Positions 1 through 64,000 of a stretch of DNA of 64,000 bases are shown here, piece by piece. The notes below the pieces were generated by a model that saw nothing but the letters and a program-made list of their open reading frames with translations, made no database searches and was not told where the DNA came from. The stretch comes from Rhizobium sp. NXC24 (GTDB lineage: Bacteria > Pseudomonadota > Alphaproteobacteria > Rhizobiales > Rhizobiaceae): assembly GCF_002944315.1 (NCBI RefSeq), contig NZ_CP024311.1:3974501-4038500 (forward strand), in the 5' to 3' direction. Positions within the stretch are counted from its first letter, which is position 1. Each line of letters begins with the position of its first letter. The translations under genes were made by a program, and so were the position numbers.

Positions 1-293
1 AAGATCCAGAAGGCGCAAAGATACTCGGCGTAGAGCGCGGCGTTCCCGCCTCCCCGAAGATCCGCGATCTGCTGACGCCGGATCTCGATGCGACAAGCAA
101 ACAGGTTGTCGACTACATCGGCCGATTGACGCCGAAGGTCGGAGCACTCCCGCCGTCTCCGCCGAACGGTGCCGGTGAAAATGCATTCCTGCTGAAGAAA
201 ATCGCCGAGGAAGTGGCTTTCGGCAAAACCAGCGCGCAGGACGCTGGAGCGAAGTTCACCGAACAGGCGGCGGCAAACATTACGCGAGGCTGA
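1..293 (+). CDS. ABC transporter sugar-binding protein, C-terminal end (partial)
   Basis: The frame is open from base 3 to a TGA at 291-293, giving the last 96 residues of a protein whose start lies left of the window. The end resembles the C-terminal helices of extracellular solute-binding proteins of the carbohydrate type (family 1); 'TPKVGALPPSPPNGAG' fits the loop region and is followed by a helical tail. It lies 4 bases before two MalF/MalG-type permease genes, the usual order of binding protein then permeases, which supports the call. The substrate cannot be told from this fragment; the downstream GH2 gene hints at a mannoside or related glycoside. The role is inferred from context more than from sequence. 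Confidence 0.7.
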   Translation, partial: DPEGAKILGVERGVPASPKIRDLLTPDLDATSKQVVDYIGRLTPKVGALPPSPPNGAGENAFLLKKIAEEVAFGKTSAQDAGAKFTEQAAANITRG

Positions 294-297
294 TACC

Positions 298-1266
298 GTG
301 GGTACAAACAGCAAGAGCGTTGCCGGCGGCTTGGCCGTCGGCGAGCGCGCGCCGTTGCGCGTCGAAACTTATCAGAAGGCGCCGAGTGCATTTGCGCGCA
401 ACGCGCCGGGCTATTTGTTTCTCCTGCCCTGGTTCATCGGCTTCTTCGGCCTGACGCTTGGACCGGCGATCGTGTCGCTCTACCTGTCCTTCACCGACTA
501 TAACCTGCTGCAGGCGCCGCATTTGGTTGGGCTGGACAATTATGCGCGCATCGCCACCGGTGACGACAAGTTCATCTCGTCGATGAAGGTGACGCTGTTC
601 TATGTCGTCTGCTCGGTTCCGCTGAAGCTTGCCTTCGCGCTGATGGTGGCGCTGTTGCTCAACCGCGGCATTCGTGGCCTGCCGATCTATCGCGCCATCT
701 TCTATCTGCCGTCGCTGCTCGGCTCCAGCGTCGCCATCGCCGTGCTCTGGCGGCAGATTTTCGATGGCGACGGCGTCGTCAATACCCTGCTCTGGTATGT
801 GCTCGGCATCAACGGACCAAGCTGGATCTCCAACCCCAACTATTCCCTCTACACCCTCATCATCCTGGCCATCTGGCAGTTCGGCTCGCCGATGATCATC
901 TTCCTTGCCGGCCTCCGGCAGATCCCGACCGATCTCTATGAGGCGGCCAGCCTCGACGGCGCTTCGAAGGCACGAATCTTCTTCAAGATCACCCTGCCGC
1001 TCTTGACGCCGGTCATCTTCTTCAACGCGGTCGTGCAGACCATCGACGCCTTCAAGGCCTTCACGCCGGCCTATGTCATCTCGTCCGGCACCGGCGGGCC
1101 GATCGACTCGACGCTGTTCTACACGCTCTACCTCTACCAGGAAGCCTTCGGCTATTTCCGCATGGGATATGCCGCAGCCCTCGCCTGGGTCCTGGTGATC
1201 ATCATCGCGGTCTTCACCGCCTTCTCCTTCCTCTCCGCTCGTTATTGGGTTCACTACGATGACTGA
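298..1266 (+). CDS. Carbohydrate ABC transporter permease (MalF/UgpA type)
   Basis: A 322-residue inner-membrane protein with about six hydrophobic segments, the first at roughly residues 38-60. The EAA loop 'EAASLDGASKARIFFKITLPLL' (residues about 218-239) is the conserved cytoplasmic motif by which permeases of this class touch the ATPase. The start is GTG, 4 bases after the binding-protein stop. The stop overlaps the next permease start by 8 bases, so the two are translationally coupled. It should pair with the following permease and the MalK-like ATPase at 4.4 kb. The substrate is unknown. Confidence 0.9.
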   Translation: MGTNSKSVAGGLAVGERAPLRVETYQKAPSAFARNAPGYLFLLPWFIGFFGLTLGPAIVSLYLSFTDYNLLQAPHLVGLDNYARIATGDDKFISSMKVTLFYVVCSVPLKLAFALMVALLLNRGIRGLPIYRAIFYLPSLLGSSVAIAVLWRQIFDGDGVVNTLLWYVLGINGPSWISNPNYSLYTLIILAIWQFGSPMIIFLAGLRQIPTDLYEAASLDGASKARIFFKITLPLLTPVIFFNAVVQTIDAFKAFTPAYVISSGTGGPIDSTLFYTLYLYQEAFGYFRMGYAAALAWVLVIIIAVFTAFSFLSARYWVHYDD

Positions 1267-2143
1267 CGCGAAGCTCACCCATTTTCCCGACAATCTGAAC
1301 CCGCCGCGCGAGCGTCCCTGGTTCCTGTCCGTTCTCATCCATGTCGCGCTGGTCGGCGCATCGATCGTGATGCTCTATCCGCTGCTGTGGATGCTGTCCG
1401 GTTCGGTCAAGGATCAGAACGAAATCTTTGGCTCGGCCTCGCTAATCCCGTCGCAGTTCGACTTCAGCGCCTATGCCCGCGGCTGGTTCGGCGGGCAGGT
1501 GAATTTCGGCTCGTTCGTGTGGAATTCCGTCGTCATCGCCGTCCTTTCCGTCATCGGCAATGTCGTCTCCTGCTCCCTAGCGGCCTATGCCTTCGCGCGG
1601 CTGAATTTCTGGGGCAAAAATTTCTGGTTCGCACTGATGCTCGGCACGCTGATGCTGCCCTATCATGTGACGCTGATCCCGCAATATATCCTGTTCCTGA
1701 AGCTCGGCTGGGTGAAAACCATGCTGCCGCTGGTCGTGCCGAAATTCCTTGCGGTCGACGCCTTCTTCATCTTCCTGATGGTGCAGTTCTTCCGCGGCAT
1801 CCCCCGTGAACTCGACGAAGCGGCGATGATGGATGGGTGCAGCCCGTGGCGCATCTATTGGCGCATCATGATGCCGCTGTCGCTGCCGGTTCTCGCCACC
1901 GCCGCCATCTTCTCCTTCATTTGGACCTGGGACGATTTCTTCGGTCCGCTGATCTATCTCTCCGACATCAACACCTACACGGTGCAGCTCGGCCTGCGCT
2001 CCTTCGTGGATTCGACCGGAAGCTCCGACTGGAGCAGCCTGTTTGCCATGTCGAGCATCTCGCTGATCCCCGTCTTCCTGATCTTCCTGTTCTTCCAGAG
2101 GCTGCTGATCGACGGCATCGCCACGGCCGGCCTCAAACGCTGA
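1259..2143 (+). CDS. Carbohydrate ABC transporter permease (MalG/UgpE type)
   Basis: A 294-residue protein with a hydrophobic segment near residues 24-46 and five more, matching the MalG class. The EAA motif 'ELDEAAMMDGCSPWRIYWRI' (about residues 184-203) is intact, as is 'TWDDFFGPLIYL' near residue 222, a stretch conserved in MalG-type permeases. The ATG overlaps the end of the upstream permease. It forms the second half of the transmembrane channel for the sugar transporter; the product ends 'GLKR', as is common in this family. Confidence 0.9.
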   Translation: MTDAKLTHFPDNLNPPRERPWFLSVLIHVALVGASIVMLYPLLWMLSGSVKDQNEIFGSASLIPSQFDFSAYARGWFGGQVNFGSFVWNSVVIAVLSVIGNVVSCSLAAYAFARLNFWGKNFWFALMLGTLMLPYHVTLIPQYILFLKLGWVKTMLPLVVPKFLAVDAFFIFLMVQFFRGIPRELDEAAMMDGCSPWRIYWRIMMPLSLPVLATAAIFSFIWTWDDFFGPLIYLSDINTYTVQLGLRSFVDSTGSSDWSSLFAMSSISLIPVFLIFLFFQRLLIDGIATAGLKR

Positions 2144-2213
2144 CGCAAAAGCACGATCCCTGACGATGTCCGGGGATCATGCTGCAAAGAATATACTTGA
2201 AAGGAAATGTCGT

Positions 2214-3239
2214 ATGAGCGCCCTGCGCTTTGCTGCCATCGGTCTCAACCACGATCACATCTACGGCCAAGTCAACGTCATGCTGCGGGCCGGTGCGGAA
2301 CTGGTCGCTTTCCACGCCGTTGAGGACGAGCTTGCGGCCGCATTCTCCGGGCGCTTCCCGCAGGCAAAACGCGTTGCCGACAGACGAGAAATCCTGGAGG
2401 ACAACTCCATCGCACTGATCGTCAGCGCAGCGATCTCCAGCGAACGCTCGGGCGTCGCGATCGATGCCATGCGGCATGGTAAGGATGTGATGCTCGACAA
2501 GCCCGGCATGGTAACGCTGGATCAGCTCGCCGAAGTGCGCAGGGTACAGGCCGAAACCAAGCGCATCGTCTCCATCCTCTATTCCGAACATTTCGAAACC
2601 GCCTCGACCGTAAAGGCCGGAGAGTTGGTCAAGGCCGGCGCCATCGGCAAGGTGATCCACACGACCGGCCTCGGGCCGCACCGGCTGCGCAAGCCGACCC
2701 GGCCAGATTGGTTCTTCGACCGCGCGCGCTATGGCGGCATCATCACCGACATTGCTTCGCATCAATGCGAGCAATTCCTGTTCTTCGCCGGTTCGCTCGA
2801 AGCCGAGGTTCTGTCGGCGACGGTCTCGAACCGCGCCAATCCCGAGACACCCAGCCTGCAGGATTATGGCGATTTCCATGTGCGTACGCCAGACGTCACC
2901 GGCTATGTCCGCGTCGACTGGTTCACGCCCGACGGCCTTTCCACCTGGGGCGACGGCCGCCTCTTCATCGTCGGCACGGAAGGCACCATCGAGCTGCGCA
3001 AATACATCGACGTCGCCGGCCGCCCCGGCACCGATCACCTGTTCCTGACCGACCGCAAGGGCATACAGCATATCGATTGCAGCGGTGTCGAGCTGCCTTA
3101 TGGCCGGCAACTGGCTAGCGATATCAGGGACCGCACCGAAACCGCGATGGGACAGGACCATTGCTTCAAGGCCATGGAGCTGGCGCTGAAGGCGCAGGCT
3201 CTGGCCGAAGCGACATCGCTCAACAGCGTACAAAGGTAA
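2214..3239 (+). CDS. Gfo/Idh/MocA family oxidoreductase (first of two)
   Basis: A 341-residue NAD(P)-dependent dehydrogenase-like protein. I start at ATG 2214, preceded by AAGGAAA, rather than an in-frame ATG 48 bases upstream that lacks a ribosome site. The N-terminal Rossmann strand is 'FAAIGLNHDHIYG', an unusual version of the GxGxxG loop in which histidines replace the later glycines. The usual EKP motif appears as 'MLDKPGMVT'. A C-terminal Gfo/Idh beta-sheet domain follows from about residue 125. It lies between the permease genes and a second family member, so the pair probably oxidises or epimerises the imported sugar. The substrate is not predictable here. Confidence 0.85.
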   Translation: MSALRFAAIGLNHDHIYGQVNVMLRAGAELVAFHAVEDELAAAFSGRFPQAKRVADRREILEDNSIALIVSAAISSERSGVAIDAMRHGKDVMLDKPGMVTLDQLAEVRRVQAETKRIVSILYSEHFETASTVKAGELVKAGAIGKVIHTTGLGPHRLRKPTRPDWFFDRARYGGIITDIASHQCEQFLFFAGSLEAEVLSATVSNRANPETPSLQDYGDFHVRTPDVTGYVRVDWFTPDGLSTWGDGRLFIVGTEGTIELRKYIDVAGRPGTDHLFLTDRKGIQHIDCSGVELPYGRQLASDIRDRTETAMGQDHCFKAMELALKAQALAEATSLNSVQR

Positions 3240-3246
3240 TTTGCAC

Positions 3247-4317
3247 ATGTCCGACGTAAAGAAAGTTGCGGTCATCGGTCTCGGTATCGGCCACTCCCAT
3301 ATTGTCGAGGGCTATCTGCCGCATCCAGACCGCTTCGAAGTCGCCGTGCTCTGTGATCTCAACGAAGAGCGCCTGAACGCCACCGGCGACGAATTCGGCA
3401 TTACGAGGCGCATCAAGGATTTCGTCGAGGTCCTGAACATGCCGGACATCGATATTATCGACATCTGCACGCCGCCGGGCTCGCATTTCGAAATGATCCT
3501 GCAGGCGCTTGCCGCCGGCAAGCATGTGGTCTGCGAAAAGCCGCTGGTCGGCTCCCTCGCCGACGTGGACGCAATCATCGCGGCGGAAAAGACGGCAAAG
3601 GGCAAGCTGATGCCGATCTTCCAATATCGCTATGGCGACGGTATCCAGAAAGCCAAGCGCATCATCGAGGCCGGCATCGCTGGCAGGCCCTATGTCGCCA
3701 CCTCTGAAACCCATTGGGTCCGCACGGCGGAATATTACGCCGTTCCCTGGCGCGGCAAATGGGCAACGGAACTCGGCGGCGTGCTGATGACGCATTCGAT
3801 CCATCTGCACGACATGCTGACCTATCTGATGGGGCCGATCGCCGGCCTTTTCGGCCGCGTCGCCACCCGCGTCAACGATATCGAGGTGGAAGATTGCGCC
3901 AGCGCCAGCCTGCTGATGGAGAACGGCGCGCTAGCGACGATCAGCGCGACGCTTGGCTCGCAAGAACAGATCAGCCGCCTGCGCCTCGCTTTCGAAAACG
4001 TCCTGATCGAAAGCAACCACGAGCCCTACAGTCCCGGCCAGGACCCTTGGAAAATCGTGCCGGCCAATGACGAGGTCGCTGCAAAGATCGATGCGTTGCT
4101 TGCCGATTGGACACCGGTGCCGGTCCGCTTCAACACGCAGATGAAGCTCTTCCATGAGGCGCTGGTTTCCGGCGAACCGCTGCCTGTGACCACGGTCGAC
4201 GCCCGCCAGGCGCTGGAGCTTGTCACCGCATTCTACGAATCGTCGGAAACGCGCGCCGAAGTCCGCTTTCCAGTCGGCCCGGAAAGCACGAAATATAAGA
4301 GCTGGAGGCCGGCATGA
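3247..4317 (+). CDS. Gfo/Idh/MocA family oxidoreductase (second of two)
   Basis: A 356-residue protein with a canonical nucleotide-binding start 'KVAVIGLGIGHSHIVEG' and the family EKP motif in 'HVVCEKPLVGS' (about residue 96). The C-terminal part has 'ELGGVLMTHSIHLHDML' near residue 180, where family members place the catalytic histidine. ATG 3247 is preferred to the TTG two codons earlier because AAAGG lies about 9 bases upstream. The frame ends 4 bases inside an alternative start of the ATPase gene, so this is one operon. It differs from its upstream relative in having an intact dinucleotide motif, which suggests two successive oxidation or reduction steps on one sugar. Confidence 0.88.
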   Translation: MSDVKKVAVIGLGIGHSHIVEGYLPHPDRFEVAVLCDLNEERLNATGDEFGITRRIKDFVEVLNMPDIDIIDICTPPGSHFEMILQALAAGKHVVCEKPLVGSLADVDAIIAAEKTAKGKLMPIFQYRYGDGIQKAKRIIEAGIAGRPYVATSETHWVRTAEYYAVPWRGKWATELGGVLMTHSIHLHDMLTYLMGPIAGLFGRVATRVNDIEVEDCASASLLMENGALATISATLGSQEQISRLRLAFENVLIESNHEPYSPGQDPWKIVPANDEVAAKIDALLADWTPVPVRFNTQMKLFHEALVSGEPLPVTTVDARQALELVTAFYESSETRAEVRFPVGPESTKYKSWRPA

Positions 4318-4361
4318 CGACGGCCCTGCGAGCCATCAGGACGAACAAGGAGGAAGCGCCC

Positions 4362-5441
<1,080 letters not shown>

Positions 5442-5465
5442 CCGGAGCCGCAACACGCGCGGGAT

Positions 5466-5723
5466 TATCTCGCTCCTGGCGGGCGAGAAAGTAAAAACTT
5501 AGGATTAGGCGAGGGTTCATCCCTCGTCTAATTCTTAGTTTTTACAAGAGCGGGGGTAGGTATGGACGCAATCAGCCTCCGGCATATCAGCGCAAGAAGC
5601 GGCCCCCTCTCTTGCAATTTCAATGGCTTAGAAATTGTGCAAGGTTTTTGAACATGCTGAGTCTCCTGTGCCACAATTCCTAAGCCAGTGAAATTTGCTT
5701 TCTCGCCCACTAGGGGCGAGATA
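5466..5723. mobile_element. MITE-like element with 30-bp terminal inverted repeats
   Basis: The left end (5466-5495, starting TATCTCGC) and the reverse complement of the right end (5694-5723) agree at 26 of 30 positions, and all four differences are transitions. Each end begins with TA at its outer edge, as expected if TA is the duplicated target. The interior carries two further inverted repeats: 5491-5545 (25-bp arms, 5-base loop) and a pair with arms at about 5617-5640 and 5671-5694 (22 of 24 matching). There is no coding capacity for a transposase. It fills the gap between the converging ATPase and GH2 genes. A related palindrome occurs at 14895-14918. An IS630/Tc1-type parent is inferred only from the TA ends. 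Confidence 0.55.
5491..5545. repeat. Long inverted repeat, possible bidirectional terminator
   Basis: Two 25-base arms, beginning GTAAAAACTTAG and ending CTTAGTTTTTAC, pair with three mismatches around the loop TTCAT. The right arm ends in a run of five T and the left arm begins with five A after GT, so a transcript from either side would form a stem followed by U residues. It lies just after the stop of the ATPase gene at 5441 and so could stop that operon. It is inside the MITE-like element. Confidence 0.5.
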
Positions 5724-5749
5724 GGTTTCCGTATTTGCCACCAGCTTAA

Positions 5750-8221
5750 TCAGACCTCCACGATCCGCCGGCTGCCAATTGCACGGATCTGGCCAGACGG
5801 GATGACATCGGCTGGAACACCGTCTCGTCGATGAAGCCTCAACCGCCGGGTCGCCCCCGGCGACAGGTGGAACCAATCGTGCTCCGCCCGATAGGCTTCG
5901 AAATCGATCTGCACCGATTGTACCAACCGGTCGCTGCGCAGATCGAGGAACCAATGACCGTCCTGCTGCGTGATGGAGGCCGTGATTTCAGCCGCATGGA
6001 AGGCTTTCGTCCTGCCCAGCGGGAAATAGAAGGCTTCTGCGATCAGCGCCCCGGTCTCGCGCGCCGTAAGACGCGCCACCGTGACGTCATGCGACGGCGG
6101 GCCGAAGCGGAAGGCATAGGTCGTGTCGAAGAAGGCGCCGAAAAGATCAGTGCAGGCTATCTTTTGCTTGCCGCGAGCCTCGATGGATAATTCCCGCTTG
6201 CCGCTGACCACGGTCTGCCGGCCGTCCCGCAGGCAGACCACATCGAGATCGAGGTCAAGGGCGACATCGCCCTCGTTGATGACATGCACATCGAGGCCAT
6301 TCGTGCCTTCATCGGTGAGCAATACCTGTACCGGCCGGAAGGCGCGGCGGAGCGCATACCATATGGGCTTCGGCTCGCCGGTGGAATCGATCACGCCCCA
6401 GCCTGGACCGGGCAGCAGATCCTGCAGGGTCCAGACGAGCGCGCCGTTGCAGCCGGAGCCTTGCCGGCGCCATTCGGCATAGGTCTCTTCCGCGACTTCG
6501 CCTGTAACGGCCCGCGACAGATCGAGATAGAGATCCGGATCCTCCCGCCGCAGCCGGTCCGGCTCGAAGCCGTAAAGTTCGCGCAAATAATGGTCGCGCA
6601 CATCCTCGAAATCCCAGGAAGCACCACGATCGCGCGGCACGCGCTCTTTCCATAGCGGGCTATGGACCGCCGGAACCGGCAGATGCCGTGCCAAAGTCCG
6701 GGCCTGCGGCACATGCGCGAAAGCCAGGCTTTCCGCAGCAAAGCGAACATCGGCACGGCGCGCATCGCCAAGCGGCCGCATATAGGCTCCGACGCCGTAA
6801 TAATGCGTCACGCCCGCATTCGGCGAAAACGGCATAGCGCCGCCCGCAGGAGAATTGACGACATAGGGAACGTCGGGCCGGATGGCCTTGACGACGGCCG
6901 GAATGATCTCCTCCACGATCGGGCTTGCCCAAAACCGCTCCGGCAATCCCAGCATCGCCGCCTGCTGATACATCTCGCTCCCACCGCAAAGCACGGCGAG
7001 CGAGGGTGACAGGCGCGTGCCGGAAAGAAGCTGCGCCGCCTCCGCTTCGACATGGGCGTTGAATGCCTTGTCGTTCTTCGGATAGTCGAAATTGGCGAAC
7101 ATGAAATCCTGCCAAACCAGCAGGCCGAGTTCGTCGCAGAGGCGGAAAAACTCCGGGGTCTCATAGGCCATGGTGCCGCCAATGCGGACCATGTTCATCC
7201 CCGCCTCCGCCGCCAGTCGCAGCCAGGGCTCATAGTCCTCGCGGCCGCCAGGCAGACGGGCAATATCCGCAGTCGTCCAGACGGCGCCGCGGCAGAAGAT
7301 ACGCTCGCCATTGACGACAAGTGCAAAATCCTTACCGTCCGCACCGCGATCGACCGCGAGCCGGCGGAAGCCGGTGCGCCCGAGCGGATATTCAACGCCA
7401 TCGATGATCAGCGCGACGTCATGAAGACAGGGCGTGCCGTGGGTGTGCGGCCACCATGGCGTCACGCCCGGGATTTTCAGGAATGCGGTGCAGTGGCCGC
7501 TATTGTCTTGCACGAATGCCTGTTCGGCGTCGCCACAACGAAGTACAATCTCGCCGACCGGTCCTTCGATGACGAGCGAGGCATAAAGCCGGCCCTCGCC
7601 GTACTCCAGCAGGTCCGGACGCAGGGAGAGATCGCGAATGACGGGGCTATGCGGACGCAAAAGCGAAATCGGCCGCCAGGGACCGACCGCGTGAGTTTCC
7701 GGGCACCAGCCGGGCATATGGCCGAGCAGCGTCGTGCGCACTAGGCGCAGCCCCTGCGGGGTGATCATCTGCGGTCGCCAGCGGGCTCTGGGGCCAGGTT
7801 CGGCAAGCCGCGGCTCCAGCGCGCGGAAGCAGAGCGCCAGCTCATCGCCGCCCAGCAGATGGACGGCGAGTTCATGCGCCTCGAACATGCTTTCGGAGAC
7901 GAGAATTTTTCTGCCGTTGAGAAAGACTTCGCAAAGCGTTGCCAACCCATCGAGCCGCAGAACCGCATTGCCAGGGTCGGCGTCGACCAATCGGCAAAAA
8001 TACCAGGCGTCCTTGTCGTTCAGCGGGTGGGGATGCTCGCGATTGAAAAGCCCGGCCTTTTCCAGCGCCCCGGCCACGGTGCCCGGCACCGATGCCGGGA
8101 TGAAACCGGCCGAAAGCGGCACATCCGAAGGCGAGGCGCAGGCGCCCGCATCCGTCAGAACCAGATTCCATCCTTCGCTCAGCAGCATCTCGCCGCCAAA
8201 GCTTGCCAAACGCCCGTGCAT
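5750..8221 (-). CDS. Glycoside hydrolase family 2, beta-mannosidase-like
   Basis: An 823-residue protein of the beta-mannosidase/exo-glucosaminidase branch of GH2. It has an N-terminal jelly-roll sugar-binding domain (about 10-180), an Ig-like domain, then a TIM barrel from about residue 295. Likely catalytic residues are acid/base E416 in 'LCGGSEMYQQ' (usually NGNNE or CGNNE) and nucleophile E497 in 'RFAAESLAFAHVP' (usually SEFGFQS). The start at 8221 follows GGGAGA; a longer frame begins inside a RIME-like repeat and is rejected. No signal peptide is seen, so it probably acts in the cytoplasm on imported glycosides. It faces the sugar transporter operon. The serine at the second N of the NNE motif makes exact specificity uncertain. 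Confidence 0.85.
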   Translation of the reverse strand: MHGRLASFGGEMLLSEGWNLVLTDAGACASPSDVPLSAGFIPASVPGTVAGALEKAGLFNREHPHPLNDKDAWYFCRLVDADPGNAVLRLDGLATLCEVFLNGRKILVSESMFEAHELAVHLLGGDELALCFRALEPRLAEPGPRARWRPQMITPQGLRLVRTTLLGHMPGWCPETHAVGPWRPISLLRPHSPVIRDLSLRPDLLEYGEGRLYASLVIEGPVGEIVLRCGDAEQAFVQDNSGHCTAFLKIPGVTPWWPHTHGTPCLHDVALIIDGVEYPLGRTGFRRLAVDRGADGKDFALVVNGERIFCRGAVWTTADIARLPGGREDYEPWLRLAAEAGMNMVRIGGTMAYETPEFFRLCDELGLLVWQDFMFANFDYPKNDKAFNAHVEAEAAQLLSGTRLSPSLAVLCGGSEMYQQAAMLGLPERFWASPIVEEIIPAVVKAIRPDVPYVVNSPAGGAMPFSPNAGVTHYYGVGAYMRPLGDARRADVRFAAESLAFAHVPQARTLARHLPVPAVHSPLWKERVPRDRGASWDFEDVRDHYLRELYGFEPDRLRREDPDLYLDLSRAVTGEVAEETYAEWRRQGSGCNGALVWTLQDLLPGPGWGVIDSTGEPKPIWYALRRAFRPVQVLLTDEGTNGLDVHVINEGDVALDLDLDVVCLRDGRQTVVSGKRELSIEARGKQKIACTDLFGAFFDTTYAFRFGPPSHDVTVARLTARETGALIAEAFYFPLGRTKAFHAAEITASITQQDGHWFLDLRSDRLVQSVQIDFEAYRAEHDWFHLSPGATRRLRLHRRDGVPADVIPSGQIRAIGSRRIVEV

Positions 8222-8239
8222 TGGATCTCCCGGCTCAAG

Positions 8240-8283
8240 ACATGATCCCAAAAGTGCAAAGCAACTTTTGGATAGGATCATGT
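8240..8283. repeat. RIME-like palindromic intergenic repeat
   Basis: The ends ACATGATCC and GGATCATGT are perfect inverted copies, with an inner pair CCAAAAGT and ACTTTTGG around GCAAAGCA. This matches the general form of the Rhizobium-specific intergenic mosaic elements as I know them. It lies in the short gap between the GH2 start and the DUF1839 stop. Confidence 0.6.
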
Positions 8284-8287
8284 GTAA

Positions 8288-9247
8288 CTAAAGCTTTTGT
8301 TCAAGCAGCCCCATCATGGAATCCCACGCATCCGCGGCCGGATCAAGGGCCGTCCGCAGCGGCTCGAATTTCTTGCGGGTTATGGCGCGGGCAAGCTGGA
8401 ACTGCACCGATTTCGCCACTTCCGAAATTCGCCGCGCCTCGCCGGCAGCCGCTGAAAATTCTCCCGACAGCCAGTCGAGATGGCTGCCCGCCAGCTCGAA
8501 ATTGGCGCCGAGCTGGCGCAGCGTATTGAAGGCATATTTATGGAAAAAGCCGAAGGGCCGCTCGGCCACCGCTTCCACCTGCGCCGGGAAAAGTGCCGCG
8601 AAGGCACGGATGGGATTGTCCATGGGACGGCGACGGAAATGGAAGGCCAGAAGTTGCCGGGACGTCTGCCGGACGGCAGCCTCGCCCGGCCCGTTCTCGG
8701 GAAACTTCGCGAATTCCGTATAGGGCAGGAAGGGCAGGTCCTCGTCACCCAGATGCAGTTGGAACAGCCCGTCGAAATCCTCGCCCGACAGCCGGAAGAA
8801 ACCGCCATTATGGAAATAGTCGAGCTCGCGGCCCGCCATATCCAGCCTGTTGATGGCGACGGTTGTCTTGCCGTGCTCGCGGCGGTAACCGACACCCTGG
8901 GTGTCCGGCATATAGAAGGAGTCCATCTCCACGAGGCAGAGCCGGCCACGGCCGATCTGCTCGGCGACATGGTGCTGGACCTTGTCGTAGATTGCCAGTT
9001 CGGTGCAGCGGATGCCGTAGAGCGCTTCCAGATCTTCGAGCGGCACCTTGAAGAAGGTGAACTGATCCCCCTCGAAATCTTGGCGCACCGTGAAGCCAAG
9101 CATGGCTTCCGGCGGCAGCTTCAGGCTCGAAAGCACCTCGATCCAGAGATCGATATAGCAATTGGTTTCCGGCCACATGCGCTCGCTGTCGTGCAGCGCA
9201 TGTGGCTTATAGGCGGCGGGATCCAGTCCCTGAAAGACGGCAGCCAT
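8288..9247 (-). CDS. DUF1839 family protein of the aminoacyl-carrier-protein operon
   Basis: A 319-residue protein that I recognise as DUF1839, known mainly from rhizobia beside amino acid:[carrier protein] ligase genes. I start at ATG 9247 ('MAAVFQGLDPAAYKPHALHD'), 8 bases after the ligase stop. The longer frame runs back into the ligase gene and is not credible. No signal peptide or membrane segment is seen. Visible features are 'MWPETNCYIDLWIEVL' near residue 24, 'FEGDQFTFFKVPLEDLEALY' near 60 and a helical C-terminal third. It is the last gene of a four-gene operon and may take the aminoacyl group from the carrier protein, but that is inference from context. No catalytic motif is recognisable to me. 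Confidence 0.8.
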   Translation of the reverse strand: MAAVFQGLDPAAYKPHALHDSERMWPETNCYIDLWIEVLSSLKLPPEAMLGFTVRQDFEGDQFTFFKVPLEDLEALYGIRCTELAIYDKVQHHVAEQIGRGRLCLVEMDSFYMPDTQGVGYRREHGKTTVAINRLDMAGRELDYFHNGGFFRLSGEDFDGLFQLHLGDEDLPFLPYTEFAKFPENGPGEAAVRQTSRQLLAFHFRRRPMDNPIRAFAALFPAQVEAVAERPFGFFHKYAFNTLRQLGANFELAGSHLDWLSGEFSAAAGEARRISEVAKSVQFQLARAITRKKFEPLRTALDPAADAWDSMMGLLEQKL

Positions 9248-9255
9248 GGAAGCGA

Positions 9256-10164
9256 TCAGCCCCACAGCGCCTTGCGCACGCTTTCGGGCCATTCCTTGGT
9301 ATCGAGACCATGGGTGTGGAACAGCGCTAGCGCAATGCGCTCCAGACCGAAGCCGACACAGGCCGTATGGGCGACACTGCCGTCGGCAAAGTTCAGGCCC
9401 CATTTCGCGCCGAAAGCGTCCTGGTGATAATTGAAGCTCATGCAGGCGGTCGGTTTGGCGACGGAGGTGATCGGGATCAGCAGCTCGAATTTCAAGTTCT
9501 GATCGCGTTGATTGTTGGCGAGCATCTTGCCGGCGCGGCCGAAGAACGGGTCATTGGCGACGTCGATGGTTACCTCAAGGCCGACAGCCTTCATCATCTC
9601 GACGCCGCGATCCATCCAGCTCTGGCGGAAATCAGTCACATGCTTTTCGCTGCCCATGCAGACATATTCGCGCATGCGGAACAGTTGCTGGCGAGCCGGA
9701 TCCTTGGAGGGCTCATGACGGAAGCAATAGGACTGCAGGTCGAAGAGTGCGCCGTCGTCGGACAATGCGCCGCGCTTGGCAACCGTCGGATAGAGCGGAT
9801 AGCAGGCGGCCGGCGTCAGCACGATATCGGTCGCCTGCTGGTCCTTCGTCCAGTCGTCGCCGACTTCCATGCACTTCAGCAGGCTCATATGGTCGAGTTC
9901 GTTGCCGCAGAAGCTGTGCACGGTGCCGGCAAGCTGCGGGAAGCTCTTCATGTAACCACTCTTTTCGAAGAAGGCGCGGTTCATGCCGGGCGGAAACCGG
10001 ATGGCTTCAGCACCATCGGCGCCGCCGAACTTGTCGATCAGCCGTTCGAAAGCGGAAATGACGTCTTCGAACTGGCCACTGCGGCCATAAAGGCCATCAA
10101 TGCCGGTGTCGATCAGAAGGCCGGATTCAAAAAGGCGGTCGAGAAACGAGGTCTGCATATCCAT
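9256..10164 (-). CDS. Amino acid:[carrier protein] ligase (seryl-tRNA-synthetase-like)
   Basis: A 302-residue class II synthetase core without a tRNA-binding domain. Members of this family activate small amino acids (glycine or alanine in Bradyrhizobium) and load them onto the phosphopantetheine of a carrier protein rather than onto tRNA. C121, E166 and C269 have exactly the spacing of the zinc ligands I recall for the Bradyrhizobium enzyme (C131, E176, C279). Motif 2 is '[20 protein letters not shown]' and motif 3 is '[12 protein letters not shown]'. AGGGTAAC precedes the start. The partner carrier protein is encoded two genes upstream in the same operon. The biological end product is unknown. 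Confidence 0.9.
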
Positions 10165-10169
10165 GACGG

Positions 10170-11363
10170 TTACCCTAACAGGCTAGTATCTTGCTTATGG
10201 ACGAGCAGCATGGTCGACGTATTGCCGAGAATGCGGTCGTTCGAGATCATCAGTTGAGCGGAATGGGCGTCGCGCAGATGGCGGCCGAGGCTGTAGGGCG
10301 TGCCGTTCTTGTAGCCCATGATGCCGCAGATCAGCATGGCGTGGTTGATGATCGGCAGGATCATTTCCGACGACGCGATCTTTACGTTGTTCATGGCGAC
10401 GGCAAAGGCCATCGAGGAGAGCCGGTCGGCATCGGCCTTGGCCTCTTCATAGACTTTCAGACCGGCCACGACATTCGATTTCACCATCTGCAGCAGGCTG
10501 GAGACCTCCGCCAGCCGCAACGCGCCGGGCGGCTGCGTGCCGGGCGACTTGCGGGCCGCAGCGCGCACGAAAGCCTGGGCGCGGGCCACCGCATCGGCCG
10601 CGATACCGTACCAAACGCCGCTCCAGAGCAGATGCGAGCTTGCCAGCATCGATTGCGCGGCAATTTCGGCAAGCGGTTTCGGCAGGATCTGCATGGCCGG
10701 CGCCTCGCCTTTGAAGAGGAAGCCGTCGGAGCAGGTGCCGCGCATGCCGAGCGTGTTCCACTCGACGGTGCGCTCCAGCGTGTATTGATCCCTGAGGAAA
10801 ACCGTCAGTACCTGGTCGGAAGAGGCCGCCTCGGCATGGCTGCGCGAGGTAATCAGGATCGCATCGGCATGGGCGCCGTAGGAGATGACGGTTGCGTCTT
10901 TCTCCAGGAAGCAGCGGTCGCCTTCGACCTTGATGGCGCAGATGCTGTTGCGGAGATTGCCGCCGATGCCGCCTTCCGTCGTCGCCGATGCCAGCAGAAG
11001 CTGCTCCTTGGCAATACGGCGCATGAAATCGCAGTGCCAGTCGCTGCCGGCACCGTGCTCGACCAAGCTCGACAGCTTGATCTGATGCATGGCGAAAACC
11101 ATGGCGCTGGCCGCACAGGCTTGACCAAGGATGGAGCAGAGCTCGGCTATTTCGGTGGTCGAAGCACCCTCGCCGCCAAGATCGGTGGGGATCTGGATCG
11201 ACAGCAGCCTTTCGGCGCGCATCGCATCCACGGCCTCGCGCGGGAATCGACCTTCGGCGTCGACTGCATCAGCATATTTGCCGGCAATTGCCGCAACGCG
11301 CGCGGCGCGCACCGCCGTCGTATCTCCGGCTCCGGCTTCGACCAAAGCGACCGCCACGTTCAT
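10170..11363 (-). CDS. Acyl-CoA dehydrogenase-like flavoprotein of the carrier-protein operon
   Basis: A 397-residue protein with the acyl-CoA dehydrogenase layout: N-terminal helical domain (about 15-120), a middle beta-domain with '[18 protein letters not shown]', and a C-terminal four-helix bundle. Its start overlaps the carrier-protein stop as ATGA and it ends 5 bases before the ligase gene, so it is tightly coupled to both. Such flavoproteins oxidise or dehydrogenate acyl or aminoacyl groups bound to carrier proteins in natural-product pathways, for example prolyl-carrier-protein oxidases. I infer that the aminoacyl group loaded here may be oxidised. I did not identify the catalytic base. 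Confidence 0.85.
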
Positions 11364-11614
11364 CAGGCAACCTTTCGGCTATCCAGGATCATGGCGACCG
11401 TCTTTTCGATGGCGACGATGCTGGCAAAGGATTTGCGGTTCAGCAGGTTGTCGGGAAACTCGATGTCGAAAGCTTCTTCGATGCCAAGCATGAGCTGCAC
11501 CGACGCAAAGGAAGACAGCCCGGCCGCGTAGAGATCGGCATCGTCGGCAATCTGATCCATCGTAACGGGGAGCGCACCAAACTTGGCCAGCAAATCGCGA
11601 ATCGTCTCATTCAT
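11363..11614 (-). CDS. Stand-alone acyl/aminoacyl carrier protein
   Basis: An 83-residue acidic carrier protein. ATG 11614 follows a good GGAGGG; the longer frame upstream is not protein-like. The core 'DLYAAGLSSFASVQLMLGIE' aligns with the ACP helix II region and places the phosphopantetheine serine at S35, in an SSF context instead of the usual DSL. It is the first gene of the four-gene operon and overlaps the next start as ATGA. It should receive phosphopantetheine from a host transferase and then an amino acid from the ligase at 9256-10164. Confidence 0.88.
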   Translation of the reverse strand: MNETIRDLLAKFGALPVTMDQIADDADLYAAGLSSFASVQLMLGIEEAFDIEFPDNLLNRKSFASIVAIEKTVAMILDSRKVA

Positions 11615-11966
11615 CTGTAGTCCCTCCAGGCAATCGCAAACACGACGGCAGCAACGCCGTCTTATCCTGAGCCGAGAAGTAACAGGTAAAATAGAACATT
11701 CCGCTAAGCGACGTGGTAAATATAACCACGCTATACTTAGCAAGAAAATCTTATATTTTAGCTTTATCTAAAAGAAATTTACGGTATTTAAGCCATGTAA
11801 GCTGTCGTTTGCAGGGTGATATCTTACAATTCTAAAATATGCAGCGAAGGATGTGCGGAAAAATGGTACTTGGCCGCAAGGTTAATGCGCCAATTTTCCA
11901 GCAAAATTCATTTACAAACGCGGCGCCTCAGACATCCTGAAGTAGCTGAAACCGCTCGGGAACAGA
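11615..11966. other. Intergenic region upstream of the carrier-protein operon
   Basis: A 352-base AT-rich gap between the carrier-protein start and the epmB stop. No convincing open frame is seen. It holds a hairpin in the leader of the operon (GACGGC at 11644-11649 pairing with GCCGTC at 11656-11661) and the larger palindrome listed separately. The low GC compared with both neighbours suits a promoter region; no clear -35/-10 pair was found. Confidence 0.6.
11703..11741. promoter_or_regulatory. Nested palindrome, candidate operator for the carrier-protein operon
   Basis: An inner perfect inverted repeat, CGTGGT (11712-11717) and ACCACG (11725-11730) around AAATATA, is flanked by an outer pair GCTAAG (11703-11708) and CTTAGC (11736-11741). 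It lies about 90-130 bases upstream of the first gene, where a regulator or promoter would be expected. The regulator is not encoded nearby, so this is inference from symmetry and position. Confidence 0.4.
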
Positions 11967-13019
11967 CTATCCCTCCGGCGGATAGATATGCTCGCCGTCG
12001 CGATAGTCCGAGATGGAATAGCAGCCTTCGCCGAGTTCGCGGACGGCTTTTCTGCCGATGTCCGCCTTGCCGTGGCCGCCTGGAATATCGAGGATGTAGG
12101 TGGGCTGGCATAGGCCGGAAATGCGGCCGCGCAGCGCCGCGACGATCTTCTGCCCCTCCGCTATCGACAGGCGGAAATGGCTGGTGCCAGGGGCAAGATC
12201 GGGGTGATGCAGGTAATAGGGCTTGATCCGCGTCTCGACGAAAGCCTTCATCAGCGCCGCCAGCACATCCGGATCGTCATTGACGCCCTTCAGTAAGACG
12301 GACTGGCTGACTAGGACGATACCGGCATCGACAAGCCGCGCGCAGGCGGCGCGCGCCTCGGCGGTCAGCTCGCGCGGATGGTTGGAATGCAGCGCCACAT
12401 AGACCGTCTTGCCGCTCGCCTTCAGGGCCGCAATCAGCGCTCCTTCGATCTTCAGCGGATCGACGACCGGTACTCGGGTGTGGAATCGGACGATCTTCAC
12501 ATGATCGATATCTGCGAGCGCACTGAGCATCTCCTCCAACCGGCGCGGCGACAGCACCAGCGGATCGCCGCCGGTCAGGATGACCTCCCAGATCTCCCGG
12601 TGATCGCGGATATAGGCGAAGGCAGCATCAAGTGCCGCCGCATCAAGTGTTCCAAGTCCCTGCGGCCCGACCATCTCACGGCGGAAACAGAAGCGGCAAT
12701 AGACCGGGCAGACATGCACGGCCTTCAGCAGCACACGGTCAGGATAGCGATGGACGATGCCGTCGACCGGACTATAGGCATGATCGCCGATCGGATCGGC
12801 CCGCTCTTCCGGCGTGACGATGAGTTCGGCCGTGTCGGGTACGAATTGCCGGGCGATGGGGTCGGCGGGATCGCTGCGGTCGATCAGCTTTGCCATGGTG
12901 GGCGTCAGCGCGATGGCGTAACGCTCCGCCACCGCCTGTAGGGAAAGAGCCTCGCCGGCATCGATCAGACCGGCCTGTTCGAGGTCGTCGACATTTCTGA
13001 TCGGGCGCATCACATTCAT
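11967..13019 (-). CDS. epmB: EF-P beta-lysylation enzyme, lysine 2,3-aminomutase-like
   Basis: A 350-residue radical SAM, PLP-dependent enzyme. The radical SAM cysteines are C104, C108 and C111 in 'HVCPVYCRFCF', followed by the SAM-binding 'ILTGGDPLVLSPRRLEEML'. The length is that of EpmB rather than of the longer catabolic lysine 2,3-aminomutases. The start overlaps the epmA stop by 4 bases, and efp lies divergently just beyond, so the role is conversion of (S)-alpha-lysine to (R)-beta-lysine for EF-P modification. epmC is not in the window. Confidence 0.92.
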   Translation of the reverse strand: MNVMRPIRNVDDLEQAGLIDAGEALSLQAVAERYAIALTPTMAKLIDRSDPADPIARQFVPDTAELIVTPEERADPIGDHAYSPVDGIVHRYPDRVLLKAVHVCPVYCRFCFRREMVGPQGLGTLDAAALDAAFAYIRDHREIWEVILTGGDPLVLSPRRLEEMLSALADIDHVKIVRFHTRVPVVDPLKIEGALIAALKASGKTVYVALHSNHPRELTAEARAACARLVDAGIVLVSQSVLLKGVNDDPDVLAALMKAFVETRIKPYYLHHPDLAPGTSHFRLSIAEGQKIVAALRGRISGLCQPTYILDIPGGHGKADIGRKAVRELGEGCYSISDYRDGEHIYPPEG

Positions 13020-14080
13020 GAACCGAACTCCGAAACCGGCGCCCAGAGCACCTGTTCGATCCGCGAGGCCCCGGTCGCTAGCATCACCAGCCGGTCGAAG
13101 CCGAGCGCTATACCGCTCGCCTCCGGCATGGCTGCGAGAGCTTCAAGAAATTCCTCGTCCAGCGGATAGGTCTCGCCATAGATACGGGCTTTCTCGGCCA
13201 TCTCGATCTCGAACCGCCGCCGCTGCTCGACGGCATTGGTGAGTTCGCCGAAAGCATTGGCGAGCTCGACACCGCAAGCATAGAGCTCGAAGCGTTCGGC
13301 CACCCGATGATCCCTAGCCGAAGGCCGAGCAAGAGCCGCCTCCGAGACCGGATATTCGTCGAGGATCGTCGCCCGGCCGAAGCCGAGATAGGGCTCGACC
13401 TTCTCGACCAGCACGCGGCTGAAAAGATCGGGCCAGTGATCGTCGTTTGCAACGCGCATGCCGACACGCCGCATCTCGGCCGCCAGATGCTCACGATCCG
13501 TCGAACCGTCGAGACCGATCGAACCGAGCAGGTCGATCCCGGCATAACGTTCGAAGGCCGCAGCGACGCTGATACGCTCCGGTGTGAGGAACGGATCGGT
13601 TTCGGCGCCGCGATAGCTGAGTTTCTTTGCCCCCACCGTCTTCGCCGCCAGCGCCAGCAGAGCGGCGCAATCGGCCATCAGCGTCTCATAGGTCTCGCCC
13701 GCCCGATACCATTCCAGCATGGTGAATTCCGGATGGTGCAGCGGACCGCGCTCGCGGTTGCGATAAACGTGGGCGAAACAGGCAATGCGCTCCTCGCCGG
13801 CAGCCAGCAGCTTCTTGCAGGCGAATTCCGGCGAGGTGTGGAGATAGAAGGGCGCCTTCTGGCCGTCCGTCGTCAGCGCCTCGGTGGCGAAGGCATGAAG
13901 ATGCGCCTCGTTGCCCGGCGATACTTGCAGCGTTGGCGTGTCGACCTCGATAAAACCGTTGCGGATGAAGAATTCACGCAGCGCCGCCTGGATGGCATTG
14001 CGGCCAATCAGGAACGGCCGCCGGTCCGCGTGCACGCTGCGGGTCCACCAGGGGGACGCTTTGCTGCTCGTTGGCTCCAT
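13016..14080 (-). CDS. epmA: EF-P lysine aminoacylase (GenX/PoxA)
   Basis: A 354-residue class II lysyl-tRNA-synthetase catalytic domain lacking the anticodon-binding domain, as in EpmA. Motif 1 is 'REFFIRNGFIEVDTPTLQVS', motif 2 is 'FAHVYRNRERGPLHHPEFTM' and motif 3 lies in 'SGIALGFDRLVML' near the C-terminus. It attaches beta-lysine to K34 of EF-P. It is co-transcribed with epmB (ATGA overlap) and divergent from efp, with about 150 bases between starts that must hold both promoters. Confidence 0.93.
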   Translation of the reverse strand: MEPTSSKASPWWTRSVHADRRPFLIGRNAIQAALREFFIRNGFIEVDTPTLQVSPGNEAHLHAFATEALTTDGQKAPFYLHTSPEFACKKLLAAGEERIACFAHVYRNRERGPLHHPEFTMLEWYRAGETYETLMADCAALLALAAKTVGAKKLSYRGAETDPFLTPERISVAAAFERYAGIDLLGSIGLDGSTDREHLAAEMRRVGMRVANDDHWPDLFSRVLVEKVEPYLGFGRATILDEYPVSEAALARPSARDHRVAERFELYACGVELANAFGELTNAVEQRRRFEIEMAEKARIYGETYPLDEEFLEALAAMPEASGIALGFDRLVMLATGASRIEQVLWAPVSEFGS

Positions 14081-14231
14081 TGCGCGCTTTCTTCTCGGGA
14101 TCGCCGGGGATGGGGGTGGCTATTTCTGCTGATTTAGGGTACTTGCGCCCCCAAGCAAACAATAGCTGCGTCTCGAGGTGCATTTCGACAGTCCCTCTAC
14201 GACGCAAAGGGCAGCGTTACAAGGAAGTCTT

Positions 14232-14801
14232 ATGGTCAAGGTCATCGCCTCTTCAGTCCGCAAGGGCAACGTTCTCGATGTCGACGGCAAACTCTACGTC
14301 GTTCTCACCGCTCAGAACTTTCATCCGGGCAAGGGCACGCCGGTCACCCAGGTCGACATGCGCCGCATCGTTGACGGCGTGAAGGTGTCCGAGCGCTGGC
14401 GCACCACCGAGCAGGTCGAGCGCGCCTTCGTCGAAGACGTGAACTTCCAGTACCTCTACGAAGACGGTGAAGGCTTCCACTTCATGAACCCGGCCACCTA
14501 CGACCAGGTCGTCGTCGACGTCGAGACCATGGGCGACCAAAAGGCCTATCTCCAGGAAGGCATGACCTGCATCCTGTCGATCCACGAAGGCGTTCCACTG
14601 GCACTCGAACTGCCGCGCCATGTCACGCTGGAAATCACCGAGACCGAACCGGTCGTGAAGGGCCAGACGGCATCCTCGTCCTACAAGCCCGCCATGCTGT
14701 CGAACGGCGTACGCACCATGGTTCCGCCGCACATCAACGCCGGCACCCGCGTCGTCATCGCCACGGAAGACAACTCCTACGTCGAGCGCGCCAAGGACTG
14801 A
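14232..14801 (+). CDS. efp: Translation elongation factor P
   Basis: A 189-residue protein with three OB-like domains. The start at 14232 follows AAGGAAG at 14221-14227; a longer in-frame ORF from 14178 is rejected. The modification loop is 'HPGKGTP', placing the lysine at K34 as in Escherichia coli, which matches the EpmA/EpmB pair next door. EF-P rescues ribosomes stalled on polyproline. A strong terminator follows the stop. Confidence 0.97.
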
Positions 14802-14824
14802 GGAATCAGCCTATCGTTTCACGG

Positions 14825-14862
14825 AAAACGCCCTGTCCTCACGGATGGGGCGTTTTTGTTTT
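14825..14862 (+). terminator. Rho-independent terminator of efp
   Basis: The stem AACGCCC pairs with GGGGCGTT around a loop of about 12 bases and is followed by TTTTGTTTT. It begins 24 bases after the efp stop. Confidence 0.85.
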
Positions 14863-14894
14863 GTGCATGATCTCGCATGCTGAGCGAATTCGGG

Positions 14895-14918
14895 CCTATC
14901 TCGCCCGGGCGAGATAGG
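14895..14918. repeat. Perfect 24-bp palindrome related to the MITE ends
   Basis: Twelve bases, CCTATCTCGCCC, are followed at once by their exact reverse complement. The half-site TATCTCGCCC is shared with both ends of the element at 5466-5723. It lies between the converging efp and ABC transporter genes, the same type of location as the larger element. Confidence 0.6.
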
Positions 14919-14932
14919 GCTCCGCCACAAAG

Positions 14933-16786
14933 CTACCGCGACGGCCCATTCGCCCTCTTGGGGCTTACGTCCGGTACCACCGCCGCCCGCGGCACGACTG
15001 CGGCAACGACCTCCTCATGTTGCACCAGCGCCTGAAGATGCAGGACGCGTGGCGACATTGCCTGAAGATAGGCTTCGGACCGGCCGATATAAATCACGGT
15101 GGCGTCAGTGAACTCCGTCAGCAACGCCGAGAACTTGGCCTGAATATCCGGCTCCAGCCCTTCCATGACTTCATCGAGGATGATCCATTTCGGTTGCGCC
15201 AGCAGCAGATGCGCGAAGGCGAGCGCCTTTTGCTCGTCATTGTCAAGGAGCCGGTCCCAGCGCGCCTGCGTATCGAGCCGGCTCTTCAGGCGGCCGAGGC
15301 CGACCTTGTCCATCGCAGCCTCGACGGCGGCATCGTCATAGGTATCCCGATCCTCGGGAAAACTGATCGCTTCGCGTAGCGTACCGCCAGGCACATAGGG
15401 CGTGTGCGGCATGAACAGCATGTCTTCCATCAGCGGCAGGCTGATCTTTCCGGAGCCGCAATTCCATTGATGCGCCAGCGATTGGAACAGCAGCCTGCGG
15501 TTCACGCCATGGTCGCCGTTGACCATGATGTGCTCGCCGGCGGCAATCGTCACCGTGCCCTCGCGGATACGGAAGCCGTTCTCGATGATATCCTCGCTGG
15601 TCTTGGTGGAAATCTCCATATCCGTCCAGACCATTTCACCGGGCGCAGCATGGTCGAAAGCAATGGTATGCGGCATGACCTTGCCGTCATCCATCTCGGT
15701 CAGCGCCTGGCGGAAATCGGTGACACGCATCAGCGTGGCGCGCCATTCCGCGATCGGGCCGAAATTGGCGACATACCAGCGCAAGGCGGTATTGACCTGG
15801 TTGAAGGCACCGACCGCCACCATCAATTGACCGATGGTCAGCCCGCCGGAGAAATAGGCGGGCGCGGCCACCAGGATCGGAATGATCAGCACCAGCCAGC
15901 CATAACCGGCCGAAACCCAGGTGAGATTGGTGTTGGCAATGGCGAGCTGACGGATGACGGCAAGCACGGCGGAAATATCGAGATTGATCCGCCGGCGCTC
16001 ATTCTCCTCGCCGCCCGCAATGGTGATCGCCGGCATATGCTCGTTGGCATGCATCAGGGCAAAGCGCAGCTCGGCTTCCTTGGAATAGCGGTCGGCATTC
16101 AGCCGCACCAGCCGGCGGCCAACGAGCTGGCTCAGGAACGAGGCAGAGCCGGCATAGATGATTGCCGCCCAGACCATGTAGCCGGGAATGGAAAAGCTCA
16201 TGCCCTTGAAATTGAAGACCATGCCGCTGGACAGCTCCCAGAGCACGCCGATGAAGCTCAGGAGCAGGATGGTCGCCTGTACCAGACCGATCGCAAGGCC
16301 CGTCGTGCTTTCGGCAAGATTACGCGCATCCTCGTGCAGCCGCTGGTCCGGATTGACGCCGATCAGGCCGGAGGAGGCCAGACGAAGCGCGCGCTTGGCC
16401 TGCAGCCACTGGTCGACGAGATCGCGCGCCAGGCCCTCGCGCATATAAAGCGCGGTCATTTGATTGAGCCATGCCTGCACGACGTTGAGGACCAAAAGCA
16501 GGCCGGCAATAATGCCGAAGACGCCGAGCTGATGGAAGAACGCTCCCGTATCGCGCCGCGCCAGCGAATCATAAAACGGCGCATTCCAGTTGTTGAGCAG
16601 AACCTGGACATAGGCCGTGACAAGAATAATCGCGAACAAAGCAATCGTAAGAGAAATAATCTTGATGCGTACCGCCGAATTCCAAAAGGCGGAAAACATC
16701 ATGCGCAGCCGATAGAGAACGCTGAAGTCGTATCCGACCCGGTCCGCTCCCTCATTATTCGGCTTGGCTTGCGTTTCAACTGCCAT
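14933..16786 (-). CDS. ABC transporter permease/ATPase of SbmA/BacA-YddA type with degenerate NBD
   Basis: A 617-residue fusion of a membrane domain (about residues 40-350; 'YVQVLLNNWNAPFYDSLARR' is typical of the SbmA/BacA-like permease family) and a nucleotide-binding domain. The start at 16786 follows AGGGAAG. The NBD is degenerate: the P-loop reads 'VNGDHGVNRRLLF' with no GKS/T, and the signature is 'LDNDEQKALAFAHLLL' rather than LSxGEQQR. The Walker B-like 'WIILDEVMEGLE' keeps DE but the D-loop is changed. The open frame has no stops, so this looks like a maintained variant, not a pseudogene. Transport by ATP hydrolysis is doubtful; the cargo is unknown. Confidence 0.8.
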   Translation of the reverse strand: MAVETQAKPNNEGADRVGYDFSVLYRLRMMFSAFWNSAVRIKIISLTIALFAIILVTAYVQVLLNNWNAPFYDSLARRDTGAFFHQLGVFGIIAGLLLVLNVVQAWLNQMTALYMREGLARDLVDQWLQAKRALRLASSGLIGVNPDQRLHEDARNLAESTTGLAIGLVQATILLLSFIGVLWELSSGMVFNFKGMSFSIPGYMVWAAIIYAGSASFLSQLVGRRLVRLNADRYSKEAELRFALMHANEHMPAITIAGGEENERRRINLDISAVLAVIRQLAIANTNLTWVSAGYGWLVLIIPILVAAPAYFSGGLTIGQLMVAVGAFNQVNTALRWYVANFGPIAEWRATLMRVTDFRQALTEMDDGKVMPHTIAFDHAAPGEMVWTDMEISTKTSEDIIENGFRIREGTVTIAAGEHIMVNGDHGVNRRLLFQSLAHQWNCGSGKISLPLMEDMLFMPHTPYVPGGTLREAISFPEDRDTYDDAAVEAAMDKVGLGRLKSRLDTQARWDRLLDNDEQKALAFAHLLLAQPKWIILDEVMEGLEPDIQAKFSALLTEFTDATVIYIGRSEAYLQAMSPRVLHLQALVQHEEVVAAVVPRAAVVPDVSPKRANGPSR

Positions 16787-16954
16787 CAACACTTCCCTGC
16801 GACGCACTTAATCCTCAGTTAATCATGACCTGCTCACATGTCCATCCATGCGATACATCAGCGTGATCACGTTCGGTATATACACCGTTTCACGCCTTGA
16901 ACCGAATTAGACCAAGGGATAGCTTGCGCCCGAAAGATTGATGAAAGCCTTCCA

Positions 16955-17797
16955 ATGCAATTTCAGGGCACCGCGGACTATATCGCCGACAAGGATCTGA
17001 TGGTCGCCGTCAACGCCGCCATTCGGCTGGAACGACCGCTTTTGGTGAAGGGCGAGCCTGGGACGGGCAAGACGGAACTGGCTCGTCAGGTCGCCGCAGC
17101 CCTCGGTCTCGACCTCATCGAGTGGAATATCAAATCGACCACGAAGGCGCAGCAGGGTCTCTACGAGTATGATGCCGTCTCGCGCCTGCGCGACAGCCAG
17201 TTGGGCGACGTGCGCGTCAATGACGTCAGGAACTACATCCGCCAAGGCAAGCTCTGGCAGGCATTTACGGCCTCGCAGAAATGCGTGCTGCTGATCGATG
17301 AGATCGACAAGGCCGACATCGAATTCCCGAACGATCTGCTGCAGGAACTCGACCGCATGGAGTTCCATGTCTATGAGACCGGCGAAACGATCCGCGCCGC
17401 CGTCCGGCCGATCGTCATCATCACCTCGAACAATGAAAAGGAGCTGCCGGATGCTTTCCTGCGCCGCTGCTTCTTCCATTATATCCGCTTCCCCGACGCC
17501 GAAACGCTGACGCGCATCGTCGAAGTGCACTATCCCGGCATCAAGCAGACACTGGTGCGGGCGGCCCTCACCCAATTTTTCGAGATCCGCGATGTGCCGG
17601 GGCTGAAGAAGAAACCCTCCACCTCCGAAGCGCTCGACTGGATCCGCCTCCTCGTCGCCGACGACGTCGATCCCGCCACGCTGCGCGGCGACGCAAAGAG
17701 CGTCTTGCCGAAGCTGCATGGGGCTTTGCTGAAGAACGAGCAGGACGTCCATCTCTTCGAACGCCTTGCTTTCATGGCGCGCGGGCAGGGGAAATGA
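16955..17797 (+). CDS. MoxR-type AAA+ ATPase
   Basis: A 280-residue ATPase with Walker A 'GEPGTGKTEL' near residue 33, Walker B 'CVLLIDEIDKAD' near 110 and sensor 1 in 'IVIITSNNEKELPDAFLRRC'. MoxR ATPases act as chaperones that insert cofactors or activate complexes together with a VWA-domain partner. The partner here is probably the CoxE-like protein at 19352, separated by a Nudix gene and metA. The stop overlaps the Nudix start. The ribosome site is weak. Confidence 0.9.
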   Translation: MQFQGTADYIADKDLMVAVNAAIRLERPLLVKGEPGTGKTELARQVAAALGLDLIEWNIKSTTKAQQGLYEYDAVSRLRDSQLGDVRVNDVRNYIRQGKLWQAFTASQKCVLLIDEIDKADIEFPNDLLQELDRMEFHVYETGETIRAAVRPIVIITSNNEKELPDAFLRRCFFHYIRFPDAETLTRIVEVHYPGIKQTLVRAALTQFFEIRDVPGLKKKPSTSEALDWIRLLVADDVDPATLRGDAKSVLPKLHGALLKNEQDVHLFERLAFMARGQGK

Positions 17798-18219
17798 TGC
17801 AGCCGGATGCCGTGAAGGTCTTGATCTACGCGCTGAGCGGTCGGCATTTGCTGGTATTCGACGAGCCGGATTTTCCCACCGTCGAACTCCAGGTTCCCGG
17901 CGGCACTGTCGAACCCGGCGAAGGCATCGCAACGGCGGCGGCGCGCGAATTCGAGGAGGAAACCGGTTTTGCGCCGGACGAACTCCATCCGCTCGGCATT
18001 CATGACTATCGGTTCGAAAAGGATGGGCGCCAGCACCATCACCAACGGCACTATTTCCGCTGCCGCATCTCCGAGACGGCGCCCGCCACCTGGCTTCACT
18101 ATGAAATGACGCCGTTCGGCGGCGGCGATCCGATTGGCTTCCGTTTCTTCTGGCTGCCGATCGAGGACGCCAGGCTACGCCTCGGCTATGGCATGCAGGC
18201 GCTCCTTGGTCATCTGTAG
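17794..18219 (+). CDS. Nudix hydrolase
   Basis: A 141-residue protein with a complete Nudix box in 'GGTVEPGEGIATAAAREF' continuing 'EEETGF' (about residues 37-60, pattern GX5EX7REUXEEXGU). The start ATG overlaps the MoxR gene stop, so the two are coupled. These enzymes hydrolyse nucleoside diphosphates linked to another group; the substrate cannot be assigned. A histidine-rich 'DGRQHHHQRHYF' follows the box. Confidence 0.88.
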   Translation: MMQPDAVKVLIYALSGRHLLVFDEPDFPTVELQVPGGTVEPGEGIATAAAREFEEETGFAPDELHPLGIHDYRFEKDGRQHHHQRHYFRCRISETAPATWLHYEMTPFGGGDPIGFRFFWLPIEDARLRLGYGMQALLGHL

Positions 18220-18302
18220 GCGACAACCGACATACGCAACCGCCCGCTTTTCCCGGAAAAGCTTGCCCATTGACCCGCAGGGGCAGCAGGTCTATTGAAT
18301 TT

Positions 18303-18358
18303 CTCCCGTGGTGATTTGGCCGGCCGGCTTGCAGCCACGTTAAAAAAGTCGCTAAAGG
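18303..18358 (+). promoter_or_regulatory. SAM-II riboswitch (metA motif)
   Basis: The stretch contains the conserved SAM-II core: CCCGTGGTGATTTGG, then GGCTTGCAGCCACGT, TTAAAAAAG and CGCTAAA. These form the P1 helix and the pseudoknot of the compact alphaproteobacterial SAM-II class. It lies about 65 bases upstream of metA, the usual target, and represses methionine synthesis when S-adenosylmethionine is high. Confidence 0.93.
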
Positions 18359-18369
18359 GCCGCGTGCGG

Positions 18370-18408
18370 ACCGGTAGCGATTCTTATCGCGGCCGGTTTT
18401 TTGTTTTT
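18370..18408 (+). terminator. Terminator hairpin of the metA leader (riboswitch expression platform)
   Basis: ACCGG and AGCGAT pair with ATCGC and CCGGT around TTCT, followed by TTTTTTGTTTTT. It begins 11 bases after the SAM-II core and ends 14 bases before metA, so ligand-dependent termination is the natural reading, though the competing antiterminator fold was not computed. Confidence 0.75.
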
Positions 18409-18422
18409 GTCGAGTGATAACG

Positions 18423-19349
18423 ATGCCCATCAAGATTCCCGATACGCTGCCCGCGTTCGAAGCCCTCCAGAGCGAGGGTGTGCGGGTGATGACCGAAACG
18501 GTGGCGATCCGGCAGGATATCCGCCCCCTTCAGATCGGGCTTCTCAACCTCATGCCGAACAAGATCAAGACCGAAGTGCAAATGGCGCGCCTTGTCGGCG
18601 CCTCGCCCTTGCAGGTGGAATTCTCGCTGATCCGCGTCGGCGGCCACAAGGCCAAGAACACATCGGAAGAGCATCTGCTCGCCTTCTACCAGACTTGGGA
18701 GGAGGTGAAGCACCGCAAATACGACGGCTTCATCATTACCGGCGCGCCGATCGAGCTGCTGGATTATGAGGAGGTCACCTACTGGGACGAGATGCAGCAG
18801 ATCTTCGACTGGACGGCGACCAATGTCCATTCCACAATGAACGTCTGCTGGGGCGCGATGGCGGCTGCCTATCATTTCCATAGGGTGCCGAAATATACGC
18901 TGAAGGAAAAAGCCTTCGGGGTCTATCGCCACCAAAACCTGAAGCCGTCCTCGGTCTATCTCAACGGCTTCTCCGATGATTTCGCCATTCCGGTCTCGCG
19001 CTGGACGGAAGTGCGCCGTGCCGACATCGAAAAGGTGCCGGGGCTACAGATCCTGATGGACTCCAGCGAGATGGGCGTCTGTCTGGTCCACGAGCAGGCC
19101 TGCAACCGGCTCTACATGTTCAATCACGTGGAGTATGATTCCACCTCGCTGGCGGACGAATATTTTCGGGATGTGAACGCGGGCGTGCCGATCAAGATGC
19201 CGCACAATTATTTCCCGCATAACGACCCGGAAATCGCGCCGCAGAACCGCTGGCGCAGCCATGCGCATCTGTTCTTCGGCAACTGGATCAACGAGATCTA
19301 CCAGACCACGCCCTATGATCTCGAGGAGATCGGCCAAGAGAGGTTCTGA
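18423..19349 (+). CDS. metA: Homoserine O-acetyltransferase (MetA family)
   Basis: A 308-residue MetA family enzyme that activates homoserine in methionine synthesis. The catalytic cysteine is C142 in 'NVCWGA'. Residue 111, known to set acyl-CoA choice in this family, is glutamate ('GAPIELL', E111), which predicts acetyl-CoA rather than succinyl-CoA. The start is ATG 18423; a GTG three codons earlier is in frame but less likely. A SAM-II riboswitch and terminator hairpin precede it. The VWA gene starts 2 bases after the stop. Confidence 0.95.
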
Positions 19350-19351
19350 GC

Positions 19352-20539
19352 TTGTTCATTCCCTTCTTCCTGAAACTGAAGGAAGCGAAGGTTCCGGTGA
19401 CGCTCCGGGAATTCCTGTCGCTTCTGGAGGGGATGGAAGAAGGGATCGCCGATTACGACGTCGAGGCCTTCTACTATCTGGCCCGTGCGGCGCTGATCAA
19501 GGACGAGCGCTTCATCGACCGTTTCGATCAGGTCTTTGCCGATTACTTCCGCGGTGTCGAGGCGGTCGGCAGCGATGCGCCGCCGGCCGAGCAGGTCGCG
19601 ATCCCCGAGGAATGGCTGCGCAAACTCGCTGAAAAACATCTGACGGACGAGGAAAAGAAGCTGGTCGAGGCGCTCGGCGGCTTCGAAAAGCTGATGGAGA
19701 CGCTGCGTCAGCGTCTTGCCGAACAGAAGGGCCGGCACCAGGGCGGCTCGAAATGGATCGGTACGGCGGGCACGTCGCCGTTCGGCGCGTATGGCTATAA
19801 CCCCGAAGGCGTGCGCATCGGCCAGGACGCGTCCCGTCACCGCAAGGCGGCGAAAGTCTGGGACCGCCGCGAATTTCAAAATCTCGACGACAGCGTCGAA
19901 CTCGGCACCCGCAACATCAAAGTGGCGCTGAAACGGCTCCGCCGCTGGGTGCGCGAAGGAGCTGCCGAAGAGCTCGATCTTTCCGGAACGATCCGCTCCA
20001 CCGCAGAGCACGGCTATCTCGACGTCCAGACCCGGCCGGAGCGGCGCAATGCCGTCAAACTGTTGATGTTCTTCGATGTCGGCGGTTCGATGGATGATCA
20101 TATCCGTGTGGTCGAGGAACTATTCTCCGCCGCCCGCGCCGAATTCCGGCACATGGAATATTTCTATTTTCACAACTGCCTCTACGAAGGCGTATGGAAG
20201 GACAATCGCCGCCGGCGCGCCGATATTACCGCAACGGCCGACCTGATCCGCACCTTCGGTCCCGACTATCGCGTCGTCTTCGTCGGCGATGCCTCGATGA
20301 GCCCCTATGAGGTCACCCATCCCGGCGGCTCCGTGGAACATTGGAACAGGGAGGCCGGCGAAGCCTGGCTCAGCCGTATCACCGGCCATTTCCGCAAATG
20401 CGTCTGGCTCAATCCCGTGCCCGAAAACTATTGGACCCACACCACCTCGATCTCAATCATCCGCCGTCTGCTTGCCGAGCGGATGTACCCGCTGACGCTT
20501 GGTGGTTTGGAGAGGGCGACGAAGGAACTGTCCCGCTGA
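19352..20539 (+). CDS. VWA domain protein, CoxE-like
   Basis: A 395-residue protein that starts with TTG, 2 bases after metA, so translation is probably coupled to it. The C-terminal half (from about residue 225) is a von Willebrand A-like domain with a MIDAS-like 'MFFDVGGSMDDH' in which the first serine of DxSxS is replaced by glycine. CoxE-type proteins work with MoxR ATPases in maturing metalloenzymes; the ATPase at 16955 is the likely partner. Its expression may depend on the SAM-II riboswitch upstream of metA, unlike the ATPase. Confidence 0.88.
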   Translation: MFIPFFLKLKEAKVPVTLREFLSLLEGMEEGIADYDVEAFYYLARAALIKDERFIDRFDQVFADYFRGVEAVGSDAPPAEQVAIPEEWLRKLAEKHLTDEEKKLVEALGGFEKLMETLRQRLAEQKGRHQGGSKWIGTAGTSPFGAYGYNPEGVRIGQDASRHRKAAKVWDRREFQNLDDSVELGTRNIKVALKRLRRWVREGAAEELDLSGTIRSTAEHGYLDVQTRPERRNAVKLLMFFDVGGSMDDHIRVVEELFSAARAEFRHMEYFYFHNCLYEGVWKDNRRRRADITATADLIRTFGPDYRVVFVGDASMSPYEVTHPGGSVEHWNREAGEAWLSRITGHFRKCVWLNPVPENYWTHTTSISIIRRLLAERMYPLTLGGLERATKELSR

Positions 20540-20819
20540 GACAATCTACATTGATTGCCTGCTTGTCTTCATCATGCATGCTTGATGGCGATGGCTAGGC
20601 ACAAGACCGCGGCAAACCCGAACAAAACACCTCGCCGGCCTGTCGTACGCATTGCACATTTCCGGCGCAGTCTGCCGGTTCCGAAGCCGTCGGGAGAAAC
20701 CCGAGCGGCACTTGATCGGCCACCCGCCGCCTCTAAATTTCGCAATCGACCGATTGCGGACCGGCGCAAATGGGGGCAGGGTCAAGCCTCGAATTTTCAA
20801 TGGGAATGGATGAGCTGAT

Positions 20820-21845
20820 ATGACGAAAGACAATTTGGAGCGGGAAGTTTTCGGGACGACGGCCGATGGAGAAACGGTCTATCGCGTCAAGATAGTCGGC
20901 GGCGGCCTGACGGCTCACATCATGACCTGGGGTGCCGTCATTCAGGACCTGCGGCTGGACGGCCATAGCCCGTCCCTGCTGCTCGGCTTCGATGACTTCG
21001 CCGATTATCCGGCCCATTCCTCCTATTTCGGCGCCACGCCCGGCCGCTGCGCCAACCGCATCGGCGCCGGCCGTTTCACGCTGGACGGCAAGGAATATCA
21101 GCTCGACCTCAACGAAAAAGGCGTCACCCATCTGCATGGCGGCAAGGATAATACCGCCAAGCGCAACTGGACGATCGTCGAACACGCCATCGACCGCGTC
21201 GTGCTGAAGATCGTCGATCCGGATGGCCGCGCCGGCTATCCTGGCAATTGCACGATCCAGGCGACCTATTGGGTGCATGGCAACGGCGAATTCTCGGTTA
21301 CCTATGAATCGACGACCGATCAGCCGACGCTCGCCAATGTCTGCCAGCACGCCTATTTCAACCTCGATGGCCACGACGACGCGCTCGGCCACGACATCAT
21401 GATCGCCGCCGACCACTATACCCCGACGGATGAAAAGCAGGTGCCCACGGGCGAAGTGCGTCCCGTCGCCGACACTGTCTTCGATTTCCGCGAAATGGCG
21501 CCGATGATGCGCTTCGATGGGACCGAACAGGCGCTCTACGACCATAATTTCTGCCTGTCGTCCGAACGCACCGCCAAGCGCTCGGTGGTGCTGGCACGCA
21601 GCGTCAATTCCGGCGTCTCGCTGGAAGTGCGCACGACCGAGCCCGGGGTGCAGTTCTATGCGGGCTTCAAGCTGGATGTTCCCGTTCCCGGCCACGATGG
21701 CCGCAAGATCGGCCCCTTCGCAGGGTTCTGCCTGGAAACCCAGGTCTGGCCGGATGCCATCAACCACGAGGGCTTCCCGAACGCCGTTCTTCGTCCCGGC
21801 GAAGTACTGCGGCAGGAAACGGATTACATCTTCACCAAGAACTGA
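20820..21845 (+). CDS. galM: Aldose 1-epimerase (galactose mutarotase family)
   Basis: A 341-residue cytoplasmic mutarotase. Family positions visible are the substrate-binding histidine in 'VTHLHGGKDN' (about residue 103), the catalytic acid histidine in 'CQHAYFNLDGH' (about 180) and the catalytic base glutamate in 'GFCLETQVWPDA' (about 305). It interconverts alpha and beta anomers of a sugar such as glucose or galactose. It precedes an amino-sugar operon but is separated from it by a hairpin and its own 120-base gap. The 280 bases upstream hold no gene I can support. Confidence 0.9.
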   Translation: MTKDNLEREVFGTTADGETVYRVKIVGGGLTAHIMTWGAVIQDLRLDGHSPSLLLGFDDFADYPAHSSYFGATPGRCANRIGAGRFTLDGKEYQLDLNEKGVTHLHGGKDNTAKRNWTIVEHAIDRVVLKIVDPDGRAGYPGNCTIQATYWVHGNGEFSVTYESTTDQPTLANVCQHAYFNLDGHDDALGHDIMIAADHYTPTDEKQVPTGEVRPVADTVFDFREMAPMMRFDGTEQALYDHNFCLSSERTAKRSVVLARSVNSGVSLEVRTTEPGVQFYAGFKLDVPVPGHDGRKIGPFAGFCLETQVWPDAINHEGFPNAVLRPGEVLRQETDYIFTKN

Positions 21846-21867
21846 GCTGAAGGTACCCAATCACGGA

Positions 21868-21900
21868 ATTGTCGGCCGGGCGCACTGCGCCCAGCCGATT
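21868..21900 (+). terminator. Hairpin after galM, probable terminator
   Basis: CGGCCGGGCGCA pairs with TGCGCCCAGCCG around a short loop, within AATTGT and GATT flanks. Only a weak T-run (GAATTTTAG) follows, so termination is plausible but not certain. Confidence 0.45.
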
Positions 21901-21936
21901 GAATTTTAGCCCCGCAGATCAGATTCACCTTGCAGA

Positions 21937-21979
21937 TTGGTTCTAAATAGGTTCTATGAAGGACCCATGGATAGAACCA
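21937..21979. promoter_or_regulatory. Candidate autoregulatory operator of the GntR gene
   Basis: Three copies of a GGTTCTA word flank the start codon: GGTTCTA at 21939-21945, a direct copy at 21950-21956 (11 bp away, one helical turn), and the inverted copy TAGAACC at 21972-21978. The last lies within the first codons of the regulator gene. GntR/HutC regulators bind such symmetric words, so autoregulation of the amino-sugar operon is likely. Confidence 0.5.
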
Positions 21980-22740
21980 GTTTAGTCGCTGAATTGAACA
22001 GTCGTGGCCTGCGCGACGCGGCCATGAGCGGCCCGTTGTACAAGCGCCTGGCGCAGGCGCTGACCGGGCTCATCCAGGAAGGCCTGCTGAAATCGGGAGC
22101 AGCGCTGCCGGGCGAGCGCGACCTGGCCGAGGCATTGCAGGTCGGCCGCGTCACGGTCCGCACCGCCTATCGCGATCTGCTGGCCTCCGGCGCGATCGAG
22201 TCACGCCATGGCAGCGGTACTTTCGTGTCGCAGCGCGTCGAGCGTATCGAACAATCGCTCTGGCGCCTCTCCTCCTTCTCCGCCGATATGCGCTCGCGCG
22301 GTCGCGAGCCGGCGGCAAGGATCCTGTCGCGCAGCGTCAGCACGCCGGCACCCGAAGAATCCTTTCTGCTCGGTCTCGGGCAGGACGAGCCCGTGCTGCG
22401 GCTCGATCGCTTGCGCCTGGCCGATGGCCAGCCGCTCGCCATCGAGCGCGCCGTCGTACCGATCAAATTCGTCGGCGAGGATGCGGTTTCCGAGGGTTCG
22501 CTCTATGATGCGCTGGCTGGAAACGGCTTCAAGCCGGTCCGGGCCCTGCAACGGCTGACAGCCGTGACGCTCGATCCGACCTCCGCGTCGATCCTCAACG
22601 TCAAAGCCGGCGCGCCCGCGCTTTTGATCGAACGTATTTCACGCCTGGAAGACCAGCGCGTCGTTGAATACACCCGCTCGCATTATCGCGGCGATGCCTA
22701 TGATTTCGTTGCCGAATTGAGAATTGGAGATGACCTATGA
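21967..22740 (+). CDS. GntR/HutC family transcriptional regulator of amino-sugar genes
   Basis: A 257-residue regulator. The start ATG 21967 follows GAAGGA. The N-terminal winged helix-turn-helix covers about residues 22-85 ('GALPGERDLAEAL'-like region, here 'GAALPGERDLAEALQVGRVT'), followed by a UTRA effector-binding domain to the end. The stop overlaps the NagB-II start as ATGA, so it heads the operon and probably senses a glucosamine or N-acetylglucosamine phosphate, as NagR/NagQ-type regulators do. Confidence 0.88.
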   Translation: MDRTSLVAELNSRGLRDAAMSGPLYKRLAQALTGLIQEGLLKSGAALPGERDLAEALQVGRVTVRTAYRDLLASGAIESRHGSGTFVSQRVERIEQSLWRLSSFSADMRSRGREPAARILSRSVSTPAPEESFLLGLGQDEPVLRLDRLRLADGQPLAIERAVVPIKFVGEDAVSEGSLYDALAGNGFKPVRALQRLTAVTLDPTSASILNVKAGAPALLIERISRLEDQRVVEYTRSHYRGDAYDFVAELRIGDDL

Positions 22741-23768
22741 GCGAGACCCAATCCCTGATGCTGACGGAAGCCGGCCAGTCGCCGGATGTTGTCGCGGCGC
22801 TGCTTGAGAAAGAAAAGCCCGTCTTTGCTGAAATCGCAAAGCTCTTCACCTCTACGCGTCCCTCTGTTATCACCACGGCCGCACGTGGGTCTTCCGACCA
22901 TGCCGCCACCTTCTTCAAATATCTCTTCGAGATCTCCCATGGCGTACCCGTCGCGTCGGTCGGTCCGTCGATCGCCTCGGTCTATGGCGCCCCCCTGCAT
23001 CTAAAGGGCGGCATCCACTTCACCGTATCGCAATCCGGCGGCAGCCCCGACATCATCGCGCTGCAGGCCGCCGCCAAGCAAGGTGGTGCCACCACGATCG
23101 CCGTCGTCAACGTCACCGACAGCCCGCTCGCCAAGGAGGCCGATATCGTGCTCGGTCTCAACGCCGGCCCGGAAAAGAGCGTCGCCGCCACGAAATCCTT
23201 CATTGCCTCCGTCGCAGCGCTCGCCGGCGTCACCGCCGCGATCTCGGGAAACCAGGCGCTTGCCGCCGGCCTCGCCAAATTGCCGGAAGCGCTTGCAGCG
23301 ACATCGGGGATCGACGGCAAGGCCGCCGAGGACGTGCTGTTCAACGCGACATCGCTTTATACCGGCGGTCGCGGTCCAGCATTCGCCATTGCGCTGGAGG
23401 CAGCCCTGAAGGCCAAGGAAACCTCTGGCCTGCATGCCGAAGCCTTTTCGCTTGCCGAGCTGATGCACGGACCGATGCGGCTAGTGCAGCCGGGCTTCCC
23501 GATTGTTGCCTTTTCGCCCGACGATGCCGCCTTTGCCAACAATGCCCAGGCGCTGGAGCGCCTGCAGAAGCTCGGCGCCACCGCCGTCTCCTTCTCTACC
23601 GCTCCGCTACCCGGCATCAACCTTCGCATGCCGACCACCGGCAACGGTTTGCTCGACCCGCTGGTGTCGCTGCTCTGCTATTATCGCCTCATCGAATCCG
23701 TGACGCGTCGCAAGGGATTCGATCCGGATAAGCCGGCTAATCTTCTCAAGGTAACGGAGACCATGTGA
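22737..23768 (+). CDS. SIS-domain glucosamine-6-phosphate deaminase (NagB-II type)
   Basis: A 343-residue protein with two SIS domains (about 30-165 and 195-330), equivalent to the isomerase half of GlmS without the glutaminase half. 'TAARGSSDHAATFFKYLFE', 'SQSGGSPDI' and 'ETSGLHAEAFSLAELMHGPM' are the usual sugar-phosphate-binding and catalytic stretches. In nag operons this form deaminates glucosamine-6-phosphate to fructose-6-phosphate and ammonia. It lies between the regulator and nagA, overlapping both. Confidence 0.88.
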   Translation: MSETQSLMLTEAGQSPDVVAALLEKEKPVFAEIAKLFTSTRPSVITTAARGSSDHAATFFKYLFEISHGVPVASVGPSIASVYGAPLHLKGGIHFTVSQSGGSPDIIALQAAAKQGGATTIAVVNVTDSPLAKEADIVLGLNAGPEKSVAATKSFIASVAALAGVTAAISGNQALAAGLAKLPEALAATSGIDGKAAEDVLFNATSLYTGGRGPAFAIALEAALKAKETSGLHAEAFSLAELMHGPMRLVQPGFPIVAFSPDDAAFANNAQALERLQKLGATAVSFSTAPLPGINLRMPTTGNGLLDPLVSLLCYYRLIESVTRRKGFDPDKPANLLKVTETM

Positions 23769-24925
23769 TGGATTACAAGGTCTTTACCGGCGCCCGCGTC
23801 TTCGACGGCGAACGGTTTCACGAGGACAGCGCCTTGGTGACCGGCAATGGCCGGGTGCAGGCGATCACCGCCGCCAACAATGTGCCGGATAATGCCGAAG
23901 TGATCCGCCTTGACGGCGGCGTCCTGTCCCCCGGCTTCATCGACGCACAGGTGAACGGCGGTGGCGGCCGCATGCTGAACGACGGCCCTTCGCCGGAAGC
24001 CATGTATACGATCGCCGAGGGGCATCGCCCCTATGGTACGACGGCGCTGCTGCCGACGCTGATCACCGATATCGCTGCGACGACGACGGCGGCGATCGAG
24101 GCGGCGACCGAAGCCGTCAAGGCCAACCGAGGCGTCGTCGGCCTGCATCTCGAAGGCCCGCATCTGGCGCCGGCCCGCAAGGGTGCACATCTTGCCGAAC
24201 TGATGCGCCCGGTCGAAGACAGCGACGTCAAGACCCTCATCCGCGCCCGCGAGGCGATCGGCATCCTGCTGGTCACCATGGCGGCCGAGCAGGTCACCGC
24301 ACGCCAGGTACAGGCGCTGAACGAAGGCGGCGTCATCGTCAGCATCGGCCATAGCGACTGCACCGCGGAAGCGGCCGATGCCCGCTTCGACGCCGGCGCC
24401 CGTGGCGTCACCCATCTTTTCAACGCCATGAGCCAGATGGGTCATCGCGCGCCGGGCCTCGTGGGCGCAGCGATCGACCATCCCGCGCCCTGGTGCGGCA
24501 TCATCGCCGATGGTCACCATGTCGATCCACGAGCCCTGCGCATCGCGCTTCGCGCCAAGCGCGGCGAGGGCCGGCTGTTCTTCGTCACCGATGCCATGTC
24601 GCTGGTTGGCACCGACCTTCCGAGCTTCACCCTGAACGGCCGCACCGTCTATCGCACCAAGGGCGGCTATTGCTCGAAGCTGACGCTGGATGACGGCACG
24701 CTTGCCGGCTCCGATGTCGATATGGCCTCGACGATCCGTTACGGCGTCAATATCCTTGAATTGCCGCTGGCAGAAGCCTTGCGCATGGCGACGTCCTATC
24801 CCGCGCGCTTCCTGCGGCTTACCGACCGTGGATATCTGACGCCCGGCGCGCGTGCCGATCTCGTCCACATCAATGACGGCATCGAAGTCACCAAGACATG
24901 GATCTCCGGCCAGCGATCGGCCTGA
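23768..24925 (+). CDS. nagA: N-acetylglucosamine-6-phosphate deacetylase
   Basis: A 385-residue amidohydrolase. Metal- and substrate-site stretches are 'LHLEGPHLAPARKGAH', 'IGHSDCTAEAADA', 'VTHLFNAMSQM' and the catalytic aspartate in 'FVTDAMSLVGT'. The N-terminal 'GFIDAQVNGGGG' is the usual family start of the barrel. The start overlaps the upstream stop as TGATG; a GTG one codon earlier is less likely. It makes glucosamine-6-phosphate for the deaminase encoded just before it. Confidence 0.95.
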   Translation: MDYKVFTGARVFDGERFHEDSALVTGNGRVQAITAANNVPDNAEVIRLDGGVLSPGFIDAQVNGGGGRMLNDGPSPEAMYTIAEGHRPYGTTALLPTLITDIAATTTAAIEAATEAVKANRGVVGLHLEGPHLAPARKGAHLAELMRPVEDSDVKTLIRAREAIGILLVTMAAEQVTARQVQALNEGGVIVSIGHSDCTAEAADARFDAGARGVTHLFNAMSQMGHRAPGLVGAAIDHPAPWCGIIADGHHVDPRALRIALRAKRGEGRLFFVTDAMSLVGTDLPSFTLNGRTVYRTKGGYCSKLTLDDGTLAGSDVDMASTIRYGVNILELPLAEALRMATSYPARFLRLTDRGYLTPGARADLVHINDGIEVTKTWISGQRSA

Positions 24926-24949
24926 AACCGCAAACGAGAGAGGCACGGA

Positions 24950-25678
24950 ATGACCGCAGTCACGGACAGCTATTTCTCCGCCCTCATCGGCCGGCTGGAA
25001 ACCTTGCGCGAGACGCTCGCCGAGCCGATGGCCAAGGCTGCCGCCGTCATCAGCGCGGCGGCGCGCGCCGATCGACGCGTCTATGTCTTCGGCACCGGCC
25101 ATTCGCATATGCTGGCGGAGGAGGTGCACTACCGCGCCGGCGGCCTGGCCTTCACCATCCCCGTGCTGGTCGGCTCCGCCATGCTGCACGAAGGCGCCGT
25201 CATCAGTTCGGTCTATGAGCGCACCGAGGGCCTGATACGGCCGATTTTCGAGCGCTACGGCATGCAGTCCGGCGATGTACTGATCATCGCCTCCAATTCC
25301 GGCGTCAATGCCGCCCCGATCGAGGCTGCCGATTACGGCCGCGAGATCGGCGCGACCGTCATCGCCATTACTTCCCTCGCCTACTCCACCGCTATCGCCA
25401 ATGGCCGCCGGCGGTTAGCCGATATCGCCGATATCGTCTTCGACAACGGCCTGCCGCCTGGCGACGCCGTCATCGATCTGCCAGGCAGCGATTTGAAAGT
25501 CGGGCCGGCATCGACTGCGATCGGCGCCACGGTGTTGAATGCCGTTTTTGCCGAAGTCGCCGCCGAGCTTTGCAAGGACGGCGACCCGCCGGTCTATCTC
25601 AGCGCCAACATGCCGCGCGCCAAGGAAATCAATCAGCGGCTGGTGAAAAAATACCGGCCGCGCAATCCACATCTCTGA
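24950..25678 (+). CDS. SIS domain sugar-phosphate-binding protein
   Basis: A 242-residue single-SIS protein of the COG4821/UPF0309 type, with '[20 protein letters not shown]' and '[19 protein letters not shown]' as phosphosugar-binding loops. GAGAGG precedes the ATG, 24 bases after nagA. It is the last gene of the amino-sugar operon and may bind or isomerise a phosphosugar. The exact reaction is unknown for this group. Confidence 0.8.
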
Positions 25679-25684
25679 TCCGTA

Positions 25685-28600
25685 TCACTGCGCCGCGGCG
25701 TCGTGGGCTGAAGGCGCTTCCGCCGCAGCCTCCGCCGCCGGCCGGCGCCGCCTGCGCAGCACGACGTAGAAGACGGGCGTCAGGAACAGGCCGAACAACG
25801 TCACGCCGAGCATGCCCGAGAAAACCGCCGTACCCAGCGACTGGCGCATTTCCGCGCCGGGGCCGGTGGCGATCATCAGCGGCACGACGCCGAAGATGAA
25901 GGCGAAGGCAGTCATCAGGATCGGCCGCAGGCGCAGATGGCTGGCCTCGATTGCCGCTTCGACGGCACTCTTGCCCTCCTCCTGCGCCTGGCGGGCGAAT
26001 TCCACGATCAGGATCGCGTTCTTCGCCGCAAGGCCGATCAGCACGATGAGGCCGATCTGCGTCAGGATATTGTTGTCCATGCCCCTGAGATGCACGCCGA
26101 TGAGGGCAGCCAGCACCGCCAGCGGCACGATCAGGATGATGGCCAGCGGCAAGATCCAGCTTTCATACTGCGCCGAGAGCGCCAGGAAGACGAAGATGAC
26201 CGACAGCGCGAAGATATAGACGGCCGTATTGCCGGTGTTCCTTTCCTGATAAGCGAGCTCCGTCCATTCGAAGGTCGTACCCGCCGGCAGGAGGTTCTTC
26301 GCCAATCCTTCCATCGTATCGAGCGCGGTGCCGGTCGAAACTCCCGGCCCCGGATTGCCCTGGAGGGGGACCGAGACATACATGTTGTAGCGTTGGACAA
26401 GCGTCGGCCCGGTCGTATCCCGAATGTCGACCAGCGTCCCGAGCGGCACGAGCGCACCGGTTGCCGAGCGAACTTTCAGAGCGAGAATATCCTCCCGGTC
26501 CATGCGATATTGCTGGTCCGCCTGCGCCCGTACCTGATAGACGCGGCCGAAGGCGTTGAAGTCGTTGACATAGGACGTGCCGAGATTGATCGACAAGGTC
26601 TCGAAGATATTCGGGATCGGCACGTTCAGCGCCCGCGCCTTGTCACGATCGACCGCGAGGAAATATTGCGGGCTATTGGCCGAGAAGGTGGTGAAGACGC
26701 CGCTGACCCCCTTGTTCTGCGCGGCCACGCCCATGAGCTGATAGGCCAGCGGGAGAATCCGGCGCATATCGGCATTTTCCCGGTCCATAAGCTGCATCTT
26801 GAAGCCGCCGGAATTGCCGACGCCGCGGATGGAAGGCGGCGGAATCGCGATGATGAAGGCTTCCTGGATGCCCTGCAGGCTGCCGTAGAGCTGACCAATG
26901 ATTTTGCTGGCGCTCTCCCCGTTCTTCAATCTCTCCTCAAACGGTTTGAAGGGCGTGAAGATGACACCGGAATTCGAGGCATTCGTGAAGGTCGCGCCGT
27001 TGAAACCGGCGAAGGCAACAGCGTTTTCGACGCCCGGCGTTTTCCTGATGATCTCGGTCGCCTTCTGAATGACGGCGTTGGTGCGCGCGAGCGACGCTCC
27101 ATCCGGAAGCTGTACGACAACGATGGCATAGCCCTGGTCCATGGTCGGGATGAAGCCTTGCGGCACGATCTTGCCCATGTACCACGTCGCACCCAGCAGC
27201 CCGACGAAAACGACAAGAGCGCAGCCGAGCGCGACCCAGGTCGTGACGAGATGGCTGATGACCCAGGAATAGCCGCTGCTCATCCGGTCGAAGCCGCGGT
27301 TGAAACCGTTGCCAAGAGCGCGGCCGAAGCGCGAGAAGATGTTATTCGATTTCTTATGGTCATGCGGGCGCAGCACGATCGACGCGATCGCCGGCGACAG
27401 CGTCAGCGAATTCAGGCAGGAAATCGCTGTTGCAACGGAAATCGTCACCGCGAACTGCCGGTAGAACTGCCCCGATATGCCGGGAATGAAAGCCGTCGGC
27501 AGGAAGACGGCGATGAGGACCAGCGAAATCGCCAGCACGGCGGTACCGACCTCGTTCATGGTCACGTGCGACGCCTCTTTCGGCGTCATCCCGAGCGCAA
27601 GATTGCGTTCGACGTTTTCGACGACGACAATCGCATCGTCAACGACGATGCCGATGGCGAGCACTAGGCCGAACAGCGTCAGCATATTGAGCGAGAAGCC
27701 GAAGGCCAGCAAAAAGGCGAAGGTGCCGATCAACGATACCGGGATGGCGACGATCGGAATAATCGCCGTTCGCCAGGATTGCAGGAAGACCAGCACGACG
27801 ATGGCGACGAGGATCGCTGCCTCGAAGATCGTCTTGTAGACCTCGTTGATCGATTCCGAGATGAACTCCGTCGGATTGTAGACGATGCGATATTCGAGGC
27901 CCTGGGGGAAATCCTGTGCCAGATCCTTCATCGTCTTCTGGATATCTGCGGCGGCATCGAGCGCATTGGTGCCGGGCCGCGAAAAGATGCCGAGCGCAAC
28001 GGCGGGAGCACCGTTCAGATAGCTGTTGGTGACATAGTCCTGCGCGCCGAGTTCGATGCGCGCCACATCCTGCAACTGCACGAGCCGACCGCTATCCGTC
28101 GCCTTGACGATGACATAGCGGAATTGTCGCGCATCGGAAAAGCGCCCCTGGGTCGTCACCGTATATTGAAAGGCATTGGTGCCCGAAACCGGCGGCCCGC
28201 CGATCGAGCCGCCCGATACCTGCACGTTCTGATCCCTCAAGGCCTGGACTATATCGCCGGCCGTCATGCCGTAGGCGGCAAGCTTTTCGGGGTCGAGCCA
28301 GATGCGCAGCGAATATTGCCGCTCGCCGAAGAGCTGCACGTCGCCGACGCCGTCGAGCCGGACGAGAAGGTCGCGGATGCGCGTGCGGGCGTAGTTGGAG
28401 ATATAGAGTTGATCATAGCGATTGCTCGGAGAAAGCAGATGCACGACCATCATCAGGTCAGGCGAGCTTTTGACCGTGGTGATGCCGATGCGGCGAACCT
28501 CATCCGGCAGGCGGGGCTCGGCGATGGAGACGCGGTTCTGGACCAGAACCTGCGCCTTGTCGAGATCGGTGCCGAGCTTGAAGGTAATGGTCAGCGACAT

Positions 28601-28867
28601 CGAACCGTCGGCGCTGGAATAGGAGGACATGTAGAGCATGTCCTCGACGCCGTTGACCTCCTGCTCGATCGGCGTCGCCACCGTATCGGCAATGGTCTGC
28701 GAATCCGCACCCGGATAGGAGGTTCGCACCACGATCGTCGGGGGTGCCACTTCCGGATATTGCGCGACCGGAAGCTGGAAATAGGCGATGCCGCCGACGA
28801 TCAGCAGCACGATGGAAAGGACCGACGCGAAAATCGGCCGGTCGACGAAGAAATGGGAAAATCTCAT
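25685..28867 (-). CDS. RND multidrug efflux pump, inner-membrane transporter (AcrB/MexB type)
   Basis: A 1060-residue hydrophobe/amphiphile efflux-1 protein with 12 transmembrane helices, two large periplasmic loops and the TM4 proton-relay pair in 'GIVVDDAIVVVENVERN'. The N-terminus 'FFVDRPIFASVLSIVLL' is standard. It overlaps the adaptor gene stop by 4 bases. It exports drugs or plant compounds using the proton gradient. The outer-membrane channel gene is not in the window. It converges with the amino-sugar operon, stopping 6 bases from it. Confidence 0.97.
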   Translation of the reverse strand: MRFSHFFVDRPIFASVLSIVLLIVGGIAYFQLPVAQYPEVAPPTIVVRTSYPGADSQTIADTVATPIEQEVNGVEDMLYMSSYSSADGSMSLTITFKLGTDLDKAQVLVQNRVSIAEPRLPDEVRRIGITTVKSSPDLMMVVHLLSPSNRYDQLYISNYARTRIRDLLVRLDGVGDVQLFGERQYSLRIWLDPEKLAAYGMTAGDIVQALRDQNVQVSGGSIGGPPVSGTNAFQYTVTTQGRFSDARQFRYVIVKATDSGRLVQLQDVARIELGAQDYVTNSYLNGAPAVALGIFSRPGTNALDAAADIQKTMKDLAQDFPQGLEYRIVYNPTEFISESINEVYKTIFEAAILVAIVVLVFLQSWRTAIIPIVAIPVSLIGTFAFLLAFGFSLNMLTLFGLVLAIGIVVDDAIVVVENVERNLALGMTPKEASHVTMNEVGTAVLAISLVLIAVFLPTAFIPGISGQFYRQFAVTISVATAISCLNSLTLSPAIASIVLRPHDHKKSNNIFSRFGRALGNGFNRGFDRMSSGYSWVISHLVTTWVALGCALVVFVGLLGATWYMGKIVPQGFIPTMDQGYAIVVVQLPDGASLARTNAVIQKATEIIRKTPGVENAVAFAGFNGATFTNASNSGVIFTPFKPFEERLKNGESASKIIGQLYGSLQGIQEAFIIAIPPPSIRGVGNSGGFKMQLMDRENADMRRILPLAYQLMGVAAQNKGVSGVFTTFSANSPQYFLAVDRDKARALNVPIPNIFETLSINLGTSYVNDFNAFGRVYQVRAQADQQYRMDREDILALKVRSATGALVPLGTLVDIRDTTGPTLVQRYNMYVSVPLQGNPGPGVSTGTALDTMEGLAKNLLPAGTTFEWTELAYQERNTGNTAVYIFALSVIFVFLALSAQYESWILPLAIILIVPLAVLAALIGVHLRGMDNNILTQIGLIVLIGLAAKNAILIVEFARQAQEEGKSAVEAAIEASHLRLRPILMTAFAFIFGVVPLMIATGPGAEMRQSLGTAVFSGMLGVTLFGLFLTPVFYVVLRRRRRPAAEAAAEAPSAHDAAAQ

Positions 28868-30048
28868 TGGTCCGACCCCTGGACCGATGCCTGTGTCGGC
28901 GCCTCCTCGTTGGTCGCATCCGGCGGCAGTTGGACCAATTGCGGTGCAACCTTGACGCCGGGCCTGATGCGCATCAGCCCGTTGACGACGATGGTTTCGT
29001 CGCCAGTCATGCCGCTGCGGATGACGCGGTAGCCGTAAAGCTTCGGCCCAAGCCGCACGGATTTCGGCGTAACGCTGCCATCGGCACCGACGACGTAGAC
29101 GACGCGCTGATCCTGATCGGCGCCGATGGCCTCGTCGGGAACAAGGACCGCCTTGTAACTATTGGAACCCGCGACCTGGATGCGCCCAAAAAGGCCAGGC
29201 TGCAAGACGAGATTCGGATTGGGGAAGCGGGCGCGCACACGGATCGTGCCGGTTTGGTTGTCGACGCGGTTTTCCGCGAAATCGAGCTTGCCCTTGAACG
29301 GCTGCTGGCGATTGTCGGCGATCATCACGGTGACATCGAGGCCGCCGCCGCCCTGCTGCAGAACACTGCCGTTCTTGCGCGCCTCATCAGCATAGGAAAG
29401 CAGCCGCCGTTCATCGACGTCGAAATAGAAGTCAATCGGATCGAGCGAAACGATGGTCGTCAAAACGGTCTGGTCCGCCTGGACGAGATTGCCGACCGAA
29501 ATCAGGCGCCGGTCGATGCGGCCGCTGAGCGGCGCAGTGATCCTGGTATATTCCATGTCGAGCGAGGCACGATCGACAGCCGCCTGCGCGCCGCGGACAT
29601 TTGCCTGCGCCGAGATCAGATCGCGGCGGCGATCGTCGAGATTGGATGCGGACAAACTGCCGGTACCCGCCAATGCCTGCGTGCGCTGAAATTGCGCATC
29701 GGCATTCGTCAGTGTCGACTTCGCGACTTCGAGGGAAGCCGTGGCTTCATTCAGCGCGTTGACGTAGGGCCGTTGGTCGATGACGAAAAGCAGGTCTCCC
29801 TGCTTGACTATGGTACCGTCCTGAAAATGCACCTCCTGCAGATAGCCGCCGATGCGCGAGCGCACGGAGACCTCATCGACCGGCTGGAAGCGGCCGATGA
29901 ATTCATCGCTGTCGATGACATTGCGGACCACGGGCTTGGCGACCGTCACCGGTGCCGCGGGCGGCGCATTTTGCGCTAGCGCCTGAGATCCCGTGAGAAC
30001 AGCAATTGCACAGCTTAAGAAAGCGACACGCGCCAGCGTCATCGGCAT
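28864..30048 (-). CDS. RND efflux periplasmic adaptor protein (AcrA/MexA type)
   Basis: A 394-residue adaptor starting 'MPMTLARVAFLSCAIAVL' with a Sec signal peptide ending near 'SQALAQ'. ATG 30048 follows AGGGGG; a 51-base longer frame lacks a signal-like start. The lipoyl/barrel-sandwich halves ('RSRIGGYLQEVHFQDGTIVK' and 'LSGRIDRRLISVGNLVQ') flank a coiled-coil hairpin at about residues 85-160. It links the inner-membrane pump to an outer-membrane channel. Confidence 0.95.
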   Translation of the reverse strand: MPMTLARVAFLSCAIAVLTGSQALAQNAPPAAPVTVAKPVVRNVIDSDEFIGRFQPVDEVSVRSRIGGYLQEVHFQDGTIVKQGDLLFVIDQRPYVNALNEATASLEVAKSTLTNADAQFQRTQALAGTGSLSASNLDDRRRDLISAQANVRGAQAAVDRASLDMEYTRITAPLSGRIDRRLISVGNLVQADQTVLTTIVSLDPIDFYFDVDERRLLSYADEARKNGSVLQQGGGGLDVTVMIADNRQQPFKGKLDFAENRVDNQTGTIRVRARFPNPNLVLQPGLFGRIQVAGSNSYKAVLVPDEAIGADQDQRVVYVVGADGSVTPKSVRLGPKLYGYRVIRSGMTGDETIVVNGLMRIRPGVKVAPQLVQLPPDATNEEAPTQASVQGSDQ

Positions 30049-30465
30049 GAAGGAACCCCCTGACCAATAAATCACCCACGGCAAAAACTGCCGCGTCAAG
30101 CGTTCATGATGTCTGCCTGCAGCCTTCCGCGAAGGACCTACACCGCCAGCGGCGGAATCTCGTCAGATCTCTTCGGACTTCTCAATGCGTCGCGGATGAC
30201 TGACGATCCGCGGCGTCCTCCAGCTCTGGAACGCCGTGCGTTGGTTTAAACGCAGAAGGGGCGCTCTGGACGTTTGAACCTGGAGCATCTGTTCGCTTGG
30301 AGGGGATATTTACCTGAAAGCAGGATGCTCTAGTCTGGTACTTTCAACACAATGTATAAACAGTTTATCGAATTCGACAACAGGGAATAGCACCGGCTGC
30401 AACCATCTGTTTTCTTTAATATACCGATGGCTATGAAAGGTTGATGACACGGTTTGAACCGCGCC
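30049..30465. other. Intergenic region upstream of the RND pump
   Basis: A 417-base gap with no supported gene. It contains GAGCATC (30282-30288) and an inverted GATGCTC (30324-30330), resembling the ends of rhizobial intergenic mosaic repeats, then a compact palindrome at 30356-30368. The promoter of the efflux operon must lie here on the minus strand. No regulator gene is adjacent. Confidence 0.5.
30356..30368. promoter_or_regulatory. Palindrome, candidate operator of the RND efflux operon
   Basis: ATAAAC and GTTTAT form a perfect inverted repeat around one base in an AT-rich stretch about 310 bases upstream of the adaptor start. TetR-type operators often have this shape, but no TetR gene is adjacent, so this is a symmetry-based suggestion. 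Confidence 0.3.
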
Positions 30466-32295
30466 TCAGCCCTCCAGCTCTTCCCGCAGCATCTCGAGCT
30501 CCAGCCATTCCTCTTCCATTTTCGTCAGGCTGTCGCGCAGCTTTTCCATCTCGGCCGCAAGGCGGTTGAAGCTTGCCGGATCCTTGGCGAAGAGGTTGGG
30601 ATCGGCCATTTTCTTTTCGCGGGCGGCGATGTCAGCCTCGGCCTTCGCCATCTCCTTCGGCAGGTTTTCCAGGGCGAATTTCTGCTTGTAGGAGAGCTTG
30701 CCCTTACCCTTCGAAGCTTCAGCGGTGGCTGCCTGCGTCTCCGCTGCTTTCGGCTTCTCGGCTGCCTTTTCGGCTCGCTTGCGCTCCTCGATTGCGCCCT
30801 TGCGCTGAGCGAGCATGTCGGAATAGCCGCCGGCATATTCGATCCAGCGGCCGTCCGGCTCTTCGGGATTGGCAGGTGCGATGGTTGAGGTCACGGTCCG
30901 ATCGAGGAAATCACGGTCGTGACTGACGAGGATAACGGTGCCGTTGAAGCCGGCGACGATCTCCTGCAAGAGGTCAAGCGTCTCGATGTCGAGATCGTTG
31001 GTGGGTTCGTCGAGGATCAGGAGATTGGTCGGCCGCGACAGGATACGCGCCAGTATCAGCCGGGCACGCTCGCCGCCGGAAAGATTCTTGATTGGCGTAC
31101 GCGCCTGTTCCGGCTGGAACAGGAACTCCTTCATATAGCCGGTGACGTGCCGCTGCTCGCCATTGACCAGCAGGTTTTCACCGCGGCCGTCCGTCAGGTA
31201 ATTGGCGAGCGTATCCTCCGGATTGAGGTCTTCGCGCTTCTGGTCGAGGGTGGCGATCTCCAGATTGGTGCCGAGCTTGACCGTGCCGCCGTCCGGCGGC
31301 AATTGGCCTGTCAGCATCTTCAGGAGCGTCGTCTTGCCGGCACCGTTCGGACCGACGAGACCGATACAGTCGCCGCGATGCACCCGGATCGAAAACGGCG
31401 CGACGATAACGCGCTCGTCATAGGTCTTGGTGATCTTGTCTGCCTCGATCACCAGCTTGCCGCTTTCCTGCGCGTCGGCCGCCGCTGCCTGCACCGTGCC
31501 CTGCGGTCCCTTATGGCCGCGATGGCGCGCGCGCATGTCCTGCAGCTCGCCGAGGCGGCGCATATTGCGCTTGCGCCGCGCGGTCACGCCGTAGCGCAGC
31601 CAGTGCTCCTCGCGCTCGATCGCCTTGCCGAGCTTGTGCTGTTCCAGCTCCTCGGCCTCCAGCACCTGGTCGCGCCAGCCTTCAAAAAACGCGAAGCCGC
31701 GATCGAGCCGCCGCGACGTGCCGCGATCGAGCCAGACGGTCGCCGTCGACACCTTTTCCAGGAAGCGCCGGTCGTGCGAGATCAGCACCAGGGCGCTGCG
31801 GCTCTTCTGTAGCTCGCCTTCCAGCCATTCGATGGTCGGCAGGTCGAGATGGTTGGTCGGCTCGTCGAGCAGAAGGATATCCGGTTCCGGCGCAAGAACG
31901 CGGGCAAGCGCCGCGCGGCGCGCCTCGCCGCCCGAGAGGTTTTTCGGGTCCTCCTCACCGGTCAGGCCAAGATGGGAGAGCAGGTAGGTAACGCGATAAG
32001 GATCGTCGCCCGGTCCGAGCCCGGCTTCGGCATAGGCGGCCACCGTCTTATAGTCGGCGAAATCCGGCGCCTGCTCGAGATAGCGCACCGTCGATGACGG
32101 ATGACGGAACACTTCGCCGGACTGCGCCTCGACAAGGCCGGCGGCGATCTTGAGGAGGGTCGACTTGCCGGAGCCATTGCGGCCGACAAGGCAGATCTTA
32201 TCGCCCGGCTCCACCTGCAGCCCGGCGCCGGCCAAGAGCGGCGCGCCGCCGAAGCTCAGAAAGATGTCGTCGAGTTTCAGGATGGGAGGGGCCAA
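30466..32295 (-). CDS. ABC-F ATPase (Uup/EttA-like ribosome-associated)
   Basis: A 609-residue soluble protein with two ATPase domains and no membrane segment. Walker A motifs are 'GRNGSGKST' and 'GPNGAGKTT'; signatures are 'LSGGEARRAALAR' and 'LSGGERARLILAR'. The linker (about 235-290) is charged. A C-terminal coiled coil (about 520-609), preceded by a lysine/alanine-rich stretch, resembles Uup. ABC-F proteins act on the ribosome. The start appears to be TTG, 3 bases from the thiamine pyrophosphokinase stop, with GGAG upstream, so translation is probably coupled. Confidence 0.9.
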   Translation of the reverse strand: MAPPILKLDDIFLSFGGAPLLAGAGLQVEPGDKICLVGRNGSGKSTLLKIAAGLVEAQSGEVFRHPSSTVRYLEQAPDFADYKTVAAYAEAGLGPGDDPYRVTYLLSHLGLTGEEDPKNLSGGEARRAALARVLAPEPDILLLDEPTNHLDLPTIEWLEGELQKSRSALVLISHDRRFLEKVSTATVWLDRGTSRRLDRGFAFFEGWRDQVLEAEELEQHKLGKAIEREEHWLRYGVTARRKRNMRRLGELQDMRARHRGHKGPQGTVQAAAADAQESGKLVIEADKITKTYDERVIVAPFSIRVHRGDCIGLVGPNGAGKTTLLKMLTGQLPPDGGTVKLGTNLEIATLDQKREDLNPEDTLANYLTDGRGENLLVNGEQRHVTGYMKEFLFQPEQARTPIKNLSGGERARLILARILSRPTNLLILDEPTNDLDIETLDLLQEIVAGFNGTVILVSHDRDFLDRTVTSTIAPANPEEPDGRWIEYAGGYSDMLAQRKGAIEERKRAEKAAEKPKAAETQAATAEASKGKGKLSYKQKFALENLPKEMAKAEADIAAREKKMADPNLFAKDPASFNRLAAEMEKLRDSLTKMEEEWLELEMLREELEG

Positions 32296-32297
32296 GA

Positions 32298-32951
32298 TCA
32301 GACTCCGCTGAGATCATAGGGGCGGGCAAGGACGATCGCCCTGCCGCTGCCGAGCGAAAGGCGCACAGTGCCTTCAGCCACATTGGAAATGGTGCGCGAC
32401 GCGCCGAAGGGCAGATGGAAATCGCGCAGGGGATAGCGGGCGTTGTGAATGAAGAGACCCTTCAAGTCGCTGAAGCCCAGAATGGAAAACAGCGAGCCGG
32501 CCGGCAGCGCCAGTTCCAAGTCGCCCGGCAGCAGCGGCACGGCCTCTTCATCGCCCGAGGTCAGCAGCACGTCGAAACCTTTTTCGGCGAGCTGAACGCC
32601 ATTGAGCAGATGCTGGATCGCGTGATCCGAACGTTCTCCACCCATGGCGCCGGCGAGGATCAACCGCTTCGCACCACGATTGATCGCTTCCGACACGGCG
32701 ATCTCGCCGTCCGTCGCTGCCTTTGCCTCCGGATAGGGCTGCTTGGGCACATCCGGAAATGCACCGTGCAGATCCGCCGGCGTCGAGTCGAAATCGCCGA
32801 CCCAGAGCTCGGGCGTCGCCTTGAGCGCCACGGCATGGCGCATGCCGCCATCTGCCGCAATGAAACGGCTACCGGCGACCGCCGCGCGCAGCCGGTCCGT
32901 CAGGCGAAGCTCGCCGCCGAGAAGGATGGTGAAGGTGGTGGATTGGCTCAT
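32298..32951 (-). CDS. thiN: Thiamine pyrophosphokinase
   Basis: A 217-residue protein with the family stretches 'FIAADGGMRHAV', 'ELWVGDFDST' and 'GAMGGERSDHAIQHLL'. It converts thiamine to thiamine diphosphate, using thiamine brought in by the ThiBPQ transporter encoded at 35.5-38.9 kb. It is upstream of the ABC-F gene on the same transcript. No TPP riboswitch is visible in front of this gene. Confidence 0.92.
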   Translation of the reverse strand: MSQSTTFTILLGGELRLTDRLRAAVAGSRFIAADGGMRHAVALKATPELWVGDFDSTPADLHGAFPDVPKQPYPEAKAATDGEIAVSEAINRGAKRLILAGAMGGERSDHAIQHLLNGVQLAEKGFDVLLTSGDEEAVPLLPGDLELALPAGSLFSILGFSDLKGLFIHNARYPLRDFHLPFGASRTISNVAEGTVRLSLGSGRAIVLARPYDLSGV

Positions 32952-33023
32952 GTGCCAAGCCCATAGCGCAAAGACGCGTCCTAAGGGAAGAGCGCTGTTG
33001 GCAAGAACGGCGGTGTCAGCCGT

Positions 33024-33554
33024 TCAGCCGTCTGTTTCCTTGATGCGCGCCTGGAAAACCTGCTCATAACCGCTGACGAACCGATCGAACAGCAGCGAGA
33101 AAGTCTCGATGTCCTCGGTCGACCAGTCGGCAATGATGCTCTCGATGACCGAAAATTTCTGCGCCTGGATTTCGGCGAGCAGCCTTTGGCCCAGCGCGGT
33201 CAGCACGACCACGATGCGGCGCGCATCCGCCTGCGAGGCTTTGCGGCGCAGAACGCCGCGGGCGACCATATCAGCGACGATGCGGCTTGCCCGCGATGGA
33301 TCGATGCGCAGGATGTCGGCGATGGTCCCGACCGTGACTTCGCCGGCCTCTTCCGCGCGCCTTACGGCATCGATGACGTCGAGATGCGAAAGCTCCAGGC
33401 CCGGCGCAACGTTCTGGATGGCAAGCCGACCGATCATGCGGCGGCCGGTCATCAGGCGCATGCGGGTCATCACCTGCCCGATGCGCAACCGGTTTTCATC
33501 TTCGGGCAAGGTTGAGGCTTCAACTTCTCGTGTGTTCGTCGCTGATGTCATCAT
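33024..33554 (-). CDS. MarR family transcriptional regulator
   Basis: A 176-residue winged helix protein. The recognition region is 'VGTIADILRIDPSRASRIVA' (about 77-96) and the wing is 'VARGVLRRKASQADARRIVV'. It is divergent from a DHA2-family efflux gene, the usual arrangement for a local repressor. An inverted repeat over a promoter in the 211-base gap is its likely operator. The effector is unknown. Confidence 0.9.
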   Translation of the reverse strand: MMTSATNTREVEASTLPEDENRLRIGQVMTRMRLMTGRRMIGRLAIQNVAPGLELSHLDVIDAVRRAEEAGEVTVGTIADILRIDPSRASRIVADMVARGVLRRKASQADARRIVVVLTALGQRLLAEIQAQKFSVIESIIADWSTEDIETFSLLFDRFVSGYEQVFQARIKETDG

Positions 33555-33610
33555 TCCAACATATCAGAGACGGATAGGAATTAAAATATGCAAACAGCAT
33601 TCACTTGCCA

Positions 33611-33639
33611 TTGACAGTTATATGCTGATAGCACATATA
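33611..33639 (+). promoter_or_regulatory. Sigma-70-type promoter with overlapping MarR operator
   Basis: TTGACA at 33611-33616 is followed after 17 bases by CATATA at 33634-33639, a good housekeeping promoter reading toward the efflux gene. The inverted repeat TATATG (33619-33624) and CATATA (33634-33639) fills the spacer and -10 box, so a bound repressor would block polymerase. The start codon is about 120 bases further on. Confidence 0.6.
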
Positions 33640-33765
33640 TTGTTTCGGAACATTCGCTTTCGAAGACCTGTCCGAAAACGCCATGTTCCGCATTCAGGAA
33701 CCGGGGCGTTCCCATGCGTTCGGTCGAGCGCATAGCGTTTCGGGCAAGCTCGGATTTCTCGTTCC

Positions 33766-35301
33766 ATGGATATGCAGACCACGCCCGCGCCACTCGTGGC
33801 GGATCATCGCCGCCGGCTGATTCTCTTCTTTTTCCTGATGACCGCCATGTTCATGGCAACCCTCGACAACCAGATCGTATCGACGGCGTTGCCGACCATC
33901 GTCGGAGAATTCGGGCACTTGGAACGCTTCGGCTGGATCGGCTCGGCCTATCTGCTGGCCCTATCCGCCTCGATGCCCGTTTACGGCAAGCTCGGTGACC
34001 TCTTCGGCCGCAAATATGTGATGATGACCGCCATCGCCATCTTCACCGTCGGTTCGGCCGTCTGCGGCCTTGCAATATCGATGAACACGCTGATCGCCGC
34101 CCGCGTGCTGCAGGGCCTTGGCGGCGGCGGCATTCTGGTATCAATCTTCTCCGTCAACGCCGATCTCTTCGAACCGCGCGAACGCGCCCGTTATCAGAGC
34201 TATTCCAGCCTAGTGCTGATGGCCTCCGGCGCCATTGGCCCCGTTCTTGGCGGCACGATGAGCGACCTTTTCGGCTGGCGCTCGATCTTCCTCGTCAACG
34301 TGCCGATCGGCTTTATCGTTCTGGCCGGCCTCGCCTTCATGCTGCCGTACCGCAAACCGGCCCGCAAGCCGAAGATCGACTATGCCGGCGCGCTTCTCCT
34401 TGCGCTGACGACCACCAGCATCGTACTTGCCGCTGACGGCACCGAACTCTTCGGCTCATTGCTTTCGCCGCAATGCCTCGGGATCATCGTCTTCGGTGCG
34501 CTCTGCGCGCTGGCCTGGGTTTTCGTCGAACGCCGCGCGCCGGAGCCGATCGTGCCGATGACGCTGTTCCGCAACCCGACCTTCGGCCTGCTGCTGATCA
34601 TCTCGGTCACCAGCGGCGCGGTGGCAATCGGCATGGTCAATTATTTCGCGCTCTTCCTGCAGACGACGACCGGCCTGTCGCCATCCATGGCGGGTCTGCT
34701 GTTCATTCTGTTGACCGGCGGCATCGTCTGCGGTTCGCTTTCTGCCGGCCGGCTGATCTCGATGAGGGGTCGCTACAAGCCCTTCGCCATCGCCAGCGCC
34801 GCCTGCAGCACCATCGCCTTCGCCACGCTGGCGCATGTTCACGCCGGCACGCCGATCGTCTTCATCGGCGCCCTGATGCTGCTGCATGGCATCGGCATCG
34901 GCCTGGCACAACAAGTCCCGGTCATTGGCGTGCAGAATGCCGCAGCCAGCCGCGACGTCGGTGCCGCCACCGGCGCCGTGACGCTCTCGCGCATGGGCGG
35001 CGCCTCGATCGCCATTTCCATCTACGGCGCCATCATCGCCGCCAAGCTCGGCAATATCGGCGTTTCCATTCCCGGTGTCGCCAATATCGAGGAACTGACG
35101 CCGAAGATGATGGCGGCCCTGCCGGACGCCACGCGCGAAAGCGTTGCCAATGCCTATGCGAGCGCCTTCAGCCCACTGTTCATGACGGCCGCCGCCATCT
35201 GTTTCCTCGGCCTGCTGACGGCGATCTCATTGAAGAACGTGCAATTGCCCGGCTCCGCCAAGAAGCTCGACAGCCAGGCGGCTGCGCACGCAGCCGAGTA
35301 A
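33766..35301 (+). CDS. MFS drug efflux transporter (DHA2, EmrB/QacA type, 14 TM)
   Basis: A 511-residue membrane protein with 'MATLDNQIVSTALPTIVGE' in the first helix (antiporter motif D1 region) and motif A 'GKLGDLFGRKYVM' after TM2, then motif C 'GAIGPVLGGTMSD' in TM5. The length and helix number match the 14-TM DHA2 group. It is divergent from a MarR regulator that probably represses it. The start has only a weak ribosome site. The substrate is unknown. Confidence 0.93.
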   Translation: MDMQTTPAPLVADHRRRLILFFFLMTAMFMATLDNQIVSTALPTIVGEFGHLERFGWIGSAYLLALSASMPVYGKLGDLFGRKYVMMTAIAIFTVGSAVCGLAISMNTLIAARVLQGLGGGGILVSIFSVNADLFEPRERARYQSYSSLVLMASGAIGPVLGGTMSDLFGWRSIFLVNVPIGFIVLAGLAFMLPYRKPARKPKIDYAGALLLALTTTSIVLAADGTELFGSLLSPQCLGIIVFGALCALAWVFVERRAPEPIVPMTLFRNPTFGLLLIISVTSGAVAIGMVNYFALFLQTTTGLSPSMAGLLFILLTGGIVCGSLSAGRLISMRGRYKPFAIASAACSTIAFATLAHVHAGTPIVFIGALMLLHGIGIGLAQQVPVIGVQNAAASRDVGAATGAVTLSRMGGASIAISIYGAIIAAKLGNIGVSIPGVANIEELTPKMMAALPDATRESVANAYASAFSPLFMTAAAICFLGLLTAISLKNVQLPGSAKKLDSQAAAHAAE

Positions 35302-35373
35302 AACGAACGTACTGCAATCGACAGGGGAATCATTCCCCTTGTCATCCCTTCGTCACAGGAATAAACCTGCCAA

Positions 35374-35478
35374 CGCTCTAACGGGGTGCCTTATGTCTTT
35401 CGAAGACATCTGGCTGAGAGGCTTTCACCGGCCAACCCGCGGAACCTGATCCGGCTAACACCGGCGGAGGGATTAGAC
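35374..35478 (+). promoter_or_regulatory. TPP riboswitch (THI element)
   Basis: Conserved parts are visible in order: ACGGGGTGCC, GGCTGAGAGG, then ACCCGCGGAACCTGATCCGG and CGGAGGGATTAGA. These are the sensor helices of the thiamine pyrophosphate riboswitch. It ends about 60 bases before thiB. The ribosome site GAGGAGG at 35526-35532 lies downstream, so control may act on translation or by termination; I did not identify a clear terminator. Confidence 0.95.
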
Positions 35479-35539
35479 GCGTGACAAAATCATGGCGCCC
35501 TTTTCCCGTTCAAAACGAAACCAACGAGGAGGCGCTGTC

Positions 35540-36568
35540 ATGCCCAACCGATCGCTATTGTCACTGTTTACCGGCTTGGCTCTCGCCGCCGGCGCAACGC
35601 TTTTCGCCGCCCCGGGCGCCGAAGCCGCCGACAAGACGCTCACCATCTACACCTATGAAAGCTTCACCGCCGACTGGGGTCCGGGCGCCAAGGTCAAGGC
35701 CGCCTTCGAGAAGACCTGCGGCTGCACGGTCAATTACGTCAGCGTCACCGACGGCGTGGCGCTGCTTTCTAGGCTGAAGCTGGAAGGCACGGGCACGAAA
35801 GCGGACGTCGTTCTCGGCCTCGACACCAACCTCGTCGATGAGGCCAAGGACACTGGCCTGTTCGACGCCAGTGGCATCGACACATCAGGCCTGAAGGTTC
35901 CGGGCGATTTCAAAGACGACGTCTTCGTCCCCTATGACTACGGCCATTTCGCCGTCGTCTACGATACGCAGACAGTCAAGAATCCGCCAAAGAGCCTGAA
36001 GGATCTGGTCGAGGGCGATCCGTCGCAGAAGATCGTCATCGAGGACCCCCGCACCTCGACGCCGGGCCTCGGCCTGCTGCTCTGGGTCAAGTCGGTCTAT
36101 GGCGACAAGGCGGCCGATGCCTGGACGAAGCTCAAGGGCCGCATCCTGACCGTGACGCCCGGCTGGTCGGAAGCCTATGACCTCTTCACCAAGGGCGAAG
36201 CGTCGATGGTGCTCTCCTATACGACGTCGCCGGCCTATCATATGGTCGTGGACAAGACCGACCGCTATCAGGCGGCCGCCTTCTCCGAAGGTCACTATAT
36301 CCAGATCGAAGTCGGCGGCCTGATCAAGTCGTCTGCGAACAAGGACCTTGCCCGCGACTTCCTGAAGTTCATGGTTTCGCCCGGCTTCCAGGACACAATC
36401 CCGACCAACAACTGGATGATGCCGGTCTCGGCCACCTCCGAACCGCTGCCGGATGCCTTCAGCAAGCTGGTCGTCCCTTCGAAGACCTTCCTGATGAGCC
36501 CCGATGTGGTCGAAAAGAACCGCAAGGCCTGGATCGACGAATGGCTGGCCGCCACCAGCACCAATTGA
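35540..36568 (+). CDS. thiB: Thiamine/TPP ABC transporter, periplasmic binding protein
   Basis: A 342-residue secreted protein starting '[20 protein letters not shown]' with a Sec signal peptide cleaved near 'GAEAADKT'. ATG 35540 follows GAGGAGG; an earlier in-frame start is rejected. The mature start '[16 protein letters not shown]' is characteristic of ThiB. It delivers thiamine or its phosphates to ThiP. It is the first gene after the TPP riboswitch. Confidence 0.95.
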
Positions 36569-36575
36569 TGTCGAG

Positions 36576-38219
36576 ATGCTGCTGACGGCGCCTGAGAAAA
36601 GACATGCTATTGCCGGCGGGGCCTTCAGCCTCGCCGGTATCGCGTTTTTCATCGGCCTTGCCATCGTCACCCTGCTTGCCGCTGGCATCGAATCCGCCGG
36701 CGGCAATCCGCTTGCCGATCCCTATCTTCTGCGCGTGCTGCGTTTCACCCTGCTGCAGGCAACGCTGTCGACCCTGCTTTCTGTCGCCCTCGCAATTCCG
36801 GTCGCCCGCGCGCTGGCGCGGCAACCGCGATTTCTCGGCCGGCTCTGGCTGATCCGCCTGATGGCCGTCCCGATGGGCCTGCCGGTGCTGATCGGCGCGC
36901 TGGGCTTGCTCGGCATATGGGGGCGTCAGGGCATTCTCAACCAAGTATTGACGGGGCTCGGCCTAGCGCAGCCGGTCAGCATCTACGGGCTGACGGGCAT
37001 CCTGCTGGCGCACGTCTTCTTCAACCTGCCGCTCGCCGCCCGCCTGATGCTTGCCGGGCTGGAACGCGTGCCGGCGGAATATTGGCTGATGGCCGGTGGC
37101 CTCGGCATGCGCCCCGCCTCCGTCTTTCGTTTCGTCGAATGGCCGGTGCTGCGCGGCCTCATTCCCGGCATCGCGGGCCTGATCTTCATGCTCTGTGCCA
37201 CCAGCTTCACGCTGGTGCTGATCCTCGGTGGCGGCCCGGCCGCGACCACGCTCGAAGTGGCAATCTACCAGGCGCTGCGCTTCGATTTCGACCCTGGCCG
37301 CGCCGTAGCCCTGTCCCTCCTGCAAATCGTGGTGACCGCCGCCATTCTCGGCGCCATGGCCTTGCTTCCGGCGCCGGACGATCACGGGCTGACGGCAGGC
37401 CGCGCCGTGCGGCGCATCGATGGAACAGTGCCCGCCGCCAAACTCGCCGACAGCACGCTGCTCCTGCTCGCCACCCTATTCATCGGCCTGCCGCTCGCCT
37501 CGGTGGTCGTCACCGGCCTCAAGGCAGACCTTCTGAGGCTTGTCAGCCAGACGATCTTCCTGCAGGCAGCCTCGACCAGCCTCGCAATCGCGCTTGCCGC
37601 CGGCATTCTGGCGGTTCTCATCTCCTTCGCCATCATCCGCGCCCGCGCGGCGATAGCGGCCGAACGCCGGAAAGCGCCGGGCCTGCGCGCCCTCGCCTTC
37701 GCCTTGAGCGGCACGTCCTCCCTCGTCTTGCTGGTGCCGCCGATCGTGCTGGCGACCGGATGGTTCCTGGCGCTGAGGCTGTTTGGCGATCCCGCCCGAT
37801 TTGCAGCGCTTCTGATCGTCGCCATCAACGCCCTGATGGCGCTTCCCTTTGTCATCCGCGTCATCGAACCGGCCCATGCTGTCCATCGTCGCCGCACGGA
37901 ACGTTTGGCCGCAAGCCTCGGTCTTCAGGGCCTCGCGCGGTTGCGGTTGGTCGACTGGCCCGGCCTGCGCAAGCCGCTTTTTACGGCGCTCTCCTTCGCC
38001 ATGGCGCTGTCGCTCGGCGATCTCGGCGCCGTCGCTCTCTTCGGCTCCGATAGCCTGGTGACACTGCCTTGGCTGGTCTACAGCAAGCTCGGCAGCTATC
38101 GCACCAACGATGCGGACGGACTTGCTTTCATTCTGGGGCTGATATGTCTACTCCTGACTGTCGCCGGCACGGCCGGTCAAGGCAGGCATGAGGACGAAGG
38201 CAGGCGGAATGATCGATAA
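36576..38219 (+). CDS. thiP: Thiamine ABC transporter permease (duplicated)
   Basis: A 547-residue membrane protein made of two fused permease halves, as in ThiP. EAA-like loops are '[20 protein letters not shown]' and '[20 protein letters not shown]'. ATG 36576, 7 bases after the thiB stop, is chosen over an upstream frame that overlaps thiB. The gene overlaps the probable thiQ start. Confidence 0.93.
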
Positions 38220-38937
38220 TCAGCGCACGGGACAACGGGGCATCACAATGACCGGGGTCGAATTGCGGCTCGGCACCCATGATTTCCGCTTCGATTGCGA
38301 ACTGCCGCAAGGCCGGATCATCGCTATTACCGGCCCGTCCGGATCGGGCAAATCCACCTTCCTCAATCTGCTCGCCGGCTTCGAGACGCCCGACCGTGGC
38401 CGTATCATGCTTGCCGGGCAGGATGCGACTAGGCTGCATCCCTCCGAGCGGCCGGTATCGCTGGTTTTCCAAGATAACAACCTCTTTGCCCATCTCGATC
38501 TCTTCACCAATGTCGGGCTTAGCATCAGCCCGTCGCTGAAACTCTCGGTGGACGACCGGCAAAGGATTTCGGGAGCCCTGGCACGCGTAGGGCTTGCCGG
38601 CTTCGACAGACGCAAGCCCGGCACCCTTTCCGGCGGCGAGCGCCAACGTGCGGCCTTCGCCCGGGCGCTGGTGCGCGACAAGCCGATCCTACTGCTCGAC
38701 GAGCCCTTCGCCGCGCTCGATCCCGGCCTGCGCTCCGGCATGGCGGAGCTTTTGTCCGAGCTTCACCGCGAAACCGGCAATACGGTGCTGATCGTCTCGC
38801 ACGACCCGGCTGAAGTTCGCCGTCTTGCCGATCATGCCGTCTTCATCGATGGCGGAACCGTTCCGCTTTCAGCTCCCATCGAGCGTTTTTTGATGCAGGA
38901 CGGCATTCCAGCACTGACCACATTTTTGCAACATTGA
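38209..38937 (+). CDS. thiQ: Thiamine ABC transporter ATP-binding protein
   Basis: A 242-residue ATPase with Walker A 'GPSGSGKST', signature '[15 protein letters not shown]' and Walker B '[12 protein letters not shown]'. '[19 protein letters not shown]' is typical of ThiQ. The start may be ATG 38209, overlapping thiP, or ATG 38248 (229 residues, behind ACGGGGC), which would fit the family length better. It is the third gene of thiBPQ. Confidence 0.92.
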
Positions 38938-39208
38938 ATGCGATGCAGCATTTTGCTGCCGGTTTTGCCTTAATTTCGTCGCGGCGGACGGCTGAAAGTC
39001 CTGGCATATGCTTGCCAAAATACAACGCTGCCACATTTAAACGGAGTCTCGCTATGCAACTGCTGCCGAAATCGGCTACAGCAAAGGGCAGAGACCACCC
39101 GGACGAACTCAGGTCCGATCGGGGTGGATGCAACCTTTGACGAAACGCGGCGATGATCTGCCTAGTCATGATCAACCGGGTTCGGCGTCCGGCCGGCATG
39201 GCAGTAAG

Positions 39209-40741
39209 ATGAGTGGGACACAGGCACTGAAGCAGAGCGACTACGCAGGACGAAGGATCAGCACGACTGTCGCGGCCCATGCGCGCCGCTTGGCCCCCAT
39301 CCTCATTGCCGCGGCGGTGCTCAACGGCTGTCAGTCGGTGCTGGATCAATCCTACCAGCCGAATATTTCGCCATCGTCCAGCCCGCAGATCGTTTCCGAA
39401 GTACAGAAGAACGATCCGCGCGCGCAGATGGGCGCCCGCGAGCATCCGCGCATTCTGGCGAGCTATGGCGGCGAGTATAAGGATGCCAGGACCGAGCGCC
39501 TGGTCGCCCGCATCGCCGGCGCACTAACGAGCGTGTCGGAAAATCCGCAGCAATCCTATCGCATCACCATTCTGAATTCGCCGTCGATCAATGCCTTCGC
39601 GCTGCCCGGCGGCTATCTCTACGTCACGCGCGGCCTGTTGGCGCTTGCCAACGATGCCTCGGAAGTCGCCGCCGTGCTGTCGCATGAAATGGCGCACGTC
39701 ACCGCCAATCACGGTATCGAGCGCCAGAAGCGAGAAGAGGCTGAAGTCATCGCCAGCCGCGTTGTCTCCGAAGTTCTGTCGAGCGATCTTGCCGGCAAGC
39801 AAGCCCTCGCCCGCGGCAAGCTGCGCCTTGCCGCCTTCTCTCGCCAGCAGGAGCTTCAGGCCGACGAGATCGGCATCCGCACGCTTGGCCAGGCCGGCTA
39901 CGATCCTTATGCGGCAGCCCGCTTCCTCAATGCGATGGAAGACTACAGCCATTTCATGACGGCTAATTCCGACGCAGACCAGAGCCTCGACTTCTTATCG
40001 AGCCATCCGAGCACGCCGCAGCGCATCGATCTTGCCAAGATGCATGCCCGTGAATTCGGCGAGGAAGGTAAGGTCGGCGATGCCGGCCGTGATTATTACC
40101 TCAACGGCATCGACGGCCTGCTTTATGGCGACAGCCCGGAAGAAGGCTATGTGCGTGGCCAGACCTTCCTGCACGGCGGTCTCGGCATTCGCTTCGATGT
40201 CCCGCCCGATTTCCACATCGACAACAAGGTCGAGGCGGTCATGGCGACCGGCCCGGGCGATATCGCCGTCCGCTTCGACGGCGTAGCGGACAATCAGAAT
40301 CAGAACCTGACGAATTATATTTCCAGCGGCTGGGTCACCGGTCTCGATCCCTCGACCATCAGGGCCATCACCGTCAACGGCATGGAGGCGGCCACTGCGC
40401 GTGCCTCGGCCGATCGCTGGGATTTCGACGTAACCGTCATCCGCGACCGCTCGCAGATCTTTCGCTTCCTGACGGCCGTGCCGAAAGGCAACACGACCGC
40501 CTTGCAGCAGACGGCCGACGTGCTTCGCTCAAGCTTCCGGCACATGACGCCGGAAGAAGCCTCATCACTGAAGCCGCTGCGCGTGCGCGTCGTGACGGTC
40601 AAGACAGGCGATAATATCACAACGCTCGCCGCCCGCATGATGGGCACCGACCGCAAACTCGATCTCTTCAAGCTGATCAACGCCCTGCCAACGGGCGCAA
40701 ACGTCGCGCCCGGCGACAGGGTCAAGATTATTTCCGAATAA
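39209..40741 (+). CDS. M48 family metallopeptidase, probable lipoprotein (BepA/YfgC-like)
   Basis: A 510-residue protein if started at ATG 39209; a longer frame from 39128 is open. A hydrophobic segment ends in the lipobox 'LNGC' (C41), so it is probably anchored in the membrane facing the periplasm. The zinc site is 'HEMAH' with the third ligand in 'ELQADE'. After the peptidase come a middle domain and a C-terminal LysM-like region ('VKTGDNITTLAARMMG'). Relatives take part in outer-membrane protein quality control. It is followed by a terminator and converges with rpoH2. Confidence 0.88.
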   Translation: MSGTQALKQSDYAGRRISTTVAAHARRLAPILIAAAVLNGCQSVLDQSYQPNISPSSSPQIVSEVQKNDPRAQMGAREHPRILASYGGEYKDARTERLVARIAGALTSVSENPQQSYRITILNSPSINAFALPGGYLYVTRGLLALANDASEVAAVLSHEMAHVTANHGIERQKREEAEVIASRVVSEVLSSDLAGKQALARGKLRLAAFSRQQELQADEIGIRTLGQAGYDPYAAARFLNAMEDYSHFMTANSDADQSLDFLSSHPSTPQRIDLAKMHAREFGEEGKVGDAGRDYYLNGIDGLLYGDSPEEGYVRGQTFLHGGLGIRFDVPPDFHIDNKVEAVMATGPGDIAVRFDGVADNQNQNLTNYISSGWVTGLDPSTIRAITVNGMEAATARASADRWDFDVTVIRDRSQIFRFLTAVPKGNTTALQQTADVLRSSFRHMTPEEASSLKPLRVRVVTVKTGDNITTLAARMMGTDRKLDLFKLINALPTGANVAPGDRVKIISE

Positions 40742-40835
40742 TTGATCGCGTATCTTCGCCCCAGCACGAAAATGCCGCGCACAGCGCGGCTTGAGGGCGT
40801 TATCGAGAAAAGCTGCCTTTTTGCTGGTACCTGAT

Positions 40836-40862
40836 CCTTCCCCCATGGGGAGAAGGTTTTTA
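40836..40862 (+). terminator. Terminator after the M48 peptidase gene
   Basis: CCTTCCCC pairs with GGGGAGAAGG around CAT and is followed by TTTTTAT. It ends at the rpoH2 stop. A second GC hairpin (GCCGCGC aca GCGCGGC) lies about 50 bases upstream. The same CTTCTCCCC/GGGGAGAAG theme recurs at 52300-52321. Confidence 0.65.
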
Positions 40863-41726
40863 TCAAGCGTAACTCGCCATACGCGGATCGGCGTCGACCG
40901 GAGCGCTGCGGAGTTTTTCCATGGCGCGGCTTTCGATCTGACGCACGCGTTCCTTGGAAATGCCGAGATCGGCGCCCAGCTCCTCCAGCGTCGCGCCATC
41001 CTCCACCAGCCGGCGGGCCCGGATGATCTTCATTTCACGCTCATTGAGGTGCTTCAAGGCGGAAGCCAGCCAGACGCGGCGGCGCTCGCCATCGATCATA
41101 TTGGAGACCTGTTCGTCGGGCAGAGGCTCGTCGCTGATCAGGAAATCCATGCGCTCGGCGCTTTCGGCGTCACCGGAAATCGACGGCGCCTGCAGGGATG
41201 CATCATTGCTGGAGAGGCGCGCATCCATGGTCTGCACATCGGCAAGGCTGACGCCGAGGGCGACGGCGATTTCTTCGTGGATCGACTGCACCGTAACGCC
41301 GGTATTGCCCCGGGCGAGCTTTGCACGCAGGCGGCGGAGATTGAAGAACAGCGCCTTCTGCGCCGAACTCGTGCCCCCGCGCACGATCGACCAGTTGCGC
41401 AGGATATAATCCTGGATCGAAGCGCGGATCCACCAGCTTGCATAGGTCGAGAATCGTACCTCCCGTTCCGGTTCGAACCTTGCCGCCGCCTCTAGGAGAC
41501 CTACATAGCCTTCCTGTACCAGATCGCTCATCGGCAAGCCGAAATTGCGGAATTTGCCCGCCATCGAAATAACGAGGCGCATGTGGGCTGTGGCGATCTT
41601 GTTGCGAGCGCCGCGGTCGTCGTGATCCTTCCAGCGGATGGCGAGGTCGTGCTCTTCATCGCGGCCGAGATAGGGAGCGGCCATCGCGATCTTAATCATA
41701 CGCCGATCTGCAGACATATTCTTCAT
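40863..41726 (-). CDS. rpoH2: RNA polymerase sigma-32 factor (RpoH, RpoH2-like)
   Basis: A 287-residue sigma factor. Region 2 includes 'DLVQEGYVGLLEAAARFEPE' and 'RFSTYASWWIRASIQDYILR'; the RpoH box lies in 'QKALFFNLRRLRAKL'; region 4 is 'TLEELGADLGISKERVRQIE'. ATG 41726 is chosen because AGGGGA lies 7 bases upstream. The N-terminus 'MSADRRMIKIAMAAPYL' is the form I associate with rhizobial RpoH2, one of two RpoH copies; RpoH1 is not in the window. It directs stress-response transcription. Confidence 0.92.
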   Translation of the reverse strand: MKNMSADRRMIKIAMAAPYLGRDEEHDLAIRWKDHDDRGARNKIATAHMRLVISMAGKFRNFGLPMSDLVQEGYVGLLEAAARFEPEREVRFSTYASWWIRASIQDYILRNWSIVRGGTSSAQKALFFNLRRLRAKLARGNTGVTVQSIHEEIAVALGVSLADVQTMDARLSSNDASLQAPSISGDAESAERMDFLISDEPLPDEQVSNMIDGERRRVWLASALKHLNEREMKIIRARRLVEDGATLEELGADLGISKERVRQIESRAMEKLRSAPVDADPRMASYA

Positions 41727-42081
41727 ATGCATATCCCCTAATCCTGCCCCAAAATCGTCTCTGTGCTACGGTCAACGGAAAAGACAACAAACATCGTTTC
41801 CCGACATCGCTGCGCGGGTGAAAATCTATGAATGGAATGCAATTGGAGGCCGATCTCCGGATATCCGACGATCGGTGTTACGGGTCTAATTCGGCTTCTC
41901 CGAAATGACCTGGCGAAGGAAATGACTTCCGATCGCCGGGAAATTTCCAATCAAAACGCATGGGGTCCGGTCCTCGTGAACGTTAAGGGAAACGGCTGGG
42001 CGAGAAACTCTGATAACGAGAAAGCGCGCACCAGCCGCAAATACGAAACCTAAACGCATCAGACCAAAAAAGGTTCCAAAG
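41727..42081. other. Intergenic region upstream of rpoH2
   Basis: A 355-base gap between the rpoH2 start and the carD terminator. It holds the candidate rpoH2 promoter listed separately. No open frame with a ribosome site is convincing here. Confidence 0.5.
41774..41801 (-). promoter_or_regulatory. Candidate EcfG/RpoE2-type promoter of rpoH2
   Basis: On the minus strand GGAAA is followed after 19 bases by CGTT, one mismatch from the general-stress consensus GGAAC-N(18-19)-(CG)TT. It lies about 50 bases upstream of the rpoH2 start. In Sinorhizobium meliloti rpoH2 is known to depend on RpoE2, which agrees. The mismatch in the -35 box lowers confidence. Confidence 0.35.
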
Positions 42082-42111
42082 AAAAAACCCGGCTCGAAGG
42101 CCGGGTTTTTT
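42082..42111. terminator. Bidirectional terminator downstream of carD
   Basis: AAAAAACCCGGC pairs perfectly with GCCGGGTTTTTT around TCGAAG. It lies 24 bases past the carD stop on the minus strand, and the A and T tracts make it usable from both sides. Confidence 0.9.
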
Positions 42112-42135
42112 GACGTGGTATGTGAGCTTCCGGCC

Positions 42136-42708
42136 TTATGCGGCTTCGTCCTGGGAATCGTCTTCTTCGACGACCTTGCCGCGCTTCGGGCCCTTGTTCA
42201 GATTGACTTCGACGAGGCGAACGGCCTCGGTCTCGGACATCTTGTTGACGGCGGCGATTTCGCGCGCCATGCGATCGAGCGCAGCTTCATAGAGCTGACG
42301 TTCGGAATAGGACTGCTCCGGCTGGTTCTCGGCGCGATAGAGATCGCGAACCACTTCGGCAATCGAGATCAGATCGCCGGAATTGATCTTGGCATCATAT
42401 TCCTGGGCGCGGCGCGACCACATGGTACGCTTGACGCGAGCCTTGCCCTGAACAACCTTAAGCGCCCGATCGACGAAATCAGTCTCGGAAAGCTTACGCA
42501 TTCCGATGCTCATGGCCTTGGCCACGGGCACCTTCAGACGCATCTTGTCTTTTTCGAAGTCGATTACAAAAAGCTCAAGCTTCATGCCTGCGACTTCTTG
42601 CTCTTCAATCGCGGTAATCGTACCAACACCGTGAGCGGGGTATACGATCGATTCGCCGGTCTTGAAGCCATGGCGTGCTGCTGAAGGTTTTTTCTGCTGG
42701 ATCGTCAT
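42136..42708 (-). CDS. CarD/CdnL family RNA polymerase-binding regulator
   Basis: A 190-residue protein. The N-terminal RNA polymerase-interacting domain is 'GESIVYPAHGVGTITAIEEQ' through about residue 70, followed by the helical DNA-binding domain and an acidic tail 'VVEEDDSQDEAA'. ATG 42708 begins 'MTIQQKKPSAARHGFKTGES'; a nine-codon longer GTG-started frame is possible. CarD/CdnL proteins stabilise open complexes at many promoters, including rRNA promoters. Confidence 0.92.
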   Translation of the reverse strand: MTIQQKKPSAARHGFKTGESIVYPAHGVGTITAIEEQEVAGMKLELFVIDFEKDKMRLKVPVAKAMSIGMRKLSETDFVDRALKVVQGKARVKRTMWSRRAQEYDAKINSGDLISIAEVVRDLYRAENQPEQSYSERQLYEAALDRMAREIAAVNKMSETEAVRLVEVNLNKGPKRGKVVEEDDSQDEAA

Positions 42709-43107
42709 TCTTTTCAAAAACTCCCTGTTACGCACCCAGCATGAGCCGGGGCCGGGTCAGTCAGGCCCGGTTGAGACGGAAGCACCGTCGGGGTGACTTC
42801 ATCCTGGTCCAGCCAGACGCGTGCAAAAAGAAATCCGTTCATCGCGATCCCAGACCCGACAACTCAAAACGTTGATATGTCAAGGAAACCGCGTACGGAT
42901 TTGTTACTTGCTTTCGTGATGGTTTGGGGCACGCGAAATGCCGCAGTGGATCAGTGTGAGGAAGCTATCACAAAAATCTGACTAAATCAATAATTTGCTT
43001 TACGCACACCAAAACGGCCACGTCGACCGCTCCGGCGGCCAACGGCAATGATTCGTCTTTAAGCGTTATCGACTACACCTTTATCGACGGCCTGTCACGG
43101 CCCTCAA
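42709..43107. other. Intergenic region between carD and fdxA
   Basis: A 399-base gap. A minus-strand TTGACA is present near 42873-42878, but no -10 box follows at the right distance. No gene is supported here. The last 100 bases before fdxA contain GGCC-rich short inverted repeats. Confidence 0.45.
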
Positions 43108-43446
43108 TCAGTCACCCGAACCAGGGTTGGTCGAGAAATATTTCTCGAACTTGCCCTGTTCGCCGTCCATTTCCTTGGCTTCCGGGAGAGGATCGCGCTT
43201 GACCGTAATATTCGGCCAGATCGAGGCATAATCCGCGTTGATTTTCAGCCACTTGTCGAGGCCCGGCTCGGTATCGGGCTTGATCGCCTCGGCGGGACAT
43301 TCCGGCTCGCAAACGCCGCAATCGATGCATTCGTCGGGATGAATGACGAGAAAATTCTCACCCTCGTAGAAGCAGTCGACGGGGCAGACTTCCACGCAAT
43401 CGGTGTATTTGCAGCGAACGCAATTGTCGGTCACGACGTATGTCAT
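43108..43446 (-). CDS. fdxA: Seven-iron ferredoxin FdxA
   Basis: A 112-residue ferredoxin starting at ATG 43446 with GGAG upstream. The first cluster site is '[18 protein letters not shown]' and the second is '[12 protein letters not shown]', giving one 3Fe-4S and one 4Fe-4S cluster in the FdxA family. The C-terminal extension '[16 protein letters not shown]' is typical. It carries electrons to unidentified partners and is usually essential in related bacteria. Confidence 0.95.
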
Positions 43447-43654
43447 GAAGCACTCCAGGGATGTCTCTCGTTTTCCGCGGATGCGCAACCTGGAACGTCA
43501 CGCTTTTCCCTCGGAAGCCGGCGGACAGGCGTATGCGCTATGCGCAGGCATGCCGACCGGCTGGTTACCAGCGGGTTGACCGTGAGGTATCGACTTTGCC
43601 GGCCAATTTCAAGGGATAAACAGTCCCAAAATCATGGAGTTCGAGCAGAGTTTT

Positions 43655-44059
43655 CTAATCATCCTCGGAGGTCAGCCGGTCTATAGCTCGCCGGTCGCGT
43701 TTCGTCGGCCGTCCGCTGCCCGGCGCGCGGAGCGCCTGCTCGAAGGGAGTGAGACGTTTTGTCTCATCTGGCGGCGGCGTCAGATCCTCATAAAGCAGCT
43801 TCGCTTCTTCAAAGGGACCTCTGCGCTCGCCCGGCTGACGCACGATCAGGACGACGTCGCGCCGCTCGAGCGAGAGCTCGATCCGGTCGCCTGCCTTGAC
43901 GCCGTAGCTCGGCTGAACGACCCGCTCGCCATTCACCCGCACGCTGCCGTTCTGGACATAGACCTGCGCCAGCGAGCGGGATTTTACCATGCGGGCAAAG
44001 AACAGCCACTTGTCGATGCGCTGGCGCGAACCGGAAGATGGCTGCTTTTCGTCCGTCAT
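43655..44059 (-). CDS. S4-domain RNA-binding protein (Hsp15/HslR-like)
   Basis: A 134-residue basic protein with an S4 domain at about residues 14-75 ('QRIDKWLFFARMVKSRSLAQ' then 'VNGERVVQPSYGVKAGDRIE'). Hsp15-type proteins bind free 50S subunits carrying nascent chains. It starts 3 bases after the helicase stop, so the two are in one operon. The C-terminal tail is arginine-rich. Confidence 0.9.
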   Translation of the reverse strand: MTDEKQPSSGSRQRIDKWLFFARMVKSRSLAQVYVQNGSVRVNGERVVQPSYGVKAGDRIELSLERRDVVLIVRQPGERRGPFEEAKLLYEDLTPPPDETKRLTPFEQALRAPGSGRPTKRDRRAIDRLTSEDD

Positions 44060-44062
44060 GGC

Positions 44063-47000
44063 CTATTTCTTCATCTGCTCCTTGAGGGCAGCGAGCTTGG
44101 CGAAAGGAGAATCCGGATCGATCGGCTTTTCCTTGCGCGGCGGCTTGGCCTCGAAGCGCAGCGGCTGCGATGCGCCGCGATTGTTGCGGTCGTTCCGATC
44201 ATTGCGATCGTTACGCTCTTTCCGGTCACCCCGGTCGCCGCGATCCTGGCGGTCGTTGCGTTCGGAACGATTGCCCTGATGCTGCGGACGGCCGCCGTCG
44301 CGATTGCCGCGCGGTCCTCGGTTGTCGCCACGGGCCTCGCGCCCTTCGCGATTATCCCGGCCCTCGCGGTTGCCTTCGCCGTTCGCCTGCTGCTCGCCAC
44401 CGCCGTTGCGGCGATTACCCTGGTGACCGCGCCCCTCGCCCTGATGGCCGCGACGATCGCCATGGCCGCGTCCACCCTGGCGCTGCTGGTTATCGCTGCG
44501 TCCGCCAAGACGCCAAAGCAGAACCGGCTTCGGTTCGACCGGCTCGGTGGCGGCGACATCCGCACCCGGACCCGGCAGCTCGGCTGTAGCCTCAGAGGCT
44601 TCCATTGGCTCGGCAGCGGCGGCAGGCTCAGCAGGAGCTTGCGCTGCGGGAACCGCATCCTGTGCGGCGGTTTCGCCTTCGGTAGCCGGCTCATCGCCTG
44701 CGCCATCGGCATCGTCGTGATCGGCCTTCTCTGCGACGGTTTCCGCAACCTGCGCCGGAGCAGGTGCCGAGGAGGTATCCTGCTGCGAAAGGAAGGCTGC
44801 CGCATCTTCGGCCTTCACCGCGTCGGCCCGATAGCCGAGACCCTTCAGGATCTCTTCCATATCTTCCAGCGTTGCGCCGAGAATGGAGAGCATCGCGGTC
44901 GTCGTCGTGAAGCGGCGGCCGTCATAGGCGCCTTCCGGACGCGACGCCTGCCCAGGCTTCCACTGCAAGAGCGGACGAATAATATCCGCTAGCCGCTCGA
45001 GAATGTCGATGCGCACCGCCCGCTTGCCGAGGAAGCGGAAGCCGGCGAGCTTATAGAACATGCGCTCGAAAGTCGGATCGGTGACCACGGACGTACGGCC
45101 CGCCGCCAGAACCGGGATCAGGTCGCCATAGCCCGGCTTGTCGAGGCCGTCGTTCTTCAATGCCCAAAGCAGGGTGATGAGCTCGGCCGGAGCCGGCTTC
45201 AGCAGAGCGGGCACGAAAATGTGGTAGGCGCCGAAGCGGACACCGTAACGGCGCATCGAGGCGCGCGCGTCCTGGTCCAGCGATTTCACCTCTTCCGTGA
45301 CGTCGCGGCGGAAGAGCACGCCGAGATTTTCGACGAGCTGGAACGCCAGCCCCTTGGCAAGACCCTGCAAATCTTCGGCGCGCGACAGATCGTCGAGCGG
45401 CTTCAGCACCGTGCTGATATGATGATTCACGAAGCGCTCGATGCGCGCGGCGACATGATCACGCGCATTGCCCGTCAACTGCTCGTCTGCGAGCAGGATG
45501 ACGCGCGGACGCATGACGTGATCGCTGCCCGACAGCCGCGCCACGGGATCGCCGAGCCAACGGACGAGGCCATCCGCACTGATCGCCAAATCGCTGTTGC
45601 CTGCCGCATGGATACGGGCGGCGCGCGCCTCGAATTCCAGCGCCAGCGCCTTCTGCGAGGCCGTCTGGACAGCCTTGGCGTCCGGCCCCTCGGTTCCCGC
45701 GATAGGCGTGAACCGGAATCCGGTCAACTGTCCCACATGATGCCCCTCAACGAAGACATCCCCATTCACACTGATTTCAGCTTCCAGCATCGCATTCTCT
45801 CTCAGGCGCTTCATGAGCACAGATGTCCTGCGATCAACAAAGCGTTTCGTCAACCTCTCATGTAACGCGTCAGACAATCGATCTTCGATTTCCCGCGTCT
45901 TTTCTTGCCAGTGTGTCGGATCGGCAAGCCAACCGGGCCGGTTCGACACATAGGTCCAAGTCCTTATCTGCGCGATTCGCGCCGAAAGCGTGTCGATCTC
46001 ACCGTCCGTCCGATCGGCGCGATGCACCTGCTCGGCGAGGAAGTCCTCTTTTACCGTGCCATAGCGCACAAGGTCGGAAAAGAGGGTGGCGATAAGATCG
46101 GCATGCTGGGCGGGCGTAATCCGCCGATAATCCGGAAGCGCGCAGGCTTCCCATAATTTTTCGACCCGCGCCGGATTATTGGCGAGATCGGAAATCTCCA
46201 GATCGCGCGACAGATATTCCAGCGCCTGCTGATCGACCGCCGGCAGTGCCCGCGTCAAGCCCTGTACGCGCGGTGCGCTCTCGAGGCTCGCGCGCAGCGA
46301 AGCGATCGAGGAGAAATCGAATTCCTTGGTTCGCCATTGTAGCACTTTAACCGTATCGAACTCGTGACCCTCAATGCGCCGTACCAATTCGTCGTCGAAG
46401 GGATCCACCTGGCCCGTTACGCCAAAAGTGCCGTCCTTCAGATGACGACCGGCGCGGCCGGCGACCTGGCCGAGTTCGCCCGGATTGAGATTGCGGAACT
46501 GATAGCCGTCAAACTTGCGATCCTGGGCAAAGGCGACGTGATCGACATCCAGATTGAGCCCCATGCCGATCGCATCGGTCGCCACGAGATATTCGACATC
46601 GCCGGCCTGATAGAGCGCGACCTGTGCGTTGCGGGTACGCGGGCTGAGCGCGCCGAGGACAACGGCGGCACCGCCGCGCTGGCGACGGATGAGTTCGGCG
46701 ATGGCATAGACTTCGTCGGCGGAGAAGGCGACGATCGCTGTGCGCTGCGGCAGGCGGGTGATCTTCTTCTGTCCGGCATAGAAGAGATGCGACAGCCGCG
46801 GCCGCTCAACGACGGTGATCCCCGGCAGGAGCTGCTCAAGGATCGGCCGCATCGTGCCGGCGCCGAGCAGCAGGGTCTCGTCCCGCCCGCGCAAATGCAG
46901 GATACGGTCGGTGAAGATATGGCCGCGCTCCAGATCGCCGGCGAGCTGCACTTCATCGATCGCGACGAAAGAGGCCCGCGTCTCACGCGGCATCGCTTCG

Positions 47001-47260
47001 ACGGTGCAGACGGAATAGCGCGCATTGGGCGGCGAGATCTTTTCTTCGCCGGTGACCAGCGCGACATACTGAGCCCCGACCTTCTCGACGACACGCGTAT
47101 AGACCTCGCGCGCCAAGAGCCGCAGCGGCAGGCCGATGACGCCATTGCCGTGCGCCACCATGCGCTCGATGGCATAATGAGTCTTGCCGGTATTGGTGGG
47201 TCCGAGCACCGCGGTCACGCCGCGTCCGCTCAGGATCATTGGCTGCGAAGTCTGAGTCAT
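44063..47260 (-). CDS. SUV3-like DExH RNA helicase with long disordered tail
   Basis: A 1065-residue superfamily 2 helicase. Motif I is 'GPTNTGKTHYAIERM', motif II is 'DEVQ' in 'SFVAIDEVQLAGDLERGH', motif VI is 'GQVAGRAGRH'; this resembles mitochondrial SUV3. From about residue 790 the protein is acidic and alanine-rich, then (about 930-1030) strongly rich in G, R, N, D and Q with 'NDRNDRNDRN'-like repeats, ending in a short conserved 'PIDPDSPFAKLAALKEQMKK'. The tail probably binds RNA or ribosomes and is disordered. ATG 47260 is preferred; ATG 47272 is also open. It shares an operon with the S4 protein. Confidence 0.92.
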   Translation of the reverse strand: MTQTSQPMILSGRGVTAVLGPTNTGKTHYAIERMVAHGNGVIGLPLRLLAREVYTRVVEKVGAQYVALVTGEEKISPPNARYSVCTVEAMPRETRASFVAIDEVQLAGDLERGHIFTDRILHLRGRDETLLLGAGTMRPILEQLLPGITVVERPRLSHLFYAGQKKITRLPQRTAIVAFSADEVYAIAELIRRQRGGAAVVLGALSPRTRNAQVALYQAGDVEYLVATDAIGMGLNLDVDHVAFAQDRKFDGYQFRNLNPGELGQVAGRAGRHLKDGTFGVTGQVDPFDDELVRRIEGHEFDTVKVLQWRTKEFDFSSIASLRASLESAPRVQGLTRALPAVDQQALEYLSRDLEISDLANNPARVEKLWEACALPDYRRITPAQHADLIATLFSDLVRYGTVKEDFLAEQVHRADRTDGEIDTLSARIAQIRTWTYVSNRPGWLADPTHWQEKTREIEDRLSDALHERLTKRFVDRRTSVLMKRLRENAMLEAEISVNGDVFVEGHHVGQLTGFRFTPIAGTEGPDAKAVQTASQKALALEFEARAARIHAAGNSDLAISADGLVRWLGDPVARLSGSDHVMRPRVILLADEQLTGNARDHVAARIERFVNHHISTVLKPLDDLSRAEDLQGLAKGLAFQLVENLGVLFRRDVTEEVKSLDQDARASMRRYGVRFGAYHIFVPALLKPAPAELITLLWALKNDGLDKPGYGDLIPVLAAGRTSVVTDPTFERMFYKLAGFRFLGKRAVRIDILERLADIIRPLLQWKPGQASRPEGAYDGRRFTTTTAMLSILGATLEDMEEILKGLGYRADAVKAEDAAAFLSQQDTSSAPAPAQVAETVAEKADHDDADGAGDEPATEGETAAQDAVPAAQAPAEPAAAAEPMEASEATAELPGPGADVAATEPVEPKPVLLWRLGGRSDNQQRQGGRGHGDRRGHQGEGRGHQGNRRNGGGEQQANGEGNREGRDNREGREARGDNRGPRGNRDGGRPQHQGNRSERNDRQDRGDRGDRKERNDRNDRNDRNNRGASQPLRFEAKPPRKEKPIDPDSPFAKLAALKEQMKK

Positions 47261-47468
47261 AGGTCCATGCATGGGCGAGAAACCACTGTCTTCCGATCAG
47301 CAAGGTCCCCAGGGAAGAGAAGAAGAGATGACGACCATATGTGACAAAGGCAAGACCTGAATGAAAAAACAACGGCTAGAATATGCGATTTTATCTTTGG
47401 CCGTCTCAACCGAAAGCTACATTCTCTCTGCATCCAAAACGAGTCCGGGTGAGTCGAGAACAGCTTGA

Positions 47469-47520
47469 GAACGAATCGGCGACGAATCGCTGACTCCGCC
47501 CTGTTCCCTTTGTGTTCACC
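47469..47520 (+). repeat. Iteron repeat copy 1
   Basis: ACGAATCGGCG (47471-47481) is followed directly by ACGAATCGCTG (47482-47492), then ACTCC and, 18 bases on, TGTGTTCACC. Three GANTC sites fall within 26 bases. Confidence 0.75.
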
Positions 47521-47711
47521 ACTATATGGATTTCGATTTACAAACCGCCACCAGATAGTGAATCGCATTGGGACTCCTTTTTCACGTGAATCAGGAGCCA
47601 TCACGCGAATCCGGCGAACCAGCCTTCCCGTTTGGAAACATGGTTAACCATCTGTAAATTCCGCAATTTTCCGAGATAAATATCGAGAACGGCTCTGAGT
47701 TAAGATTCGGG

Positions 47712-47779
47712 CCAAAGCCGGAACGAATCGGCGACGAATCGCTGACTTTCCACAATTCCGCATTTGTTCTCCACAACAT
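47712..47779 (+). repeat. Iteron repeat copy 2
   Basis: CCAAAGCCGGA precedes ACGAATCGGCG (47723-47733) and ACGAATCGCTG (47734-47744). The unit ends with TTTGTTCTCCACAACAT (47763-47779), whose TTCTCCACA is one base from a DnaA box. Confidence 0.75.
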
Positions 47780-47927
47780 CTAGTGCCTTCTCCGGCGAAA
47801 TGCCCAGGACTCTGCAGGGTTGAAGCGCCAAATCACGTCGAATCGTGGATTGCAATTAACTTTTGAGCGAAACGTAATATGAAAAGTCCATAATCTCTCG
47901 CATTGATTGCAATCGTTAACTTTCCGA

Positions 47928-47990
47928 CCAAAGCCGGAACGAATCGGCGACGAATCGCTGATTATGTCGTGTACTGTATTTGTTCACGGC
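47928..47990 (+). repeat. Iteron repeat copy 3
   Basis: CCAAAGCCGGA precedes ACGAATCGGCG (47939-47949) and ACGAATCGCTG (47950-47960), identical to copy 2 across 32 bases. TTTGTTCACGGC follows at 47979-47990. Confidence 0.75.
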
Positions 47991-48171
47991 TAGATATAGC
48001 GTTCGGAGGGGAAGCTCATCCAAAGGGAGGATGATGTGACGATATGGGTAGCGAAAAAATTCGCCGGCATTAACCATTTCGACCGAGGAATTACCACTTT
48101 CCGGCGATAAGGCCTAAACCTTCCTCGCCGAAAGGGGTAGGTTCTCCGAGGCCACAATCCCTGCCGCCGTT

Positions 48172-48252
48172 AACCAAAGCCCAAATACAGAACGAATCGC
48201 TGACGAATCACGGACAAGCTCGCTTTCCCGTTTCGTTCACCGCAACATATTG
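48172..48252 (+). repeat. Iteron repeat copy 4, diverged
   Basis: CCAAAGCCC lies upstream. The pair is ACGAATCGCTG (48192-48202) then ACGAATCACGG (48203-48213), so the order of the words differs from other copies. It ends with TTTCGTTCACCGCAACATAT, matching the tail of copy 2. Confidence 0.7.
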
Positions 48253-48379
48253 TATTTTAAATTGTTTTTAACCATATCCCGCGGTCGTCGGCGGGTATTT
48301 TCTTGCGCAGCTCGCAGCCGGGCATTAACCTTTGCCCGGGGCATGCCGGCTCATCTTCATGTCTTGTTATTTCTGAGCC

Positions 48380-48405
48380 GGAACAATTTCTCGTGAAATA
48401 AGTTT
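48380..48405 (+). promoter_or_regulatory. Candidate EcfG/RpoE2 promoter of the DUF3309 gene
   Basis: GGAAC at 48380-48384 is followed after 18 bases by TT in AAGTTTC, matching GGAAC-N18-TT of the alphaproteobacterial general stress sigma factor. It lies about 145 bases upstream of the DUF3309 start, a family often found in stress regulons. Confidence 0.45.
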
Positions 48406-48547
48406 CTATCGACAGCGGCATTGGTGCGCCCTCATTCTCGAGGAGTGGATAAGGACGCATCGGCACTTGTATCTAGGCGCATCTTATCCGCTTGCGTGAG
48501 GTCGCTCTGGCGGGATGCTCTAGGCGCTGGACGCGGAGGAATACGCT

Positions 48548-48703
48548 ATGCTTGGTACAATATTGCTCGTGATTTTGATTCTGCTGCTGATCGGAGCGCT
48601 CCCGAACTGGGGTTACAGCCGAGGTTGGGGATATGGTCCATCAGGTGGTCTCGGACTAGTTCTCGTCATCGTTCTTATTCTGCTATTGATGGGCCGGATC
48701 TGA
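48548..48703 (+). CDS. DUF3309 family tiny membrane protein
   Basis: A 51-residue protein behind GGAGGAA. It has the family pattern of two hydrophobic stretches around 'GALPNWGYSRGWGYGPSGG', ending 'LILLLMGRI'. The whole protein is one short hairpin-like membrane polypeptide. Function is unknown; relatives are common in Rhizobiales and often follow stress promoters, as the upstream GGAAC site suggests here. Confidence 0.85.
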   Translation: MLGTILLVILILLLIGALPNWGYSRGWGYGPSGGLGLVLVIVLILLLMGRI

Positions 48704-48746
48704 TCCGGCTGAGTTTGTTGAAAATCTCACACTAGGGAGCAATACC

Positions 48747-49001
48747 ATGAAGAAAATCATTGTCGCGATCGCTCTTGTCGGCGCACTCGCCTCATGCACA
48801 GCAACCGAGAAGGGCACAGCCATAGGCGCCGGCACCGGCGCGATCATAGGCGGTGTCGCCAGCAATAGCTGGGGTGGCGCCGCAATCGGTGCCGTCGCCG
48901 GTGGCGCCGTTGGCTACCTCATCGGCCGGTCCCACGAGCACCAGGGCTATTGCATCTACCGCGACCGCTATGGCCGCCGCTATGAGGCTCGCTGCCGGTA
49001 A
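48747..49001 (+). CDS. Glycine-zipper small lipoprotein
   Basis: An 84-residue protein with a lipobox 'GALASC' (C17) after a signal sequence. A glycine-zipper segment ('GAGTGAIIGGVASNSWGGAA', about residues 27-60) would insert in a membrane, and the C-terminus is a basic 'YRDRYGRRYEARCR'. Such proteins are associated with the outer membrane and with stress; function unknown. It lies 43 bases after the DUF3309 gene. Confidence 0.85.
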   Translation: MKKIIVAIALVGALASCTATEKGTAIGAGTGAIIGGVASNSWGGAAIGAVAGGAVGYLIGRSHEHQGYCIYRDRYGRRYEARCR

Positions 49002-49178
49002 GCCGGTATAGACAAAGATCGATTTCTTCCGGCCGATCGTCAGCGCTTCGTTGACGATCGGTCATGAAAGCCAAATCTTTCGCGCCGAAAATTTGGGCCG
49101 ACATTTCTTGAGACGAACACTCACACCCACGCAGGTTTCGGGGGGATCGCGTCAACGTTTTTGGAAAGGAACGGCACC

Positions 49179-49352
49179 ATGGCCGAATTCATTGCAAGTA
49201 TCGCAGCATTCGCTCTTGTCGGCACCACATTTTATGTACTCGGCCATGCCGTACGGATGCGGGACAAGGAAATGCGCCGTGTGGTCCTTAAGCCTGTCGT
49301 TTTGGAATTCAAACCCCGGCCACGGCCGTCCGTGAATTCACGCCAGCGATGA
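49179..49352 (+). CDS. Small single-pass membrane protein, unknown
   Basis: A 57-residue frame starting ATG 49179 after GGAAAGGA. The N-terminal 'MAEFIASIAAFALVGTTFYV' is one hydrophobic helix, and the rest is basic ('KPRPRPSVNSRQR'). I do not recognise the family. The good ribosome site and helix-then-basic layout support a real gene. It converges with phaB. Confidence 0.6.
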   Translation: MAEFIASIAAFALVGTTFYVLGHAVRMRDKEMRRVVLKPVVLEFKPRPRPSVNSRQR

Positions 49353-49399
49353 CTGCCGGGCAATTTCCCGGCAATCATCCGCCACTTCAGCCCATCAGC

Positions 49400-50125
49400 T
49401 CAAACGAAGAACTGGCCGCCATTGGCGCTGATCGTCGATCCCGTGATGAAGCCGGAATCGTCGCTAGCAAGGAAGACCGCGACGCGGGCGACTTCCTCGG
49501 GCTCGCCGAGGCGTCCCACAGGGATCTGCGGAATGATGCGCTCGTTCAGCACCTTTTCCGGCACCGCCAGCACCATCTCGGTGCCGATATAACCGGGGCA
49601 GATGGCATTGACGGTGATGTTCTTGGCAGCACCCTCCTGGGCCAGCGCCTTGGTGAAGCCGAGATCGCCGGCCTTGGCGGCGGAATAGTTCGCCTGGCCC
49701 ATCTGGCCCTTCTGACCATTGATCGAAGAGATGTTGATGACGCGGCCGAAGCTGCGGTCACGCATGCCCTGCCAGACATGATGCGTCATGTTGAACAGGC
49801 CGGTAAGGTTGGTATTGACGACCTCGTGCCACTGCTGCGGCGTCATCTTGTGGAACATGGCGTCACGGGTGATCCCGGCATTGTTGACGAGGATCTCGAT
49901 GGGGCCAAGCTCCTCCTGCACCTTGGCAATGCCGACGCCGCAAGCTTCATAGTCGGACACATCCCATTTATGGACGGAAATGCCCGTCTCCTCGCGGAAA
50001 GCCTGTGCCTTCTCGTCGTTGCCGGCATAGGTTGCCGCAACCCGGTAGCCTGCATTGCGCAGCGCTATCGAAATGGCCGCCCCGATGCCGCGTGTCCCGC
50101 CTGTCACCAACGCCACTCTGCTCAT
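49400..50125 (-). CDS. phaB: Acetoacetyl-CoA reductase
   Basis: A 241-residue short-chain dehydrogenase. The cofactor motif is 'TGGTRGIGAAIS', and the catalytic tetrad region holds 'ISSINGQKGQMGQANYSAAK'. ATG 50125 follows GAGGGGAG; the longer GTG start two codons earlier is less likely. It makes (R)-3-hydroxybutyryl-CoA with NADPH for polyhydroxybutyrate. phaA lies just upstream on the same strand. PHA synthase is elsewhere. Confidence 0.95.
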   Translation of the reverse strand: MSRVALVTGGTRGIGAAISIALRNAGYRVAATYAGNDEKAQAFREETGISVHKWDVSDYEACGVGIAKVQEELGPIEILVNNAGITRDAMFHKMTPQQWHEVVNTNLTGLFNMTHHVWQGMRDRSFGRVINISSINGQKGQMGQANYSAAKAGDLGFTKALAQEGAAKNITVNAICPGYIGTEMVLAVPEKVLNERIIPQIPVGRLGEPEEVARVAVFLASDDSGFITGSTISANGGQFFV

Positions 50126-50154
50126 GTCCACTCCCCTCTGTTACCGCTAGAGCA

Positions 50155-50181
50155 GGATGAGCGAACCCGAATCGCTCATCC
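50155..50181. repeat. Hairpin repeat between phaA and phaB
   Basis: GGATGAGCGA (50155-50164) pairs perfectly with TCGCTCATCC (50172-50181) around ACCCGAA. No T-run follows on either side. The flanking AGAGCAGGATG resembles the repeat at 30.3 kb, so it is probably a rhizobial intergenic palindrome that may modulate phaB relative to phaA. Confidence 0.6.
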
Positions 50182-50249
50182 GTCTCTCGCTATTTATTTT
50201 AGCATGACCTTGTTTACAACCATTCCCGCATCGTTTGGCGCGACGCGGC

Positions 50250-51431
<1,182 letters not shown>

Positions 51432-51668
51432 GGAAGCCTCCTCACAGGTTGAACATATATAAGGCGAAACTGTCAAAGCTTTGCGCCGGAGTCAAACGCC
51501 AAGAATTTTGATCTTCCAGATTTCATGAAGCCGTCATCGCCGGCAAAAATCTGATTAATGGAAAGGGCTTGCCGCATCGCACAAACCGATTGTCACCAAG
51601 CTTCTTTTGCGTCTACACTTGGGGGTGGAGGAGTTTCCATACAATCAGACGGGTCCAGGAGACTGATA

Positions 51669-52241
51669 ATGGCAAAGAATGAGGGCCAGATCGTAATCAA
51701 GAAATACGCCAATCGCCGCCTATACAATACCGGCACCAGCACGTACGTGACGCTGGATGACCTGGCGGAGATGGTGAAGAAGGGAGAGGAATTTATCGTC
51801 CAAGATGCAAAAAGCGGCGAAGAAATCACGCATTCGGTGCTGACGCAGATTATTTTCGAACAGGAATCGAAGACCGGAAATACGCTGTTGCCGATTTCAT
51901 TCCTCCGGCAGTTGATCACCTATTACGGCGATCAGATGCAGATGGTCGTCCCGAGCTTTCTCGAACATTCCATGCGCGCCTTCACCGAACAGCAGACACA
52001 GATGCGCGATCAGATCAACCGCGCCTTCGGCGAAACGCCGCTCGGCAAGAACCTGCAATTGCCGATCCAGATGGTCGAAGAACAGGTCCGCCGCAATACC
52101 GAAATGTTCCAGCAGGCCATGCAGATGTTCTCCCCCTTCATGAAGCCGCCGGCAAAGGAAAGTCGCAAGGCGGAGGCAAAGGACATCGACGAGTTGAAAG
52201 AGCAGCTCCGCGCGATGCAGAACAAGCTGGATAGTTTGTGA
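51669..52241 (+). CDS. phaR: Polyhydroxyalkanoate synthesis repressor
   Basis: A 190-residue protein starting 'MAKNEGQIVIKKYANRRLYN' after CAGGAGA. The N-terminal domain (about 10-70) is the PHB/PHA accumulation regulator DNA-binding region, and the C-terminal half is amphipathic helix with 'QLRAMQNKLDSL'. PhaR (AniA in rhizobia) binds DNA and polyhydroxybutyrate granules and represses phasin and other carbon genes. It is divergent from phaA across a 237-base gap. Confidence 0.93.
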   Translation: MAKNEGQIVIKKYANRRLYNTGTSTYVTLDDLAEMVKKGEEFIVQDAKSGEEITHSVLTQIIFEQESKTGNTLLPISFLRQLITYYGDQMQMVVPSFLEHSMRAFTEQQTQMRDQINRAFGETPLGKNLQLPIQMVEEQVRRNTEMFQQAMQMFSPFMKPPAKESRKAEAKDIDELKEQLRAMQNKLDSL

Positions 52242-52299
52242 GCATCTTGCCGATGCCCGCCCACAGTGCAGCGCCGCTTTAATCCGTGCTCTGTACGAG

Positions 52300-52321
52300 C
52301 TTCTCCCCGTCGGGGGAGAAG
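52300..52321. repeat. Short palindrome after phaR
   Basis: CTTCTCCCC and GGGGAGAAG form a perfect 9-bp stem around GTCG. It lacks a T-run, so it may be a repeat rather than a terminator. The same theme is seen at 40836-40862. Confidence 0.5.
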
Positions 52322-52331
52322 TCAAAAACCC

Positions 52332-52739
52332 TCACAATCCGATCGAAACATCCCGTCCCGCCGAGCGGATCGAGATCGTGAATCCGCCGATGACATCGAT
52401 GAAGGTGATGACCATCAGGATGAAGAAGGTCTGTGTCGCCGCATCCTTGACCAGCAGGAATTCGACGAGATAGGCGATGAACACCAGCATCGACAGTATG
52501 TGATTGAGCAGCGAGCCGGAACCGTTGCGCGTCGCCTTCAAGATTTCGAAGAACAGCGTGATCAGCGCGATGACGATGAAGAGATCGCCGAGCTGCAGCG
52601 TCCATGTCGCGCCCGAGAGCATGGGAAGAGCAAGGATGACATTGTTGAGCGAAGCGATGCCGCCGGCGCCCATCAGACCCAGCATCGCCAGATTGTAGAG
52701 CACGAGCGGAACGATCATCAGCGGGAAGGCAACAATCAT
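52332..52739 (-). CDS. Small four-TM membrane protein, unknown
   Basis: A 135-residue protein started at ATG 52739. Upstream in-frame sequence runs into a repeat and is not protein-like. Four hydrophobic segments are seen: about 1-26, 46-66, 80-100 and 104-124. The C-terminal end 'ISIRSAGRDVSIGL' is short and polar. I do not recognise the family. It is convergent with phaR. Confidence 0.75.
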   Translation of the reverse strand: MIVAFPLMIVPLVLYNLAMLGLMGAGGIASLNNVILALPMLSGATWTLQLGDLFIVIALITLFFEILKATRNGSGSLLNHILSMLVFIAYLVEFLLVKDAATQTFFILMVITFIDVIGGFTISIRSAGRDVSIGL

Positions 52740-52790
52740 AGCCAGGAAAATCCCTTCGGAATTGAAGTCGCCGCGAGTCTTAAAGCAAAT

Positions 52791-52817
52791 CCAGGAAAAG
52801 TGCGAAGCGTTTTCCGG
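52791..52817. repeat. RIME-like palindrome
   Basis: GGAAAA and TTTTCC pair around GTGCGAAGCG; the neighbouring GATCCTG outside it recalls the ends of the repeat at 8240-8283. It lies just upstream of the small membrane protein gene. Confidence 0.4.
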
Positions 52818-52849
52818 CGTGATCCTGCTGAACCGAATGCACAAACAGA

Positions 52850-52876
52850 AAAAGGCCGGCGAGACGCCAGCCTTTT
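52850..52876 (-). terminator. Rho-independent terminator of rpmF
   Basis: On the minus strand AAAAGGCTGGCG pairs with CGCCGGCCTTTT, with one mismatch, around TCT, and a further T follows. It lies 29 bases past the rpmF stop. Confidence 0.85.
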
Positions 52877-52904
52877 AATCTCAGCCTTTAAGGCAGCGCT
52901 TGAA

Positions 52905-53090
52905 TTATGCGCTTTCCTTCGGCGTCAGAACCTGACGACCGCGATACATGCCGGTCTTCAGGTCGATATGATGCGGGCGACGCAGTTCGCCGGAGTTCTT
53001 GTCTTCGACATAGGTCGGAGCCTTCAGCGCATCGGCCGAGCGGCGCATACCGCGCTTGGACGGGCTCGTTTTTCTCTTCGGTACAGCCAT
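52905..53090 (-). CDS. rpmF: Ribosomal protein L32
   Basis: A 61-residue basic protein starting '[20 protein letters not shown]' at ATG 53090. It matches L32 in length and in '[20 protein letters not shown]' at the C-terminus. The zinc cysteines of some L32 proteins are absent, as in the C-minus form. It lies upstream of its own terminator. Confidence 0.97.
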
Positions 53091-53237
53091 TCTCGTTACT
53101 CCACTTTGCGGACGAAACATATCAGCGGCCAGCCAGGCGGCCGAAACAGACATGGATCAATTTCGGAAATTGGGCGGGCTTATACATGGCTAAAGGGACT
53201 TTGACCAGTCCCTTCCCGCATTTTTTGCCCGCACCAT

Positions 53238-53266
53238 CTGATTCGGCGGGATGGAAGCCGAATCAG
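53238..53266. repeat. Hairpin downstream of the GST gene
   Basis: CTGATTCGGC and GCCGAATCAG form a perfect 10-bp stem around GGGATGGAA, 3 bases past the GST stop. No clear T-run follows, so termination is possible but weak. Confidence 0.45.
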
Positions 53267-53269
53267 CGA

Positions 53270-53917
53270 TCAGGCTTCGTCTTCCGGCACGATCCACGGC
53301 TCCTCACGCGCCGCTTTTTCCCATTTCTGCCAGGCGGGCAGGGCTTTCATCGCGGCCATATAGTCCAGCGTGTCGGCGGCACTGACGAGATCATAAACTT
53401 CAAAGCGGTTGACGATCGGCGCGAACATGGCATCGGCGCCGGAGAAAGCGCCGAACAGGAACGGGCCGCCGGATAGGGCGCGCATGTCGCGCCAGATCGT
53501 CTCGATCCGCGCCACGTCCTCCATGACACCCTCCGGCAGGTCGAGCCGGCTGACGGGGCGACGGATGTTCATCGGGCAGGCGTTGCGCAACGCCCGGAAG
53601 CCCGCCAGCATTTCCATGGAAATCGAGCGCGCCGTGGCCCGTGCCTGGCGATCACTAGGCCAGAGGCCTGCATCCGGGAAAAGCTCGGCCACATATTCGA
53701 TGATGGCGAGCGATTCCCAGACCTTGAAGCCATCATGAACGAGCATCGGCACCCTGCCGGTCGGCGAAACCTCGCGGATGCGCGGGTTGCCGGCCGGAAA
53801 GTCGAAGGGGATCAGCACCTCTTCGAATGCGATGCCGCAACCCTCCAAGGCGATCCACGGCCGAAACGACCAGGAGGAATAGTTCTTGTTTCCGATATAG
53901 AGGGTCAGCTTGTCCAT
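53270..53917 (-). CDS. Glutathione S-transferase family protein
   Basis: A 215-residue protein with an N-terminal thioredoxin-like domain ('LTLYIGNKNYSSWSFRPWIA', where the SSW serines are the likely glutathione-activating residues), then 'TGRVPMLVHDGFKVWES', and a C-terminal helical domain. It probably conjugates glutathione to an electrophile or acts as an isomerase; the substrate is unknown. It follows the DUF1868 gene by 12 bases on the same strand. Confidence 0.88.
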   Translation of the reverse strand: MDKLTLYIGNKNYSSWSFRPWIALEGCGIAFEEVLIPFDFPAGNPRIREVSPTGRVPMLVHDGFKVWESLAIIEYVAELFPDAGLWPSDRQARATARSISMEMLAGFRALRNACPMNIRRPVSRLDLPEGVMEDVARIETIWRDMRALSGGPFLFGAFSGADAMFAPIVNRFEVYDLVSAADTLDYMAAMKALPAWQKWEKAAREEPWIVPEDEA

Positions 53918-53929
53918 GATTTGTCCTTC

Positions 53930-54652
53930 TTATTTTTGGAACTCGAATACCAGAAGTTCCTCGAAATGCTTCATGTCGTCGAATGCGCAGAAAGCCGGTG
54001 GTCGCAGCTCGAGAACCGGCACCTCGGCGCGAACATCGGCGGCAACCTTGTCCAGCATCGCCTGCCAGCGTGGCAGCGCCTCGTCATCCAGCCGCTCGAT
54101 GACATAGGAGAAGGTGATGTGGAACGGATAGACGTCATGATCGGGATGGCGATAGCCGAGTAGATCCGCAAAAGCGTTGCGCCACTCCCGCATCACCTGC
54201 TGATCCCTCTCGGTCGCGCCATCCATCAAGAGGCCGCTCGGCCGCGCACGCGTCACCGCCACGTTGAAGGGATCGCGCATGGAAAAAGCCTTCAGGCGCT
54301 CGCCCATGATCTCGGTCATCTCATCGATCGGCGTATCGAGCGCGATATCCGCCGGCCAATAGAGCTGCTTGCGGCGATATTCGATAATACCCTGAAACAG
54401 CGTCATATGCAGGCTGGAAATCGGCGTAAAGGTGAATTGCGCGGCTTCCGGCATCGCCAGAAATTTCTCGCGCGCCGCAACGAGGGCCTGCTGCGTTTCG
54501 GAGCCTTCCACCACATGGCAGACGATCGTATTGCCAGGCTCGTATTGGAAATTGCCCGAGAGATCAAAGCGCGTGCCGAGATGAATGGACGGTTCGGGAT
54601 GGCGGCTCTTGGAATAGTTCAGCAGTTCGGGCGAGAAGGCATCAATGTTCAT
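53930..54652 (-). CDS. DUF1868, 2H phosphoesterase-like protein
   Basis: A 240-residue protein with the two HxT/S motifs of the 2H phosphoesterase (RNA ligase-like) superfamily: 'SSLHMTLFQG' (about residue 82) and 'PFHITFSYV' (about 178). The length and flanking sequence fit DUF1868. Members hydrolyse or bind cyclic phosphates of RNA or nucleotides; this one is uncharacterised. It lies 12 bases upstream of the GST gene, probably in one transcript. Confidence 0.8.
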   Translation of the reverse strand: MNIDAFSPELLNYSKSRHPEPSIHLGTRFDLSGNFQYEPGNTIVCHVVEGSETQQALVAAREKFLAMPEAAQFTFTPISSLHMTLFQGIIEYRRKQLYWPADIALDTPIDEMTEIMGERLKAFSMRDPFNVAVTRARPSGLLMDGATERDQQVMREWRNAFADLLGYRHPDHDVYPFHITFSYVIERLDDEALPRWQAMLDKVAADVRAEVPVLELRPPAFCAFDDMKHFEELLVFEFQK

Positions 54653-54748
54653 TGGGCAAATGTCCGGTTTGGTTGGCAGATACCCGCCCTTACGTCACAA
54701 GCAAGAATGTCAGATGACGGTCAGCCAATCGAACGACAAGTTCTGATA

Positions 54749-55459
54749 TCAGTTATAAAGGCATTTGATGTACTCGCCGGAACTCCTCGCGCGGCGCTGG
54801 ATCAGCGAGGCGAGTTGGCGCAGTCCGCGCCCCGGCTTGCTTGCCACCCGGTCGATCGGATTGGGCAGAGAGACGGCGAGAAGAGCGGCCTGACGGGCGT
54901 TCAGCTTCGAGGCGGGCACCTTGAAATGATAGCGTGCCGCCGCCTCTATGCCGTAGATGCCCGGCCCCCATTCGGCGATATTCAGATAGATTTCCATCAT
55001 CCGCCGCTTCGACCAGACGAACGAGGAGGAGACGGCCAGCGGCAGCTCCAGCGCCTTGCGCACGAAGGAGCGGCTGTTCCAGAGGAAAAGATTCTTTGAG
55101 GTCTGCATGGGGATGGTGCTGCCGCCCCGCGTGGACTGGCCCCGCAGCGTATCCTGTACCAGCATGCGCATCTCGCCCCAGTCGACCCCACCATGAAAGC
55201 AGAATTGTCCGTCCTCAGAAGCCATGACCGACTGCACCAGCACCGGCGCTATCTCATCGAAGGAAACCCACCGACGATCATATCCCTGAAACGTGAGGGC
55301 ATCGCGCAGCATCAAAGTCGAAATCGGGTGGGTGAATGGCAGAACGTAAAGCAGGATGAACAGATAGGGCAGCAGCATCAAACCGACGAGGAGGAGAACG
55401 ATACGCTGCCAGAGCGGACGGGCCTTGAACCGTGCAAGCCGGCCCGAGCGTTGCGGCAT
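54749..55459 (-). CDS. mtgA: Monofunctional peptidoglycan glycosyltransferase
   Basis: A 236-residue protein with an N-terminal membrane anchor (about 17-40) and a GT51 domain. Catalytic stretches are '[15 protein letters not shown]' (Glu) and '[17 protein letters not shown]'. ATG 55459, behind AGGA, gives the usual family length; longer in-frame starts at 55573 or 55792 would add a poorly conserved 38-111 residues. It polymerises lipid II in the periplasm. It is divergent from ispA. Confidence 0.93.
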
Positions 55460-55673
55460 CTCGGCTTCCTCATCGCTGTCCGTCGGTATGTCCAATTGCT
55501 GAAGGTCCACCCGTTGCTCCACCCCGGAGCACTCCTGCGTCCGAGGAACGCGCAGGAATGCTGCAATTGTCATACCGTCTACACAGAGCGATGACCAGAG
55601 TGCGACGAGATTCCCACCCTGGCTGTTGACAATTCTCGTTGCCAGCAACACGCACTCATGCCAAACAGCGGCC

Positions 55674-56588
55674 ATGGACAGCACCAATTCCTCCTTCGAA
55701 CATCGCCTCAGGGACAATGCCGGCAAGGTCGAGGCTGTCCTGAACGAGCTTCTCGCGGACGCCTGCCTGAACGGTGAGATCATCCGTCCCACCCGCCTGC
55801 TCGAAGCGATGCGTCATGGCGTGCTGAACGGCGGCAAGCGACTGCGACCCTTTCTCGTGATGGAGACGGCCGCACTTCTCGGCGGCAACGGCGACGCAGC
55901 GCTCCGCATCGGAGCGGCGCTCGAATGCGTGCACTGTTATTCGCTGGTCCACGACGACCTGCCGGCGATGGACGACGACGATCTGCGCCGCGGGCAGCCG
56001 ACCGTGCATGTCGCCTTCGACTATGCAACGGCGATCCTCGCCGGCGATAGCCTGCTGACCTATGCCTTCGATATCATCGCCGCGCCGGAAACCAGCCTGC
56101 CGGCCGACCGGAAGATCGAGCTCGTGCTGGCGCTATCGCGCGCGGCGGGGATCGGCGGGATGGCCGGCGGTCAGGCCCTTGATCTTGCTGCCGAAAAAGA
56201 GACGCCGGACGAACGCGGCATCACCACGCTGCAGGCCATGAAGACCGGTGCGCTGATCCGCTTTGCCTGCGAAGCCGGCGCCATCATCGCCGGTGCCCCG
56301 GCTGAGGACCGTCAGCGGCTGCGTATCTTCGGCGAAAAGATCGGTCTCGCCTTCCAACTCGCCGACGATCTCCTCGATTTGACCGCCGATGCTGCAACCA
56401 TGGGCAAGGCCACCGGCAAGGATGCCGCCCGCGGCAAAGGCACGCTGGTCGCGCTGCATGGCCAGGCCTGGGCCGAAACCACGCTTGCGCGCCTGGTGGC
56501 GGAAGCCGCGGAGTTGCTCTCTCCCTATGGAGAGAAGGCGGCTTTGCTGATCGAGACGGCGCGCTTCGTGGCAAGCCGCCGGAGCTGA
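55674..56588 (+). CDS. ispA: Polyprenyl synthetase (farnesyl/geranylgeranyl diphosphate synthase)
   Basis: A 304-residue all-helical prenyltransferase. The first aspartate-rich motif is '[14 protein letters not shown]' and the second is '[11 protein letters not shown]'. The spacing and two residues between first Asp pairs fit FPP synthases of the bacterial type. ATG 55674 is chosen over an in-frame start 48 bases upstream; the ribosome site is weak. It makes C15 isoprenoid from IPP made by the MEP pathway, whose IspG is encoded at 57.4 kb. Confidence 0.92.
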
Positions 56589-56657
56589 GAAGCTCTCGGC
56601 GCAAAATGTCACCGTGACAAAAAATCTCCGGGACAAGAGTGACGTCCTGGCGATTCC

Positions 56658-57374
56658 GTGGCAATTCTGGCGCCTGCAGTGTCAAGCACGCGGAATTGGC
56701 CGCGCTGTCTGACATCCTGCGGAGCTATCCCATGCAATGAGGCGCTTGCCTATCTGCCGCAGATCCTGCCGGCCTATATTGCCTATATCATCGCCGTCGT
56801 CAGTCCTGGACCGGCGATCATGGCCATCATCGGAACATCAATGACCCACGGCCGCAAGGCGGGCATGACGATTTCGCTCGGCATCTTCGGCGGCTCGCTG
56901 ACCTGGGCGATCGCTGCCGCCGCCGGGCTTGCCACCCTGTTGCAAACCTACGCGATGGCGCTGGAGATCCTGAAGATTTTTGGCGGGTTCTATCTGCTCT
57001 ATCTCGCCTACAAGGCATTTCGCGCTGTGCGCGCCAGTGGCGACCTGCCGGCCGCCACGGCGGAGCAGAAGACGCCAAGCTTCAAGTCGCTGATCCTGCG
57101 CGGCTACGGCATCCACGTCACCAATCCGAAAGCGATCTTCGCTTGGCTCGCCATCATCGCGCTCGGTATGCCGCCGGGTGCGCCGGCTTCCGTTGCGGTA
57201 CTCATTATAACCGTGTGCGGAGCGACCGGTTTTGTTGCTTTCATGGGCTATGCGACGCTGTTCTCGACGCCGCATGCTCTGAAGATTTACAGGAACGCGC
57301 GCCGATGGATCGAAGGCGCCATGGCCGGCTTCTATTGCTTTGCCGGCATCAAGCTGCTGACCAGCAACGTCTGA
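56658..57374 (+). CDS. LysE/RhtB family amino-acid exporter, start uncertain
   Basis: A protein of about 211-238 residues with six hydrophobic segments and the family start 'LPAYIAYIIAVVSPGPAIMA', followed by 'HGRKAGMTISLGIFGG'. No in-frame ATG lies before the conserved part; GTG 56658 is the longest option, with GTG 56679 another. An out-of-frame ATG at 56731 is followed at once by TGA (ATG CAA TGA), and family members usually begin near 'MNEALAYLPQ', so a small start-region change is possible. It exports amino acids or related compounds. Confidence 0.8.
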   Translation: MAILAPAVSSTRNWPRCLTSCGAIPCNEALAYLPQILPAYIAYIIAVVSPGPAIMAIIGTSMTHGRKAGMTISLGIFGGSLTWAIAAAAGLATLLQTYAMALEILKIFGGFYLLYLAYKAFRAVRASGDLPAATAEQKTPSFKSLILRGYGIHVTNPKAIFAWLAIIALGMPPGAPASVAVLIITVCGATGFVAFMGYATLFSTPHALKIYRNARRWIEGAMAGFYCFAGIKLLTSNV

Positions 57375-57393
57375 GGCCAGTTCCGGCGGCGGA

Positions 57394-58647
57394 TCACTCC
57401 GCCGCAGCACTCTTCTGGCCGAAACGCTTCTCGATATAGTCGGTAACCAGCGCCTCGAAGTCCGAAGCGATATTCGGGCCGCGCAGCGTCATCGCCTTCT
57501 TGCCGTCGATGAAGACTGGGGCGGCGGGCGTTTCGCCAGTGCCGGGCAGCGAGATGCCGATATCGGCATGCTTGCTCTCGCCGGGACCATTGACGATGCA
57601 GCCCATGACGGCGACGTTGAGCGCCTCGACACCCGGATATTTCTCGCGCCAGACCGGCATGTTCTTGCGGATGTCGTTCTGAATGTTCTGCGCCAGTTCC
57701 TGGAACACGGTCGAGGTCGTCCGGCCGCAGCCGGGACAGGCCGCGACAACCGGCACGAACTGGCGGAAACCCATCACCTGCAGCAGTTCCTGCGCCACCT
57801 GCACTTCGCGGGTGCGGTCGCCATTCGGCTCCGGCGTCAATGAGACACGGATAGTGTCGCCGATGCCGTGCTGCAGCACATAGCCCATGGCGGCGGATGA
57901 GGCGACGATGCCCTTCGAGCCCATGCCGGCCTCGGTGAGGCCAAGATGCAGCGCATGATCGGAACGGGCAGCGAGCATGGAATAGACGGCGATCAGGTCC
58001 TGCACCTGGCTGACCTTGGCCGAGAGAATGATGCGATTGCGCGGCAGGCCGATTTCCTCGGCAAGGTCGGCCGAAATCAGCGCCGACTGCACGATCGTCT
58101 CGCGCGTCACCTCGCGGGCCGAGAGCGGCGAGCCCTCGGCCGCATTCTTGTCCATCAGCGCCGTCAGCAGGTCCTGGTCGAGCGAGCCCCAGTTGACGCC
58201 GATGCGCACCGGCTTGTCGTAGCGGATCGCCATCTCGATGATTTCAGCGAATTGCTTATCCTTCTTGTCCTTGAAGCCGACATTGCCGGGATTGATGCGG
58301 TATTTCGCCAGCGCCTCGGCGCAGGCCGGATGGTCGGCAAGCAGCTTATGGCCGATATAATGGAAATCGCCGATCAGCGGCACGTCCATGCCAAGGCGCA
58401 GCAGCCGCTCGCGGATCTTCGGAACGGCGGCGGCACTTTCGTCGCGATCGACGGTGATGCGCACCAGCTCAGAACCGGACCTATAGAGCGCTGCGACCTG
58501 CGCCACCGTCGAATCGATATCGGCGGTATCGGTGTTGGTCATGGACTGCACGACCACGGGCGCGCCGCCGCCGACAATCACGCCGCCGACATCGACGGCA
58601 ACGGAGGAACGGCGCGGTTTCGGATCGAAATCACTGGCGGACGACAT
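57394..58647 (-). CDS. ispG: 4-hydroxy-3-methylbut-2-enyl diphosphate synthase
   Basis: A 417-residue MEP-pathway enzyme. The iron-sulfur ligands are in '[10 protein letters not shown]' and '[17 protein letters not shown]'. The N-terminus '[20 protein letters not shown]' and '[19 protein letters not shown]' are standard. It reduces methylerythritol cyclodiphosphate to HMBPP, two steps from the IPP used by IspA nearby. Confidence 0.96.
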
Positions 58648-58764
58648 GGAAAGCTCTCGTTAGCCTCGGGAAATGGGTGCCTTTCAGGTGGATCACGGAG
58701 CGGTCGTTGTCAACCGCTCCGGGCTTCACTTTTGCTCAGGCGATAGCAGGCGAAAGCGACCAAA

Positions 58765-59964
58765 TTAATGCGAGCCGCTGCCAATGCCGTCGGCGTAATG
58801 GGCCAGAGACGACAGCGCCAGCACGATGAGCAGCAGCACCGGCAGCGCCATCAGAACCGGCGAAAAGCCGACGTGCTCGGCGGCGAAACCGATGGCGGAA
58901 GGAGCGACCAGCATGCCGGAATAGCCCATGGTGGTGACGACGGAGATGCCGATGCCCGGCTGCAGCCCCGGAATATTGCCGGCGGCCGAAAAGGCGATCG
59001 GCACCATGTTGGAAATACCGATGCCGCAGAGCGCGAAGCCGACAATGGCAAGTTCCGCATTCGGCGCCAGCGCCGCAAGCAGCATGCCGACAATCGCAAA
59101 GACGGTGCAGACCCGCAGCGTCTTGACGGCGCCCAGCCGGTCGCGAACGAAATCGCCGGCAAAGCGCATCGTTGCCATGGTGAGGGAGAAGGCGGCGAAG
59201 CCAAATCCGGACAATGTCACCGAAGCGGCCTTTTCCTGGCCGAGATAGAGGGCGCTCCAATCAAGCACCGCACCTTCCGGAATCATGCAGAACAGCGCCA
59301 TCATGCCGAGCAGCCAGGGCAGGGGGATCATCGGCAAGCGCGCCTTCGGCTTTGCCTCGTCCGGATGCGGCTGGTCGCCGAGCATCATCGGCCAGGCGAC
59401 AGCGAGGAAGAGAACAGCAAGGGCCGTGGCCGCCTCGGCATGGCCGAGCACGCCCCAGCGCGAGATCAGAAAACCGCCGATCGCCGAGCCGATGAGGCCG
59501 CCAAGACTCCAGAACGCGTGACAGGACGACATGATCGCCCGACGCATGGATTTCTCCACCGACACGGCATTGGCATTCATCGCCACATCCATGGCGCCGA
59601 TGAAGCCGCCAAACAGGAAGATGGCGATCGCGGCAGTCCAGACATTCTGGGTGACGGTCAAGGCGAGCAACATCGGCACCAGCAACACGGCAAAGGCCTT
59701 GACGACGATCTTCGAGCCGCGCCCGGCAATCTGCGCGCCAGCCATCGGCATCATCACCAGCGACCCCAGACCGAAGACAAGGATCATCAGGCCGAGCTCG
59801 AATTTGGTCAGTTGCAGCCGTTCGGCGAACTCCGGAATCTTTGGCGCCCAGCAGCCGACGGTGAAGCCGTTCATCAAAAACAGCAGGGAAACGGCTGCGC
59901 GCGATTTTGTGAAAAATCCGCTTCTACGAGCCTGAAAGCTCCCGGATCGAGTCATATCATCCAT
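58765..59964 (-). CDS. MFS transporter (fucose permease/YbjJ-like)
   Basis: A 399-residue, 12-helix transporter with 'FLMNGFTVGCWAPKIPEFAE' in the first helix and loop, and 'AFWSLGGLIGSAIGGFLISR' near the middle. The pattern fits the YbjJ/FucP-like branch of MFS rather than drug pumps. The substrate is unknown. It stands alone, with its start 254 bases from the divergent EamA gene. Confidence 0.88.
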   Translation of the reverse strand: MDDMTRSGSFQARRSGFFTKSRAAVSLLFLMNGFTVGCWAPKIPEFAERLQLTKFELGLMILVFGLGSLVMMPMAGAQIAGRGSKIVVKAFAVLLVPMLLALTVTQNVWTAAIAIFLFGGFIGAMDVAMNANAVSVEKSMRRAIMSSCHAFWSLGGLIGSAIGGFLISRWGVLGHAEAATALAVLFLAVAWPMMLGDQPHPDEAKPKARLPMIPLPWLLGMMALFCMIPEGAVLDWSALYLGQEKAASVTLSGFGFAAFSLTMATMRFAGDFVRDRLGAVKTLRVCTVFAIVGMLLAALAPNAELAIVGFALCGIGISNMVPIAFSAAGNIPGLQPGIGISVVTTMGYSGMLVAPSAIGFAAEHVGFSPVLMALPVLLLIVLALSSLAHYADGIGSGSH

Positions 59965-60218
59965 AAGAAATCCCCAAATCGGTGGCCGCAGGATATTTAA
60001 ATCGATTGAAATCTCAACATCCGAAAAGACGCCGATCGGTCACGTTTCGTCTCCGTCTGTTAAAACGGAGGCAAGGAAGTCACAACCGCAAACAATGTTT
60101 CTCATGCGGTTTATCCAGCCCATATGGCCTATTGACGGCGAAAAAGTAGCCGCCTATCCGTTGAGCCTTAAAAGAAATTTTCCGCCGGCCTGCCTCAAGC
60201 CATTCCCCTGGTGCTTCC

Positions 60219-61091
60219 GTGAAAAACCCCATCAGCTACGGCATCCTGCTTACGGTGTTTGCCTATATGCTGTTCACTGCCCACGATTCGGTGGTGAAAT
60301 TGCTCGTCGCCGACATCCCCGTCTGGCAGATCCTCTTCTGGCGCAGTTGCACCATCCTCGCCGGCTGCTTCCTCTTCGAAGGGCCGTCGCTGGCGCGCAA
60401 GGTCCGCCGCTCGCCGATCATCAAGCCGATGATCGTGCGCAGCATGTTGCTGGTTATCGCCTGGACCTCCTACTATTCCGCCGCCCGCTACCTGCAGCTT
60501 GCCGAAGTGACGACACTTTATTACGCCGCCCCGGTCGTCGGCACGATCCTGGCGACCATCGTCCTGCGCGAGAAGGTCACCCTGGTCCGGTGGACGGCGG
60601 TCGGCCTCGGCTTCTGCGGCGTCGTGATCGCCTCCAATCCGGTCGGCCTGTCCATTTCCTGGCCCGTCTATCTGGCGCTGCAGGCCGCCGTGCTCTGGGC
60701 GACCGGCATGGTGCTCCTGCGCAAGACCGCGCTGCACGAAAAAAGCCATATCCAGATGGCCGTCTCGAACATCATCTTCATCCTCCTGACCGCCACCATG
60801 GCCATCCTGCATTGGCAGACGCCAACCGCCTATCAGATGTTGCTGCTTTTCGGCACAGGCGTCATTGCCGGCGCAGGACAGCTTGCCTTGTTCGAAGGTA
60901 TGCGGCAGGCGCCGGTCTCCGTTCTGGCGCCGTTCGAATATACGTCCCTCATCTGGGCTTTCCTGCTTGGCTTCCTGATCTGGGGCGACATCCCCAAGGC
61001 CAACACCTTCCTCGGCGCAGCCTTCATCCTCAGCGCCGGCTTGATCATCATCGTCAGCGAGCGAATGAAGGGGAAAGTGGCAACGGTTTGA
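60219..61091 (+). CDS. EamA-domain drug/metabolite transporter (DMT)
   Basis: A 290-residue protein with ten hydrophobic helices in two EamA repeats (about 5-140 and 150-285). 'YYAAPVVGTILATIVLREKV' and 'PFEYTSLIWAFLLGFLIWGD' are the paired ends of the repeats. The start is GTG 60219 with a weak ribosome site. It probably exports a metabolite; the substrate is unknown. Confidence 0.88.
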   Translation: MKNPISYGILLTVFAYMLFTAHDSVVKLLVADIPVWQILFWRSCTILAGCFLFEGPSLARKVRRSPIIKPMIVRSMLLVIAWTSYYSAARYLQLAEVTTLYYAAPVVGTILATIVLREKVTLVRWTAVGLGFCGVVIASNPVGLSISWPVYLALQAAVLWATGMVLLRKTALHEKSHIQMAVSNIIFILLTATMAILHWQTPTAYQMLLLFGTGVIAGAGQLALFEGMRQAPVSVLAPFEYTSLIWAFLLGFLIWGDIPKANTFLGAAFILSAGLIIIVSERMKGKVATV

Positions 61092-61227
61092 CGAGGAGCA
61101 GATAGCGGCGGCTGGACTCGTTATGCGCAGTCGGCCATACGCGCGGTTCGACAGCAACCATGGCCTGACTGACCGGCAGCTATCCGCCACCAGTAACCAA
61201 TCCTAAAAGATGCTTTTTGCGCCATCA

Positions 61228-61728
61228 CTAGTATGGCGCGACGCACGGCCGTCTCGGACCATAGGAGGGCTGGAACGTATCATCGTAAGCCCTGTAGGAC
61301 CGATAACGCGCATAGCACCAGCGCACATGCGCACTGCCGCCATAGTAGGCTCGTCGGTAATAGCGCGGACCATAATAGCCGCCGTAATACCGCGGACCAT
61401 AATAGCCGCCGTAATAGCCAGGCCCATAATAGCCGCCGCCGTAATAGCCCGACCCGTAATAGCCGCCGTAATAATTCGGCTGCGCCAGTAGCCCGCCGAT
61501 TAACGCGCCAGCAGCAAGGCCGCCGAGCGCCCAACCCCAGTTGTCGCCGTGGTGGTGATAGTATCCGCCATGATGGTAGTATCCGCCATGATAACCGCCA
61601 TGCCAGTCTATCGGCTGCGCCTTCGGTGCCTCGACTTTCGGGACAACAATGATGGGAAACGCCTCAGCCGGCGGGACGCTTGTCAGCGCCGTCGCTAGCG
61701 ACAAGGCAACGATTGCTAGCCTCTTCAT
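61228..61728 (-). CDS. BA14K-like exported protein with Gly/Tyr repeats
   Basis: A 166-residue protein starting 'MKRLAIVALSLATALTSV' with a Sec signal cleaved near 'PAEAF'. ATG 61728 follows GAAAGGTGAAG. The middle is a glycine-zipper-like 'GWALGGLAAGALIGGLLAQP' followed by tandem GYYG/YYGP repeats. The C-terminus 'CYARYRSYRAYD' to 'RRPC' matches the BA14K domain, an immunoreactive lectin-like family of Brucella and rhizobia. It is probably envelope-associated. It converges with the EamA gene. Confidence 0.82.
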   Translation of the reverse strand: MKRLAIVALSLATALTSVPPAEAFPIIVVPKVEAPKAQPIDWHGGYHGGYYHHGGYYHHHGDNWGWALGGLAAGALIGGLLAQPNYYGGYYGSGYYGGGYYGPGYYGGYYGPRYYGGYYGPRYYRRAYYGGSAHVRWCYARYRSYRAYDDTFQPSYGPRRPCVAPY

Positions 61729-61900
61729 TAGCTTCACCTTTCCGTCTACATTGCAGCCGATTATTATAACGCGGAAAGGACGGCGTGGCACTTAATTTCC
61801 GAGCTGGCCATGGCGTCGGCAGGGCTGACTTTTGCCGCCATTTCGCACCGGCGGATGCCTCATTCCATCCGGCGCGAAACCAATGCTGTTAATCGGGCTT

Positions 61901-62368
61901 ATGATGACTCGCGAAGCTGGACCGCAAGACAAGGATTGGATCGTCAAGCTCCTCACAGAGCGATGGGGGGGCACGAAAGTCGCCGCCCATGGCGAGATTT
62001 TTGACCTGCTGGATCTGCCGGCGCTCGTCGTTGATCCCGAGCGGGGATTGGCAACCTACCGAATACAAGGCAATGAGGCGGAACTGATGTCGCTGGATGC
62101 GGTTCACTCCGGCCAGGGCGTGGGAACCGCTTTGATAGAAGCGCTCGCCGATCAATTGCGCCAGCAAAGCGTGTCGGCACTCTGGGTCATGACGACGAAC
62201 GACAATCTCGATGCCCTCCGTTTCTACCAACGTCGAGGTTTCGAACTTCGGCGGGTTCGACCCGGGGCGGTCGACGAGGCACGGCGGCTGAAACCAAGCA
62301 TTCCAGGGATCGCCGACAACGGAATCCCCATCAGAGACGAACTCGATTTGTGCCTTCAGCTCCTTTGA
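61901..62368 (+). CDS. GNAT family N-acetyltransferase
   Basis: A 155-residue protein with the acetyl-CoA motif A 'LDAVHSGQGVGTALIEALAD' and the motif B region 'NDNLDALRFYQRRGFELRRV'. ATG 61901 and 61904 are both possible; longer in-frame starts add residues unlike the family. The substrate is unknown. It stands alone between the BA14K gene and the amino-acid transporter. Confidence 0.85.
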   Translation: MMTREAGPQDKDWIVKLLTERWGGTKVAAHGEIFDLLDLPALVVDPERGLATYRIQGNEAELMSLDAVHSGQGVGTALIEALADQLRQQSVSALWVMTTNDNLDALRFYQRRGFELRRVRPGAVDEARRLKPSIPGIADNGIPIRDELDLCLQLL

Positions 62369-62480
62369 GAAAAATATTCGCAATTGCCGAATTCTTTTGC
62401 AGTTTTCTACGCTTCACTGCCCTAGATTTTCTGCAATGTATTCCTCATCGATTGAACCGCTCAAGAAACGGAAGAAAACA

Positions 62481-63254
62481 ATGAACTGGTTGAAGACCGT
62501 CGCCGCTGCCGCCCTCGTGCAGACCGCATTTCTCCTGCCCGCCCATGCAGGCGATAACCTCAAGGCGATTCAGTCCGCCGGCGTTTTGAAGGTCGGCACG
62601 GAGGGCACCTATGCTCCTTTCACCTACCATGACGAAAGCGGCAAGCTCGTCGGCTTCGATGTCGAGATCGCCGAGGCGATCGCCGGCAAGCTCGGCGTGA
62701 AGGCGCAGTTTCTGGAAGGCAAGTGGGACGGCCTGATCGCCGGTCTCGATGCCAACCGCTACGACACCGTCATCAACGAAGTCGGCATCACCGATGCCCG
62801 CAAGCAGAAATATGATTTCTCCGATCCCTATATCGCCTCCAAGGCGGTGCTGATCGTCAAGGAAAGCAACAGCGACATCAAGGACTTCCCCGACCTCAAG
62901 GGCAAGAAGGCCGCACAGTCGCTGACCAGCAATTTCGGCAAGCTCGCCCAAACGTCCGGCGCCGAACTCGTCGGCACGGATGGCTTCGACCAGTCGATCC
63001 AGCTCGTGCTGACCGGCCGCGCCGACGCCACCATCAACGACAGCCTCTCCTTCTTCGATTTCAAGAAGCACAAGCCGGATGCGCCGGTGAAGATCGTCGC
63101 CCAGCAGGCCAATGCCGATTATTCCGCCGCCATCATCCGCAAGGGCGAGCCGGAGCTGCAGGCCGCCATCAACAAGGCGCTGGCCGATATCAAGGCTGAC
63201 GGCACCTATGCCAAGATTTCGCAGAAATACTTCGGCCAAGACGTTTCGAAGTAA
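62481..63254 (+). CDS. Polar amino-acid ABC transporter binding protein (cystine-type)
   Basis: A 257-residue periplasmic protein starting 'MNWLKTVAAAALVQTAFLLP' with a Sec signal cleaved near 'AHAGDN'. ATG 62481 follows CGGAAG. 'VGTEGTYAPFTYHDESGKLV' and 'GFDVEIAEAIAGKLGV' are family-3 binding-protein signatures; the best match I recall is the cystine-binding FliY/TcyJ group. It is followed by a hairpin and a permease gene. Confidence 0.92.
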   Translation: MNWLKTVAAAALVQTAFLLPAHAGDNLKAIQSAGVLKVGTEGTYAPFTYHDESGKLVGFDVEIAEAIAGKLGVKAQFLEGKWDGLIAGLDANRYDTVINEVGITDARKQKYDFSDPYIASKAVLIVKESNSDIKDFPDLKGKKAAQSLTSNFGKLAQTSGAELVGTDGFDQSIQLVLTGRADATINDSLSFFDFKKHKPDAPVKIVAQQANADYSAAIIRKGEPELQAAINKALADIKADGTYAKISQKYFGQDVSK

Positions 63255-63282
63255 TAGGCATCGCCGCCAAATTGTGAAAAAG

Positions 63283-63310
63283 ATGCGTCCGGAACCCTTT
63301 CCGGACGCAT
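63283..63310 (+). terminator. Hairpin between binding-protein and permease genes
   Basis: ATGCGTCCGGAA pairs perfectly with TTCCGGACGCAT around CCCT, followed by TCCTTTATT. Such hairpins lower downstream expression and stabilise the binding-protein mRNA, which is needed in excess over the permease. Confidence 0.65.
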
Positions 63311-63335
63311 TCCTTTATTGAGAGGCCGCTTCTTC

Positions 63336-64000
63336 GTGCAGCACTGGTTGCAATTGATGTGGGAATCACTGGGCTCGCTGCTTTGGGCGGGGCTCGTCTT
63401 CACCATCCCGCTCACCCTGATTACCTTCGTTCTCGGCCTGCTGCTCGGGCTGCTCACCGCGGTCACCCGGCTTTTCGGCCCGCGCCCGCTCGTCGCTGTC
63501 GCACGCTTCTATGTCTGGGTGATCCGCGGCACGCCGCTGCTGGTGCAGCTTTTCGTTATCTTTTACGGCCTGCCGAGCCTTGGCATCCTGCTCGATGCCT
63601 TTCCCGCCGCCGTCATCGGCTTCACGCTGAGCGTCGGCGCCTATACGTCCGAGATCATCCGCGCCGTCATCTCCTCGGTGCCGAAGGGCCAGTGGGAAGC
63701 AGCCTATTCCATCGGCATGAGCTGGCGGCAGGCGATGAACCGCACCATCCTGCCACAAGCCGCACGCGTCGCCGTGCCGCCGCTGTCGAATACCTTCATC
63801 TCGCTGGTCAAGGATACCTCGCTTGCCGCGGCGATCACGGTGCCGGAACTGTTCCAGGCCGCGCAGCGCATTGTGGCAACGACCTATGAGCCGCTAATCC
63901 TCTATATCGAAGCAGCCCTGATCTATCTTGTGATGAGTTCTTTCCTGTCGACGCTACAGGTCTCTCTCGAACGCCGTTTCGCCCGCTATGGCGGCACGCT
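63336..64000 (+). CDS. Polar amino-acid ABC transporter permease (partial, runs off right edge)
   Basis: The frame opens at GTG 63336 (GAGAGG nine bases upstream) or ATG 63357 and is open to the window end, so the C-terminus is missing. It encodes hydrophobic helices and the His/Glu/Gln-type permease motif 'GTPLLVQLFVIFYGLP', then the EAA loop 'GQWEAAYSIGMSWRQAMNRT' and 'ILPQAARVAVPPLSNTFISL'. It forms the channel for the binding protein just upstream; the ATPase gene should follow outside the window. Confidence 0.9.
   Translation, partial: MQHWLQLMWESLGSLLWAGLVFTIPLTLITFVLGLLLGLLTAVTRLFGPRPLVAVARFYVWVIRGTPLLVQLFVIFYGLPSLGILLDAFPAAVIGFTLSVGAYTSEIIRAVISSVPKGQWEAAYSIGMSWRQAMNRTILPQAARVAVPPLSNTFISLVKDTSLAAAITVPELFQAAQRIVATTYEPLILYIEAALIYLVMSSFLSTLQVSLERRFARYGGT

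Follow-up and report, generated by a model that had tools for sequence, protein, structure and literature searches.

A modular DNA array beside mgpS as a candidate cell-cycle-linked cis-element of alphaproteobacterial chromosomes

Four modules between mgpS and a DUF3309 gene

The window analysed here is a 64,000-nt stretch (C1:3974501-4038500) of the 7.3-Mb genome of Rhizobium sp. NXC24. Within it, a 1,275-bp gap (47273..48547) separates a leftward helicase gene (44063..47272, minus strand, ATG at 47272) from a rightward open reading frame (48548..48703, plus strand, ATG at 48548). The initial annotation had drawn the gene-free region from 47261; that start lies 12 bases inside the helicase gene, and from 47273 onwards the region indeed holds no gene. 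The left-hand gene encodes a SUV3-type DEXQ helicase (Pfam PF22527 and PF00271) and is presumably the mgpS ortholog, an assignment that we base on gene order. The name mgpS has been given to Sinorhizobium meliloti SMc03877 (accessible part of PMC4941405). The right-hand gene encodes a small DUF3309 protein (Pfam PF11752), which lies to the right here and in relatives within the genus but not in most other genera.

The gap carries four copies of the double word ACGAATC-N4-ACGAATC, starting at 47471, 47723, 47939 and 48192. Their spacing of 252, 216 and 253 bp agrees with the earlier description of double 11-bp words every 216–253 bases; the repeated units themselves, at ~84 bp, are larger than the double words first noted. 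All four modules lie on the plus strand and are drawn out to the 84 positions of the sequence model: module 1 at 47453..47536 (65.5 bits over model positions 5–76), module 2 at 47705..47788 (70.5 bits, positions 2–81), module 3 at 47921..48004 (68.8 bits, positions 3–82) and module 4, the last, at 48174..48257 (65.2 bits, positions 6–83). After module 4 come the AT-rich stretch originally described as ending the array, and TTAACCATA. Downstream of module 1, a second conserved word (47549..47564, plus strand) stands ~31 bp past the module's own CTAnAT word; its consensus is CACCAnATGCTGAATC in arrays with 282–284-bp spacing, where this word and two GTTAAC recur between modules 1 and 2 (21 of 39 spacers kept after thinning). 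On the mgpS side of the gap, a leader of ~100 bp (47273-47372, minus strand) is conserved at 0.88–0.99 per 20 bp among seven genus members, includes CTTGCCTTTGTCACATATGGTCGTC and in part resembles the right half of the module. At the opposite end, upstream of DUF3309, lies a GGAAC-containing conserved stretch (48373-48400) that we assume could be a general-stress (EcfG-type) promoter.

Module anatomy was derived from 83 listed modules of genus and family loci, 62 of them aligned, and the listing pattern demanded two GANTC sites. On the left, words follow one another at 11-bp steps, from GnnC...GAACGAATC through GACGAATC to GAC(TC); on the right, past a variable stretch, come nTTC, TTTGTTCAC and CwAnATnTnG. 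As read off the alignments, the outer words are a dyad of GAAC-N7-GAAC (left) and nTTC-N7-GTTC (right). Module 1 has both outer words exact (GAAC-N7-GAAC at 47458 and GTTC-N7-GTTC at 47503), and the TTTGTTC tails that had been seen to recur after the iterons belong to the module. GTTC-N7-GTTC is also the LexA SOS operator. We rejected LexA boxes as an identity for the modules because the exact box is not conserved: among 361 distinct modules the left outer word is exact in 191, the right in 44 and both in only 26. The recA promoters taken for calibration of LexA contained such a word in only 3 of 15 cases, too few to calibrate.

Dimeric proteins, those of the OmpR type among them, recognise words that are spaced by one helical turn. 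Half-sites at this spacing liken the module to PhoB/OmpR-type direct repeats (7 bp + 4 bp; for CenR, the accessible parts of PMC9275681 and PMC9561847), from which it differs in being a 60-bp dyad of several words. In its own genome the iteron pattern occurs at one locus only, with zero matches for the reversed control, and a search with the module model for a regulon elsewhere in that genome returned nothing below E 0.04. No period stands out in the module-to-module spacing (R ≤ 0.29).

A structured non-coding RNA had also been suggested, and the modules could in principle be promoters or RNA motifs of tandem small-RNA genes or of an mgpS RNA leader. The CTAnAT word, which we take to resemble a rhizobial −10, has a fixed place in each module, and the arms GAACGAA and TTYGTTC could pair (94.4% of cells). 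Compensatory changes were found, however, at none of five predicted pairs in 62 modules and at none of seven GAACGAA/TTYGTTC arm pairs in 46 diverse modules, where the covariation score was 0.085 against 0.103 for shuffles. Past the modules, little is conserved beyond a few short words; simple terminators occur in only 4 of 239 spacers, and the array has no Rfam match. A structured RNA was therefore rejected, small-RNA genes or an RNA leader are very improbable, and the absent covariation counts in favour of an element that acts as DNA.

Conservation and chromosomal position of the array

Comparison with relatives, the check proposed at the outset, carried the element far beyond Rhizobium, into the family, the order and some of the class. 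The exact iteron pattern is present in 19 of 19 same-genus genomes (own genome included) and in none of the 12 genomes that represent other families in the order. With the sequence model, modules were detected in 112 of 151 genomes of the family (79 of 106 genera), in 103 of 150 of the order (61 of 86 genera) and in 18 of 192 of the class, 15 of them outside the order; the order and class searches used stricter filters, by which weak matches were lost. The remaining 39 of the 151 family genomes gave no match, and 12 of these were still empty when rescanned with laxer filters. Carriers among the matches listed include Rhizobium, S. meliloti 4H41, S. fredii, Mesorhizobium, Hoeflea, Ciceribacter, Brucella oryzae and Bartonella apis.

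For comparison of loci, we used a set of at least 117 chosen by the exact iteron pattern. The mgpS start is contained in 113 of these, and in the other 4 the sequence piece ends ~250 bp or less from a module. Two sets are independent of this choice, namely the model matches and the 30 best mgpS matches, and 24 of the latter have a module. Two modules per locus are commonest (69 of 113), followed by one (20), three (15) and four (9). Across seven genus-level arrays, the best-conserved islands are the modules, the mgpS leader and the stretch before DUF3309; the DNA between modules diverges, with 47813-47872 still at 0.69–0.80. On these sequence comparisons, we regard this as a real, deeply conserved cis-element of alphaproteobacterial chromosomes that has grown into arrays in Rhizobiales. 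It is apparently undescribed in the open-access literature.

An origin in a phage or plasmid element was considered and discarded. Eight viral 17-mer matches proved to be without the module's right half, and a 111-base query holding module 2, which is blind to diverged modules, found no phage match and a single plasmid match. That match is the same mgpS-array-DUF3309-phb block, on the 489-kb plasmid p3 of Rhizobium sp. NLR16a (NZ_CP072868.1, locus L347, 291471-297505). No feature is annotated in its equivalent gap, in a gene table made up of proteins only.

In its own genome the array lies ~139 kb from hemE. Among the 19 genomes that carry the array and have it on one contig with hemE, the distance is 92–482 kb in 18, the exception being G061 at ~809 kb. 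In two array-free genomes (G158 and G151) mgpS is also within ~430 kb of hemE, so the near-origin position may reflect inherited gene order rather than selection. hemE stands at the end of contig C1; sampled GC skew goes from negative before this end to weakly positive after it, and 165 bp at C1:143-307 hold one exact and three one-mismatch DnaA boxes. We infer that the main origin lies beside hemE. Mapping of GC skew, likewise proposed initially, gave no switch at the array. Together, the skew and the DnaA-box cluster ~139 kb away rule out the array as the main chromosomal origin.

Of the replication-type iteron array first suggested, the architecture of 11-bp-phased words thus stands and the role of main origin does not. 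The nearest such systems are ori2 of Vibrio cholerae and P1-type iterons, which have methylation sites inside the iterons; the array resembles them in its 11-bp-phased direct words, most with an adenine-methylation site. Unlike them, it has no adjacent initiator gene, its neighbours being mgpS and the DUF3309/phb genes, and no skew switch; the likely oriC is elsewhere, and the array is also found in genomes assembled as a single contig.

A protein brought in by the modules might instead anchor or loop the origin-proximal chromosome or load factors onto it, in the manner of a centromere or of RacA sites. Multiple phased sites with variable spacing at a single locus would suit a chromosome-organising or segregation site, as would the lone module of genome G301 (locus L334, 4908-4963), since a ParA-family gene (7179-7976) ends ~2.2 kb away from it. 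The exact 16-bp parS word is absent from the array, however, and lies 118–351 kb away in the 11 genomes with both on one contig; the CcrM and CtrA content would also go unexplained. We consider such a site unlikely.

CcrM, CtrA and DnaA words in and around the modules

CcrM methylates GANTC late in the cell cycle, and CtrA binds TTAA-type words. The initial annotation had counted at least 17 GANTC sites here, five times chance. We found 18, and the cluster is denser than that estimate: all GANTC sites of 47273-48548 fit one 770-bp stretch (47441..48209), with eight inside the double words, against a window mean of 1.15 and a next-best stretch of 4, an excess of ~15-fold over the window mean. 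The array tops 464 kb (400 kb sampled plus the window, ~11% of contig C1) for both types of word, with 18 GANTC and 11 TTAAC/GTTAA words per kb; elsewhere in these 464 kb, a 1-kb stretch has at most 10 GANTC and at most 8 TTAAC/GTTAA words.

The CtrA-type half-site reported three times was recovered as TTAACCAT at 47644, 48070 and 48268, and a single reverse copy is present at 47640. GTTAAC half-sites stand at 47643..47648, at 47915..47920 directly before module 3 and at 48169..48174 directly before module 4. A full CtrA-type site, TAA-N7-TTAAC, follows module 4 (48258..48272, plus strand); this is the CtrA motif of S. meliloti in the accessible part of PMC3616915. A near-DnaA word, TTCTCCACA, lies at 47767, in line with the tail originally described as differing by one base from a DnaA box. 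This array holds no exact DnaA box and two one-mismatch words.

The same words are enriched across loci. In inter-module DNA of 82 loci kept after thinning the 113, GANTC occurs 267 times against 100.3 by first-order expectation (2.7-fold), the highest enrichment of 16 palindromic pentamers, and GTTAAC 152 times against 4.6 (33-fold). In the 113 unthinned arrays there are 735 TTAAC against 104 expected, and full TAA-N7-TTAAC sites number 9 against 1.0, so that the CtrA words are mostly half-sites. Eight loci at the same place but without modules are near background, at 1.88 GANTC and 0.62 TTAAC per kb, although one of them (L096) has three of each; 40 module loci from distinct genomes, some picked partly for having arrays, average 11.25 and 5.84.

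The enrichment has exceptions. TTAAC is entirely absent from 800 bp in 13 of the 40 module loci, and the array of S. meliloti 4H41 has 14 GANTC in 760 bp and only one TTAAC. GANTC is present in 63 of 78 first words and 72 of 78 second words of the 40 module loci; outside the words it is missing from 9 of 113 loci. Outside the order, GANTC mostly numbers 4–6 per 1.4 kb, with up to 8 at one locus and 0 at another. The module must serve some purpose besides methylation, since GANTC is absent from 15 of 78 first and 6 of 78 second words and, outside the words, from 9 loci, and since its enrichment is weak beyond the order.

A DnaA box, TTATCCAC, is present in 25 of the 113 loci, always after the last module, and many of these are related Mesorhizobium-type loci. 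The 113 unthinned arrays hold 52 words within one mismatch of the box where 10.4 would be expected, and 25 of the 52 lie inside modules. A DnaA-titration locus of the datA/DARS type would have several boxes, which these arrays do not show. In Escherichia coli, datA and DARS are non-coding DNA outside oriC with regulator sites, which the array resembles; it departs from them in that most arrays have no good DnaA box, the main modules are an unrelated word and CcrM and CtrA words take the place of boxes.

Comparable segments rich in such words are known. The array shares with the Caulobacter origin Cori (accessible parts of PMC4433202 and PMC8959179) the combination of CtrA-type words with GANTC, and sometimes with DnaA boxes, within a single non-coding segment; unlike Cori, it is not at hemE, has mostly half-sites and is dominated by the new module. 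The gcrA promoter of Agrobacterium tumefaciens, with 6 GANTC in 250 bp in the portion of PMC11514494 at hand, is similar as CcrM-site-rich regulatory DNA and different in having a known target gene and fewer reported sites, in a comparison by GANTC content only. In Ensifer, GANTC is about two-fold commoner in intergenic than in coding DNA (PMC8725594, accessible part). At the likely oriC, no TTAAC occurs in C1:1-2300, and according to the accessible part of PMC4433202 CtrA is not at the S. meliloti origin. The cell-cycle control hub proposed initially is a candidate reading that suits the words found here: GANTC, GTTAAC and, in part of the genera, a DnaA box.

Possible roles: an mgpS operator or an autonomous array

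The tie to mgpS is close. In all 113 readable family loci, the first module lies 88–288 bp from the mgpS start, in one orientation and pointing away from the gene. Modules adjoin mgpS divergently in 19 of 20 order loci (17 families) and in 11 of the 13 loci examined among the 15 outside the order, where one match per genome is the rule; gene context was counted for loci that were read only. An ungapped cross-genus comparison upstream of mgpS found nothing conserved apart from the modules. Of the 64 two-module loci that are readable on the far side, 56 have the 3′ end of phbB or phbA there, which leaves no rightward gene to be controlled. All this is what one would expect if the modules were an operator or promoter array of mgpS, to which a protein that activates or represses the helicase gene would bind; tandem amplification would have taken place in Rhizobiales, and CcrM and CtrA would contribute cell-cycle timing.

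Other features fit such an operator poorly. No conserved −35 hexamer was found in the array, promoter-like sites are not above chance, and the genus has the conserved 100-bp mgpS leader as a separate element. Up to five modules extend over more than 1 kb in G072, and modules far from mgpS are equally well conserved: the seven that lie more than 1 kb away (in six loci, three of the seven at only 1.06–1.28 kb) have a median of 72.0 bits, compared with 66.2 for 232 nearer ones.

Modules also persist where mgpS is elsewhere or missing. A rearrangement in G083 has separated two modules by 15 kb; one is next to mgpS and the other, oppositely oriented, next to phbB. In G191, G308 and G313, modules are found both by mgpS and by genes that flank mgpS elsewhere (rpmB/Vut_1 or a GST gene), and we read these as split arrays. 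The module of G481 is 4.7 kb from mgpS, and the two modules of G034 are on a different contig from an mgpS remnant. In G301 the module lies by a DUF3108 gene with no mgpS within the 10 kb read, the loci read of its family (f47) do not adjoin mgpS, and the related G246 has four modules away from mgpS. G082 has one module, upstream of pmbA, in a genome in which mgpS was not found. Since modules survive when parted from mgpS, we prefer an autonomous site to a pure mgpS operator, a preference that is only moderate because adjacency to mgpS is otherwise nearly absolute. The operator is the main alternative, though a less probable one.

Our leading interpretation, to which we assign a probability of roughly 45%, is that the array is an autonomous cis-acting DNA element at which proteins assemble into a nucleoprotein complex linked to the CcrM/CtrA cell cycle. 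It draws support from the anatomy, conservation, motif enrichment, near-origin location and persistence away from mgpS, and from the module-free loci at the same place, which show no enrichment. Against it count the always divergent adjacency to mgpS, which looks like an operator, the 39 family genomes without a match, and the fading of GANTC outside the order together with the loci that have no GANTC outside the words or no TTAAC.

In this autonomous array, each ~84-bp module would be a large putative binding site with words symmetric about its centre. Its left side has GAAC-type words spaced by one helical turn, with CGAATC/GACTC words that keep the same phase, and its right side an inverted nTTC-N7-GTTC. 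A putative DNA-binding protein, probably of several subunits, may nucleate on each module. Between modules would lie the CtrA-type GTTAAC half-sites and CcrM GANTC sites, with a DnaA box after the last module in some genera. A near-origin locus would be copied early and would then stay hemimethylated until CcrM acts late in the cycle, and methylation state together with CtrA binding could report the stage of the cell cycle. The target of the complex might be the initiation of replication or progress through the cell cycle, and mgpS could be a further target.

Conserved, close to the origin and denser in GANTC and TTAAC than any other part of the 464 kb examined, the array is a concrete candidate for CtrA-linked control; C1:1-2300, at the likely oriC, has no TTAAC. 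Even if it controlled mgpS only, it would be a large and old regulatory element with a putative cognate protein. A bolder proposal, and in our estimate a long shot, makes the array the missing element with which CtrA and CcrM hold back the initiation of replication in Rhizobiales. It would then be a site of licensing or sequestration that lies away from oriC, at which a putative reader would sense methylation of the phased GANTC words, as an alphaproteobacterial counterpart of SeqA/datA or crtS control. The single TTAAC in the S. meliloti 4H41 array counts against this proposal.

Last, we record two observations on small genomes. In six of them (G098, G117, G034, G102, G119 and G136), only the later part of mgpS matches, from query residue 445 or beyond, and some of these partial copies contain stops; the helicase domain seems to have been lost from mgpS there. 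In G034, the segment between the two modules (locus L254 on contig C12, 10066-11124) holds a frame of repeated NSPRAKAGGLK peptide and looks CRISPR-like.
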